Of a stretch of DNA of 43,765 bases, positions 1 to 43,765 are shown piece after piece. Positions within the stretch are counted from its first letter, which is position 1. Each line of letters begins with the position of its first letter. The notes beneath the pieces are model-generated. The model did not search any database, had not been told where the DNA came from, and saw nothing but the letters and a program-made list of their open reading frames with translations. A program made the translations under genes and the position numbers. Origin of the DNA: a virus; IMG/VR virus record IMGVR_UViG_3300044225_002878, positions 1-43,765 of that record; one strand, 5' to 3'.

Positions 1-40
1 CATCTGATACAAGAGACATGAATTGACCTAGTTCTTGCAT
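1..40 (-). CDS. 5' end of a further gene (partial, cut by window edge)
   Basis: An ATG at 40-38 overlaps the TAA stop of the nucleotidylyltransferase fusion gene by one base (TAATG), the junction type used elsewhere here. The open frame gives MQELGQFMSLVSD before the window ends. A weak AAAGG-type ribosome site lies about nine bases upstream. Only 13 residues are visible, so I cannot name the product; a virion or baseplate gene would fit the neighbourhood, but that is a guess. Confidence 0.5.
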   Translation of the reverse strand, partial: MQELGQFMSLVSD

Positions 41-1686
41 TAGTTATCTACCTTTGCGCCTGCTCTCCATTGTTGACAACTCCAATATCTAGCCTTTGTT
101 TTTGGCCCTGGGTTATCACAATTGTGTCTTGCCCTAAATGATTTTCTTCTAGCAGGGTCATCTCTTTTTATTTCTAAATTAGGATCACCAAAACGAACTA
201 CAACTACGTTACCCTTTTCGTTTTTTACATATACTTTAAACTTTTTATTAGGGTTTTCACTTGTACGTATAGGATCATTTAATTTAACTTTTCTTCCCTC
301 AAACTCAGCAGACTCAACAATTTCACCCCAAGTATTTCTTAAAATAAAGGTGCCAAAAGAATCTAATGGTTCTTTCTTTTGTTCAGTGATATTTGAATCA
401 GCACATTGACCACAACAATCTGGTGTGCCACAATTATCATGTTGTTCGTCATCGCCAACTTTTTCAATTAATTTATTGTATGTTTCTGTAAGTTTAATAT
501 ACCAATCATCACCATATCTTAATTCATACTTTTCATGTGTCTCTTCTTTTTTATACCATTTTTCTATTTCTTCTTTATTTAATTTTTTGTTTTCACCTGG
601 TGTCACTTCTTTTGTATGATCACCGTATGATTTACCTATATCGTATGAATCACCAAACATCTTCTTAAATTTTTTTGTATATTGAGATGGTTTAGTTTTA
701 CCTTTAGAATCACCAGGTGCTGGTTTATATGCGGCTGGATTATCATCATCCATTTTTGCACCTTTTCTAAAATGAGCAGCTCTCGCATCTTTGGTCTTCT
801 TTTTAACACCAGAGTAATACTTTGCAGGTTGTGTGCCTGGTTTATCTTTGACATCTTTATCTTGTCTTACAGGTGTGATCTCTTTTTGTTCATATTTAAT
901 TTCATGCAACCATGCTTTATGAACTTTACCATTATTGTCGTTAAATGTAACATAGTTTGTACCTCTTTGAATTATTTTTCCCTCGATACCTTTTGCTTCT
1001 ATTAAATCACCAATTTTCCATATTTGACCTATTAAATATCTGTCTCTGAGTTCTTCGTATTCATTCATGATGCCCATATCTTTCTGTTCTCTTATACCCA
1101 TGTATTTTCTTACATCTCTGAATAATTTTTTTCCGTCTCTAAATCCTTTTGGTAATCCGTCTGCAAAATCATCATATTCACCTTTGTTTGCATGATATCT
1201 CATTTTAGAAGCAGACATACCAGATACACCCTCTGCGTCTGGGTCTCTCTCTCCAGCAGAGACAACGTTAATGTTATCAAACTTATAGAATCCGTGTCTT
1301 TTACCTTCTACACCATTATATTTTTTTAACAATGTTTCAAACTCTTTTACTCTATCAGAACCTGCAACCATTGTTAAGTTAGTGAATCCTTGTTTGTGTA
1401 ATTTAGTTGCAATGTCAATAGCCGTAATCGCACTTTTATCTGCAATAATATTTCTTTTATGTCTTGGAAACATTTTTCTCATATATGCTACTTTGAGTGC
1501 ATGTGGTAATGGATCTTTATTTTGATTTTGTGAGAAACTAGGATATATTCTATATTCATCTGATCCAGCAACTTGTTTCACTTTATTAATTAATTTTTCA
1601 TGACCTGTGGTTGGTGGATTAAATCTACCAAATGCAAACACAACTGATTTGCCTGGTTGTTCATATGCGTTAAATTTTTTAATCAT
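40..1686 (-). CDS. Nucleotidylyltransferase (NMNAT/cytidylyltransferase fold) fused to phage-specific C-terminal modules
   Basis: Residues 1-165 look like a HxGH-superfamily nucleotidylyltransferase: GRFNPPTTGH at 20-29 is the nucleotide-binding signature and GMSASKMR at 156-163 matches the ISSTxxR-type motif. NadM-like NMN adenylyltransferase or a cytidylyltransferase are the closest families; the substrate cannot be told from sequence. Known single-domain enzymes are about 170-340 residues, whereas this protein has 548. The rest is a lysine-rich linker, a cysteine knot-like stretch (C419, C424, C425, C428) and a C-terminal module (about 440-548) ending in a Cys/Trp-rich RHNC...RYWSC pattern (C523, C537) that I recall from other marine phage proteins. 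An upstream in-frame TTG at 1719 exists, but the ATG at 1686 is preferred; it overlaps the preceding gene by eight bases. Confidence 0.75.
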   Translation of the reverse strand: MIKKFNAYEQPGKSVVFAFGRFNPPTTGHEKLINKVKQVAGSDEYRIYPSFSQNQNKDPLPHALKVAYMRKMFPRHKRNIIADKSAITAIDIATKLHKQGFTNLTMVAGSDRVKEFETLLKKYNGVEGKRHGFYKFDNINVVSAGERDPDAEGVSGMSASKMRYHANKGEYDDFADGLPKGFRDGKKLFRDVRKYMGIREQKDMGIMNEYEELRDRYLIGQIWKIGDLIEAKGIEGKIIQRGTNYVTFNDNNGKVHKAWLHEIKYEQKEITPVRQDKDVKDKPGTQPAKYYSGVKKKTKDARAAHFRKGAKMDDDNPAAYKPAPGDSKGKTKPSQYTKKFKKMFGDSYDIGKSYGDHTKEVTPGENKKLNKEEIEKWYKKEETHEKYELRYGDDWYIKLTETYNKLIEKVGDDEQHDNCGTPDCCGQCADSNITEQKKEPLDSFGTFILRNTWGEIVESAEFEGRKVKLNDPIRTSENPNKKFKVYVKNEKGNVVVVRFGDPNLEIKRDDPARRKSFRARHNCDNPGPKTKARYWSCQQWRAGAKVDN

Positions 1687-2056
1687 CTTTTTTCTGTCTT
1701 GCTCTTTTGACTTTTTCAATCTCTGCTTTTTTAACTTTTATTAAATTTCTCTTTGCAATCTTTTCGATTGCAGCACCATATTTTGCATTTACAATTTGAT
1801 CTATTTTCATCTTCTGCATTGGTGCCATCTGATCATATTTTGGATAAAACTTTTTACGAATTATTTTTCTTGCCATCTTAGTTGCCTTGACACGTTGTTT
1901 CATAGGCGAGGCAATCTTTTTCATTGCTCTTTCTCTTTTGGCTTTGAATGCTGATGTTTTTGCGAGGCGAGCCATTCTTCTACCAATCTTTCTTCTTTGT
2001 GCGACTGATACGACTCGTTCTTTGAGGTCTTCTAGTAAATCTTTTATTGTTTTCAT
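1679..2056 (-). CDS. Small, highly basic protein of unknown function
   Basis: A 125-residue protein very rich in Lys and Arg, with short acidic ends (ELLEDLKE-type start and KKDD end). No enzymatic motif or membrane segment is visible; mostly helical character is expected. Such composition suits nucleic-acid binding or packaging inside the virion, but that is inference. It overlaps the upstream KWDG-motif gene by four bases (ATGA) and the downstream nucleotidylyltransferase gene by eight, so the three are probably co-translated. Confidence 0.75.
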   Translation of the reverse strand: MKTIKDLLEDLKERVVSVAQRRKIGRRMARLAKTSAFKAKRERAMKKIASPMKQRVKATKMARKIIRKKFYPKYDQMAPMQKMKIDQIVNAKYGAAIEKIAKRNLIKVKKAEIEKVKRARQKKDD

Positions 2057-3285
2057 CTATCCCATGCCTTTATTGCAGTAAAATTATTAAACGAAAATTC
2101 CATTCTATCGACTAATTTCACAGCATTACCTGACACCCTATCTATTGCGACATAACCCTCTGGGTTTACCACTTTATATCCATTATCAGTCCGTATAAAA
2201 GTGCCTGTTAGTTGTTTTACACTATTTAGTTTTCTAACAATTTGCATTTTTGCATCAATCATAAAGTTTTGAAACTTTACAACTTCAGTTAGATTTCTTA
2301 CATGTTTCTTAATTTCTATGGTATATTGTTTAGATATATTCTCATATTTCTTCTTACCAGCAGGTGTTTTTACTTTATCAGTCTGTTTTTTAACTGAATC
2401 TTGTACCCAATTGACATATTCTGCGGCATGTCTGTTAGCATTTTTTACCTTTTGTCCTCTTCTTACTTTACTATTTGTGTAAGTTTTATATGAAGCACCT
2501 GCTAAAGCACCAGTCATAGATTCTTGAAGTCTAAGAAACTTATTTAACATTGGTGCGTTTATTTTTTGAAATGTTTTTCCTACCTCTGATAAAGTTTTTG
2601 TAACCAGTGCAGTTTCTTTTGCATTGAATGTGGCTTTACCTGACACGTCTTTATATGTCGCATCATCCATCCAAATCGAAGCAGATTTATTTAAATTACT
2701 GATATTTGCACCAAAAGATGCTTTCATATCTGGCAGTGTCTTACCAGAATATGTTGTGTGCCACACAACTCCTATTTTTGCTTTTTTCATAATCTTACCT
2801 AAATCAGAATCTACTGGCACTGAATAAACTATTGTATTTGGTTGAAATGTATAAACTTTTTCACCATCTATTGTATCAGTTTCGAGATCGTTAGTAAACA
2901 TAAGATCACCTTGAAGAACTCCTTTGATACCTAACTTTGCAAACTCTTTTAGTGCAACTTTAAATTTTGCATTTAGTTCACCTGATAAATCTGCGTCAAT
3001 CTCTGCGTTTGTCTTGTATAATTTTGGGTTAACATTGAATACTGACTTCTTAGCAACAAAAAACTTTCCGTCCTCTGGGTCTATACCTGCGAATATTGCT
3101 GGAGCACCATCCCATTTAACAGTCATATTTACAGATGATCTACTTGCACCTGCTAACATGTCTCTTAAACTTCTTAAAAAGTTTATTGCAGCTCGTCCAC
3201 CTGGCACACCAAAGTTTATGATCTCATCTTCGATATGTTCTAGATGTAGATTTTTACCTGCTTGTTCTTCTAAAAATTTTATCAT
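2053..3285 (-). CDS. KWDG-motif nucleotidyltransferase/ligase-like protein (DUF6267-type)
   Basis: 410 residues. VKWDGAPA at 56-63 (K57, D59, G60) resembles motif I (KxDG) of the covalent nucleotidyltransferase superfamily of DNA/RNA ligases and capping enzymes. GDLMF at 126-130 could be motif III, EGYVAID from 376 motif IV, and AVKLVDR around 388-394 motif V, all in correct order and at plausible spacing. I recall this family in marine T4-like phages as a conserved protein of unknown function (DUF6267). The ligase-fold reading is motif-based inference; no activity is known to me. The start overlaps the upstream gene by ATGA and the end overlaps the basic protein gene by ATGA. Confidence 0.7.
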   Translation of the reverse strand: MIKFLEEQAGKNLHLEHIEDEIINFGVPGGRAAINFLRSLRDMLAGASRSSVNMTVKWDGAPAIFAGIDPEDGKFFVAKKSVFNVNPKLYKTNAEIDADLSGELNAKFKVALKEFAKLGIKGVLQGDLMFTNDLETDTIDGEKVYTFQPNTIVYSVPVDSDLGKIMKKAKIGVVWHTTYSGKTLPDMKASFGANISNLNKSASIWMDDATYKDVSGKATFNAKETALVTKTLSEVGKTFQKINAPMLNKFLRLQESMTGALAGASYKTYTNSKVRRGQKVKNANRHAAEYVNWVQDSVKKQTDKVKTPAGKKKYENISKQYTIEIKKHVRNLTEVVKFQNFMIDAKMQIVRKLNSVKQLTGTFIRTDNGYKVVNPEGYVAIDRVSGNAVKLVDRMEFSFNNFTAIKAWDR

Positions 3286-4607
3286 TTCTTTGACAATCCG
3301 TTATATTTTACTGCAAGACTAAACTGTCCTAGTTTTTTTAATCCAGCATGACCTGATTTATTTGTACGAATAGACATACTCATTTTTAAAGTATCTGGGC
3401 CAGATGTTAATTCTATGAACCAATTTTGTTTTGATGATTGAGAAGATGTGGCTTTAATAAATTTAACCTGTGGTAAAAAAACACCTAGTTGATCTTTATC
3501 TGTAACTTCTTCGTAATCACTACCAACTGCTTTAATAACTATAGTAGGAACATCAGGTGCATCTCTTAATATATTTGTTTTTATATATTTAATTGTGTTA
3601 TCTTTATTCTTATTAAATAATTTTATTATACCTTGTCTCATAATTTCAAGATAATCGTTGTAAAATTTTTCATATTGTGCATTATTTTTTTTATCAAAGT
3701 TTCTTAATATATCTTTTGTTTTTCTATCTCTAATAAATGATCTCTCAGGTGGCATACCAGGTATTTTAGAATATACTGATTTGTATGCCAATGACATTAA
3801 CTTACCATAGTTTCTATCTTTAAACTCATCAAATACTTTTCCTATGTAAGTGTTTAATTGTGGTTCAGATGTTTTCTTTCCACCTGCTTTTAAACTAACC
3901 CCTAAAATTTTATTATCATTGTAAGTAATAAACATATCACCTGGGTGTTTACTTGGCACACCTGCAGGCTTTGATCTGTATCCCCAAAACAAACTTTTTA
4001 TCTTTTTATTTTTATCTTCTTGTTTAATATATTTAAGAACACCGATTGCGTTTGCCATTTTATCATTAAACTTAGTTGATGTATCTGCCTTGTTAATTGT
4101 TTCCTCTGCGGCTTTTATATCTTTTGCACCAACACACTTTAGTTTTGAAACATCAATACCAAGTAAAAACTGATGAAATGATACGATATCTTTTGGATTA
4201 AATTTCTTTTCGAATGCGATTAATGGAAATAATTCTGTAATACTTGAATTTAAAGTAGTTTCACCCATACCACCAGAGAGTGGTTTTACAAAAATTCTAA
4301 AACTTCTATTTTGATATATGCCATCAATTGGATCAACTGATGATGAACTTGTTCCTAAAGATGACTTGATACCTGCTTGATTAAGATTTCTTAGTATCTC
4401 ATCTCTATCGGTTTCTCTATCTGATGAACGAACAATATAAACATCTCTTTTGGATGTTGATTGTTTCTCAGACTTTTCATAACTCAAACCTCTCATGATG
4501 TCTTTTGGAATATCTTCTTCAAAAAGATTTTCCTCAACAATGATTAGTTTGGGTTTATAAGAATTTTTTCTAGGTCTTACTTGTTGTACAAATCTACTAA
4601 TAGACAT
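3282..4607 (-). CDS. Conserved phage protein with a PD-(D/E)xK-nuclease-like PGD...SxK motif
   Basis: 441 residues, not recognised with certainty. PGDMFI (D224) followed 14 residues later by GVSLKA (S238, K240) has the spacing and strand-strand pattern of a PD-(D/E)xK nuclease core, except that Ser occupies the usual Asp/Glu position; an upstream acidic residue such as E126 could complete a site. A GMPPERSF segment and a basic C-terminus follow. The start ATG has GGGGGAG five to six bases upstream, a 26-base gap precedes it, and a TATAAATA-like sequence lies at 4631-4638. With the two downstream genes it forms an operon of nucleic-acid-enzyme-like proteins. The nuclease call is inference. Confidence 0.55.
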   Translation of the reverse strand: MSISRFVQQVRPRKNSYKPKLIIVEENLFEEDIPKDIMRGLSYEKSEKQSTSKRDVYIVRSSDRETDRDEILRNLNQAGIKSSLGTSSSSVDPIDGIYQNRSFRIFVKPLSGGMGETTLNSSITELFPLIAFEKKFNPKDIVSFHQFLLGIDVSKLKCVGAKDIKAAEETINKADTSTKFNDKMANAIGVLKYIKQEDKNKKIKSLFWGYRSKPAGVPSKHPGDMFITYNDNKILGVSLKAGGKKTSEPQLNTYIGKVFDEFKDRNYGKLMSLAYKSVYSKIPGMPPERSFIRDRKTKDILRNFDKKNNAQYEKFYNDYLEIMRQGIIKLFNKNKDNTIKYIKTNILRDAPDVPTIVIKAVGSDYEEVTDKDQLGVFLPQVKFIKATSSQSSKQNWFIELTSGPDTLKMSMSIRTNKSGHAGLKKLGQFSLAVKYNGLSKK

Positions 4608-4630
4608 CGCTCCCCCATTTAATACTCATA

Positions 4631-4638
4631 TATTTATG
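4631..4638 (-). promoter_or_regulatory. Possible late promoter (CATAAATA, 7/8 match)
   Basis: The minus strand reads CATAAATA about 24 bases before the ATG at 4607; the T4 late consensus is TATAAATA. The motif spans the end of the small gene at 4634. AT-rich DNA yields such octamers often by chance, so position is the only support. Confidence 0.3.
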
Positions 4639-4849
4639 TTTTGTACATCCTCATATGTGGAGGTATTCGATCTTTACCGAATGTTGGTTTTTTGTTTTGA
4701 TTCATGCACCAATCTAGTGCATCGTCTTCAAATTCAAAGTTCCATACCACCTCATTTGATTTAATATCTATACAATTATAAGGATAATTAAGATTGGAAT
4801 CATCCATATCTACGTAATATCTAGACTTTAATTTCTTGGAATTTCGCAT
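4634..4849 (-). CDS. Small protein of unknown function downstream of gp41
   Basis: 71 residues beginning MRNSKKLKSRYYVDMDD. The start chosen is ATG 4849 because GAGAGG lies directly upstream; the frame is open to 4909, but those codons lie inside the gp41 gene. Composition is mixed and polar with Trp and Tyr (WNFEFEDDALDW), and the tail is basic (PPHMRMYKT). No family recognised. It overlaps the gp41 3' end by 29 bases, which argues for co-translation with the helicase gene. Confidence 0.6.
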   Translation of the reverse strand: MRNSKKLKSRYYVDMDDSNLNYPYNCIDIKSNEVVWNFEFEDDALDWCMNQNKKPTFGKDRIPPHMRMYKT

Positions 4850-6209
4850 ACCTCTCTCCACTATTCGATTTATCAAGTGCAGGTATCTCATCTTCTTGAC
4901 CACTATCAACTAAATCAGTCTGAGCATTTAGTTCTACATCATATAGTTTCATTTTTGATCTGTCTATGCCTAATACAAATCTTTTGTTTACAGTAGGATC
5001 ATTATATCTATTTTTTAATTGTTTAACAGTAATTTGTTGTAATTCTTCCATTTCTTCAGTTGAGATCAACGCAAACATAAAGTCTGCTGTTGCAGGTAAT
5101 CCAAATGATTCTGATGTATCCTCAAGTCCTATATCAGTTGATACATATCCACCCCTTGTAGTCTGTGTAGCGGACACTATAGGCACGTTATTTTCAACTG
5201 CTAGACCTCTTAATTCCTCTGCGATAGATTTGATTAGTGTATAGGAATTAATGTTTGAGCCCCCCTTAAATCGACTTGAAGCGCATATATTTAAGTAATC
5301 TATGAAGATTATTTCTGGTTTGAAACTCTTTTTTATAGATAATTCTTGTAGTAGTGAACGAAAATGATTAGTATGTGCTGATGCTGTGGGATATTCTTTA
5401 ATGATAAGTTTACCTTTTACTTTCTGCATAATCTTCTCAATCTTATCATCATACATTGGTTTTGGTAAATCTTGAAGTGACTCCATACTCACATTCATAA
5501 GATTTGCATCTATTCTCTCTGCGATTCTTTCCTCTGCCATTTCTAAAGTTATATAAAGAACATTTCGTCCTTGATTAATACAGTTTGCGGCCATGTGACA
5601 CATGAACAAAGACTTTCCTACACCCGTGCCTGCAAGTGCGATATTTAAAGTTTTTTGTGGAAGTCCACCTTTTGTAATTTTATTAAAGTATTCTAAATCA
5701 AAAGGTATACGTTCTTCTTTACGGTGTAAATAATCAAATCTATCTGAAGCGTCTTCAATATAATCATGACCAACTCTATTATCAAAAGATACTGATAGTG
5801 CGTCTGTTAAAAGACTTGGAAGTGCGTCTGGTTTACGTGAGGAATCTCTACCTTCAATAATAGAGATTCCGTCCACGACGGCATTATAGATTGCCCTATC
5901 TTTACAGAATTTTTCGGTAGTATCAGTTAACCACTCGCTATCAACTGAGTCCTCTGTAAAGTTGCTAATAATATTTGTTATATCTTTATATTGTTGTTCC
6001 GATAAATCTTTTCGATTATCAAGTTCAACTTCTAGAGATGTTTTTGTAGGAAGTTTTGAATACTTTAATGCAAACGAATTTATCTCATTAAAGACAACTC
6101 TTTGATTTCTATCTTGAAAGTATTCTTCTTTTAAAAATGGTAAAACTTTTCTAGCATAATTTTCATTTGCTATTAGGTTCTCTAGTATTGTTAGTGTTAT
6201 ATTTTTCAT
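4821..6209 (-). CDS. 41: gp41 replicative DNA helicase (DnaB family, T4 primase-helicase subunit)
   Basis: 462 residues from ATG 6209 (a TTG codon immediately precedes it in frame). RecA-type helicase core: Walker A GTGVGKS at about 194-200, an acidic Walker B strand IIFIDYL around 300-306, and the SATQTTRGG motif 3/arginine-finger region near 347-355, all as in DnaB/gp41. The first 150 residues form the helical N-terminal domain. It unwinds the fork 5' to 3' on the lagging strand together with a gp61 primase, which is not in this window. The start overlaps the 96-residue ORF by 47 bases. UvsX lies just upstream in the same run, as in other T4-like phages. Confidence 0.95.
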   Translation of the reverse strand: MKNITLTILENLIANENYARKVLPFLKEEYFQDRNQRVVFNEINSFALKYSKLPTKTSLEVELDNRKDLSEQQYKDITNIISNFTEDSVDSEWLTDTTEKFCKDRAIYNAVVDGISIIEGRDSSRKPDALPSLLTDALSVSFDNRVGHDYIEDASDRFDYLHRKEERIPFDLEYFNKITKGGLPQKTLNIALAGTGVGKSLFMCHMAANCINQGRNVLYITLEMAEERIAERIDANLMNVSMESLQDLPKPMYDDKIEKIMQKVKGKLIIKEYPTASAHTNHFRSLLQELSIKKSFKPEIIFIDYLNICASSRFKGGSNINSYTLIKSIAEELRGLAVENNVPIVSATQTTRGGYVSTDIGLEDTSESFGLPATADFMFALISTEEMEELQQITVKQLKNRYNDPTVNKRFVLGIDRSKMKLYDVELNAQTDLVDSGQEDEIPALDKSNSGERYAKFQEIKV

Positions 6210-6453
6210 CAAGTATGTCCATTAGTATATCGCCTATTAGTTCAAAAAACTTATCGTTGAATTTTTCTCTAGGTATTGCGTTGTTTTCTATAATATCATA
6301 TTCAAATTGCATTGTCAATTTGTCATCTTTTTCAATTGGTGTGACTTTACCATACTTATAAATTACTCCAGCATAATCACCCTTGTTTATTCCTATACAA
6401 GTTTGATCTGGGTGTGATGCAGATTCTATGTAACTGAATTTTTTTTTAGTCAA
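6163..6453 (-). CDS. Conserved small protein of unknown function between UvsX and gp41
   Basis: 96 residues. The only sensible start is TTG at 6453, which overlaps the preceding stop (TTGA) and is followed by a run of nine A residues encoding KKK. Contains a DYAGVIYKYGKV beta-rich part and an acidic helical C-terminus (KFFELIGDILMDIL). No family recognised. The 47-base overlap into gp41 indicates tight translational linkage with the helicase, and a replication-related accessory role is inferred only from position. Confidence 0.65.
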   Translation of the reverse strand: MTKKKFSYIESASHPDQTCIGINKGDYAGVIYKYGKVTPIEKDDKLTMQFEYDIIENNAIPREKFNDKFFELIGDILMDILDEKYNTNNTREPNSK

Positions 6454-6734
6454 GTAACTAATCCACTTACAACTTCAGTATATGCTTTATTTATATTTTG
6501 ATTTGAAGGTGTGACTAATATTACACCACCATCTCTAAAAATTATTGTCTTAGGATTCTCTTCACCTGTCATGCAAACACCTCTTGCAAATCCCATTTTG
6601 CCCTCTTCGGTACTTACCATCATTTTTGGATTATTTAAATAAACACCAGTGTCATCATTTTTTTCTAATCTTCCAACGAACTCACCATGTGGTGTTAAAA
6701 CTGTAACTAAATCACCTTGTTTCATTTCACTCAT
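6450..6734 (-). CDS. Small Sm/SH3-like beta-barrel protein
   Basis: 94 residues from ATG 6734, chosen because GGAG lies six bases upstream; an in-frame ATG at 6746 lacks a site. Residues about 6-35 ([20 protein letters not shown], then an asparagine and NNPKMM) have the five-strand small barrel look of Sm/LSm proteins, and the rest continues as short strands with [11 protein letters not shown]. It resembles in pattern the protein at 33228-33644. Function unknown; RNA or protein binding is possible. Its ATG lies within the final codons of uvsX and its stop overlaps the next TTG start. Confidence 0.6.
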
Positions 6735-7764
6735 TACTGTCTCCATATGAATATTCTTTCATTGCCGCCTCTTCTAATTTTGTCATTACTTCATCTGTAA
6801 AATATTCTTGTGGATTATCATTTATAGACTTTCCAAATACTTTACGACCATCAGGTAGTTCAAACTTAGTAGAAACTTTTTTAAATATATTATATTTTTC
6901 TGCGAGTGCAAGTAAACCATAATATTTGTCAAGACCTTTATTGTAAGTTAATCTCACTTCACAAGTAGAATTCTCTTTAGTCAATCTTGACTTTTGATTT
7001 TTTGCTTTGATTATATTACCTACAACTTCCGTTCCGTCTTTTTCTTTTTTCTTACTTAAATAGACGATACTACTTGCGGCATATTTAAGTCCACTTCCAC
7101 CACCCATTTCTTTCATTGGAACATATGATCCAACGACATCATAAGTATGATTAGTAACAACCATAGGAACTTTTGCTTTTCCTAACTTCAATGTTAGTAT
7201 TCTAAATGCAGCCTTGAGAACTTGAGCTCTTGTCATATCTCTTGTTTCTTTTCCTTCGGCAGTATCTTCAACTTCTTTTGTTGTTGATAACATCCCTAAA
7301 GAATCAAGACACATAAACATTGGTCTTTTTACATCAACATCTTGTTGCATGTATCTATCAAGAACTTTAATTGCTTGAGTTCTAAACTCTTGTACAGTTG
7401 ACACAGGCAAGACTACCATTCTTGATGCGTCTATTCCTCTATCAATAATCATCTTTTTAGTAACTGCTGATTCTGATTCAAAGTAAACAACTCCACCATC
7501 TGGGTTTGCATCTAGAAAATGTTTACACATTCCCATAAGAAAAAATGTTTTACCAGTGGCAGATTCACCTGCTAGTGCTGTAATTTTATTTTGTGGAAGT
7601 CCACCATAAAGTGAACCACTTAACATACCATTTAAAATATATGAACCTGTGTCAATAAAATTATCAACATCACCAGATTCAAGTCCGTCTTCAACTAAGT
7701 TTGCATATTCATTACCAGTTGTTTTTATGATTTCTTTTAAGAAATCATTCGCTTCAGTTCCCAT
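6727..7764 (-). CDS. uvsX: UvsX, RecA-like recombinase
   Basis: 345 residues, close to T4 UvsX length. Walker A GESATGKT at 66-73; [10 protein letters not shown] around 150-158 is Walker B; VTNHTYDV and the [12 protein letters not shown] segment are the RecA L1/L2 DNA-binding loop region. It forms filaments on single-stranded DNA for strand exchange and recombination-dependent replication, and is loaded by UvsY (encoded at 35177-35605). ATG 7764 is preceded by TAGGAGTAATT, a good ribosome site. The gene follows the small exported protein with an eight-base gap. Confidence 0.96.
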
Positions 7765-7772
7765 AATTACTC

Positions 7773-8003
7773 CTATCTATTTAATATTTGTGGTCTATAG
7801 ATTGTATAGTTTTCTATTAAGTCTGATGGTATACATTGAAGTTTAAGACCTGGTAAGTCTCTCAACTCATTGTATATTTCATTTTTTGCTATTTCACAAT
7901 TTTGTTGATCAACGTACAAAAATTTAGATGCTATATTGTGGCACTTCTCAGCACCAGGCAAACCCAAACATAGAAAACCAATTAAAAATACTACTGTATT
8001 CAT
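7773..8003 (-). CDS. Small cysteine-containing protein with signal-peptide-like N-terminus
   Basis: 76 residues. The N-terminus ([21 protein letters not shown]) is hydrophobic with Gly/Ala before a cysteine; it could be a Sec signal peptide or a lipoprotein-type export signal, though no basic residue precedes the hydrophobic stretch. Four cysteines (about 12, 21, 36, 57) are visible, and the mature part is polar. The ATG overlaps the stop of the CmoA-like gene (ATGA). An exported or periplasmic role is inference; no family recognised. Confidence 0.6.
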
Positions 8004-8719
8004 TTGACTGCTATTGCTCCTAAAAAATTATGATTACGCCAAAACACTTGAATATTTTTAAAACCTGCCGTTGTCAAGAAATCGTTTATTTCTGGCCAAG
8101 TGTTTGGTTTCAACATGTGTCGTAATGTTTTTTCTTTATCTAAAATGTCACTATCCTCGAAATATTTTCTTTTATAATCGTAATACATAAAAGTTATCAT
8201 ATCTTGAATATGTGCATTTTGTGAATAGACTTTTTCTGCAAAGACAAATGCGCCACCAGGTATTAAACTATCGTAGATGTTTTTTATTAATCGTTCTCTG
8301 TCGTGTTTTGGCATGAATTGTAAAGTAAATATAGATGTAATAAATGAATAATTTCTATATTTTAAACTCATTTCTCTAACATCTTTATCATGAAAGACAG
8401 TAAAAGATCTTAAAGAGTCTTCTTCTTTGTCAATTAAAGACCAAAGTTCTTCTTGTCTTTTGTAAAGGTCTTCTTGAAAACCTTTTGCATATTCAACGCC
8501 CTCGTATGAGACACGATTTTTATGTTTGTAATTTTCTAATAATATTCTTTTTGTTAACTTACCTGTTGAACAACCGATGTCTAACACTGTTGATTTATCC
8601 TCAACAAAATACTTAGAAAATGATACAACATCATCTAATAAATCTTTATAACCTCTGATTGATTTGTCAATATGATTGTCAAATCCCTCTTCTCTGTGTG
8701 CAAATGTAAAATCATTCAT
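8000..8719 (-). CDS. CmoA-like carboxy-SAM synthase
   Basis: 239 residues, Rossmann SAM-binding fold with motif I [12 protein letters not shown] at 45-56. It aligns by eye along its length with E. coli CmoA: [9 protein letters not shown] matches [29 protein letters not shown] matches [30 protein letters not shown] matches PGGALVLSEK, MYYDYKR matches MHHDFKR, and R200 falls on CmoA R199, which contacts the carboxylate in carboxy-SAM (known from CmoA). CmoA makes carboxy-S-adenosylmethionine from SAM and prephenate, normally for tRNA wobble uridine modification by CmoB. No CmoB is present in this window; the gene lies two bases after a C5-cytosine methyltransferase with an altered motif X. I infer it supplies carboxy-SAM for DNA rather than tRNA. 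An ordinary methyltransferase of this family remains possible. Confidence 0.8.
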   Translation of the reverse strand: [239 protein letters not shown]

Positions 8720-8721
8720 TA

Positions 8722-9858
8722 TTATATATTCCTTAAAACTTTTTCATACATGGAACTAGCAAGTGCTTTCATCATTATTGATGGCACCATTCTTCCACAT
8801 CTCTCTGATCTCTGAGCCCACTTACCTGTCAACTTAAAATCATCTGGTAATGATGTGACTCTTTTTAATTCACCTAAAGTAAACTTTCTATCTTCTTCCC
8901 AATGACAAACTCCAGCAGTCTTTTCAGTTGCACCCATAGCAGTGATTGTAGGTGAAGGTTGAAACTGTGATGCAATCTTTAAATTAAAATGCCAACCTTT
9001 TGGATGATAGTCTGTGCCTGTGATAACTTTCTCTGGGTTACGTGGCATAAGAACACAAGTTTGTTTATAGTATGCTGTGTCTTTCCACATTCTTGTTAAC
9101 ATCTCAACTTCTTCTTTATCATATTCTAAACCATCAAACGCACCTTGTAAAGTAGTTATTGTTTTATTTTCTTGTGGAAATATAGATGATAATGTCATAA
9201 AATTTAAACCTACTTGATCCATAATATCATCTCTAACTGCCATAAAGAAAACTCTTCGTCTTCTTTGTGGAACTCCAAACTGTGAACAGTCATGTACTTT
9301 TGCAACTACTTGATATCCAATATCTTCAAATGTATTTTGTATTTTATTGAAATATTGTTTTGCCTCTCCAACTGTAAGACCTTCAACATTTTCTGCAATG
9401 ATAGTCTTTGGTCTAATCTTATCTGCAACTCTTAAAAACTCAAAGAACAAATCTTCAATGTTTGTGACTATCTTTCCGTCTGAATAAGATTTTGTTTTAC
9501 CAAATCCGTCACTGTGAACTGTTCCTTCTCTTGCCAATGTTCCACACATACTAAACGCTGAACATGGTGGTGATCCGTCTAATAATTCAAGTTCACCCTC
9601 TTTTATGTTTGCAATTTCTAAAAAATCTTTTCCGTCTAGTTCTTTTATGTCACCGTCAAGAATGGGTGTATTTGGATAATTGTCTTTGTAAGTATTTCTT
9701 GCTTCTTCGACAAACTCGTTTATTGCAAGTATCTTTCCACCTGCAAGACGATAACCTGTTGAACTTCCACCACCACCTGCAAAAGTAGAGATAACACGAA
9801 ACTTTTCTTGTGCCTCTCCGTCTAATACGTCTTTGATTAAGTAAGGTTTATATTTCAT
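8722..9858 (-). CDS. C5-cytosine DNA methyltransferase with Arg in motif X; candidate DNA carboxymethyltransferase
   Basis: 378 residues with the full C5-MTase motif set: motif I STFAGGGGSSTG at 24-35, motif IV GSPPCSAFS with catalytic C99, motif VI ENV at 156-158, motif VIII QRRRR at 198-202, a target-recognition region around 215-325, and motif IX/X at the end. Motif X normally reads GN(S/A)V; here it is GRMV at 355-358, and the spacing from the preceding LPDDF segment equals that of GFPDSY to GNSV in M.HhaI, so R356 replaces the conserved Asn. In M.MpeI the corresponding N374K/R change gives carboxy-SAM use (known for the engineered enzyme). With a CmoA-like gene directly downstream I infer 5-carboxymethylcytosine as product. 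No restriction enzyme is adjacent. The start overlaps the PP-loop gene stop (ATGA). Confidence 0.92.
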   Translation of the reverse strand: MKYKPYLIKDVLDGEAQEKFRVISTFAGGGGSSTGYRLAGGKILAINEFVEEARNTYKDNYPNTPILDGDIKELDGKDFLEIANIKEGELELLDGSPPCSAFSMCGTLAREGTVHSDGFGKTKSYSDGKIVTNIEDLFFEFLRVADKIRPKTIIAENVEGLTVGEAKQYFNKIQNTFEDIGYQVVAKVHDCSQFGVPQRRRRVFFMAVRDDIMDQVGLNFMTLSSIFPQENKTITTLQGAFDGLEYDKEEVEMLTRMWKDTAYYKQTCVLMPRNPEKVITGTDYHPKGWHFNLKIASQFQPSPTITAMGATEKTAGVCHWEEDRKFTLGELKRVTSLPDDFKLTGKWAQRSERCGRMVPSIMMKALASSMYEKVLRNI

Positions 9859-10676
9859 ATAAAATTTTCCAAAGTGCCTTTATTCTGTGCAATAATTGAC
9901 CAGTCACGACACACATCCATAATTCTTTTTCTATTATATAGGTTTATCTCTCTGTTGTCAAGAAGTTTCTCAAATATACTTGGTATCTCTGCGACAAGTT
10001 GTAAGTTTAAGTGTTTTTTTAATTTAAGATTATCAAACTCATGATAATGTTGTCTAATTAGATGTTTTTCATATGGTTTGTTTATTTGATCCCAATCAAA
10101 CTGTATGAAATAATTAAAAACTTCTTTGTTTAGATATGGTGCGATTAATATTTTATTATGTTCTTTACTTAACATCTCTAATTGTCTAACACCTGCTGGA
10201 TTATCAGATGAGAAATAATCAGTTCTAAACTTATCGAACTTTTCTTTTGTGTGTTTAAAATGTATCATTGCCTTTTTACTCAGACCATAATGTCCGTCTG
10301 CGGCAACACCAGATATAATAACTTTCTCTTTTATCTTAGGATACATGTACATGAAAGGCCAAGTACATTCGAACTGAACTTTCTTTTTACAATTATAATT
10401 GTGTGCCAACTTTTTAAAGTCATTGACTAAATTTTCAGTTGGCACTTCAATACTTGTAAAATTAAATCCAAACTTTTCACATACCTCTTGTGCTTTCAAA
10501 GAATCATAAGTAGGTTTGTCTTTTATGTGAAAAGAGTATCCATGTACCTTTAAACCGAGACGGTTAGAAGTAAATAGGCAAGTGTTGCTGTCAACGCCGC
10601 CAGATAAGAGAATAGCAACTTCATTTTCATTTTGTGACTCCTTTGTTATTATTGTTTCTAGTAAATTGTGTATCAT
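9855..10676 (-). CDS. PP-loop ATPase, asparagine-synthetase-like (AsnB C-domain type) with clamp-binding-like tail
   Basis: 273 residues. SGGVDS at 25-30 is the PP-loop (ATP pyrophosphatase) signature, and ISGVAADGHYG around 120-130 matches the SGEGADELFGG loop of asparagine synthetase B. The N-terminal glutaminase domain of AsnB is absent, so ammonia or another amine must come from elsewhere. Such enzymes activate a carboxylate as acyl-adenylate and form an amide. The C-terminal KGTLENFI resembles the polymerase tail QGTLEDFFA and PIP-box spacing. It overlaps gp43 (ATGA) on one side and the C5-MTase (ATGA) on the other. I infer it amidates a carboxylated DNA base; alternatives are small-molecule amidation or a thiolation/deazapurine-type PP-loop role. 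Confidence 0.8.
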   Translation of the reverse strand: MIHNLLETIITKESQNENEVAILLSGGVDSNTCLFTSNRLGLKVHGYSFHIKDKPTYDSLKAQEVCEKFGFNFTSIEVPTENLVNDFKKLAHNYNCKKKVQFECTWPFMYMYPKIKEKVIISGVAADGHYGLSKKAMIHFKHTKEKFDKFRTDYFSSDNPAGVRQLEMLSKEHNKILIAPYLNKEVFNYFIQFDWDQINKPYEKHLIRQHYHEFDNLKLKKHLNLQLVAEIPSIFEKLLDNREINLYNRKRIMDVCRDWSIIAQNKGTLENFI

Positions 10677-13147
10677 GCAAAAAAATCTTCTAGTGTTCCT
10701 TGTGTTCCGTAAGTTCTATCAACAAACCAACCTATCTTTTCAATAATAAAATTAAGTGGTTCAATAAATGATTTCTCAAATTGTAATTCATAATCAACTT
10801 TAAAATTAAGTTGTTTTGGAAGTGTTGTAATAAATGATATTGCTGAAGACTGATAAATGTTAGGTAGTTTTAAATATAAAAATTTAATCTTATCACCCTC
10901 TTGTATTAAAGGATAGTATCTGTTTAATTTATTCTTCTTTACAAGATGATTATATAATATTCCACCTTTGACATGTATCGGAGCACCTTTCTTAAATAAA
11001 GTATGTGTCTCAGACCATTTTGTTAAACCATTAACACTTCTAGGGTACGCAATCTCTTCAGGTTGCAATGTTAGAAACTCATCACGAAAGTTTTGTATAA
11101 ATGTATTTAATTCTTTTTCGTTACCAGACATCATAATCTTTAGTGCCTCTTTAATTTTCTTACGACAAGGTGCAGGTGTAGATGACTTAACTGCTTCTAT
11201 CCCCATAATTTTTAGTGTGGGTTCTTTGTATCTTACACCTTCTATATCGTGTGCATTTAGAATATATCTTTTCTTTGCAGTCCAAATACCTTTATCAGCA
11301 ATAACTTCTCTTTTCATTTGCATCTTTTGTTCGTATGCATTTAGATACTCTGCAAGTTCTTGATATGACTTATCAATAAATGGTTCAATCTTTTCTTTAG
11401 CAATCTTGTCTAAAAAATCAACAGGTTTATTTGGTTTTAATTTATTAATCAATGCATCAAATGTAATGTAAACAGAATCAGTATCAGATGCAATTACATA
11501 ATCTTTATCTTTAGTCTTTAAAAGATTATTCATATATTGATTTATCTTTTTTTCAATCCAACGAATAGATAACTGACCTGAAGTGGTTATGGCTTCTGCC
11601 ATAGTATGAGAATAATATCTAAACCAATTATTACCAATGGCACCATATGCTGAGTTGAGTGCAATCTTTTTTGCCATTTGAATATTATTAAAAGTAGATA
11701 TTTGTTTTTCATATTTACTATCTTTAGTATTTTCTAGATTTTGTTTTGCGTCTAACATTGCCCGTTTGAATTTTACTCTGTCATCATACATTTTCTGCAT
11801 CATCTCTGGTAAGAAACCTTTTTTATCAGTTCTAAACAAAGCACCATTAGGTGTCATCGTTGTATTTTTTAAAATAGATGTATCTATTTTTTTATCTAAT
11901 AGTTTATCAACGGACATATTAGGAACTGTCTTTTCACTTTTCATTGTCTCAGGTGAAATATTATACTGCATAATTAAATGTGGATACAATGAATTTAAAT
12001 CAAATGAAAGAACCCACTCATGCATACCTGTTTGTGGATCTTTTACATATGCACCTTCATACTTTTCAGATTTTTCTTTATCTTGTTTTTGTGGAACGAC
12101 TATACCCTTATCCATTAAATAATTGTGTATAAGAATATCCCAATACTTAACAGAACCTAAAACATCTGTATAATTAACTTTGGCTTCGTATGCCATAGTC
12201 AAACACAGATCAATGAGTTTCATTTTCTCTTCTAGTTTATCGACAATCTCAACGTCTGTTATATTGTAATCAATAAATGATTGAAAGTCATTTGTATACC
12301 AATCTCTAAATGTATCATACGGATTTCCGTCTTTTCTTTCGCCAAGTTCTACATATGCAATATGATCTAAACGATATGATTCTTGATTTGTATATGTAAA
12401 CTTTCTATACAAATCATAATAATCTAAAGCAGCGATACCTTGTATATCATAAACTTGATGACTGCGACCCATTGAGTAAATTGATTTAGATGATACTGAA
12501 CCCCATGGTGAAAGTTTTTTTAGATCATCTTCACCACAAAGTTTTTTTATACGATTACAAAGATAGGGTATGTCAAAAAATTCTGTATTCCAACCTGTAA
12601 TAACATCTGGTTGATTCATTTGCCAAAATTTTAAAAACTCATAAATTAATTCTTTTTCATTATCGCACTTAACATATGCAACGTCATTTCTATGTGTCTT
12701 GTATTCACCTACACCCCAAACGAATATTTGTTTATTGGAGTGATTTTTTATTGTAATAGAAAGTAAAGGTTCAATCGCATCTTGTGGATTAGGAAAACCA
12801 TTTTCACATGCAACCTCAATATCAATAGTTGCAATAAGTATTTCTTCAAGTGACCAATCTAAATTAGGATAGTTTTCATACAAAAAAGAATATGCGTATT
12901 GTGTATTACCATACAAAAGATGTGGTTGTTGTTTATATTGTTCAACCCACTCTTTTGCGTCTTTCATTGTTTGATGTTTTATGGGTGTAACATATTTACC
13001 TTCAAGTGTTTTGAAGTGAGTCTCACGCATCACTGGGCAATAAAGTGTCGGCGAATATTTTACTTTTCGATTTACTCTTTTGCCATCAATGACTTCTCGT
13101 AATAATAAATTGTTTCCCCATTGAGAAACATTAGTATAAAACCTCAT
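10673..13147 (-). CDS. 43: gp43 DNA polymerase, family B
   Basis: 824 residues (T4 gp43 has 898). 3'-5' exonuclease ExoI DIE at 109-111 (T4 D112/E114), ExoII-type region NTEFFD near 187-192, polymerase motif A SFDLNSLYPH with D383, motif B KKIALNSAYGA around 493-503, and motif C DTDS at 555-558. The tail QGTLEDFF at 816-823 is a canonical PIP-box pattern for binding the gp45 clamp. Catalyses phage genome replication with gp45, gp44/62 and gp41, all encoded here. A perfect TATAAT with TTGACT at 17-base spacing sits just upstream, placing +1 at or next to the ATG, so a leaderless transcript is possible. The stop overlaps the PP-loop gene. Confidence 0.98.
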   Translation of the reverse strand: MRFYTNVSQWGNNLLLREVIDGKRVNRKVKYSPTLYCPVMRETHFKTLEGKYVTPIKHQTMKDAKEWVEQYKQQPHLLYGNTQYAYSFLYENYPNLDWSLEEILIATIDIEVACENGFPNPQDAIEPLLSITIKNHSNKQIFVWGVGEYKTHRNDVAYVKCDNEKELIYEFLKFWQMNQPDVITGWNTEFFDIPYLCNRIKKLCGEDDLKKLSPWGSVSSKSIYSMGRSHQVYDIQGIAALDYYDLYRKFTYTNQESYRLDHIAYVELGERKDGNPYDTFRDWYTNDFQSFIDYNITDVEIVDKLEEKMKLIDLCLTMAYEAKVNYTDVLGSVKYWDILIHNYLMDKGIVVPQKQDKEKSEKYEGAYVKDPQTGMHEWVLSFDLNSLYPHLIMQYNISPETMKSEKTVPNMSVDKLLDKKIDTSILKNTTMTPNGALFRTDKKGFLPEMMQKMYDDRVKFKRAMLDAKQNLENTKDSKYEKQISTFNNIQMAKKIALNSAYGAIGNNWFRYYSHTMAEAITTSGQLSIRWIEKKINQYMNNLLKTKDKDYVIASDTDSVYITFDALINKLKPNKPVDFLDKIAKEKIEPFIDKSYQELAEYLNAYEQKMQMKREVIADKGIWTAKKRYILNAHDIEGVRYKEPTLKIMGIEAVKSSTPAPCRKKIKEALKIMMSGNEKELNTFIQNFRDEFLTLQPEEIAYPRSVNGLTKWSETHTLFKKGAPIHVKGGILYNHLVKKNKLNRYYPLIQEGDKIKFLYLKLPNIYQSSAISFITTLPKQLNFKVDYELQFEKSFIEPLNFIIEKIGWFVDRTYGTQGTLEDFFA

Positions 13148-13153
13148 GCAGTT

Positions 13154-13182
13154 ATTATACCATAATTATGAAAAATAGTCAA
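13154..13182 (-). promoter_or_regulatory. Sigma70-like promoter for gp43 (TTGACT-17-TATAAT)
   Basis: On the minus strand TTGACT (13182-13177), a 17-base spacer and TATAAT (13159-13154) precede the polymerase ATG at 13147. Counting the -10 box as -12 to -7 puts +1 on the A of ATG. The -35 lies in the last codons of the amidinotransferase gene. No good Shine-Dalgarno site is visible. Confidence 0.65.
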
Positions 13183-14347
13183 CTAATTTTCCTTCTCTTG
13201 CTAAATCTACTGAACAACAATGAGCACCACCAGACCAAAGAAAGTTCCAACGATTAACCCAAGGTATCATTTCAATATTATATTTTTTTAATTTATTTGC
13301 TAATTCTTTATCATAACCAGATGTGATCACTGTATTTTCGTCTAGTGATAAACAGTTAGCATCAAATCTTGTTTCTTGCGATACTCCAAGCAAATGGTGC
13401 CATGGATAATTTTTAACACCTTTTTCCTCACATAGTTCCTTTATTTGTTTACCAGAGTATATTGCTTTGTTTTCAATTAATATTACATCCCAATCTTTCA
13501 TGATGTCGGGTATGTGATTTTTATTCCATGCCAATACTAACCCTGGTCTTAATATAGAAATCTTTCCGTCAACATGACCATATGCATTCATCTCTACAAA
13601 TTGATGCTGTGGAAACTCTTTTTTCCACCATTCTCTACCATTATTAGTCATACTAATTTGAGAATGTTGATTAACTAATTTTGTTTTTGGATTTGAATGA
13701 GTATGAAAAATATGTTTTCCACACTTCATAAAAGCAGCAGTATCACCAATTATCTGTCCTTGATTATCATAAGATTGAATCTCTTTGTTTGATATATCAT
13801 TTTTTACATCAACATCATCTACTATATCTGTAGGGTTTCTTTCATAAATTGGAAATGGCATAGATATATATCTTGCCCCCTTTTCAAATTCATCTATGAG
13901 TATGTTTCTACAATTTAGATTTTCATACATCCTATCCCATGATGAAGTATATACTTCAAAAACAGTATTACCTATTTTTCCAATAGTATCTCTTACCTGC
14001 ATAGGATGACTCCACTCGGTTTCTATTGGATATATTACATCTGGTCTGACTACATAAGTTCCAAACTGTTTACATAGATCAGCAAGAACATCTAAATCCT
14101 CATTAGTCTCATCATGTATTCTTTTTAAACCTGCAAAATTACCCTCAACTAAGTCAAATAATCCCTCAGTTGTAGTCCTATTACCGTCGTATTCTATGTT
14201 TGAAAAGTGTTTATGTCTATCAGATATTGTTTTATCATAATTAAATAATAGTTTGTTTTTATAGTCTTTATTAAAATTACTTAAATCAAATGAACGACCA
14301 ATAATTACTTTTTGTAATTGTGTCCACTCATCATATACTGTTCTCAT
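13166..14347 (-). CDS. Amidinotransferase-family protein (glycine/arginine amidinotransferase-like)
   Basis: 393 residues from ATG 14347 (the upstream in-frame TTG at 14362 is disfavoured). Pentein-fold features of the amidinotransferase superfamily: GHVDGKISILRPG with H258 and D260, RFDANCLSLDE, and the C-terminal GGAHCCSVD with the expected nucleophile C377. An N-terminal WTQLQKVIIGR strand matches the usual start of the family. Members move an amidino group from arginine to an amine (glycine, lysine, aminated sugars) or hydrolyse arginine/dimethylarginine. Its placement between regA and gp43 inside the replication operon is unusual. It could feed a nucleotide or DNA modification pathway or alter host arginine metabolism; sequence alone does not decide. 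Overlaps RegA by 17 bases. Confidence 0.8.
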   Translation of the reverse strand: MRTVYDEWTQLQKVIIGRSFDLSNFNKDYKNKLLFNYDKTISDRHKHFSNIEYDGNRTTTEGLFDLVEGNFAGLKRIHDETNEDLDVLADLCKQFGTYVVRPDVIYPIETEWSHPMQVRDTIGKIGNTVFEVYTSSWDRMYENLNCRNILIDEFEKGARYISMPFPIYERNPTDIVDDVDVKNDISNKEIQSYDNQGQIIGDTAAFMKCGKHIFHTHSNPKTKLVNQHSQISMTNNGREWWKKEFPQHQFVEMNAYGHVDGKISILRPGLVLAWNKNHIPDIMKDWDVILIENKAIYSGKQIKELCEEKGVKNYPWHHLLGVSQETRFDANCLSLDENTVITSGYDKELANKLKKYNIEMIPWVNRWNFLWSGGAHCCSVDLAREGKLVDYFS

Positions 14348-14744
14348 CTTTAGTCTTTCCAATATTATATTTTGTTTCTAAAGTCCATTCAGACTTTTCT
14401 TTGAAACTTATAATTTTGATTTGACTGAGTGGTGATACGTTTTGTATTTCACCTGTAACATCAATCAAACCCCAATCTTTCAATAGACTAGCAATTCTGT
14501 TTCTTCTTCCTATATCGTTATCTGTGAGATTTGTTTCTTTACCATCAAGTGCAAATAGTTCTTTGAAATGTACTATGTAATACTTACCTTGTTTGTGAAG
14601 AATATGACAAGACTGATATAATTTTTTTTCTTTTCTTGAAGCCACACCGATTCTAGATAGTGTCTCTCTAACCTTTAAAAAATCATCAGGTTCTTTTAGA
14701 GTAACTTCAAGCATATCATCTTTGTTAAAATTAACGTTTTCCAT
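14331..14744 (-). CDS. regA: RegA translational repressor
   Basis: 137 residues, clearly collinear with T4 RegA: LEVTLKEPDDFLKVRETLSR, then LYQSCHILHKQGKYYIVHFKE, and RRNRIASLLKDWGLI near the middle. T4 RegA binds initiation regions of early mRNAs such as gp44, gp45 and its own and represses translation. It has ten extra N-terminal residues relative to T4 because ATG 14744, with an AAAGGCGGA site, is used; the T4-equivalent start would be 14714, which has no ribosome site. It overlaps the gp62 stop and is followed by the amidinotransferase gene rather than directly by gp43. Confidence 0.95.
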   Translation of the reverse strand: MENVNFNKDDMLEVTLKEPDDFLKVRETLSRIGVASRKEKKLYQSCHILHKQGKYYIVHFKELFALDGKETNLTDNDIGRRNRIASLLKDWGLIDVTGEIQNVSPLSQIKIISFKEKSEWTLETKYNIGKTKDENSI

Positions 14745-15126
14745 GTTGTCCGCCTTTATTCAATTTTTCCTTTATCGTTTTTATTTGTTCATCGTTAAGT
14801 ATGCTTAGAGCAGACTTTGATTTTTCATTACTATAACCATAATACTCTTTTACATACTCTATATCTTTAGATTTGCTTGACTTCATCCACGGTGCAAATC
14901 TCTTACGAGTCCTTAAACTATTTAGTAAGAAATCATATTGTAGTTTGTTATCTAAATGATGTAATCTGTTCATTTCATTTACTAACATAATAGTATCACC
15001 GAATGGTGATAAACACTTATTAACAATATATGCAGGGTACTTTTTTTCCCACATAACATCATCTGTTTCCATTAAATTATTTTTTTGATAATTAATAGAG
15101 TTCAAATATTCTTTCAATTCATACAT
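14731..15126 (-). CDS. 62: gp62 clamp-loader small subunit
   Basis: 131 residues from ATG 15126 with GGAG eight bases upstream. It resembles the short gp62 of marine T4-like phages: YIVNKCLSPFGDTIMLVNEMN, LQYDFLLNSLR, KRFAPW and VKEYYGYSNEKS. With four gp44 subunits it forms the complex that loads gp45. It is shorter than T4 gp62 (187). In T4 it follows gp44 directly, but here three accessory genes intervene (short aminotransferase, glycosyltransferase, radical SAM). Overlaps RegA by 14 bases. Confidence 0.9.
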   Translation of the reverse strand: MYELKEYLNSINYQKNNLMETDDVMWEKKYPAYIVNKCLSPFGDTIMLVNEMNRLHHLDNKLQYDFLLNSLRTRKRFAPWMKSSKSKDIEYVKEYYGYSNEKSKSALSILNDEQIKTIKEKLNKGGQHGKR

Positions 15127-16150
15127 TACGAACACTCCATTTATAATATTCTATAAGATGAGTTAAAGTATCCATAAACTTTATATCATCTTTACTTGGT
15201 TCTATCTCTTTCATATTTTTTAAAGCATCATCTATTGATGATTGCCAAGTATTACCTAAAATGTGACGTTCACTTCCTTCTCTATCTAAAAATGCAGCCT
15301 CACTATAATAATACAAATCACCATTTGGATCAAGATATATTTTAGTTTGTGGTGATTGTTTTTTGTCTAAATGTAAAAAATCACATTTAATTAATTTACT
15401 TTTTCTTCCTCTTAGTAAATCGTACATTGCATATCCATAATGAACTTTAACACCACGTTCTTTTGATACATTATCAAATTCATTTAGGATATCTTGAAAC
15501 TTATTTCTATCATTTATCTCATACTGAAAAGAGAAATCTTCTCTTAAACTTAGTTCTTCTACTCCACCTATGTCATCAATGTAATCTAAAATTTTTAAAA
15601 GTTTTTCAACGTTCTTTGGTAATACAACATAATTTAATTTAACTTTTCTATCTAATAATTTTAAATTATTTTTTACTATTCTATAACCTTTTTCATTTCT
15701 AGACGTTGCAGTATATTCTTCTTCATCAATACCATATAAGGATATTCTTAAAGAATCTAAGTTTACGACATATTCATTTTTTTTAATATAGTTTTGTGTC
15801 AACATAAAACCATTTGTTATCATTCTTGACTTCATACCCACATCATATAAATCTTTACATATTTGATTTAGATAAGGACTTGTCATGGGTTCAAGTCCAC
15901 CCCCAATGTTAATTTGTGCTCTTCCTTTATTCTGATAAATTACATCTTTATAAACTTGATAATGTTTTTCCTCTTTTATGAACTTCGCATCATAGTTTCT
16001 ACCACAGAATGTGCATTCATACATACAAGATAAACCCGGCACAAAAACTATTGTGTGTGGATAATGATACTCTCCTTTTATAGCTGCATCCATGTGTGAT
16101 CCAAATTCTCTAATGGACTGTATCTGCTCTGTTGAAAAATTCTCTAACAA
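15119..16150 (-). CDS. Radical SAM enzyme of unknown substrate
   Basis: 343 residues. CMYECTFC at 42-49 gives the CxxxCxxC [4Fe-4S] site (C42, C46, C49), and NIGGGLEP around 82-89 is the GGE-type SAM-binding motif. A core beta/alpha barrel with SLYGIDEEEY and LDPNGDLYYYSE follows. No clear SPASM cysteines appear; a lone C is near 266. The start is taken as TTG 16150 with GGAGCGAAG upstream; ATG 16093 is an alternative that still keeps the cluster. It lies between a glycosyltransferase gene and gp62. Substrate unknown: sugar, nucleotide and peptide modification are all possible. Confidence 0.85.
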   Translation of the reverse strand: MLENFSTEQIQSIREFGSHMDAAIKGEYHYPHTIVFVPGLSCMYECTFCGRNYDAKFIKEEKHYQVYKDVIYQNKGRAQINIGGGLEPMTSPYLNQICKDLYDVGMKSRMITNGFMLTQNYIKKNEYVVNLDSLRISLYGIDEEEYTATSRNEKGYRIVKNNLKLLDRKVKLNYVVLPKNVEKLLKILDYIDDIGGVEELSLREDFSFQYEINDRNKFQDILNEFDNVSKERGVKVHYGYAMYDLLRGRKSKLIKCDFLHLDKKQSPQTKIYLDPNGDLYYYSEAAFLDREGSERHILGNTWQSSIDDALKNMKEIEPSKDDIKFMDTLTHLIEYYKWSVRNV

Positions 16151-17153
16151 ACTTCGCTCCGTTCATATCAAAACTTATTGGTTTTTTATTAATCACTTTA
16201 TATATTGTATCTGTTAATGAATCAATTGTAACATCGTCAATTAATAATACTTTCCCACCACCTATCTCTTCATATCTTTTTGCTCTATAGTGTTCCTCTT
16301 TATCAATGATTACACCATTATTATCATATACATCATTTGATGTTAATTCATTTGGAATCATGATTGTGGGTGTATGTGTGACATTCATATCTATAAATGA
16401 CATTGCACCAAACTGATTTATTGATAATTCGTGTGATGCAAGTAAAATTCTATAACCATTTGTATCTGGTCTTGGAACAATATTTACATTTTCTTTTTGT
16501 AGTCTATTTAATAAATTACTTGATGTTTTATCACCAACTATGAAAGTCCAATCACCACCTATTCTATTTTTAACATCTAGTGCAACATTATAATATTTTT
16601 CAACATGTGGATACCAATCACCACCAGATACTAAATATCCATTTCTGTGTGTATTATATTTAATTGGTTTGGTAACATAAGATGAACTAATTAAAGGTAC
16701 ATCTATGATTTGATTATGAATAAATTCTTTTGGATTTATAAAGTTATCATCAGTATGAAAAATTATACCGTTGTAATACTCATTAAGAATATCACTATGA
16801 AACCAATTTTCGCTTGGTCTAATCCATGGTATATCTCTTTCCAAAGAATAAATTTGTTTATCCTTTGCATGATCTAAAATATCCATAATACCTTTATGAC
16901 GATTTAAACTTTTATTAAAATGTGAATGCCAACTATATCTACCAAATGGAAATCCTTCAGTAACAATTATGTCTGGGTTATATTCAATGTATTTAACAAA
17001 CATATCATTATGAAATTTATCAAAAAATTCTGTATCGTTTGCAAATACTGGTTTAGTTAAAATTAAACTATCATTTATATGATCACAAAATGTTTTTACT
17101 CTATTGATATGACCATAACCTGTAATACTTTGTACTAAGAAAAGTGTTTTCAT
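16110..17153 (-). CDS. GT-B-fold glycosyltransferase-like protein
   Basis: 347 residues. The N-terminal LVQSITGYGHINR (residues 6-18) is the G-x-GH-x-x-R loop of GT-B enzymes related to MurG and UDP-glycosyltransferases. A second Rossmann half includes GYLVSGGDWYP, FIVGDK and an INQFGAMSFIDM helix start. A nucleotide-sugar donor is likely; the acceptor is unknown. It lies one base after the short aminotransferase gene and overlaps the radical SAM gene by up to 41 bases, so these three form a cassette inserted between gp44 and gp62. Confidence 0.7.
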   Translation of the reverse strand: MKTLFLVQSITGYGHINRVKTFCDHINDSLILTKPVFANDTEFFDKFHNDMFVKYIEYNPDIIVTEGFPFGRYSWHSHFNKSLNRHKGIMDILDHAKDKQIYSLERDIPWIRPSENWFHSDILNEYYNGIIFHTDDNFINPKEFIHNQIIDVPLISSSYVTKPIKYNTHRNGYLVSGGDWYPHVEKYYNVALDVKNRIGGDWTFIVGDKTSSNLLNRLQKENVNIVPRPDTNGYRILLASHELSINQFGAMSFIDMNVTHTPTIMIPNELTSNDVYDNNGVIIDKEEHYRAKRYEEIGGGKVLLIDDVTIDSLTDTIYKVINKKPISFDMNGAKFVREFFNRADTVH

Positions 17154-17154
17154 A

Positions 17155-17742
17155 TTAAATCATATAATCTGTAACAGGTGTATACCAATCCCAATTTTTT
17201 TCTATTGGTTTTTTATCTTTTACTTTTTCAAAATTGTTTAGTCCTAACTCTGCTTTATCAGATGTCATATAATAATGATAACCCATACCAAGTTTTTGTT
17301 CATAGTATGGTGTATCGCTTCTATCTCTACCATCATAAACTAATTTAATTAAATCATCGTATTTATTTTTATCATCTAATAAAATTATACCACCTCTATC
17401 TGTAGATAAATGTTTTCTTTTAAAAAAACTTAAACACATCAAAGTGCCTGACACATAACCATTTCTTTTCCAATAAACAGCCGCATCAATTACTTTATTA
17501 GTTAAGTGATGATACCCAATCCATTTTTCATCAGTGAATTCATATTTCCAACCATTTTTTATTATCATATATGGCACTGAAACATAAGTATGTTTAGGTA
17601 TCTTTATATTTGCATAGTCTGTAATTCTAATAGAGAGTTCTAGTGCATTCGTACAACAATCAGTGGCGACTGCATATGGAGCACCAAAAAAATTTGCAAT
17701 TGTTTTTTCAAACTTATCTACTGATTCATATTCTTTGTTCAT
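17155..17742 (-). CDS. Short DegT/DnrJ/EryC1/StrS-family aminotransferase-like protein
   Basis: 195 residues, about half of a normal DegT-family sugar aminotransferase (about 370). FFGAPYAVATDCCTNALELS at 18-37 matches the cofactor phosphate-binding start, IPKHTYVSVP at 48-57 is the typical second motif, and LSFFKRKHLSTDRGG has K110 at the PLP-lysine position (SFHxxKxLxxGEGG in the family). The C-terminal small domain is missing or replaced by about 70 residues ending WYTPVTDYMI. No frameshift remnant follows, so it looks like a stable compact form. ATGA overlap with gp44. Likely role: amination of a nucleotide-linked sugar. Confidence 0.75.
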   Translation of the reverse strand: MNKEYESVDKFEKTIANFFGAPYAVATDCCTNALELSIRITDYANIKIPKHTYVSVPYMIIKNGWKYEFTDEKWIGYHHLTNKVIDAAVYWKRNGYVSGTLMCLSFFKRKHLSTDRGGIILLDDKNKYDDLIKLVYDGRDRSDTPYYEQKLGMGYHYYMTSDKAELGLNNFEKVKDKKPIEKNWDWYTPVTDYMI

Positions 17743-18674
17743 TTAAATTTTACCTGAGACATAAGTTCAGTCATACATGCTAAAAGATTAATCTCTTGAT
17801 CAGCAACAAATGCCGATTTATATTGATAATCACCAAGTATCACGACTGCATGTGGTATTGTCGAATGATCAATAGTATCATACAATGAATCATAGATTGA
17901 TCTGATTATTCTACTAGAGTCATTATCAAGATTATTTACAATCCATTTACGAACATTTGTAAACTCTTTGTTCTTGATAAATGACATCAACTCTTTTATG
18001 TTTTCATTACTAATATTAATTAAAATACCTGCATCTATTTGACCAGAAGCCGAATATCTTTGTAACTCATTTAAAACTCTACGCCAATCGGGAAAATGTG
18101 CAGTGATTAATTCTGCAACGGCAGGTGGATTGAATGATATCTTTTCATCTTTTAATATATCAAGAACTCTTTTATAAAATTGATCTGCAAGTTTTACTCT
18201 CTCACCATTCCTTATAGTAAAATCAATATTAGAACATCTTGATTGTAAAGGATCAATCAATCTATTTTTGTAATTACAAGTAAGAATGAAACCACAGTTT
18301 TTGTGAAACTCTTCCATGAAACCACGAAGAGCAGGTTGTGTTGATTGTGGATTTAAATAATCTGCCTCATCTAGAATAATATATTTTCTACCGCCTTCTA
18401 GAGATACAGTTGATGCAAAGTTTTTTATCTTTGTTCTTAGAACATCAATACCAGATTCTTCAGATCCGTTTATCATCATCCAAGTAGAACCAATCTGTTC
18501 AACCATTGCTTTTGCAATCGTTGTTTTGCCAGTTCCAGCAGAACCTGATAATATTAGATTAGGAATATGTTTGTCTTTGACAAACTCTTGAAATGTATCT
18601 TTTAGTTTCTTAGGTAAAATACAATCTTTAACAGTTTTTGGTCGATACTTCTCAACCCACAGAAATGTATCCAT
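17739..18674 (-). CDS. 44: gp44 clamp-loader ATPase subunit
   Basis: 311 residues, AAA+ RFC/gp44 family. WVEKYRP at the N-terminus, Walker A GSAGTGKT at 44-51, DEAD box at 102-105, and SRC arginine-finger motif at 145-147, followed by the helical collar domain. It hydrolyses ATP to open and load gp45 onto primer-template. Starts three bases after gp45 ends. The stop overlaps the aminotransferase start (ATGA). Confidence 0.97.
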   Translation of the reverse strand: MDTFLWVEKYRPKTVKDCILPKKLKDTFQEFVKDKHIPNLILSGSAGTGKTTIAKAMVEQIGSTWMMINGSEESGIDVLRTKIKNFASTVSLEGGRKYIILDEADYLNPQSTQPALRGFMEEFHKNCGFILTCNYKNRLIDPLQSRCSNIDFTIRNGERVKLADQFYKRVLDILKDEKISFNPPAVAELITAHFPDWRRVLNELQRYSASGQIDAGILINISNENIKELMSFIKNKEFTNVRKWIVNNLDNDSSRIIRSIYDSLYDTIDHSTIPHAVVILGDYQYKSAFVADQEINLLACMTELMSQVKFK

Positions 18675-18676
18675 AC

Positions 18677-19354
18677 TTAAACCTCATAAGTTGATTCAGG
18701 TTCAAGTGCAATCCAATATTCTACGTTATCTGTTTTAGATTTGAAATGACTTATATTTTTAGATGAGATAGACACATCATAAGAACCAGGTAATAGTTTC
18801 AAGTTTTCTACTTTAAAATAGAATTGAAACTTAGCGCCTTGTGAAGATTGATTTATTTCTAATGAAAAATTATTTGCAGTATCATTTTTTTTATCTTTAA
18901 CAGTAAGAAAACTACCACTATCATTTTTTTCAAATACTAAATCGGGTGCTTGTATTACAGATGCAGCCTTTTTAAGTTGATTTAAATCATCACTTGTTAG
19001 TTCAAAAGTAACATCAACTGATGGCATTGTAATCATTTTACTTGGTGTTGTAATTACAGACGGATCAGAGTAAAAGTATTTTAATTTTTGACCTTTACTA
19101 TTCTCCTCTTTAATTAATAAATTATTGTCTTCAAAATCAATTACAGGTTGTTTAAATAAACTTGTTGATGATAAGAATTCATTCAAATCGTAAATAGCAA
19201 TTTGTTTTGGAAAGGTTTCCTCGACACTTGCTTTTGCCACAATGTTTTTCATTGCAGACATTGTTGTTATTGTACTACCTTCTTTAATCATAAGATTCTG
19301 ATTAATTGTTGCGAAGTTTTTTAGTACATTTAAAGTTCCACTATTCAGTTTCAT
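18677..19354 (-). CDS. 45: gp45 sliding clamp
   Basis: 225 residues, matching T4 gp45 length (228). Typical start MKLNSGTLNVLKNFATINQN and a fold of repeated beta-alpha-beta units (SVIQAPDLVFEKND, FKVENLKLLPGSYDV). It forms a trimeric ring for gp43 processivity and also serves as activator of late transcription with gp55 and gp33 in T4. Tails resembling clamp-binding motifs are seen in gp43, gp55 and the PP-loop protein of this window. Confidence 0.95.
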   Translation of the reverse strand: MKLNSGTLNVLKNFATINQNLMIKEGSTITTMSAMKNIVAKASVEETFPKQIAIYDLNEFLSSTSLFKQPVIDFEDNNLLIKEENSKGQKLKYFYSDPSVITTPSKMITMPSVDVTFELTSDDLNQLKKAASVIQAPDLVFEKNDSGSFLTVKDKKNDTANNFSLEINQSSQGAKFQFYFKVENLKLLPGSYDVSISSKNISHFKSKTDNVEYWIALEPESTYEV

Positions 19355-19655
19355 TATTTAACTCCATATCAAGATTGTATAGTGCAATCATACTATAATG
19401 CAAGATTTTAAGCAAGTCATTTCTATTCTTACCATTCTTTTTTCCAAACCTTTGAGCGTATTTCATAATGTTACCAATACAAAATCCCTCACCATGCCCA
19501 CTGTCTAAAATAAATTGTGTTGATTGAAACTTATTTTTTGAATAGTGTTGTTTGTAAGTATCTAAAATATAATCTTGCAATTCTTTTAAATACTTATCTT
19601 CATTGTATGTATATACTTTTTTATCTACAATATCTTTATATGTAAACTCACTCAT
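19341..19655 (-). CDS. DUF3310-family protein
   Basis: 104 residues. The C-terminal half GNIMKYAQRFGKKNGKNRND followed by LLKILHY carries the KY-x-x-R and DLLK-x-x-x-Y pattern of the DUF3310 (SaV-like) family, widespread in phages and often encoded near replication or nucleotide genes. Biochemical role is not established to my knowledge; a nucleotide-related function has been suggested. It overlaps the preceding unknown gene by eight bases and gp45 by 14. Confidence 0.8.
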   Translation of the reverse strand: MSEFTYKDIVDKKVYTYNEDKYLKELQDYILDTYKQHYSKNKFQSTQFILDSGHGEGFCIGNIMKYAQRFGKKNGKNRNDLLKILHYSMIALYNLDMELNNETE

Positions 19656-20265
19656 TATCTTGTGCGATATACTTTCCGTTTACTTCCATGTAATCTTTTA
19701 CATTGTCTTCAATTATTTTAACATAACTTGGATATACAAGTAATATACCTCTTTCACTTTTTACTTTTTCAAAAGTATCAGGTCTTAATGGGTGTTCATC
19801 ATACTTATCACCCCACTGAAATACTGTTTCACCCTTATCATCAAAAGTCATTCTCATTTGAAATACTGAGCCATCTGTGATTGTTATATCTTGTAGTGGT
19901 GTATTATTTTCGTATAAATTAAAATCAATAATTGGTATCGCATCATGTTGATAATTATGTTTGATAAATGATTTAGCAATTGTGTGTAATACGTTTGCTA
20001 AATTTGTTTTGATATCTTCATTGCCGGGTTGAAACATGACACCTCTATTTTCCCATATCTCATTGACAATAGGTTCAGGTATTTCTACACGCATGAAGTG
20101 AGCGGCAATCTTATTTCTTTGTGCTATTTTTAAACCTGCATTAGTATCATCATGTTCTTTATTTGTTTCTGAAATTGTTGTAAGTTTATTAGATTCCTCT
20201 TCGTTTAAAGTTGCTTGACCGCCGTCCTTTAAACCGCCAGGTTGTAAATCAAATACTTTTGCCAT
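19648..20265 (-). CDS. Protein of unknown function at the head of the gp45-gp44 operon
   Basis: 205 residues with a polar N-terminus (MAKVFDLQPGGLKDGG, then acidic, low-complexity to about 45) and a more ordered mixed alpha/beta part (EIPEPIVNEIWENRG, IPIIDFNLYENN, FQMRMTFDD). A strong AAGGAG site sits before ATG 20265. First gene after a terminator and a TTGACA-18-TATATT promoter, so it probably leads the early replication operon. A dioxygenase was considered because of ILLVYPSYVKI, but no HxD motif is present. No family assigned. Confidence 0.75.
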   Translation of the reverse strand: MAKVFDLQPGGLKDGGQATLNEEESNKLTTISETNKEHDDTNAGLKIAQRNKIAAHFMRVEIPEPIVNEIWENRGVMFQPGNEDIKTNLANVLHTIAKSFIKHNYQHDAIPIIDFNLYENNTPLQDITITDGSVFQMRMTFDDKGETVFQWGDKYDEHPLRPDTFEKVKSERGILLVYPSYVKIIEDNVKDYMEVNGKYIAQDNE

Positions 20266-20284
20266 AATAAATCTCCTTGTTAAT

Positions 20285-20314
20285 AATATAAACTAAAAAG
20301 GGGGTTATTGTCAA
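20285..20314 (-). promoter_or_regulatory. Sigma70-like promoter (TTGACA-18-TATATT) for the clamp operon, overlapping a terminator
   Basis: Minus strand TTGACA (20314-20309), 18-base spacer, TATATT (20290-20285), then AACAAGGAG before ATG 20265. The -35 box lies in the apex of the terminator hairpin at 20297-20322, so one 40-base segment can both end the hsp20 transcript and start the next operon. Confidence 0.7.
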
Positions 20315-20322
20315 CCCCCTTT
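20297..20322 (-). terminator. Rho-independent terminator after hsp20
   Basis: Minus strand: AAAGGGGGTT stem, GACAAT loop, AACCCCCTTT stem continuing as a T run. Ten-base-pair stem of which five are G-C, starting eleven bases after the Hsp20 stop codon. Confidence 0.8.
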
Positions 20323-20332
20323 ATTAAAAAAA

Positions 20333-20755
20333 CTATTTAATTTCAATAGTCTTAGGTTTTTTACCCTCAGGCAATATCTTTTCTAATTCAATTGTTAAAA
20401 GACCATCTTTTAACCCTGCGCCATTTACGATCACATCGTCTGCAATTGTAAATGATTTTTTAAAGTATCGTTTAGAAATACCCTTATGGATAAAGTTTTC
20501 ATCTTCGGTTTCTTTTTCTTTTTTACTTTCGATTGTGAGAGTATTATCTGCATAATCGACTTGTATATCGTTTTTGCTAAATCCAGCAACCGCTAATTCC
20601 ACATTATATTTGTAGTCATCAATTTTTACTATATCATATGGTGGATACGTGCTACTGAAATTATTTGATGTTGATAAAGTTTCGAAAGTGTTAAAGACAT
20701 CATCGAAACCAATTGTGAAAGGCCTAAGCCTGTTTAAGAATGTAATATCATTCAT
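20333..20755 (-). CDS. Hsp20/alpha-crystallin small heat-shock protein
   Basis: 140 residues from ATG 20755, chosen for the AAAAAGGAGAAAACT site; the frame extends to 20776 but without support. Alpha-crystallin domain from about residue 40 (YDIVKIDDYKYNVELAVAGF) to GLKDGLLTIEL, and an I-x-I type C-terminal TIEIK. ATP-independent holdase; common in marine T4-like phages, where it may protect phage proteins or aid assembly. Own promoter upstream and terminator downstream, so it is a monocistronic unit. Confidence 0.95.
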   Translation of the reverse strand: MNDITFLNRLRPFTIGFDDVFNTFETLSTSNNFSSTYPPYDIVKIDDYKYNVELAVAGFSKNDIQVDYADNTLTIESKKEKETEDENFIHKGISKRYFKKSFTIADDVIVNGAGLKDGLLTIELEKILPEGKKPKTIEIK

Positions 20756-20811
20756 AGTTTTCTCCTTTTTAAGCAAGTTATATTGAACACCCTTTCGGCA
20801 TGTTCCGTATA

Positions 20812-20841
20812 TTTATATGGGAATTAAATTTCAAAAGTCAA
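20812..20841 (-). promoter_or_regulatory. Promoter for hsp20: TTGACT-18-TATAAA with overlapping TATAAATA late motif
   Basis: Minus strand TTGACT (20841-20836), 18-base spacer, TATAAA (20817-20812). The -10 box is also the start of a perfect T4 late octamer TATAAATA (20817-20810), so hsp20 could be read by host sigma factor early and by gp55 late. Preceded by GGGGG as at the 20.3 kb promoter. Confidence 0.6.
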
Positions 20842-20856
20842 CCCCCAAAGTTTTTT

Positions 20857-20934
20857 TGGCGGGAGCGAAGGGGTTCGAACCCTCGACCTCCTGCGTGACA
20901 GGCAGGCGTTCTAACCAAACTGAACTACACCCCC
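20857..20934 (-). tRNA. tRNA-Asp (GTC), CCA encoded
   Basis: 78 bases including the genomic CCA. Acceptor stem GGGGGTG pairs with CGCTCCC (two G-T wobbles), discriminator G as expected for Asp, D arm GTTC...GAAC, anticodon arm CCTGC-CTGTCAC-GCAGG with anticodon GTC, T arm GAGGG-TTCGAAC-CCCTT. All arms close. It begins 14 bases after the MoxR stop, so it is probably processed from that transcript. The only tRNA I find in the window. Confidence 0.97.
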
Positions 20935-20948
20935 TACAAAACTTTTTT

Positions 20949-22109
20949 TTATTCTTCATCGACCACTTCGTCTTGTTCGACTTCATTCTCTACGGCAGGA
21001 GCAGATACATCCACTCCAGCATCAATCTTTGAATAAAGATTTAAGAATGACTCTTTGGTGTCATCATCAAATCTTGCAACACAAAGGTCAATCGCTTTCA
21101 CTTTGTCTTTGAAGATTGAATATGCCTTGACAACGTGATCAAGTCTTCTGGTAGAGATGATCTCATCAACTCCACCTTCGTAAAAGGTTTTTCTAATAAC
21201 CTCTGCCCAAGTCACTAAGTTATCTGCAAACTTCTCATCGACTTTGCCATACTTGTTCATAGAACCGATGACAATCTTTCCCTCGACTCTTTTGTCTGCA
21301 TAAGGTTGTTCGATAGTGATTGCAAATCTTTCTAGAAATGCTTCGTTAAGAACATTTGTTCCGATAAATCTACCGTCTTCAGAACCTTTACCTTTAGTGT
21401 TGGCAGTCGCCATCACATTGAATCCTTGTTTAGGTGTCACCCACTTGTTTACTTTTTTAAGATAAACACCCTTGCCTTCTAAGACAGGTTGTAAACACAT
21501 AAGTTTATTTGAACCTAAGTCACACTCATCAAGTAAAAGAGTACAACCTCTTTCCATTGCATCGATAACAGGCCCAGGTACAAACTTTGTCTCACCGTTA
21601 ACGAGTCTGAAACCACCGAGTAAATCGTCTTCGTCTGTTTCAATAGTGATGTTAACTCTGATTAGTTCTTTTTTTAACTCTGCATGAATCTGTTCGATCA
21701 TCAAAGTTTTACCGTTACCAGATAGACCAGTAACAAATACTGGGTAGAACATACCAGATTTAGAAATCTGTTTGATAGTATTGTAATGACCCCAAGGAAC
21801 AAAACCCTCGAACTTTGAAGGAATTAAGTTTTGAACTTCGAATGCATTAGCAATTAAATTTATTGAAGTCTGTTCAGGTGTCTGAACAGGTTGAATAGGT
21901 TTACTCACAACTTGAGTAACCTCTGATTCTTCGGTAGGTAACTGATACTTACCATGACCACATTTGTACTGTGGTTTCTTTAACCAAGAAGGATTGTTAA
22001 ATCCATTCTTAGATGCGAACTCATTAATCTCAAATCTAGAGACTACGGCACCTTCGCCATATTCTTTAGACATCGCATTAACGAACTCTTGTTTTTTAGG
22101 TGTTAACAT
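20949..22109 (-). CDS. MoxR/CobS-like AAA+ ATPase
   Basis: 386 residues. Walker A GLSGNGKT at 128-135, Walker B LLLDECD with D194/E195, sensor-1 region NVMATANTKG and FLERF arginine-finger segment; the AAA_5/MoxR subgroup that includes CobS. An N-terminal DNA- or lid-like region contains CGHGKYQLP at 50-58. The tail is acidic (EQDEVVDEE). CobS naming in marine phages is common, but the partner downstream in the pathway is the VWA protein encoded just upstream, so a MoxR/VWA remodelling or chelatase-like machine is the better reading. SD AGAGG before ATG 22109; own promoter in the 71-base gap. Confidence 0.9.
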   Translation of the reverse strand: MLTPKKQEFVNAMSKEYGEGAVVSRFEINEFASKNGFNNPSWLKKPQYKCGHGKYQLPTEESEVTQVVSKPIQPVQTPEQTSINLIANAFEVQNLIPSKFEGFVPWGHYNTIKQISKSGMFYPVFVTGLSGNGKTLMIEQIHAELKKELIRVNITIETDEDDLLGGFRLVNGETKFVPGPVIDAMERGCTLLLDECDLGSNKLMCLQPVLEGKGVYLKKVNKWVTPKQGFNVMATANTKGKGSEDGRFIGTNVLNEAFLERFAITIEQPYADKRVEGKIVIGSMNKYGKVDEKFADNLVTWAEVIRKTFYEGGVDEIISTRRLDHVVKAYSIFKDKVKAIDLCVARFDDDTKESFLNLYSKIDAGVDVSAPAVENEVEQDEVVDEE

Positions 22110-22142
22110 AATATATACCTCTCTTTTTCAACATCTAATTAT

Positions 22143-22172
22143 ATAATATCAGGTAATCTGATATATTGTCAA
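22143..22172 (-). promoter_or_regulatory. Sigma70-like promoter (TTGACA-18-TATTAT) before MoxR gene
   Basis: Minus strand perfect TTGACA (22172-22167), 18-base spacer, TATTAT (22148-22143), followed by a 33-base leader with AGAGG. A short palindrome GCCTAA-A-TTAGGC straddles the VWA stop codon and abuts the -35 box, a possible operator or weak hairpin. Confidence 0.65.
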
Positions 22173-22180
22173 GGCCTAAT

Positions 22181-24382
22181 TTAGGCAACTTTTTCAATGA
22201 ATTTATTCAATAATTGTCTATTCAAAGTCTTTTTCTGAGCAAATTTTAAGAACTCCCTTGCCATTCCAGCCGCTCTTGCACCCTTTTTGAATGTCAATTC
22301 TTGTTCTTCATCGGTCTCTCTTGGACCTCTTGGTAATATGTAATACTCATCAAATCCAGCGACTTTTGATATCGCAACTTTCTTCTCTCTTAATTCTTTT
22401 TGTACCGCAACAATCTTCTCTTTATCACTATACTCACTTAATCCAAATTTTCTACAAATATCTCTAAGAGGTACTCTACCTTGTTTACCAGTACCCGATA
22501 CATAGAAACCTGTTATTGAAATATTAGGTAACTGAAGTCTCACAAATTTTAAGAAAGACTCAGTATGATAGTATTCAAGTTTAGTTTGAACTTTAGTATC
22601 TGAACACTGAATATATAAGTCTTTACCAAAATCACCATAAGTTAATTGTTTACTGAGTTCTTTGTCACCATTACTCCAAAAATTTGATCTTTGTGAAAAT
22701 ACACTTTCATGATGATGACTCTCACCATCAGTTAGGATAACCATATTTAATTTTTGTACTTTGTGTTTCTCTTGAAATCTTTTAACGACTCTGTATGTAG
22801 TTAATAAAGCAGTGTTTAATGGTGTACCACCAAGATTGTATTTTCTAGGAACATAAGTAGAAAATATATGATTTGGGTCATATATATTAGTATCACGTAC
22901 CCATTCTTTAGTGAAACCTAATAAATTAGTCATCATTGTTTGAGTCTGTTGTTTTGTTTGATCACTTGAAAAGAATTCAAGTAAACGTAAATATTGAAAG
23001 TTATGATCACCAACAACTTCGTCTTGAATCTCATTGAGTGAACTTGTATGAATACGATCTGTAAATGCAAGAACTTGATAAGGTATCTTTACTCTCTGAC
23101 AAAACCAAATTAGATTGAATAACTGTATCAAAGTAAATCTCATGTTATCTGCCATTGAACCAGACCAATCAAGATACATGATCATACCATGATTAGTCGC
23201 TCCAGGCAAAGTAGTCATTTTTGCAAATAAGTCTTCGTCAAATTTATAGTTGTGTAATTTAGTCATATCAAGAGAACCAGTCTTGGAAGTAGATGCTCTT
23301 TTGTATTGATCAGCAGACTTTTTCATTTCAAACTCTTTGACCATATATTGAACAACTTTTTTGTTATCATTAAAAACTTTTTTATAGTCTTCATGTATTA
23401 GAGCATCAAATGCCTCATTATGTTTATTTGTATATGTTTCTATTAAATCGTCAGCAATCTCTTTGTGAGAATAGATTAATTTATTTAAGTTTAATTTTTT
23501 AGGTGTTTGAGTATAGATTCTATCTTTTGCATCAGTATCATTGTTTTTGTTCATGGCATCTTGATATGCTTTATCAGTAGATGATTTAAGCTCGCCATCA
23601 TTTCCTAGACCTGCACCTTGTGATCCTACATTGTTTGAATCATCTTTTGACTCTTCCTCACCACTATCAGACTCAGATGCACCCTCATCAATTTTTTCTT
23701 CAGACTCTTCTGAACCCTCTGAACTTTGAACTTGTTCTTGACCTTCACTTGACTCTGATTGATCTGATTGAGATTGACTACCAGTTTCTTCTTGTTCTTG
23801 ATCGCCTGACTGATCTTGTTGATCATCACCATCTTGATCTTTTTGTTGTTCTTTGTGATACTGAGATAATCTTGCGGCAAGTGATATCACGTCTTCAACA
23901 CTTTTTAAAGTATCAACTTCGTCAATAAATTTTTGTTCTTCTTCATTTACATTACCAATAAGACCAGTTTTGTAAAAGATATTAATCTTATCAATAATAT
24001 TTAATTTAGATAAATCTTTATCTTTTAATTTGAAGAAGTCACCTTCTACTAATTCTTTGTAACCTTGTTTGAAATTTTTTACTGAACCAGGGTATTTCTT
24101 TTGAAACATTTTCTCAATACGAGCATCCTCTAAAACATTGATAACAGAATGATTAATACCTTGATGAACACCTCTCTCTAATAAATCCATAGGTGTATAT
24201 AATGCATGACCAACTTCATGACAAACAAACATGTCATAAACATCATTACTAATTTCTTCTTTGAATATAGGTAAAACTAACTCTCTTGTTTCAACATTAA
24301 ATGAAGCAGTATCTGCTTTTTTGTGAACAACGTTAATATTCTCTTCAGAGAGAAGTCTTGCGATAGTTGATTTTTTAGTCAT
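22181..24382 (-). CDS. VWA-domain protein with HExGH metallopeptidase-like motif (CobT-like), partner of the MoxR ATPase
   Basis: 733 residues. N-terminal domain with HEVGH at 55-59 and LEDARIE at 84-90, the HExxH plus downstream acidic ligand arrangement of zinc peptidases; this part resembles virus-encoded CobT/peptidase proteins. Residues about 180-255 are a very acidic Gln/Ser/Glu linker. The C-terminal VWA domain has the MIDAS DWSGS at 405-409, T in NLGGTPLNTA and D in ILTDGE. CobT and related proteins pair with CobS/MoxR ATPases, and here the two genes are adjacent with the ATPase second. Target unknown; proteolytic activity is inferred from the motif. Confidence 0.88.
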   Translation of the reverse strand: MTKKSTIARLLSEENINVVHKKADTASFNVETRELVLPIFKEEISNDVYDMFVCHEVGHALYTPMDLLERGVHQGINHSVINVLEDARIEKMFQKKYPGSVKNFKQGYKELVEGDFFKLKDKDLSKLNIIDKINIFYKTGLIGNVNEEEQKFIDEVDTLKSVEDVISLAARLSQYHKEQQKDQDGDDQQDQSGDQEQEETGSQSQSDQSESSEGQEQVQSSEGSEESEEKIDEGASESDSGEEESKDDSNNVGSQGAGLGNDGELKSSTDKAYQDAMNKNNDTDAKDRIYTQTPKKLNLNKLIYSHKEIADDLIETYTNKHNEAFDALIHEDYKKVFNDNKKVVQYMVKEFEMKKSADQYKRASTSKTGSLDMTKLHNYKFDEDLFAKMTTLPGATNHGMIMYLDWSGSMADNMRFTLIQLFNLIWFCQRVKIPYQVLAFTDRIHTSSLNEIQDEVVGDHNFQYLRLLEFFSSDQTKQQTQTMMTNLLGFTKEWVRDTNIYDPNHIFSTYVPRKYNLGGTPLNTALLTTYRVVKRFQEKHKVQKLNMVILTDGESHHHESVFSQRSNFWSNGDKELSKQLTYGDFGKDLYIQCSDTKVQTKLEYYHTESFLKFVRLQLPNISITGFYVSGTGKQGRVPLRDICRKFGLSEYSDKEKIVAVQKELREKKVAISKVAGFDEYYILPRGPRETDEEQELTFKKGARAAGMAREFLKFAQKKTLNRQLLNKFIEKVA

Positions 24383-24409
24383 TGTGGTATTTCCTCATCA
24401 TCTATATTC

Positions 24410-24439
24410 ATAATGACAGGTCACCCACAGGGTTGTCAA
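24410..24439 (-). promoter_or_regulatory. Sigma70-like promoter (TTGACA-18-CATTAT) before VWA gene
   Basis: Minus strand TTGACA (24439-24434), 18-base spacer, CATTAT (24415-24410), then leader with GAGG before ATG 24382. The spacer holds ACCC-TGT-GGGT, and TGACA...TGTCA forms a wider inverted repeat over the promoter, suggesting a possible operator. Confidence 0.55.
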
Positions 24440-24451
24440 GGGTTAATTAGG

Positions 24452-25519
24452 TTATTTTCCGTATTTTCGCCATATATCAAAAACCCTAGTATTTTCGGGC
24501 GTTTTATCGTTTGGATAGGATTGGCACAAAATGTCGCAGTTGTCAATATCCACGATTTCGCCCCCATTTTCCTTAATATAGTGTTGGATCAGTAGAATAT
24601 AACTGCCGTCTGTATTTTCGAGACCTTCCTTAAATCCTGTACTTGTAAATGCAATACGTTTTCCTCTATTTAGTATTTTGAGGGCAAGTGTTTCTGCTTG
24701 TTTTTCTCTGATCCTCATAGTTTCATTCCACATGTCATATTCCATATTTAACTTTTTTGCAAGAAAACTTAATGCGATATTATCTCTTGGATGACAACTT
24801 CCACCATCACCTAACCCAGGTTTCATGTATGCATCACTAATTAATCGCATATTACATTGAGATAGTACACGACATATTAATGATGAATCAGTATTACCCA
24901 TTTTATCTGAAACATCTTGTATCATATTTACGAAATTAATTTTTTGAGTTATATACGTATTATAAAAAACTTTGATTGATTCTGCTTCTTTAAAATTACA
25001 AATTTCTGTTCTTGGATTATTTTCGGCAATCGTTTTGTAAAAATCAATTAACTTATGTGGAATATATTTTGTATAATCTTCTACACCAACTATATACATT
25101 TCTGGATTTTTAAAATCCCAACCAACAGTTCCTTGAGCTATAAAAAATGGACTATAACAGTAGTTCGTATTAGTAATAAGTTTTTTAAATTTGTCATCAT
25201 TAGTAGTCGGTATGACAGTAGATATTAATACAAGTAATTGATCTTTATTCATTATTTCATTACATTGTGTTAATACATCCTCAACAATAGTTGTGTCGAA
25301 ATCTTTTGGATCTAAATGACTAGTTGGTTGCTCTCCACCGTACATAGGATCATGAGGTGTTGGTACTGCAACAAAAACTATCTCTCTATCAAAAATTGCA
25401 TCATGTAAATTATTTTTAGTTATGACAGGATCATATCCTGTTACATCATGACCTTTTTCAACACAAACTTGACTACAAGGAAAACCGAGTTTTCCTAAAC
25501 CAACAAACGCTACTTTCAT
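24452..25519 (-). CDS. UDP-glucose/GDP-mannose dehydrogenase-family enzyme
   Basis: 355 residues. Rossmann NAD motif GLGKLG at 7-12, FVAVPTP at 49-55, and the active-site loop GGSCHPRD with C242 (family GGxCxPKD). Oxidises C6 of a nucleotide sugar to a uronate, or a related sugar. Shorter than typical Ugd (about 390-440); the C-terminal NAD-sensing part is compact. Last gene of the accessory block before the VWA promoter. ATGA overlap with the glycosyltransferase-like gene. Confidence 0.85.
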   Translation of the reverse strand: MKVAFVGLGKLGFPCSQVCVEKGHDVTGYDPVITKNNLHDAIFDREIVFVAVPTPHDPMYGGEQPTSHLDPKDFDTTIVEDVLTQCNEIMNKDQLLVLISTVIPTTNDDKFKKLITNTNYCYSPFFIAQGTVGWDFKNPEMYIVGVEDYTKYIPHKLIDFYKTIAENNPRTEICNFKEAESIKVFYNTYITQKINFVNMIQDVSDKMGNTDSSLICRVLSQCNMRLISDAYMKPGLGDGGSCHPRDNIALSFLAKKLNMEYDMWNETMRIREKQAETLALKILNRGKRIAFTSTGFKEGLENTDGSYILLIQHYIKENGGEIVDIDNCDILCQSYPNDKTPENTRVFDIWRKYGK

Positions 25520-26454
25520 ATTTTCTCCATAATTTCTAATAAATTTTTTTCTGCTCTACTATTAATCAAATTTTTATAATTATATTCTAATATTTCTGTA
25601 TTGTCAATAATTAATTTTTTTAAATCTAATGTTGATAGATATGCTACCAACTCCACTATTCTATTCATTCTTTTTTGTGGATCTAATATATTATCGTATG
25701 ATTCATCCCATAAATGAGAAAATGTTTTGTATCCTAAAGATTTCAATTTTTTTAAACTATATGGTTGACCAATTATAATAAATGGCATTTTTAATAATAT
25801 TGGTTTAAATGTCTTTTCTGATAAAAAAGATAAATCTATATCATTATTAAAAACACTTTCAGTTACGATCCACATACTATTTTCATATGAAAACTCTTCA
25901 TTGACACTGAACCACCAATTAGTATTTTGATCATCAGTATCATATCTTAATTTTAAATTATCACTCCATATTGACGCATTAAAATGATTGAGTAAGTTTC
26001 TGTCTTTCATAGCATTCATAAAATCTACTCTATGTTTTCTGGTTATTCTATTTAAACACAAAAATTTTTTTTCATGTTTTTTCTTTGATATATCAATCTC
26101 ATTATGTTGTAATGATCTTATAGCAGTTTCAAAATATTCCCAATAAATATATTTGACATTGACTGTATTACCCAAATGATTACTATTAACCACAAAAACA
26201 TTATTTAAATCAATATCATTTTTCCAAAGATTTTCAATTAACTTTTTTTCAGTTCTTTGCATATAATCTATTTCACGACAACTTGATATGAATAGATATT
26301 CATCATCTTCTAATTTAATATTAATATCTATTTTTTTATTTAAGAAAACTTCTAAATTATCTTCTAATGTAAACCAAACTATTTTTTTACTTTTATATTT
26401 TTGAAATAATTTTTCTACATTAACATGTTCATCTATCTCACTAATAAATTTCAT
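25516..26454 (-). CDS. Glycosyltransferase-like protein (fucosyltransferase/exostosin-type C-terminal motif)
   Basis: 312 residues. KKFLCLNRITRKHRVDFM in the middle and then EFSYENS ... FLSEKTFKPILLKMPFIIIG, which mirrors the FSFENS...YVTEK...aG-PVVlG nucleotide-sugar motif of GT10 fucosyltransferases and related GT-B enzymes. The N-terminal 130 residues are poorly conserved. Very AT-rich coding sequence. Likely transfers a sugar within the accessory glycan pathway. It overlaps the SGNH gene by 14 bases and the dehydrogenase by four. Confidence 0.6.
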   Translation of the reverse strand: MKFISEIDEHVNVEKLFQKYKSKKIVWFTLEDNLEVFLNKKIDINIKLEDDEYLFISSCREIDYMQRTEKKLIENLWKNDIDLNNVFVVNSNHLGNTVNVKYIYWEYFETAIRSLQHNEIDISKKKHEKKFLCLNRITRKHRVDFMNAMKDRNLLNHFNASIWSDNLKLRYDTDDQNTNWWFSVNEEFSYENSMWIVTESVFNNDIDLSFLSEKTFKPILLKMPFIIIGQPYSLKKLKSLGYKTFSHLWDESYDNILDPQKRMNRIVELVAYLSTLDLKKLIIDNTEILEYNYKNLINSRAEKNLLEIMEKI

Positions 26455-27193
26455 TGTAAATAAGTTCCATTATATATTTTTGAGACTTTTCATTTGGATG
26501 TACATCAATGTGATTAATAGGCATAAACTGATTTTTTCGTTTTAAAACATCCATTAATGTATACCCTCCTATTCTTTTTATACCGGGCCATCCATAAAAT
26601 ATTTTACCATTTAATTCAAGAGTAATATTATTATCCAACATCTCACTTATAGACTTAAATTTTAATGCTTCTAATTCAAATTCATTATTATAATAATTAT
26701 TAATACAATTTAACATTTGAAACATTCTTAGTTCAATATTTTTTTGTTTGCAAACAGCATACATAGAATAAAAAAAATGTAGATTTTTTCTAATAACATT
26801 TTCAATGTTTGGATAATCGTTATTGAAACATTCATTATACCATTGATTTAGTTTTGCATAATCATACAATCTTGCTTTTGTGTGTTCATCTTTCATATCT
26901 TTTATTTTTGGAACGATACTTTTCCATGTATTACCTACCATAAAATCTTGTCTTGTCCATTCTGTCCATGATATTATTACACGATCAATCTTTTTTTCAT
27001 CATGTTTAAATATTTCATTCATGACAGAATGATAGATTCTTTCATTACCACTACCACATTTCGCAGTATTAATGACATCTGTATTTAATTTTTCAGATAA
27101 TAATTCTGGCCACATTTTAAAATCCATTGGATTAGGTATCGCACTTTTTGGCATATTCTTATCTGTGAAACTACAACCACCCACTATAATCAT
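26441..27193 (-). CDS. SGNH/GDSL-like hydrolase
   Basis: 250 residues. GGCSFTD at 5-11 has the block I Ser (S8), CGSGNER around 46-52 has the block III Gly-x-Asn, and DVHPNEKS near the end supplies D230 and H232 of the catalytic triad. Such enzymes are esterases or acetyl/acyl transferases often acting on glycans. The start shares one base with the carbamoyltransferase stop (TAATG). Substrate unknown; context suggests a modified sugar. Confidence 0.75.
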   Translation of the reverse strand: MIIVGGCSFTDKNMPKSAIPNPMDFKMWPELLSEKLNTDVINTAKCGSGNERIYHSVMNEIFKHDEKKIDRVIISWTEWTRQDFMVGNTWKSIVPKIKDMKDEHTKARLYDYAKLNQWYNECFNNDYPNIENVIRKNLHFFYSMYAVCKQKNIELRMFQMLNCINNYYNNEFELEALKFKSISEMLDNNITLELNGKIFYGWPGIKRIGGYTLMDVLKRKNQFMPINHIDVHPNEKSQKYIMELIYNEIY

Positions 27194-28509
27194 TAAAATA
27201 CCTTTACTTTGTACTTACTTTCAAATTCTTGTGCATCTTCTATTGTATTAACAATAGGTTGACCTTTAATATTCAAAGATGTGTTTAATAACATAGGACA
27301 TCCTGTTTTTTCATACCATTCTTCTAGAATAGCACGACATACAGACGGGTTTCTCTTTTCTACGACTTGTACCCTTGCAGAACCATCAACATGAGTCACA
27401 GCATCATAATCATGCAATGCTTTCGATACAAATTGCATATATCTATTCTTTCTACCTTTAAAATAATCATCAAAGTGTTCCTCTAATATCATAGGTGCAA
27501 AAGGACGAAACTTTTGTCTTCTTTTAATTTGATTGATAGTATCTTTTACAGGATATCTAGGATCAGCAATTAGTGAACGATTTCCTAATGCTCTTGGTCC
27601 AAACTCAGCACGTCCATTTGCAACACCACAATATTTGTGTTCTAATAAATGTCTAACGACTTCTTTTGGATTTATAGTTCTACTAATATTATGACCCAGA
27701 TATGGATGTTTCCAATTTAATCTTACCTTGTTGATCAATGCAGCCGCACCAAGAGAAGAACCTGCATCACCTGGCGATGGCATTATCCATATATCATAAT
27801 GATCTGGTATCTTACTATTTGCAACACAATTTAAAGCACATCCACCCATTAATATCAAATTATTTTTCGTTGTGTATTTCAATAGTTCTAAAAGTTTTGT
27901 TTCATAAAGATTTTGAACGGATGCAGCCAAATCTTCATCACGTGCATTTGGTAGTAAATTTCCTACACCCCAATGATTGTTCTTATATAAAAGATGTTCT
28001 AAATCATATTTGGGTTCGCCATATGCAGCCATTCCCATTGTGATATACTCATCCTCGTTTGGTTTCAAACCAAGTCTGTGCGTAATTGCTGAATATAATA
28101 ATCCTAATGAATATGGATATTTAAATGATTTAATTTTTTTCATATTATCCCATATCGTAACAGTATCCCATTCACCGATTGCGTCAACAACAATAATATT
28201 ACAATCATGAAATGGTGCAGTAAAATAACCTGCCGCAGCATGTGATTGATGATGTTTAAAATAGTAATCGTATTTTCTTCTTGGCCGTTCTAATGATTGA
28301 CCTGCATATAATCTTCTAGTGTTTTTCCAAAATGGTGATTCGTAATATGCAATGTTGTGATAACCTAATTTCATTTGTTTTGGATGAATCCATTTATCAC
28401 CTTTCTTTCTGCTATATCTTTCACTGTGAGATGCATATTTAATTTCTTGACCATCTAATACAGTTACACCTGCATCATGAAAACCTTCAGATACGCCTAC
28501 ATTAATCAT
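27193..28509 (-). CDS. Carbamoyltransferase, NodU/TobZ/CmcH family
   Basis: 438 residues (typical 540-600). HHQSH at 86-90 and DAIGEWD around 109-115 belong to the Kae1-like metal/ATP domain; MGGCALNC at 221-228 and GRAEFGPRALGNRS at 299-312 are the strongest family signatures in the YrdC-linked C-terminal part. Members carbamoylate hydroxyl groups of sugars or antibiotics using carbamoyl phosphate and ATP. To my knowledge a phage carbamoyltransferase that modifies 5-hydroxymethylcytosine in DNA has also been reported, so DNA is an alternative substrate to a glycan. It sits between the SPASM-like gene and the SGNH hydrolase gene. Confidence 0.93.
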   Translation of the reverse strand: MINVGVSEGFHDAGVTVLDGQEIKYASHSERYSRKKGDKWIHPKQMKLGYHNIAYYESPFWKNTRRLYAGQSLERPRRKYDYYFKHHQSHAAAGYFTAPFHDCNIIVVDAIGEWDTVTIWDNMKKIKSFKYPYSLGLLYSAITHRLGLKPNEDEYITMGMAAYGEPKYDLEHLLYKNNHWGVGNLLPNARDEDLAASVQNLYETKLLELLKYTTKNNLILMGGCALNCVANSKIPDHYDIWIMPSPGDAGSSLGAAALINKVRLNWKHPYLGHNISRTINPKEVVRHLLEHKYCGVANGRAEFGPRALGNRSLIADPRYPVKDTINQIKRRQKFRPFAPMILEEHFDDYFKGRKNRYMQFVSKALHDYDAVTHVDGSARVQVVEKRNPSVCRAILEEWYEKTGCPMLLNTSLNIKGQPIVNTIEDAQEFESKYKVKVF

Positions 28510-28837
28510 CTTTTTCTATCGTACATTTTCTTTTACATTTGTAATAAGCATCATCATAATTTTCCCATGATTTAGGAAGAGTTTCATCGAACCATTTTGA
28601 TTTCAATATTTGATCTAATGGTTTATTAAAAATATTATACTCATTTTTATTTTCCATATATTCTTTCATGATGTGTTTATTTTTGTTTTCATTTTCAGTT
28701 TTATATAATCTATCATCTTTAGTTATATCATACTTGTAAGCAAGATTACTTAAATAACAACATGGAAACACTTGTCCGTCTGGGTTAACAATAACAACTT
28801 CATTATTTTTCCATTCACAACTAATACACTTACTCAT
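28502..28837 (-). CDS. SPASM-like iron-sulfur domain encoded as a separate protein
   Basis: 111 residues. CISC at 4-7, then VNPDGQVFPCCYLS with C26/C27, and KCKRKC with C101/C105. The CxxC...G-x-v-x-pCC pattern is that of SPASM/twitch auxiliary cluster domains normally fused to the C-terminus of radical SAM proteins. The gene starts at an ATGA junction with the radical SAM gene just upstream, so this appears to be the detached C-terminal half. A single -1 slip at AGAAAATGA would fuse the two frames. Confidence 0.75.
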   Translation of the reverse strand: MSKCISCEWKNNEVVIVNPDGQVFPCCYLSNLAYKYDITKDDRLYKTENENKNKHIMKEYMENKNEYNIFNKPLDQILKSKWFDETLPKSWENYDDAYYKCKRKCTIEKDD

Positions 28838-29511
28838 TTTCTTAATACCTGCTTCTTTCCATTCTCATCAATAAATTCAAAATTATCACTTTCAAAAAAT
28901 CTATTAGAATCAAAATGACGCCAATATTTTGCACCATTGTCCTTTGCAAGATTTTCAATCTCTTTAAGATGTGGTCGATTATGTTCAAAAACAACTGTTT
29001 GTGCCATTGGTGTTGACCATGTTTCAGATAATGTTTTCATATTCTTTAATGTTTTTTCTAAATTAGTTTTTCTGCGATAATGACTATGCATATCTTGATC
29101 TACACCATCAATATCAAAATACATTTTTAATCTTTTGCCACACAATATACCAAGTTGCCAATAATAATCTTCATCCCTAATAGAACCATTTGTTGTGATT
29201 TCTATTCTACAATTACTCTCATCAATAATATATTCACATATGGGATATAAATCTTTGAGCATAAGTGGATCACCCCAAGTTCCACAAAATTGAACTTCAT
29301 CTAATTTTTCTAATGTTTCTTTTGGAAATGCTTTTTTAAAATCTTCTAATGACCACTGTACAAGTGGTACCCATTCAGCAGTTCCACAACCGTTTGGATT
29401 AATTCTGTCGCATTGAGGACAACCTGCATTACAAAAATTAGTTATTGATAAACTAATCTTTCTTATCGGTGTTTTGTTCCACTTCACTTTTATCCTCGTA
29501 AATAAATACAT
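28834..29511 (-). CDS. Radical SAM protein (N-terminal half of a split radical SAM/SPASM enzyme)
   Basis: 225 residues. CNAGCPQC at 27-34 gives C27, C31, C34 for the SAM-binding cluster; FCGTWGDPLM corresponds to the GGEP loop, and ITTNGS and FDIDGVDQDMH follow in order. It ends at VLRK, exactly where a SPASM domain would begin, and the next frame supplies one. No clear ribosome site at ATG 29511; it overlaps the 49-residue ORF by 59 bases, so translation may be coupled. Substrate unknown; neighbours suggest a glycan or peptide. Confidence 0.85.
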   Translation of the reverse strand: MYLFTRIKVKWNKTPIRKISLSITNFCNAGCPQCDRINPNGCGTAEWVPLVQWSLEDFKKAFPKETLEKLDEVQFCGTWGDPLMLKDLYPICEYIIDESNCRIEITTNGSIRDEDYYWQLGILCGKRLKMYFDIDGVDQDMHSHYRRKTNLEKTLKNMKTLSETWSTPMAQTVVFEHNRPHLKEIENLAKDNGAKYWRHFDSNRFFESDNFEFIDENGKKQVLRK

Positions 29512-29602
29512 CAGTTTTTTCTCTACGTTGAAAATGACTTAAAAAAGTATTCCAATATAACAAAATGTATAATTTTATTCTTTTTAATTTATTTTGTGTC
29601 AT
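29453..29602 (-). CDS. Possible 49-residue membrane-associated small protein
   Basis: ATG 29602 overlaps the gp46 stop (ATGA) and the frame runs 49 codons to TAG at 29453: basic start MTQNKLKRIK, hydrophobic LYILLYWNTFL, acidic end. It overlaps the radical SAM gene by 59 bases in another frame. The ATGA junction is what most real genes here use, and it fills the otherwise empty 87-base gap. Unrecognised; could be spurious. Confidence 0.45.
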   Translation of the reverse strand: MTQNKLKRIKLYILLYWNTFLSHFQRREKTDVFIYEDKSEVEQNTDKKD

Positions 29603-31308
29603 GATGCTATCCTTGAAAAGTTTTGAATCTTTTCGAATCTAATACTGTTTCTAAATTTGTCTGCTAATTGATCACCTTTGTGACTAATTACAAAAACATT
29701 CTCATTATCTAAAGTATTAAGAATACGTAAGAACTCATCTGTTCCTTGACCATCAAGTGAACTATCAAATATTTCATCAAGTATTAATAAGTTTGTATTT
29801 GTAGAGTTTTTCATTTTTGCAATTGCTCTCCAAGTAAAAAGTAGTGCAAGGTCTATACGCATCTTTTCACCTTCACTAAATGAGGCATAATTAAATGCAT
29901 CTCTAAATCTTGATCTAATAGTTTCATTAAAGTTCTCATCTAAATTAAAGTTAACATAAAATTCCATAGACATCAAATACTTATTAATCAATTGATTCAT
30001 AATTGGTAAGTATTGTTTTATAATTTTAGTTTTTATACCTGCATCATCTAACATATCTCTGGCTGCATGTACATAAACTCTCTCTTCTTTTTTTGTGCTT
30101 CTAGTATTCTCAACACCTTTACATTCATTTTTCATATTTGATAATTTATCTATGTCTGTTTCTGATACTGAACCTGACTCAAAAGATGAAATCTCATCAT
30201 CTAGTTTTTGATTATACTTTTCTAATTCTGTTATTGATGATGACAACTCTGCTCTTCTAACTTCATTCTCACGAACTTTTGTTAGAATATCATTTATTTC
30301 ATCTAGTCTTACTTCGACATCTTTTAGTTCATCTTTAAGTTTAGTTGCACCATCAACTATATTTTTTATCTTATCTTCTTTATCATGTAACATAGATTGT
30401 TTATGAGATGATTCAATATCTTGTAAACATGTAGGACAGTTTTCATTATTCTTAAAAAACTCTGCATCTTTTGTTAATTGTTTATGTTTTTCTATTAATG
30501 TTGCTCTAAGATTATTAAACTTTTGTAGTTTACCTTTTATTGTGTCATGATCATCTGTTTGTTTCATCAAGTCAATATTTTCTTCACCTATAAAATCAAA
30601 CTCTTCAGTTCTCTCATCCAACACACTTTTATTATTTTTATATGTCATTTGTTTTTCTAATATGATTTGTTCTTTATTTGCTTTCATATCATCTATGTAA
30701 TTTTGTTGCATTGAAATTTTTTCAACTGCAAGTTCAAACTGATAATCTAGTTCTTTTATTTCATCAGTAAGATCTTTTATTTTTTGTTTTAATAACATAC
30801 CCATAATAGAAAATATTTTTATATCAAGTATTTCCTCAACAACTTCTCTACGATGAGATGCCTTGAGTTGCATGAAAGGAACAAATGTAGATGATCCTAA
30901 AATAACCACTTGTGTAAATGATCTATAATTTAATCTTAATACATTTTGTTCTAAAAACTTTTGATAGTCTCTAGAGTTGGCATCTTGATTTACTAATATA
31001 CTATCACAATATATTTCAAAAATATTAGGTCTAATACCACGAATAATTTTCCATTCTTTCGTTCCTATACTAAATTCAACTTCAACAACTGTCTCTCTAT
31101 CATTAATAGAATTAACTAATTGTGATTTACTAATTACACGAAAAGGTTTTCCAAAAAGTGAAAAACATAATGCATCAAGTATTGTTGACTTACCTGCACC
31201 ATTCTCACCCACAATAAGTGTGGTGGCATTTTTATCTAAAGGTATCTCAGTAAAAGTATTACCTGTTGAAAGAAAGTTTTTCCAACGAACACAATTAAAG
31301 TTTATCAT
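29599..31308 (-). CDS. 46: gp46, SbcC/Rad50-like recombination nuclease subunit
   Basis: 569 residues from ATG 31308, which overlaps the preceding stop (ATGA) and has GGAG nine bases upstream. N-terminal Walker A GENGAGKST at 34-42, long coiled coil interrupted by a CPTC zinc hook (C291, C294), then C-terminal signature FSEGEKMRIDLALLF and Walker B LLILDEIFD. ATPase partner of gp47 in end resection for recombination-dependent replication and host DNA breakdown. The frame extends to 31374, but those codons lie in the membrane protein gene. Confidence 0.96.
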   Translation of the reverse strand: MINFNCVRWKNFLSTGNTFTEIPLDKNATTLIVGENGAGKSTILDALCFSLFGKPFRVISKSQLVNSINDRETVVEVEFSIGTKEWKIIRGIRPNIFEIYCDSILVNQDANSRDYQKFLEQNVLRLNYRSFTQVVILGSSTFVPFMQLKASHRREVVEEILDIKIFSIMGMLLKQKIKDLTDEIKELDYQFELAVEKISMQQNYIDDMKANKEQIILEKQMTYKNNKSVLDERTEEFDFIGEENIDLMKQTDDHDTIKGKLQKFNNLRATLIEKHKQLTKDAEFFKNNENCPTCLQDIESSHKQSMLHDKEDKIKNIVDGATKLKDELKDVEVRLDEINDILTKVRENEVRRAELSSSITELEKYNQKLDDEISSFESGSVSETDIDKLSNMKNECKGVENTRSTKKEERVYVHAARDMLDDAGIKTKIIKQYLPIMNQLINKYLMSMEFYVNFNLDENFNETIRSRFRDAFNYASFSEGEKMRIDLALLFTWRAIAKMKNSTNTNLLILDEIFDSSLDGQGTDEFLRILNTLDNENVFVISHKGDQLADKFRNSIRFEKIQNFSRIAS

Positions 31309-31583
31309 AAAAACAATCTCCAAAGACCAATAGTATTCATTATTGTAAACCAAAAAGTTAACACCATAACCCAAGCAGACTTTCTATAGTATGCACCGAC
31401 AAACCCTGTGGTACTAGCAACAAAGTAAAATGGTAAAAATATATCTGGTCTAGGATCTAAAACTGTATAAGTTAAAATCATACTACCATTAATAACTGCG
31501 ATTGCACTTATCATCTCAAAGTAAAACGCAAGTTTATGTGACTGATAACTATCAATCCAAAATGCTTTTATTGAATCTATCAT
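31305..31583 (-). CDS. Small membrane protein between gp47 and gp46
   Basis: 92 residues with three likely transmembrane segments (about 17-40, 48-65, 68-92) separated by short loops (LDPRPD, YYRKSA). No known family recognised. It overlaps gp47 and gp46 by four bases on each side (ATGA both), so it is embedded in the gp47-gp46 translational unit. Possible roles include membrane tethering of the nuclease or superinfection effects; both are guesses from position. Confidence 0.75.
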   Translation of the reverse strand: MIDSIKAFWIDSYQSHKLAFYFEMISAIAVINGSMILTYTVLDPRPDIFLPFYFVASTTGFVGAYYRKSAWVMVLTFWFTIMNTIGLWRLFL

Positions 31584-32641
31584 AATTCTAAATCTTGGGC
31601 CTCGTTATATAATCCTCGCATAATTCTTTTTATTCTATCTTTATCTAATTCTATTTCTAACTCATCTACGTATTTGTTTATTAATGTTGTTGTATCCTCT
31701 GCGTATTGAACTATGTCATCTGACACTGTATCGGCAGATAAATCAGAAAAGTCTTCGATTACCTTTACATCATGACAATTTGCTTTCATTAGTCTTTCCA
31801 TGAATCTATCAAACTGATATAAATCCTTTTTATTTACAATAATAACTTTTACGAATTTGTTACTATATTGTGCGACATCATGATTTTCATATGCCGTCTG
31901 TGTGTCATCATAATAGATTTTTTCATGCATTCTAAAAGGGTTTAAAACTCTTGTCAATTCTAAAGTTTCAGTATCAAATATATGAAATCCTTTTGTATCA
32001 TTATAATCATTCCAATAAATCTCATAAGGAGCACCGAGATAATATATTTGACCATCATCTGATTTGTGATGATAGTGACCAGAAAAAACTGTTTGAAACT
32101 TTGAGAACAATCCTTTATCAACACCATGATCACTTACTATACCTTTGTTCATTTGAAAACCTTTTATTTCTAAATGACCCATAACAATACTTGCAGTAGT
32201 TTGGTCAATCATACCCTCAGTGTATATTTGATTTTGTGGTGTAATCCAAGGTAAGAATAAAATATCTAATCCACCAATATTAACATCAGTTGGATCTTCA
32301 TATATTTTTATTTTATCAGATCGACCATCAATAAGTTCTCTTAATGAATTTACATCATTTGTATTTTTAAAAAAAATATCATGATTACCTACAAGACAAT
32401 GAAAGTCTAACTTCATATGATTTATTGGCAACATAAATCTTTCTCTAAACTCTTTTGCAGTTTTGATAGATACGTATTTTCTTCTATCCATTAGATCGCC
32501 TAAGTGAATAACTGTTTTAATATTGTGTTGTTGTAAATAGGGAAAGAAAACTCCCTCGTAAAACTGAAACATATATTCTAGAAAAAAAGAATTATCATTT
32601 CTTGCACCAAAGTGCGAATCACATAATATAGCAACTTTCAT
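31580..32641 (-). CDS. 47: gp47, Mre11/SbcD-like recombination nuclease
   Basis: 353 residues. Metallophosphoesterase motifs in order: CDSHFG with D8/H10, GDLMDRR from 48 (D49), GNHD at 85-88, VMGHLE, and SGHYHH. Works with gp46 as the phage Mre11-Rad50 complex. The ATG shares its region with the gp55 stop (ends meet at 32641). Length equals T4 gp47 (339) within a few percent. Confidence 0.96.
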   Translation of the reverse strand: MKVAILCDSHFGARNDNSFFLEYMFQFYEGVFFPYLQQHNIKTVIHLGDLMDRRKYVSIKTAKEFRERFMLPINHMKLDFHCLVGNHDIFFKNTNDVNSLRELIDGRSDKIKIYEDPTDVNIGGLDILFLPWITPQNQIYTEGMIDQTTASIVMGHLEIKGFQMNKGIVSDHGVDKGLFSKFQTVFSGHYHHKSDDGQIYYLGAPYEIYWNDYNDTKGFHIFDTETLELTRVLNPFRMHEKIYYDDTQTAYENHDVAQYSNKFVKVIIVNKKDLYQFDRFMERLMKANCHDVKVIEDFSDLSADTVSDDIVQYAEDTTTLINKYVDELEIELDKDRIKRIMRGLYNEAQDLEL

Positions 32642-33180
32642 TAATCGTCCATAAACTCCTCAAGGCCTGATGGTCTCTGTGATTTTTCTTTTTCTTTTGT
32701 TTTATATACAGGTTCATCAGGTAGTATTATAGTAGGATCAAATCCATGAATACTATAGTTTGTTGAATCCATAGGTAAAACATCATGTGTGCGGTATTCT
32801 TCTTTTTCAATTATCTTATGTTTAATATGTGTTTGTTTTTTCTCTTTTTGTATTCTTCTTATGAATGCAAAGTATATTATTTGTGTGAAATACGCAAAAG
32901 GATTATTGGATTTATTAGGGTCAAAATTGTAAACATATTGTAAACAATTTTCTATTCCGTCTGAAATCATTTCATCTCGATAAGTATAATTTATGAAGTT
33001 AGGTCTAAACGATAAACCATTCGCAATCTTTAAAAAACACTCACCAACGTAATCTGGTACTGGTGGCATATTATCGCCAACTGCTTCTGCATCCTTACAC
33101 ATTTTTTTAAACTTTTTCATTTCTTCTAAAAGTTTTTTATTATCTACATAATGTTGTGGATTTTTTTTGGTTTTTGCCAT
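32641..33180 (-). CDS. 55: gp55 late-transcription sigma factor
   Basis: 179 residues starting MAKTKKNPQHYVDNKKLLEE; a GTG at 33195 in frame is less likely. ANGLSFRPNFINYTYRDEMI, ADGIE-like DGIENCLQYVYNFD and NPFAYFTQIIYFAFIRRIQKEKK align with T4 gp55 region 2. The C-terminal SGLEEFMDD corresponds to the T4 clamp-binding tail (SLDFLYE). It directs RNA polymerase to TATAAATA promoters with gp45 as activator. A TTGACT-17-TAGATT element lies directly upstream. Confidence 0.95.
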   Translation of the reverse strand: MAKTKKNPQHYVDNKKLLEEMKKFKKMCKDAEAVGDNMPPVPDYVGECFLKIANGLSFRPNFINYTYRDEMISDGIENCLQYVYNFDPNKSNNPFAYFTQIIYFAFIRRIQKEKKQTHIKHKIIEKEEYRTHDVLPMDSTNYSIHGFDPTIILPDEPVYKTKEKEKSQRPSGLEEFMDD

Positions 33181-33185
33181 GTCAT

Positions 33186-33214
33186 AATCTATCACTTTAT
33201 GGGATAAAAGTCAA
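33186..33214 (-). promoter_or_regulatory. Possible sigma70-like promoter for gp55 (TTGACT-17-TAGATT)
   Basis: Minus strand TTGACT (33214-33209), 17-base spacer, TAGATT (33191-33186; 4/6), five bases before ATG 33180. The predicted +1 falls within or beside the start codon, the same geometry as the gp43 promoter. No Shine-Dalgarno site is visible. Confidence 0.5.
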
Positions 33215-33227
33215 CAAAAAAATATTT

Positions 33228-33644
33228 TTAGTGTAGGATTTTTTTCTTAACAGATTTTAAAGGTTCTAAAGCCTCTAGGTATTTTTTAACTTCTTCTTCG
33301 TCAAAGTCTTCACCCAACTCATTATAATCTCTTGCTTCCCAATCGTGAATTTTAAGTTCTTGTTTTTCGCCTTGTTCAAGTTGTCTGTAGTAAAAAGTTT
33401 TTAAACCTTCAGATGCAGACATGATAGTTGTAATTGAATCTTTTCTTACTTTACATATTTTTTGTTCAGTGTAAGGATACAACCATCTTGATAATGTTAA
33501 AGACTCAACAATACCTCGTTTAGTTGCTCTAGGAATTGTTAACATTTTCATTGGATTTTCTATTGATATATAATCACCAACGTCTTTAACAACGTTACAT
33601 ATTACTTCTTCGCCTGAATTAAATTTTATTATTTGTTGTGACAT
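33228..33644 (-). CDS. Sm-like (LSm/Hfq-type) phage protein
   Basis: 138 residues. KFNSGEEVICNVVKDVGDYI followed by SIENPMKMLTIP is the strand order of an Sm1-type small barrel, and the remainder (LTLSRWLYPYTEQKICKVRK, DSITTIMSASEGLKTFYY) is typical of a family found in marine T4-like phages; I recall a structure of an Sm-like protein of putative cyanophage origin. Role in RNA binding is inferred from fold. The acidic C-terminal portion is followed by a basic tail (LKSVKKKILH). Lies between UvsW and gp55. Confidence 0.75.
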   Translation of the reverse strand: MSQQIIKFNSGEEVICNVVKDVGDYISIENPMKMLTIPRATKRGIVESLTLSRWLYPYTEQKICKVRKDSITTIMSASEGLKTFYYRQLEQGEKQELKIHDWEARDYNELGEDFDEEEVKKYLEALEPLKSVKKKILH

Positions 33645-33662
33645 ATGTTTACCTTATCTATT

Positions 33663-35174
33663 TTACAATAAATACAGCGTATCTATTTTATATGTAAAAC
33701 TTTCCTCGTTGTATATATTTATTCTTTCCTCAAAGTGTAATAGTGTGTAATTCTTCTTTCCTTTATATGATAAATCATCGCAGATATCATAAATTAAAAC
33801 GGAATCTTTACTTGTGGACTTACGCAACCCACGGCCAATTGATTGGAGCACACGTATTCTGCTTTTACTTGGACTTGCGAACACGATGTTATTAAGATTA
33901 GGAATATTAATACCAGTAGAGAAAGTACCATATGATGCAATAATGATTGAATTATTTGAATTGTTAACAAGTTCTCTAACCTTCTCTCTATCTTCAGCAC
34001 TTGTGCCTCCATGTACATAATGAGTATTATCACCTTTCATCATATCGTATAATACATTACCATGTTTTTCGACTAACTGAAATAGACATAGAGTGTTGCC
34101 TTTCAATTTTTTACATAAATTAGTGATAAAATTATTTCTTTTATTGTGACTAACAAGAAAATTTATTTCTTCAGAATATTTATGATCCTTTACTTGTTTA
34201 CTTTCATTCTCGTTGTATTTAAGAACGATACAATTTGCATTCAGTTGTGCCAATGTTTTTTTATCCATAAGTTCTTTTGTAGAGATAACTTTTTCTACTT
34301 TTCCAAACAAACCTTCTAATACTAATCTATGTGTTTGTGTTCCGTCAAGTGTTCCTGTAAATCCAAAACGATAAGGACAATCTTCTAATTTTTCCATAAT
34401 GTTAGTTAATGACTTTGCTTTAAATGTATGTGCTTCATCACCAAAGATACACTCATATTGATCAAAATATTTTTTATTAAGTTTATATAAAGATTGCCAA
34501 GTTGATATAACCACAGATTTATCTGTTTGTTTATCATGACCAGAGTAAATTTTATGTATGTTACTTTCAGTCCAACCGTATGAAATAAAATCATTTGTCA
34601 TTTGTTCTACAAGTGAAGTTGTCGGTACTAATATCAATATTTTTTTATTCATCATTCTATAGTAACGCACTAAACAATATATGATATATGATTTACCTGA
34701 CGCAGTAGGTGATAACAATAATCCTCTTGATTTTTCTATTGCTGTGCATATTGCATTGAATTGATAATCTCTGGCATCAAAAGGTATTTTTAATGATTTA
34801 ATAAATCCCTCAACATCTTTTGGATCTATAGATTTATTATCTTTTACATTATCATGTAGAATATATTTTAATTCATTGTTTTTAAAAAAGTCCTCTAGAT
34901 AAGATAATAAACCAACATAAATTTTATTTGTTTTTTGAGAGAATAAACGAATTTTGCCATCCCATATTCTATTACGATATGCTGGCATAAATTTAGCACC
35001 TGGCACTTCAAACTCAAAAAAGGAACTTAGTTCTTTTGAGACATGTGGTTCACATTCAACTTGTAAATGAACATCATTTATTTTGTGAACAAATATTATA
35101 TTTTTATTTCTATCTTGTCTTAACTTCCATTGTATCCAATCGCCGTATCTTGCAGGTTCTTTTTTGTCTAACAT
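33663..35174 (-). CDS. uvsW: UvsW DNA/RNA helicase
   Basis: 503 residues, like T4 UvsW. N-terminal domain with FFEFEVPGAKFMPAYRNRIW and GKIRLF, then SF2 helicase motifs: Walker A SPTASGKS at 155-162, DEAH at 246-249, TGT (motif III), IASYGTFSTGINIPNL (V) and QSIGRGLRKS (VI). It unwinds R-loops and branched DNA, turning off origin initiation and promoting recombination-dependent replication. Three bases after UvsY ends. Confidence 0.96.
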   Translation of the reverse strand: MLDKKEPARYGDWIQWKLRQDRNKNIIFVHKINDVHLQVECEPHVSKELSSFFEFEVPGAKFMPAYRNRIWDGKIRLFSQKTNKIYVGLLSYLEDFFKNNELKYILHDNVKDNKSIDPKDVEGFIKSLKIPFDARDYQFNAICTAIEKSRGLLLSPTASGKSYIIYCLVRYYRMMNKKILILVPTTSLVEQMTNDFISYGWTESNIHKIYSGHDKQTDKSVVISTWQSLYKLNKKYFDQYECIFGDEAHTFKAKSLTNIMEKLEDCPYRFGFTGTLDGTQTHRLVLEGLFGKVEKVISTKELMDKKTLAQLNANCIVLKYNENESKQVKDHKYSEEINFLVSHNKRNNFITNLCKKLKGNTLCLFQLVEKHGNVLYDMMKGDNTHYVHGGTSAEDREKVRELVNNSNNSIIIASYGTFSTGINIPNLNNIVFASPSKSRIRVLQSIGRGLRKSTSKDSVLIYDICDDLSYKGKKNYTLLHFEERINIYNEESFTYKIDTLYLL

Positions 35175-35176
35175 TA

Positions 35177-35605
35177 TTAAACCATTCCAGCTTCAAACTT
35201 TTTCCATTCAATAGCATTTTTAATATCCCACCCTCTTGCCTGTACTGACTTTAGTACATGATCAATATATTTTGTTGTTGTCTCTAAATATATAATTTTA
35301 TTTTCTGCATCAATAATATCTTTATCAGACTCTATGTAAATATGTAAATCATTTTTTAATACTTTAAGATCAAATGGTTTAGTTACATAAATTTTTGCGT
35401 CTGCTTTACCGCCATAGTATTCCCACTTTTCTTTATATAAAACTTTATATTCACCTTTTGCCTTTGCAAGTAAAAAATCAAAGTTAGTTTTGTAATCAAT
35501 AAACTTTGCATACAATTCTTGATTTCTTAAAGACTCTGTGTCTAAGTGATCTTTATCTACGGGTAATTCTTTGTAAACGATTTGTTTTAATTCATCTAAG
35601 GTCAT
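35177..35605 (-). CDS. uvsY: UvsY recombination mediator
   Basis: 142 residues. The C-terminal half ESDKDIIDAENKIIYLETTT followed by RGWDIKNAIEWKKFEAG aligns with T4 UvsY (SADKDVLKVDTSLQYW...RGFAIKHIQDMRAFEAGK). The central EKWEYYGGKADAK matches the YY-x-G-x-x-D segment. It loads UvsX on gp32-covered single-stranded DNA. Upstream is a TTGACT-17-TAGGAT element, though AGGA may instead be the ribosome site. Confidence 0.92.
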   Translation of the reverse strand: MTLDELKQIVYKELPVDKDHLDTESLRNQELYAKFIDYKTNFDFLLAKAKGEYKVLYKEKWEYYGGKADAKIYVTKPFDLKVLKNDLHIYIESDKDIIDAENKIIYLETTTKYIDHVLKSVQARGWDIKNAIEWKKFEAGMV

Positions 35606-35612
35606 AATAAGT

Positions 35613-35641
35613 ATCCTAACATAATATTAACTAAAAGTCAA
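35613..35641 (-). promoter_or_regulatory. Possible sigma70-like promoter for uvsY-uvsW (TTGACT-17-TAGGAT)
   Basis: Minus strand TTGACT (35641-35636), 17-base spacer, TAGGAT (35618-35613) seven bases before ATG 35605, giving a predicted +1 next to the start codon. The AGGA inside the -10 could equally be a Shine-Dalgarno site. A TATAAATA octamer also occurs upstream at 35671-35664 inside the preceding gene. Confidence 0.45.
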
Positions 35642-36223
35642 TTATAATGTGATTATTTCGTAATATTTATATGTAAATTCTGATGTTGCTTTTATGTAAG
35701 TAACATCTGTTTCTTCTTGTGTAAACTCTAACGCTGATAATGTTGTTGGGTATAAATCTTCAAATCTTACTTCAACTAAAGGATTATTTTTATTTGAAAG
35801 TATTGTTAATGTTGCATCTGAAAACATTGGGTTAGCAGGTGTTTGTAGTTGTACTTTACCGATATCGTTAGTAGTATCTTTTCTTGTAACGTTTGATGTG
35901 TTTGATGTTGTACTTCTATGTGTTGCGAATTGTTGTCTTGACTTAGGAAATCCAATCGCTAATAACCAGTTATGTAATTCAATATAATTTTCTAAGTTTT
36001 CTGACACTTGAAACCCTATTGTTAGATTATCAAATGTTAGTTCGTCACCCTGTACAGGTATTGGTTTAAATGGTGTAGGAAATATTGTTTCCCCTAAACT
36101 AATACCAGGTAGATTACAATTAGTTACAAAAAACTCAACTTTAGGTATTTGAGTTATTGTAAATTTAAACTGTGTAGGACTTACGTAGTCCATTGTTGTT
36201 GGTTGTCTTGAAACTGTCGCCAT
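35642..36223 (-). CDS. Tail-tube-like protein (gp19/gp54 fold family), paralogue of gp19
   Basis: 193 residues. FKFTITQIPKVEFFVTNCNL then PGISLGE at about 18-45 parallels FRVTITPPTG...CKASNLPGQTLGE of the gp19 tube protein at 42238-42768, and both have a following FDNLTIGFQV/FETWSTTFIND strand and an Asn/Trp helix. It is therefore a tail-tube-fold protein, perhaps the gp54-type tube initiator or a tail-completion protein. The middle holds a Ser/Thr/Asn-rich insert (RSTTSNTSNVTRKDTTN). It lies alone after the gp23 terminator. Confidence 0.7.
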   Translation of the reverse strand: MATVSRQPTTMDYVSPTQFKFTITQIPKVEFFVTNCNLPGISLGETIFPTPFKPIPVQGDELTFDNLTIGFQVSENLENYIELHNWLLAIGFPKSRQQFATHRSTTSNTSNVTRKDTTNDIGKVQLQTPANPMFSDATLTILSNKNNPLVEVRFEDLYPTTLSALEFTQEETDVTYIKATSEFTYKYYEIITL

Positions 36224-36242
36224 GATATTATTTAGTAGAAAT

Positions 36243-36264
36243 AAAAAAGGGGGCCGAAGCCCCC
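36243..36264 (-). terminator. Strong rho-independent terminator after gp23
   Basis: Minus strand GGGGGC-TTCG-GCCCCC followed by TTTTTTAT: a six-base all-G/C stem capped by the stable UUCG tetraloop plus a T run. It closes the head-gene operon and insulates the next genes from gp23 transcription. Confidence 0.93.
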
Positions 36265-36287
36265 TCTAATTTTTGTTGTAATCGAGA

Positions 36288-37607
36288 TTACATTAAGTTT
36301 GCAACTTTAACTCTTCTGTAATACTTGTTAGTATTTGCAACGATTGTGATCGCTCCATCTTCACCTGCGGCTCTTTGACCTAGGTGGAATGGGTTTGCAG
36401 CGATACCGTATCGAGTTTTAAAGCCAATCTTTGGTTGGAATGTGTTCTCACCAACTGCTCTCACCATTTGTAGTGGAACATATGGGCAATAGAACATACC
36501 AGCATCATAAGGTGATGTACCTTTGTAACCAACAATGTAGTATTGTGAAGCAGATACGTTTGCAGCATATGGATCTACATATACTCTGTATCTACCGTTT
36601 AATACACCAGCGAAAGTTGTTGATGTATCATCTACGTTTAAGTTAGTTGATAATGCAGGTGTGTAATCAAGAACACCAGCCATTTGAAGTGCAGAAGCAA
36701 CATCAGCAGATGTGATGATGATGTTTCCTTTACCTCTACGTGTCTCTTGACCGATTGCGTTTGCATCTCTCTCAAGTCCAAATAAAAGTCCTTTGAACTT
36801 TTCTACAGACCAACGACCGTTTGAGTCTGTGTCTAAGTCAAAGATACCTGCATTTGTTGTATTAACTTGAGCACCTTTTACAGCTGATACATAGATGTTT
36901 CTTATAACTTCTCTGTTAATCTCTGTTAAGATTTCTGCTGATAAGATGTTTGCAAGCTCAGTTTCAGCGTCTAAACCATGGATTGCTTTAAGATCTTGTG
37001 CAAGTTCCATTGTGTACTCTGCTTTTAGAGCTCTTGATACTGCTGTTACAGTATGTTTCTCGATTGAGAATGCCATTTCTGCGAAAGCGTCAGCTGTAGT
37101 ATCACCTAAAGCTTCTGCCTGTGCAGTTGTTTGACCAGTAGCAGATGTGTAAGTTCCAGCAGGTGAATCGTTAAGAACAGCAGGGTTAGTACCTGACTGA
37201 TCACCGGCACCTGTGTCGCCTGCAGCGTCTTGGTTAGAAAGAAATGGAATTTCTTCATCAAATAACGCTTGTGCGCCTGCTTGTGATTTTGCTCTTGCTC
37301 TCATTGCAAAGATAAGACCTGTTGGGCCAGTCATTGGCTGAACACCACAGACATCGTATGCAATAAGGTTTGGCATTGATTGTCTTACTAATGAAATTAG
37401 GATTGGGTCCCAATTGTCAATTGAAGAACCAGTTGCGTTTGTTGGTGCAGCTTCACCTAAGAACGCTCTGTCTTCTCTTAACGCTTTTTCTTGGTTTTCC
37501 AAGATGACAGTAGTAACAGCTCGTCTGTAGGCATCATCGATCTTTGGTAATTCGGGATGCTCAAGGACTGGCTGCCACTTCTCTTGTAAGTTTTGTGTTT
37601 GAAACAT
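36288..37607 (-). CDS. 23: gp23 major capsid protein
   Basis: 439 residues. Gp23-type sequence: LRQSMPNLIAYDVCGVQPM-like VRQSMPNLIAYDVCGVQPMT, GLIFAMRAR, QTTAQAEALGD, AFSIEKHTVTAVSRALKAEY, and KIGFKTRYGIAANPF near the end. A gp21 cleavage site of the (L/I)xE type is present at L50-G51-E52 followed by AAPTN, giving a 52-residue propeptide (65 in T4). Codon usage is visibly more GC-rich than neighbours, as expected for the most expressed gene. GGAG six bases before the ATG. Confidence 0.98.
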   Translation of the reverse strand: MFQTQNLQEKWQPVLEHPELPKIDDAYRRAVTTVILENQEKALREDRAFLGEAAPTNATGSSIDNWDPILISLVRQSMPNLIAYDVCGVQPMTGPTGLIFAMRARAKSQAGAQALFDEEIPFLSNQDAAGDTGAGDQSGTNPAVLNDSPAGTYTSATGQTTAQAEALGDTTADAFAEMAFSIEKHTVTAVSRALKAEYTMELAQDLKAIHGLDAETELANILSAEILTEINREVIRNIYVSAVKGAQVNTTNAGIFDLDTDSNGRWSVEKFKGLLFGLERDANAIGQETRRGKGNIIITSADVASALQMAGVLDYTPALSTNLNVDDTSTTFAGVLNGRYRVYVDPYAANVSASQYYIVGYKGTSPYDAGMFYCPYVPLQMVRAVGENTFQPKIGFKTRYGIAANPFHLGQRAAGEDGAITIVANTNKYYRRVKVANLM

Positions 37608-37630
37608 TTGTCTCTCCTCTTATATCTTAC

Positions 37631-37638
37631 TATTTATT
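37631..37638 (-). promoter_or_regulatory. Possible late promoter for gp23 (AATAAATA, 7/8)
   Basis: Minus strand AATAAATA about 24 bases upstream of the gp23 ATG, partly within the gp22 stop codon region (TAATAAATA). T4 gp23 has its own late promoter, so position fits; the match is imperfect. Confidence 0.45.
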
Positions 37639-39103
37639 ATTTCGCACTCTTGACTGTTCTGCCAATTGCAGACATATAGGCTGCAATTGAACTGTCTTCG
37701 TTCAAGTCCTCTACAGCGGTGCCAGTTTCTACTTCATCATGTGTTTCGGTTTGAACCTTCTGTTTTGGGAAGTAGGATTCTTTAAGTGTATTTAACTTTT
37801 CAGTGTAAACACCCTCTTCAGTGTATTCTACGTCTTGAGCAAGAGACTCAAATTTTTCAATTTCTGTATCGGTTAAATCAGATGTAACATCTTTAATAAC
37901 CTTTTCCTTGATTAGTGATCCGTTAGATTTTTTAGATTCAACAACTTCTTGAATTGTTTTTTCTAACTTTTCTTCTAATTTAGAAATTTTATCAGCTTGT
38001 GCCTCAAGTACATCGTACTTTTCGTCAGGCACATCGATGTAATGATCTTCAAACAATGTTTTTAGACCTGAGATGAAATCTTCAGCGATTTCGCCTTTGA
38101 GACCACGCTCAAGAGCAAGTTCGTTTTCTTTCATCCACTCTTCAACGACATAGTTTAAATAGTTATCAACTTTGTCTGTTAAAGTTTCGTGTACATCAGC
38201 AACTTCAGTTCTTAATTCTGACTGATATTCTTCTTCTAATCTTTTGATCTCTTCTCTGATCTTAGATTTTACAGCAGTTTCAAAAATTGTTGCAGCTTTA
38301 ACTTTAAATTCTTCTGAAAGATTGCTATCAGATGATAGTAATGCGTCAACGTGTTCTTTAACGTTTACAGATGCTAGTCTTTCTTCAGTCTTTGCATCTT
38401 TCTCGTCATCGTTTGGATGACCCATTTCGGAATGATAAGCAGCATGAAGTTTTTCCATTTTGCCTTTAGTCATCTTGTCCATTCCGTTCATCATCTCTTT
38501 ATACATCTCATCTTTGGTCATGTTCATAGCGTTCTTCATGTAAGTTGCATATAATTCAACCATGTCGTCTTTTTTCATAGACTTCATAGCCTTCATCATA
38601 TCCTCTTTCATCTTGTCATGATCCATTTCCTTATGCATACCTTCCATACCACTATCAGCATTCATTTCGTCCTCATCTTTATCGTGAGCGCCAGCTTTTA
38701 GTTTTTTCTTGTCCTCATCGTCTTCATGAGCACCTTCTTTATGGACTTTTTCCATTTTATGGACTTTTTCCATTTTATGCATACCTTCTTTATTCAGATC
38801 GTGCATTCCTTCTTGTTTATGTTTTTTCTCTTTTAATTTTGGTTGAGGTTCTGCTGGAACTTCACCCTTTTGTGCAGGGTCATTAGTAATCTCTTTACCG
38901 GATTTCCCAGCAGCAACAGATGAAGCACCCACTTCAGCAGGTTTAGCACCTTTTTCTACGTTTGTTGCACCATCTTTTGGAGCAGCAACCATAGGATCGC
39001 TTGGGCCAGCATTCTTTTTAGGAGCATCGTGTGCGGCTTCTTCGAGTTCAGCCAAAACTTCCGCTTCTAATTCCTCAATGGTTTTGTCTAGTTCGTTAGC
39101 CAT
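37637..39103 (-). CDS. 22: gp22 prohead core scaffolding protein
   Basis: 488 residues (T4 gp22 has 269), highly charged. N-terminal Ala/Pro/Lys linker (1-95), then a Met/His/Lys-rich region about 98-225 with repeats such as GMHKMEKVHKMEKVH, then a long coiled-coil part (about 235-440) typical of gp22, and a hydrophobic end SIAAYMSAIGRTV that is common in gp22 proteins. Forms the internal core that shapes the prohead and is then degraded by gp21. The Met/His insert is unusual (see findings). Two late promoters sit upstream. Confidence 0.9.
   Translation of the reverse strand: MANELDKTIEELEAEVLAELEEAAHDAPKKNAGPSDPMVAAPKDGATNVEKGAKPAEVGASSVAAGKSGKEITNDPAQKGEVPAEPQPKLKEKKHKQEGMHDLNKEGMHKMEKVHKMEKVHKEGAHEDDEDKKKLKAGAHDKDEDEMNADSGMEGMHKEMDHDKMKEDMMKAMKSMKKDDMVELYATYMKNAMNMTKDEMYKEMMNGMDKMTKGKMEKLHAAYHSEMGHPNDDEKDAKTEERLASVNVKEHVDALLSSDSNLSEEFKVKAATIFETAVKSKIREEIKRLEEEYQSELRTEVADVHETLTDKVDNYLNYVVEEWMKENELALERGLKGEIAEDFISGLKTLFEDHYIDVPDEKYDVLEAQADKISKLEEKLEKTIQEVVESKKSNGSLIKEKVIKDVTSDLTDTEIEKFESLAQDVEYTEEGVYTEKLNTLKESYFPKQKVQTETHDEVETGTAVEDLNEDSSIAAYMSAIGRTVKSAK
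38738..38773 (-). repeat. Two perfect 18-base tandem repeats in gene 22
   Basis: The 18-base unit (plus strand TTTATGGACTTTTTCCAT) occurs twice without mismatch and a third copy begins; it encodes the KMEKVH hexapeptide repeat. In-frame length suggests recent slippage duplication within the Met/His-rich scaffold segment. Confidence 0.9.
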
Positions 39104-39124
39104 GGGGATGTTCTCCTTTTATTG

Positions 39125-39146
39125 TATTTATACATAATTATTTATA
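39125..39146 (-). promoter_or_regulatory. Tandem late promoters (two TATAAATA) for gp22-gp23
   Basis: Minus strand has perfect TATAAATA at 39146-39139 and again at 39132-39125, 14 bases apart, in the 45-base gap before ATG 39103 with AAAAGGAG following. These match the T4 late consensus read by gp55. Confidence 0.75.
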
Positions 39147-39148
39147 AA

Positions 39149-39811
39149 TTAAAGCATTTTAAGAAACTTAGCAAACTCTAGTGCTTGTTCCTTATTTTGT
39201 CTTGCTCTAACTCTTTTGTCAATTCTTTCTTTCATTTCATAAACTTGTGCCTCTACAAGTGATCCATGATCCCAAACCCATTCTTTACCTTCCATGATGC
39301 CCTCTACGAAGGCGGAAGGTGCTGATGGATCTGCAACAATATCACCTGCTGTTGCAAGTTTAAAATCGCTTTTCACATAGTTTACACCACCTTTTTGGTC
39401 TAAACTCCCCATACCTCTTGATGAAACTCCTAATGTTGCACCCTCATCCATAAGTGATTTAACAATCTCACCCATAGGTGTTGACATTATCTTAGCTTCT
39501 CCTATAAAATTATCACCCTCTGGTTTTAGACTTGTAATCATATGTGATACTCTGTCTAAGTTTACAGTTGGACCATCTGGGTGACCAAGTTCACCAAAAG
39601 CTCTATTCTTTTGGATAAACTTTGAGTCATAGTTTTTTACTTCTTTCATAAGAACATCACGTGGGTAAACCCTTCCGTTTCTATTCTTTATGTTAGATTG
39701 CATAAAGATACCTTTTATTTTGTAATCTTTTTTGCCATTATCTTTTTCTTCTATAATATAGTTTGACGTACTAAAGTCATTCGCCTCTGTAATAAGTTTT
39801 ACTGTATTCAT
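39149..39811 (-). CDS. 21: gp21 prohead maturation protease
   Basis: 220 residues, herpes/T4-type serine protease fold. GELGHPDGP carries the catalytic His (H77) and LGVSSRGMG the catalytic Ser (S130/S131 region), as in T4 gp21. Cuts (L/I)xE sites in gp22, gp23 and core proteins during head maturation. The ATG shares a base with the preceding stop (TAATG). The C-terminal ERIDKRVRARQNKE segment is helical and probably removed on activation. Confidence 0.95.
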   Translation of the reverse strand: MNTVKLITEANDFSTSNYIIEEKDNGKKDYKIKGIFMQSNIKNRNGRVYPRDVLMKEVKNYDSKFIQKNRAFGELGHPDGPTVNLDRVSHMITSLKPEGDNFIGEAKIMSTPMGEIVKSLMDEGATLGVSSRGMGSLDQKGGVNYVKSDFKLATAGDIVADPSAPSAFVEGIMEGKEWVWDHGSLVEAQVYEMKERIDKRVRARQNKEQALEFAKFLKML

Positions 39812-40194
39812 TAGCTTAAGTTATCAAACCCCGAAGTCTTTCTAAATTTTAATATTATGAATCCTACTGAAGCAGATCCATTTGTTAATAAAACATCACC
39901 AGTAACACCACTGCCGGCATTGTTTGCTATTGCAGGCAATCCAACTGCTTGTGTATTGAAATGTCCACTACCATTTAATGATAATGCGACAACATTAGAT
40001 GTTGCGTCAAATAAAATATCAGTTGTTGATGCGACTGACCAACTACATGATACTAATGATAATCTAGGATCAGTAGATGCACCTGTTAAGGCAGAAGCGT
40101 CTAAAATACTTGCGGCTGAGTTTGTAGATGTTGTTGTGACTTTGATTACTGTCTCAAAATCTGAATCTCTTAATTCTTGTGTAACTAATGCCAT
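39811..40194 (-). CDS. Small beta-rich protein in the head operon, unknown
   Basis: 127 residues, Ser/Thr/Ala/Val-rich with many predicted strands (VIKVTTTSTNSAASIL, FDATSNVVALSLNG, VGFIILKF). No family recognised. Position between the core genes and gp21 and its composition suggest a head decoration or other virion protein. TAAGGAAAAC precedes the ATG. Structural role is inference. Confidence 0.7.
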   Translation of the reverse strand: MALVTQELRDSDFETVIKVTTTSTNSAASILDASALTGASTDPRLSLVSCSWSVASTTDILFDATSNVVALSLNGSGHFNTQAVGLPAIANNAGSGVTGDVLLTNGSASVGFIILKFRKTSGFDNLS

Positions 40195-40201
40195 GTTTTC
40201 C

Positions 40202-40453
40202 TTACTTTAAAATATCCATTGCTTCATTTTCAAAATAATCGTATAACTGTTTTTCAGGCACACGATACCTTTTCGAAACATCAGATATTGTTTTCTCAAA
40301 ATTATTTAGGAAATTTGAGCCCTTAGTATCAAGCTTTTTAAACAATTCATCTACTGCTTTCTTCATTTTTGGCGCAAGTTTCCGATAAGATTTTGACTTT
40401 TTGTGTTCATCTTTTTCGAAAATAGATGTATATAAGTCGTTAAATTTATTCAT
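40202..40453 (-). CDS. Small helical core-type protein (gp68 position)
   Basis: 83 residues from MNKFNDLYTSIFEKDEHKKS; AAGG lies just upstream within the gp67 gene, and codons further upstream (frame open to 40543) lie inside gp67. Lys-rich helices, then FLNNFEKTISDVSKRYRVPE and KQLYDYFENEAMDIL. In T4-like phages gp68 prohead core follows gp67, so this is a positional candidate; sequence identity to T4 gp68 is not evident. Eight-base overlap with gp67. Confidence 0.6.
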   Translation of the reverse strand: MNKFNDLYTSIFEKDEHKKSKSYRKLAPKMKKAVDELFKKLDTKGSNFLNNFEKTISDVSKRYRVPEKQLYDYFENEAMDILK

Positions 40454-40658
40454 CATCCTTTTCTTCTGGTTGTGTTTCAGGTTGTGTTTCGTTTTCAGTT
40501 TCGTCAGGTAAGTGATTTTTGACAAAACTTTGTGCAACTTCAACTTTTTTTGTTTCTATTGCGTCTGCAATCTTATCTTTCATAGTTCCTTTAAATGCAT
40601 CTTCAGCATCTAATGTCTTTCCTTTTGCAAGTGCGTCAACTACATCTTTACTGCTCAT
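40446..40658 (-). CDS. 67: gp67 prohead core protein
   Basis: 70 residues from ATG 40658, spaced six bases from AAGGAG. ALAKGKTLDAEDAFKGTMKD, KIADAIETKKVEVAQSFV and an acidic tail mirror T4 gp67 (AARKLFAEAMAARTIDLIKE...KIAIARNFL plus an acidic run). An internal prohead core component cut by gp21. Overlaps the end of gene 20 by eleven bases, the gene order seen in T4 (20-67-68-21-22-23). Confidence 0.8.
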   Translation of the reverse strand: MSSKDVVDALAKGKTLDAEDAFKGTMKDKIADAIETKKVEVAQSFVKNHLPDETENETQPETQPEEKDDE

Positions 40659-42204
40659 TATCATCTCCTTGTGGTTGTTCAGGTTCTTGTGTCTTTATTG
40701 GTTCATTTGTTATACCATCGTTATCACCAATATTTACTCCACCTTCGTCTGGTGGATTACCTGCTTCTATATTAATTTGTTTTCTCATTTCCTCAATCTC
40801 ATAGTCTGTTAATTTAAGGATATTTTTTTGTACCCATAATTTTGAGAAAAATGTTCCAACATAACCTTCAACTTGACCAAGTTGATCTAATTGCTCTCTT
40901 AGTATTTCTGCATCTTTCAACTCAGCAAAGTGTCCGTCTTTCATAAAGTCATATTGAATATGTTCTTTTATATTTTTCCACTCCTCTATATTAATTACAT
41001 TTTTTAAAACTAATTGTGATTTTAAAATATCATTAAATAGTGGTGTAAACTTTTTTCTTATTCTTTGAACAAACTTAGTAAATTTAAGTTCGTCTCTTGT
41101 TATCTCAGTTGTTCTACCTAAAGAAAAGTTTTGTTCTGCTTCTAATCTTGAAATAGGAACATTTAGTGAACGATATAATTTTCTTTGAAAATAAATTATA
41201 TCATCTATCTCACCTAAATTTTGTCCACCAGGTAATGTAGATATCTCTGTTCCTCTACCACCTTCTCTTCTAGGTAACCAAAAATCCTCTAACATTGACA
41301 TGTGATTTCTATCATCACGAATCTCACCCGTCTTTGCATCGTAAACAAGTTTATTACGATATCTTTGCATCACATCTTTTAGATACTGTTCTGCTTTTAC
41401 TTTTGGTAAATTACCTACATCAATATAAAATATTCTTCTCTCTGGTGCTCTTGATATTCTGTAAATGACAAGTGAGTCTTCAATCATTCTTAACTGATTA
41501 ACAGGTTTAATTGCTTTATGCAAATAAGATAAAACTATATTTTTATTTGCATCAGTCAAACCAGATATACAATATGTAATAGCATCAGGTGATATTCTTA
41601 CACCTTGAGTAGAATTCATATTATGTCCTTTTTCATTATACACATAATAATCAACTGATTTTTTAATTAACTCTGGCCCAGATGACTTAGGAACTTTAGT
41701 TACTTCTTTTACTTTTTTAATTTTTCTAGGATCGATGTATCTTACTTCTTTTATTCCTAACTTCGGATTTTTGTTATCAATAATTTTATGATAATATATT
41801 CTACCATCAATATACCATCTTCTAAAAATGTCATGACCCTTCGTATCAAAATCTAAAAGTTGTAATGTTTCATCAAAACACTCTCTTATTTTATCCTTAA
41901 CATTTTTTCTGTATGGAAGTTGGTCTAGTACGATATTGACTGATTGATCTCTTTCGTTTGAAACTATCGCTTCATTAACAATATCTTCAATAGCACTATC
42001 GCACTCTGGTTGTTGTGATATATCTCGATAACGTTTTATGAGATCATACTCACTTCTATCTCTTCCGTCTTGATCTAAGACAGTAGCATAGTGACCCCCA
42101 CCTGCGATTTCAACTGTTCCGTCATCAGCTGAGGGTTGAGTAAATTTCTCTGTGCTATCGCTATCTTTGATTCTCTCGAATTTAAATCCGAATAATTCTG
42201 CCAT
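40648..42204 (-). CDS. 20: gp20 portal protein
   Basis: 518 residues, equal to T4 gp20 (524). Typical segments: GRDRSEYDLIKRYRDISQQP, ECDSAIEDIVNEAI, QLLDFDTKGHDIFRRWYIDG, YYHKIID, RMIEDSLVIYRISRAPERRI then FYIDVGNLPK, SMLEDFWLPRREGGRGTEIS and LPGGQNLGEIDD. Dodecameric vertex through which DNA is packaged. Preceded by a late promoter and AGGAG; ends in a Pro/Gln/Asp-rich tail. Confidence 0.98.
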   Translation of the reverse strand: MAELFGFKFERIKDSDSTEKFTQPSADDGTVEIAGGGHYATVLDQDGRDRSEYDLIKRYRDISQQPECDSAIEDIVNEAIVSNERDQSVNIVLDQLPYRKNVKDKIRECFDETLQLLDFDTKGHDIFRRWYIDGRIYYHKIIDNKNPKLGIKEVRYIDPRKIKKVKEVTKVPKSSGPELIKKSVDYYVYNEKGHNMNSTQGVRISPDAITYCISGLTDANKNIVLSYLHKAIKPVNQLRMIEDSLVIYRISRAPERRIFYIDVGNLPKVKAEQYLKDVMQRYRNKLVYDAKTGEIRDDRNHMSMLEDFWLPRREGGRGTEISTLPGGQNLGEIDDIIYFQRKLYRSLNVPISRLEAEQNFSLGRTTEITRDELKFTKFVQRIRKKFTPLFNDILKSQLVLKNVINIEEWKNIKEHIQYDFMKDGHFAELKDAEILREQLDQLGQVEGYVGTFFSKLWVQKNILKLTDYEIEEMRKQINIEAGNPPDEGGVNIGDNDGITNEPIKTQEPEQPQGDDNEQ

Positions 42205-42220
42205 AATAAGCTCCTACTGT

Positions 42221-42228
42221 TATTTATA
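42221..42228 (-). promoter_or_regulatory. Late promoter for gp20 (TATAAATA)
   Basis: Perfect octamer on the minus strand 17 bases before ATG 42204. It sits in the loop of an inverted repeat CCTACT (42213-42218)/AGTAGG (42228-42233). The repeat may be coincidence or may form a cruciform or operator over the promoter. Confidence 0.65.
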
Positions 42229-42237
42229 GTAGGTAAA

Positions 42238-42768
42238 TTAGAAGTTCACGCCACTTGTTTCAAAGTGTTGATATCTCCAAGTCACCTCAAATTCTTCCAA
42301 TGCATTAGTTGTATCGTAAGATAAATCAACCTGTCCTATTGCCTGTGGAAAACATGCTCTTAAAATATAAGTTTTAAGAACTGTATCATCTCTATCTAAT
42401 TGATCAACAAACAAGTCTGCTTGATAATCAGTTGCAGAGGTAACACCTGTGTTTTCTGCAAGATCGTTGATACCGTTCATCCACCTTTCAATAGCATTTC
42501 TTACATTGAAAGTCGTATCGTTGATGAAAGTGGTTGACCAAGTTTCAAACTCTCTATCACCTGCGATATATACATTTCTTCCTCTGAAAGGCACCGGAAT
42601 CTCTCCAAGTGTTTGACCCGGTAAGTTCGATGCCTTACATAAGAATGAAGCATTTCTAACATCTAAACCAATTGCGATACCTGTTGGAGGTGTAATAGTT
42701 ACTCTGAACTGATTAGCACGAGCACCACCACCTGCAAGATTAGCTTTAAAATCGTCTATGTTTGCCAT
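42238..42768 (-). CDS. 19: gp19 tail tube protein
   Basis: 176 residues (T4 gp19 163). FRVTITPPTGIAIGL, CKASNLPGQTLGEIPVPFRG, REFETWSTTFIND, VRNAIERWMNGIND and WRYQHFETSGVNF are the characteristic gp19 pattern. Polymerises as hexameric rings inside the sheath. Its start shares a base with the gp18 stop region. Confidence 0.95.
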   Translation of the reverse strand: MANIDDFKANLAGGGARANQFRVTITPPTGIAIGLDVRNASFLCKASNLPGQTLGEIPVPFRGRNVYIAGDREFETWSTTFINDTTFNVRNAIERWMNGINDLAENTGVTSATDYQADLFVDQLDRDDTVLKTYILRACFPQAIGQVDLSYDTTNALEEFEVTWRYQHFETSGVNF

Positions 42769-43765
42769 TATACTGCTCCTGCTACTTCAGTGAACGCTAC
42801 ACCTGTTCGTGTCGCCACAAAGTTTAGTTGGATAAAGTTAATTGATCTATTTGGTTTTACAAAGATGTCTGCGACAAATTCGTTTCTATCAATAACTTCA
42901 CCTGTGTTATTTGTTGTATCTGCTATAACTCTAAAGTCTGTGATACCTCTTCTACCTTGTACGTCTCTTAGGAAAGGTTCAATCAAACTTCTAAACTGAG
43001 CTCTTGTAAATTCATCGTTGAACTCAAAGAGTTGGAATTTAGCAGCTGTTGAGATTGCTTTTTCTAATAAGATAAACAATCTTCTAACGTTTATTCTATC
43101 AAATGCTGAAGGATTTGTCAATGCTGTTTTATCACCAAATAGAACAACACCTTGACCTGGTTGATTGATAACTGGGTTGACTCTTCCTCTGTACAACTCA
43201 TCTCTTTGTGTTTGATTTGGGTTGTAAGCAAGTTTGATTGCATTTCTAATTCTACCTCTGTTATATCCAGCAGGTGAGAAGAATGAATCTGCTACTGCAT
43301 CTGTTCTTGCACATGTTCCAGCAACATCGCCGTTTAGAGGTACAAATCTAAATGTATCGTTGTATTTGTCGTACATGTATTTGTATCCACTATCAAGAAC
43401 TAAGAATGATGAACTTGGAACAGTTGCCGCATCTTCACTTACTCTCTGAGTTTGTGTTGCTGAGTCTGTAACTCCTACAACTGCACCTCTACGAGGTGAT
43501 ACAAAACCAAGACAGTCTTTTCTTGCAGTAACAATGTCGTTAATCATTGTTGCATGTGTATCGTATGCTGATTGTGAATCTGCTACGATTGATGATTCAC
43601 CACCAAGAATTAAGTTTACATCTTCAGTTGCATCATCTTCAAACTTTTCATATGCAGTTTTTGTTTCACCAGCGGTCACAGCATAATCATCTGTTCCACC
43701 AGTTAGTTCATCTACAACAACAACAATAACGTCTGTAAATGCTGTTGTTCCTGTTAAATTAGTTC
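42768..43765 (-). CDS. 18: gp18 tail sheath protein, C-terminal part (5' end beyond window)
   Basis: The frame is open from the stop at 42768 to the window edge, giving at least 332 residues; the GTG at 43679 is an internal Val, not a start. SFFSPAGYNRGRIRNAIKLA, QRDELYRGRVNPVINQPGQG and VVLFGDKTAL followed by FDRINVRRLFILLEKAI are classic gp18 C-terminal sheath segments. A contractile sheath confirms myovirus morphology. Confidence 0.96.
   Translation of the reverse strand, partial: TNLTGTTAFTDVIVVVVDELTGGTDDYAVTAGETKTAYEKFEDDATEDVNLILGGESSIVADSQSAYDTHATMINDIVTARKDCLGFVSPRRGAVVGVTDSATQTQRVSEDAATVPSSSFLVLDSGYKYMYDKYNDTFRFVPLNGDVAGTCARTDAVADSFFSPAGYNRGRIRNAIKLAYNPNQTQRDELYRGRVNPVINQPGQGVVLFGDKTALTNPSAFDRINVRRLFILLEKAISTAAKFQLFEFNDEFTRAQFRSLIEPFLRDVQGRRGITDFRVIADTTNNTGEVIDRNEFVADIFVKPNRSINFIQLNFVATRTGVAFTEVAGAV

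Follow-up and report, generated by a model that had tools for sequence, protein, structure and literature searches.

The window, meaning the whole stretch of 43,765 bases analysed here, comes from an IMG/VR virus record and is a portion of a T4-like phage, encoding a DNA polymerase, RegA, the clamp and clamp loader, a UvsX-like recombinase and a DnaB-like helicase. Its DNA polymerase has its top match in Methylophilales phage Melnitz (64%), followed by cyanophages at 53-54%. The transcription order on the minus strand is DNA polymerase, cmoY, cmoX and cmoA (Table 1), with 4-base overlaps at the DNA polymerase/cmoY and cmoY/cmoX junctions, and cmoA lies directly downstream of cmoX, its start two bases past the cmoX end. 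At 15119-17742 lie genes that together suggest amino-sugar chemistry in this phage, for a glycosyltransferase resembling GT28, a short aminotransferase of the DegT type and a radical SAM protein that is closest to DesII, the dTDP-4-amino-4,6-dideoxyglucose ammonia-lyase.

Table 1. Coordinates of the cassette, its motif X codon and the flanking genes in the window
Feature	Position	Strand	Basis
DNA polymerase	10673-13147	(-)	
cmoY: stand-alone asparagine-synthetase-type (ATP pyrophosphatase) amide ligase, 273 aa	9855..10676	(-)	Asn_synthase 1e-12; 45% to SpCmoY; model pLDDT 94
cmoX: DNA cytosine C5-carboxymethyltransferase (predicted), 378 aa	8722..9858	(-)	Pfam DNA_methylase; 8yf3 473 bits; 59.6% identity to SpCmoX; motif IV SPPC (nucleophile Cys99), motif X GRMV
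Arg356 codon AGA, motif X carboxylate-binding position (predicted)	8791..8793	(-)	Codon read and SpCmoX alignment
cmoA: carboxy-SAM synthase (predicted), 239 aa	8000..8719	(-)	E. coli CmoA 4gek 1.2e-19; TIGR00740 100.6 bits; 52% to assayed SpCmoA
Amidinotransferase-like protein, 398 aa, between regA and DNA polymerase	13166..14362	(-)	HsvA 1.5e-14; inosamine-phosphate amidinotransferase (StrB1) 5e-11

Motif X of CmoX and its published relative

The cmoX reading frame is intact, and its product matches Pfam DNA_methylase over its full length (E 3.5e-51) and has the C5-methyltransferase fold with SPPC and the catalytic Cys. On the minus strand, positions 8796-8788 read GGA AGA ATG (G-R-M) and are followed by GTG for V, in the context SERCGRMVP, so that motif X is GRMV where ordinary C5-methyltransferases have Asn in GN(S/A)V. 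The sequence-only reading had reported this arginine and its codon exactly, and had called the register secure, a claim upheld by three alignments. The HMMER alignment with 8yf3 runs end to end and places R356 on R350; the M.HhaI alignment stops at query residue 357 and chain residue 306 (the query being numbered from residue 2), in agreement with R356 on N304; and the two profile HMMs used to read the motif X residue gave 0 disagreements across all proteins aligned by both.

A natural system of this kind was described by Yang et al. (Nat Commun, Dec 2025; PMC12783734) in Synechococcus phage S-B43, which forms 5-carboxymethylcytosine via CmoX, the phage CmoA supplying carboxy-SAM and the ATP-dependent ligase CmoY joining glycine to the 5-carboxymethylcytosine carboxylate. 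In the S-B43 CmoX structure (PDB 8YF3), bound carboxy-SAM is contacted through its carboxylate by Arg350, which takes the place of M.HhaI Asn304; the wild-type enzyme accepts carboxy-SAM and not SAM, the R350N variant accepts neither, and the recognition motif is GC (PMC12783734). The biochemistry, the structure and the in vivo product of the S-B43 enzymes are all published, and the same association of Arg with CmoA was reported for thousands of sequences (PMC12783734).

All cofactor-contacting residues named for SpCmoX, together with the nucleophile, are kept in the window protein: F26, E48, F49, D70, C99 and R356 correspond to F25, E47, F48, D69, C98 and R350. The AlphaFold model of the window CmoX (pLDDT 90) has 8YF3 as its best structure, with a TM score of 0.96 by target length at 1.9 A, and all M.HhaI entries rank below. 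As the R350N variant of the S-B43 enzyme accepts neither SAM nor carboxy-SAM, an R356N change in the window CmoX is predicted to abolish activity and not to confer SAM use. The proposal that a natural arginine with a CmoA-like neighbour marks carboxy-SAM use holds in that the nearest solved homologue is a proven CmoX and in that Arg and CmoA co-occur (see below), but its premise that this property was known for an engineered enzyme only does not, the natural system having been published in December 2025. The observation is confirmed, and its interpretation as a carboxy-SAM-dependent C5-carboxymethyltransferase is supported; the interpretation is not new, the window system belonging to an already published kind whose central surprise is already in print.

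Co-occurrence of arginine and CmoA

The association was examined in a sample of about 440 C5-methyltransferases from viral contigs, from bacterial and archaeal genomes (one scan) and from named phages. The viral contigs were searched with four queries that differed in breadth (the window protein itself, the methyltransferase of Melnitz, and two profiles, one mixed and one of ordinary phage methyltransferases) and with a fifth seeded by a Staphylococcus SPbeta-like methyltransferase. Among 446 proteins, query copies included, the motif X residue was Arg in 226, Asn in 115, Leu in 82, Met in 17, Gly in 4, and Asp and Lys in 1 each, the lone Lys being probably a misaligned end. When proteins with at least 2.5 kb of DNA on both sides were clustered at 70% identity, CmoA was present in the locus for 40 Arg clusters and absent for 5, versus 2 and 71, respectively, for non-Arg clusters (Fisher P = 1.8e-23, a value to be taken as a guide and not a measure, as the sample is skewed to CmoX relatives, most queries being CmoX-like, and the clusters are partly dependent). 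Arginine is thus not common in C5-methyltransferases that lack a CmoA-like partner; in this broad sample it is found almost solely in enzymes sharing a locus with CmoA, which bears out the earlier suggestion that a natural Arg beside CmoA is unlikely to be due to chance, and chance substitution was ruled out on this basis.

Of the five Arg exceptions, three have CmoA elsewhere in their own record (the named giant phages Yoloswag and fHe-Yen9-02, and L169), one (L415) has a weak CmoA match of 33% identity in its genome bin, and for the last (L153) no CmoA was found within its 34.7-kb fragment. One of the two non-Arg exceptions (L105) is a second, Asn-type methyltransferase on a contig whose Arg-type methyltransferase adjoins CmoA. 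The other (L277:7947-9646) is a Staphylococcus SPbeta-like phage in which cmoA directly adjoins a C5-methyltransferase with Gly in motif X (GGVI); Arg is therefore not the sole residue seen next to CmoA, and this Gly is possibly an alternative fit for carboxy-SAM. On bacterial genome contigs, otherwise similar methyltransferases read ERLGRAVPP with CmoA adjoining and ARIGNSVPP without it. Arg-type CmoX homologues with an adjoining CmoA occur in bacterial assemblies (L368-L447), for instance in Nonomuraea, Streptomyces and Verrucomicrobia, where they possibly reside in prophages; several Verrucomicrobia assemblies carry many CmoX copies on separate contigs. The marine Melnitz family (Melnitz itself, L087, and L171-L250), whose replication module is related to that of the window, has a C5-methyltransferase whose motif X residue is Leu and in whose vicinity no CmoA was found. 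The co-occurrence is independent evidence that, across very diverse phage and bacterial C5-methyltransferases, a single motif X residue, Arg, is a predictor of carboxy-SAM use, making carboxymethylation readable from sequence.

Two other accounts of the arginine were weighed against this one. A sequencing or assembly artefact can be dismissed, as the same CmoX (100% identity) recurs on contigs L003-L008, which are identical or nearly so and come from independent samples, Arg also occupies the site in relatives as low as 58% identity, and no point was found in favour of an error. It is also very improbable that the window CmoX is an ordinary SAM-dependent methyltransferase in which Arg drifted into a tolerant site while the CmoA-like neighbour serves tRNA or another purpose. 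Motif X is indeed not fully fixed, since the site in C5-methyltransferases can also hold Leu, as in the Melnitz family, or Met, as in 17 proteins; however, Arg is distributed non-randomly and goes together with CmoA, the nearest solved homologue uses carboxy-SAM only, and cmoY lies in the same operon as cmoX.

Conservation of the cassette and the appended amine

Within the window's phage cluster, protein identity is 89-93% for CmoX, 78-79% for DNA polymerase, 81-85% for UvsX, 74-81% for the helicase, 54-62% for CmoA and 45-56% for CmoY, so that few genes in the region compared are as well conserved as cmoX. A recent horizontal sweep was considered for this high conservation and rejected: third-codon-position identity is 60-65% for CmoX and about 53-63% for neighbouring genes, and this closeness fits strong purifying selection on CmoX, together with fast change of the ligase, better than a recent transfer of cmoX. 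In some more distant relatives the ligase either matches weakly and is longer, at about 460 aa (L073-L081), or is undetectable in the DNA examined; phages RN05-S and S-CRM01 encode CmoA and CmoX but no CmoY over the part read. In L077-L081, a pair of tandem CmoX paralogues, each with the motif X Arg, stands beside a long synthetase (with CmoA as well where the contig extends). In giant Yersinia/Erwinia-type phages (L085:5992-8070, L088:3881-5989 and L169:4600-6768), CmoX is interrupted precisely between SPP and the catalytic Cys by a long insertion, which begins with Cys and finishes in VHN ahead of the catalytic Cys; it looks like an intein, in which case splicing would be required for the active site.

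The window CmoY is a stand-alone asparagine-synthetase-type domain with SGGxDS within the CmoX cluster, and its model has beta-lactam synthetase and asparagine synthetase as best folds. A role in the queuosine/7-deazaguanine pathway, raised by a QueC match in Pfam (5e-6), was rejected given this fold and the best match to CmoY. The product of the amidinotransferase-like gene has the arginine:glycine amidinotransferase fold, and in its matches to HsvA and StrB1 the Cys and His-Asp regions align. What the slot between regA and the polymerase gene holds varies among related phages: some have an amidinotransferase there (56-100% identity), Melnitz and L050 have an ATP-grasp protein resembling RimK, and in others the slot is empty. 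This putative accessory amidinotransferase could modify the attached amine; its patchy presence speaks against an obligatory part in the pathway, and a fixed role is not supported, as only some cassette-bearing phages have the gene.

With CmoX at 89-93% identity and the ligase at 45-56% across related phages, the attached amine may vary, and the appended group may differ among these phages, judging from the divergence of their ligases. It is possible, albeit rather unlikely, that the window cassette makes 5-carboxymethylcytosine but its ligase adds an amine other than glycine, such as a different amino acid or a guanidino compound made available by the amidinotransferase. The low identity to the glycine ligase SpCmoY, the ligase divergence among phages with near-identical CmoX, the published finding that ligase clusters differ in active-site residues (PMC12783734) and the HsvA/StrB1-kind gene just upstream of the polymerase gene are in its favour. 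However, the window CmoY aligns with SpCmoY along its length and retains the ATP motif and most blocks, and the amidinotransferase is absent from many cassette-bearing phages and may be unrelated. Somewhat more tentative still is the broader idea of a fixed carboxymethyl handle with a ligase that evolves or is swapped quickly, by which different amines would end up on the same cytosines in close relatives, that of the window being perhaps non-glycine and perhaps involving the amidinotransferase. Fast ligase divergence beside a near-invariant CmoX suggests that the outer group of the base is the object of an arms race, and the diversity of CmoY represents a ready enzyme set for putting different amines on DNA.

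Proposed pathway and comparison with known systems

The preferred reading, to which a probability of about 0.94 is assigned, is that this T4-like marine phage genome carries a complete CmoY-CmoX-CmoA cassette and carboxymethylates its own cytosines, an amine then probably being added. CmoA would convert SAM and prephenate to carboxy-SAM. CmoX would flip a cytosine, most likely in GpC, Cys99 would attack C6, and the carboxymethyl group would be moved onto C5, with the carboxylate of carboxy-SAM pairing with Arg356 so that carboxy-SAM is selected over SAM; the modified phage DNA would be shielded from restriction enzymes. The direct observations comprise the sequence, the register, the conserved catalytic and cofactor residues, the fold, the gene neighbourhood and the co-occurrence, and the chemistry of the window CmoX, its GC specificity and its carboxy-SAM use are predicted by analogy with the S-B43 enzymes. 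The window proteins share no more than 45-60% identity with the assayed ones, so that GC specificity and glycine as substrate are extrapolated. GpC depletion was dropped as a trace of modification, the GpC odds in the window (0.89) amounting to a mild depletion that speaks neither for nor against cytosine modification.

The closest known system is that of phage S-B43, whose SpCmoX (A0A514ABG7, PDB 8YF3) has in common with the window protein the fold, SPPC, the named cofactor residues, Arg at the position of M.HhaI Asn304 and the clustering with CmoA and CmoY. However, the CmoX proteins are 60% identical, the window represents a different T4-like lineage, and the gene order is Y-X-A in the window and A-Y-X in S-B43. 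The two CmoY proteins are both stand-alone synthetase domains without a glutaminase, carry the ATP motif SGGVDS and align over their full length, but they are 45% identical, and amine specificity, known for the S-B43 enzyme, is extrapolated for the window. The window CmoA resembles CmoA of S-B43 and E. coli (TIGR00740) in its full-length match and family signature blocks; it is 52-56% identical to the assayed SpCmoA, as expected of a carboxy-SAM synthase, but its score against TIGR00740, the model of the bacterial tRNA-pathway CmoA, is far under the curated cut-off (193.3 bits), and by these scores it is classed as a phage CmoA homologue and not a TIGR00740 equivalog. In M.MpeI N374K, the motif X Asn is likewise replaced by a basic residue holding the carboxylate, but that enzyme is engineered, has Lys and is CpG-specific, whereas the window CmoX is natural, has Arg and is predicted to act at GpC. 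M.HhaI and ordinary C5-methyltransferases share the fold and the catalytic mechanism with the window CmoX, but they use SAM as donor and have Asn304 in motif X where the window CmoX has Arg.
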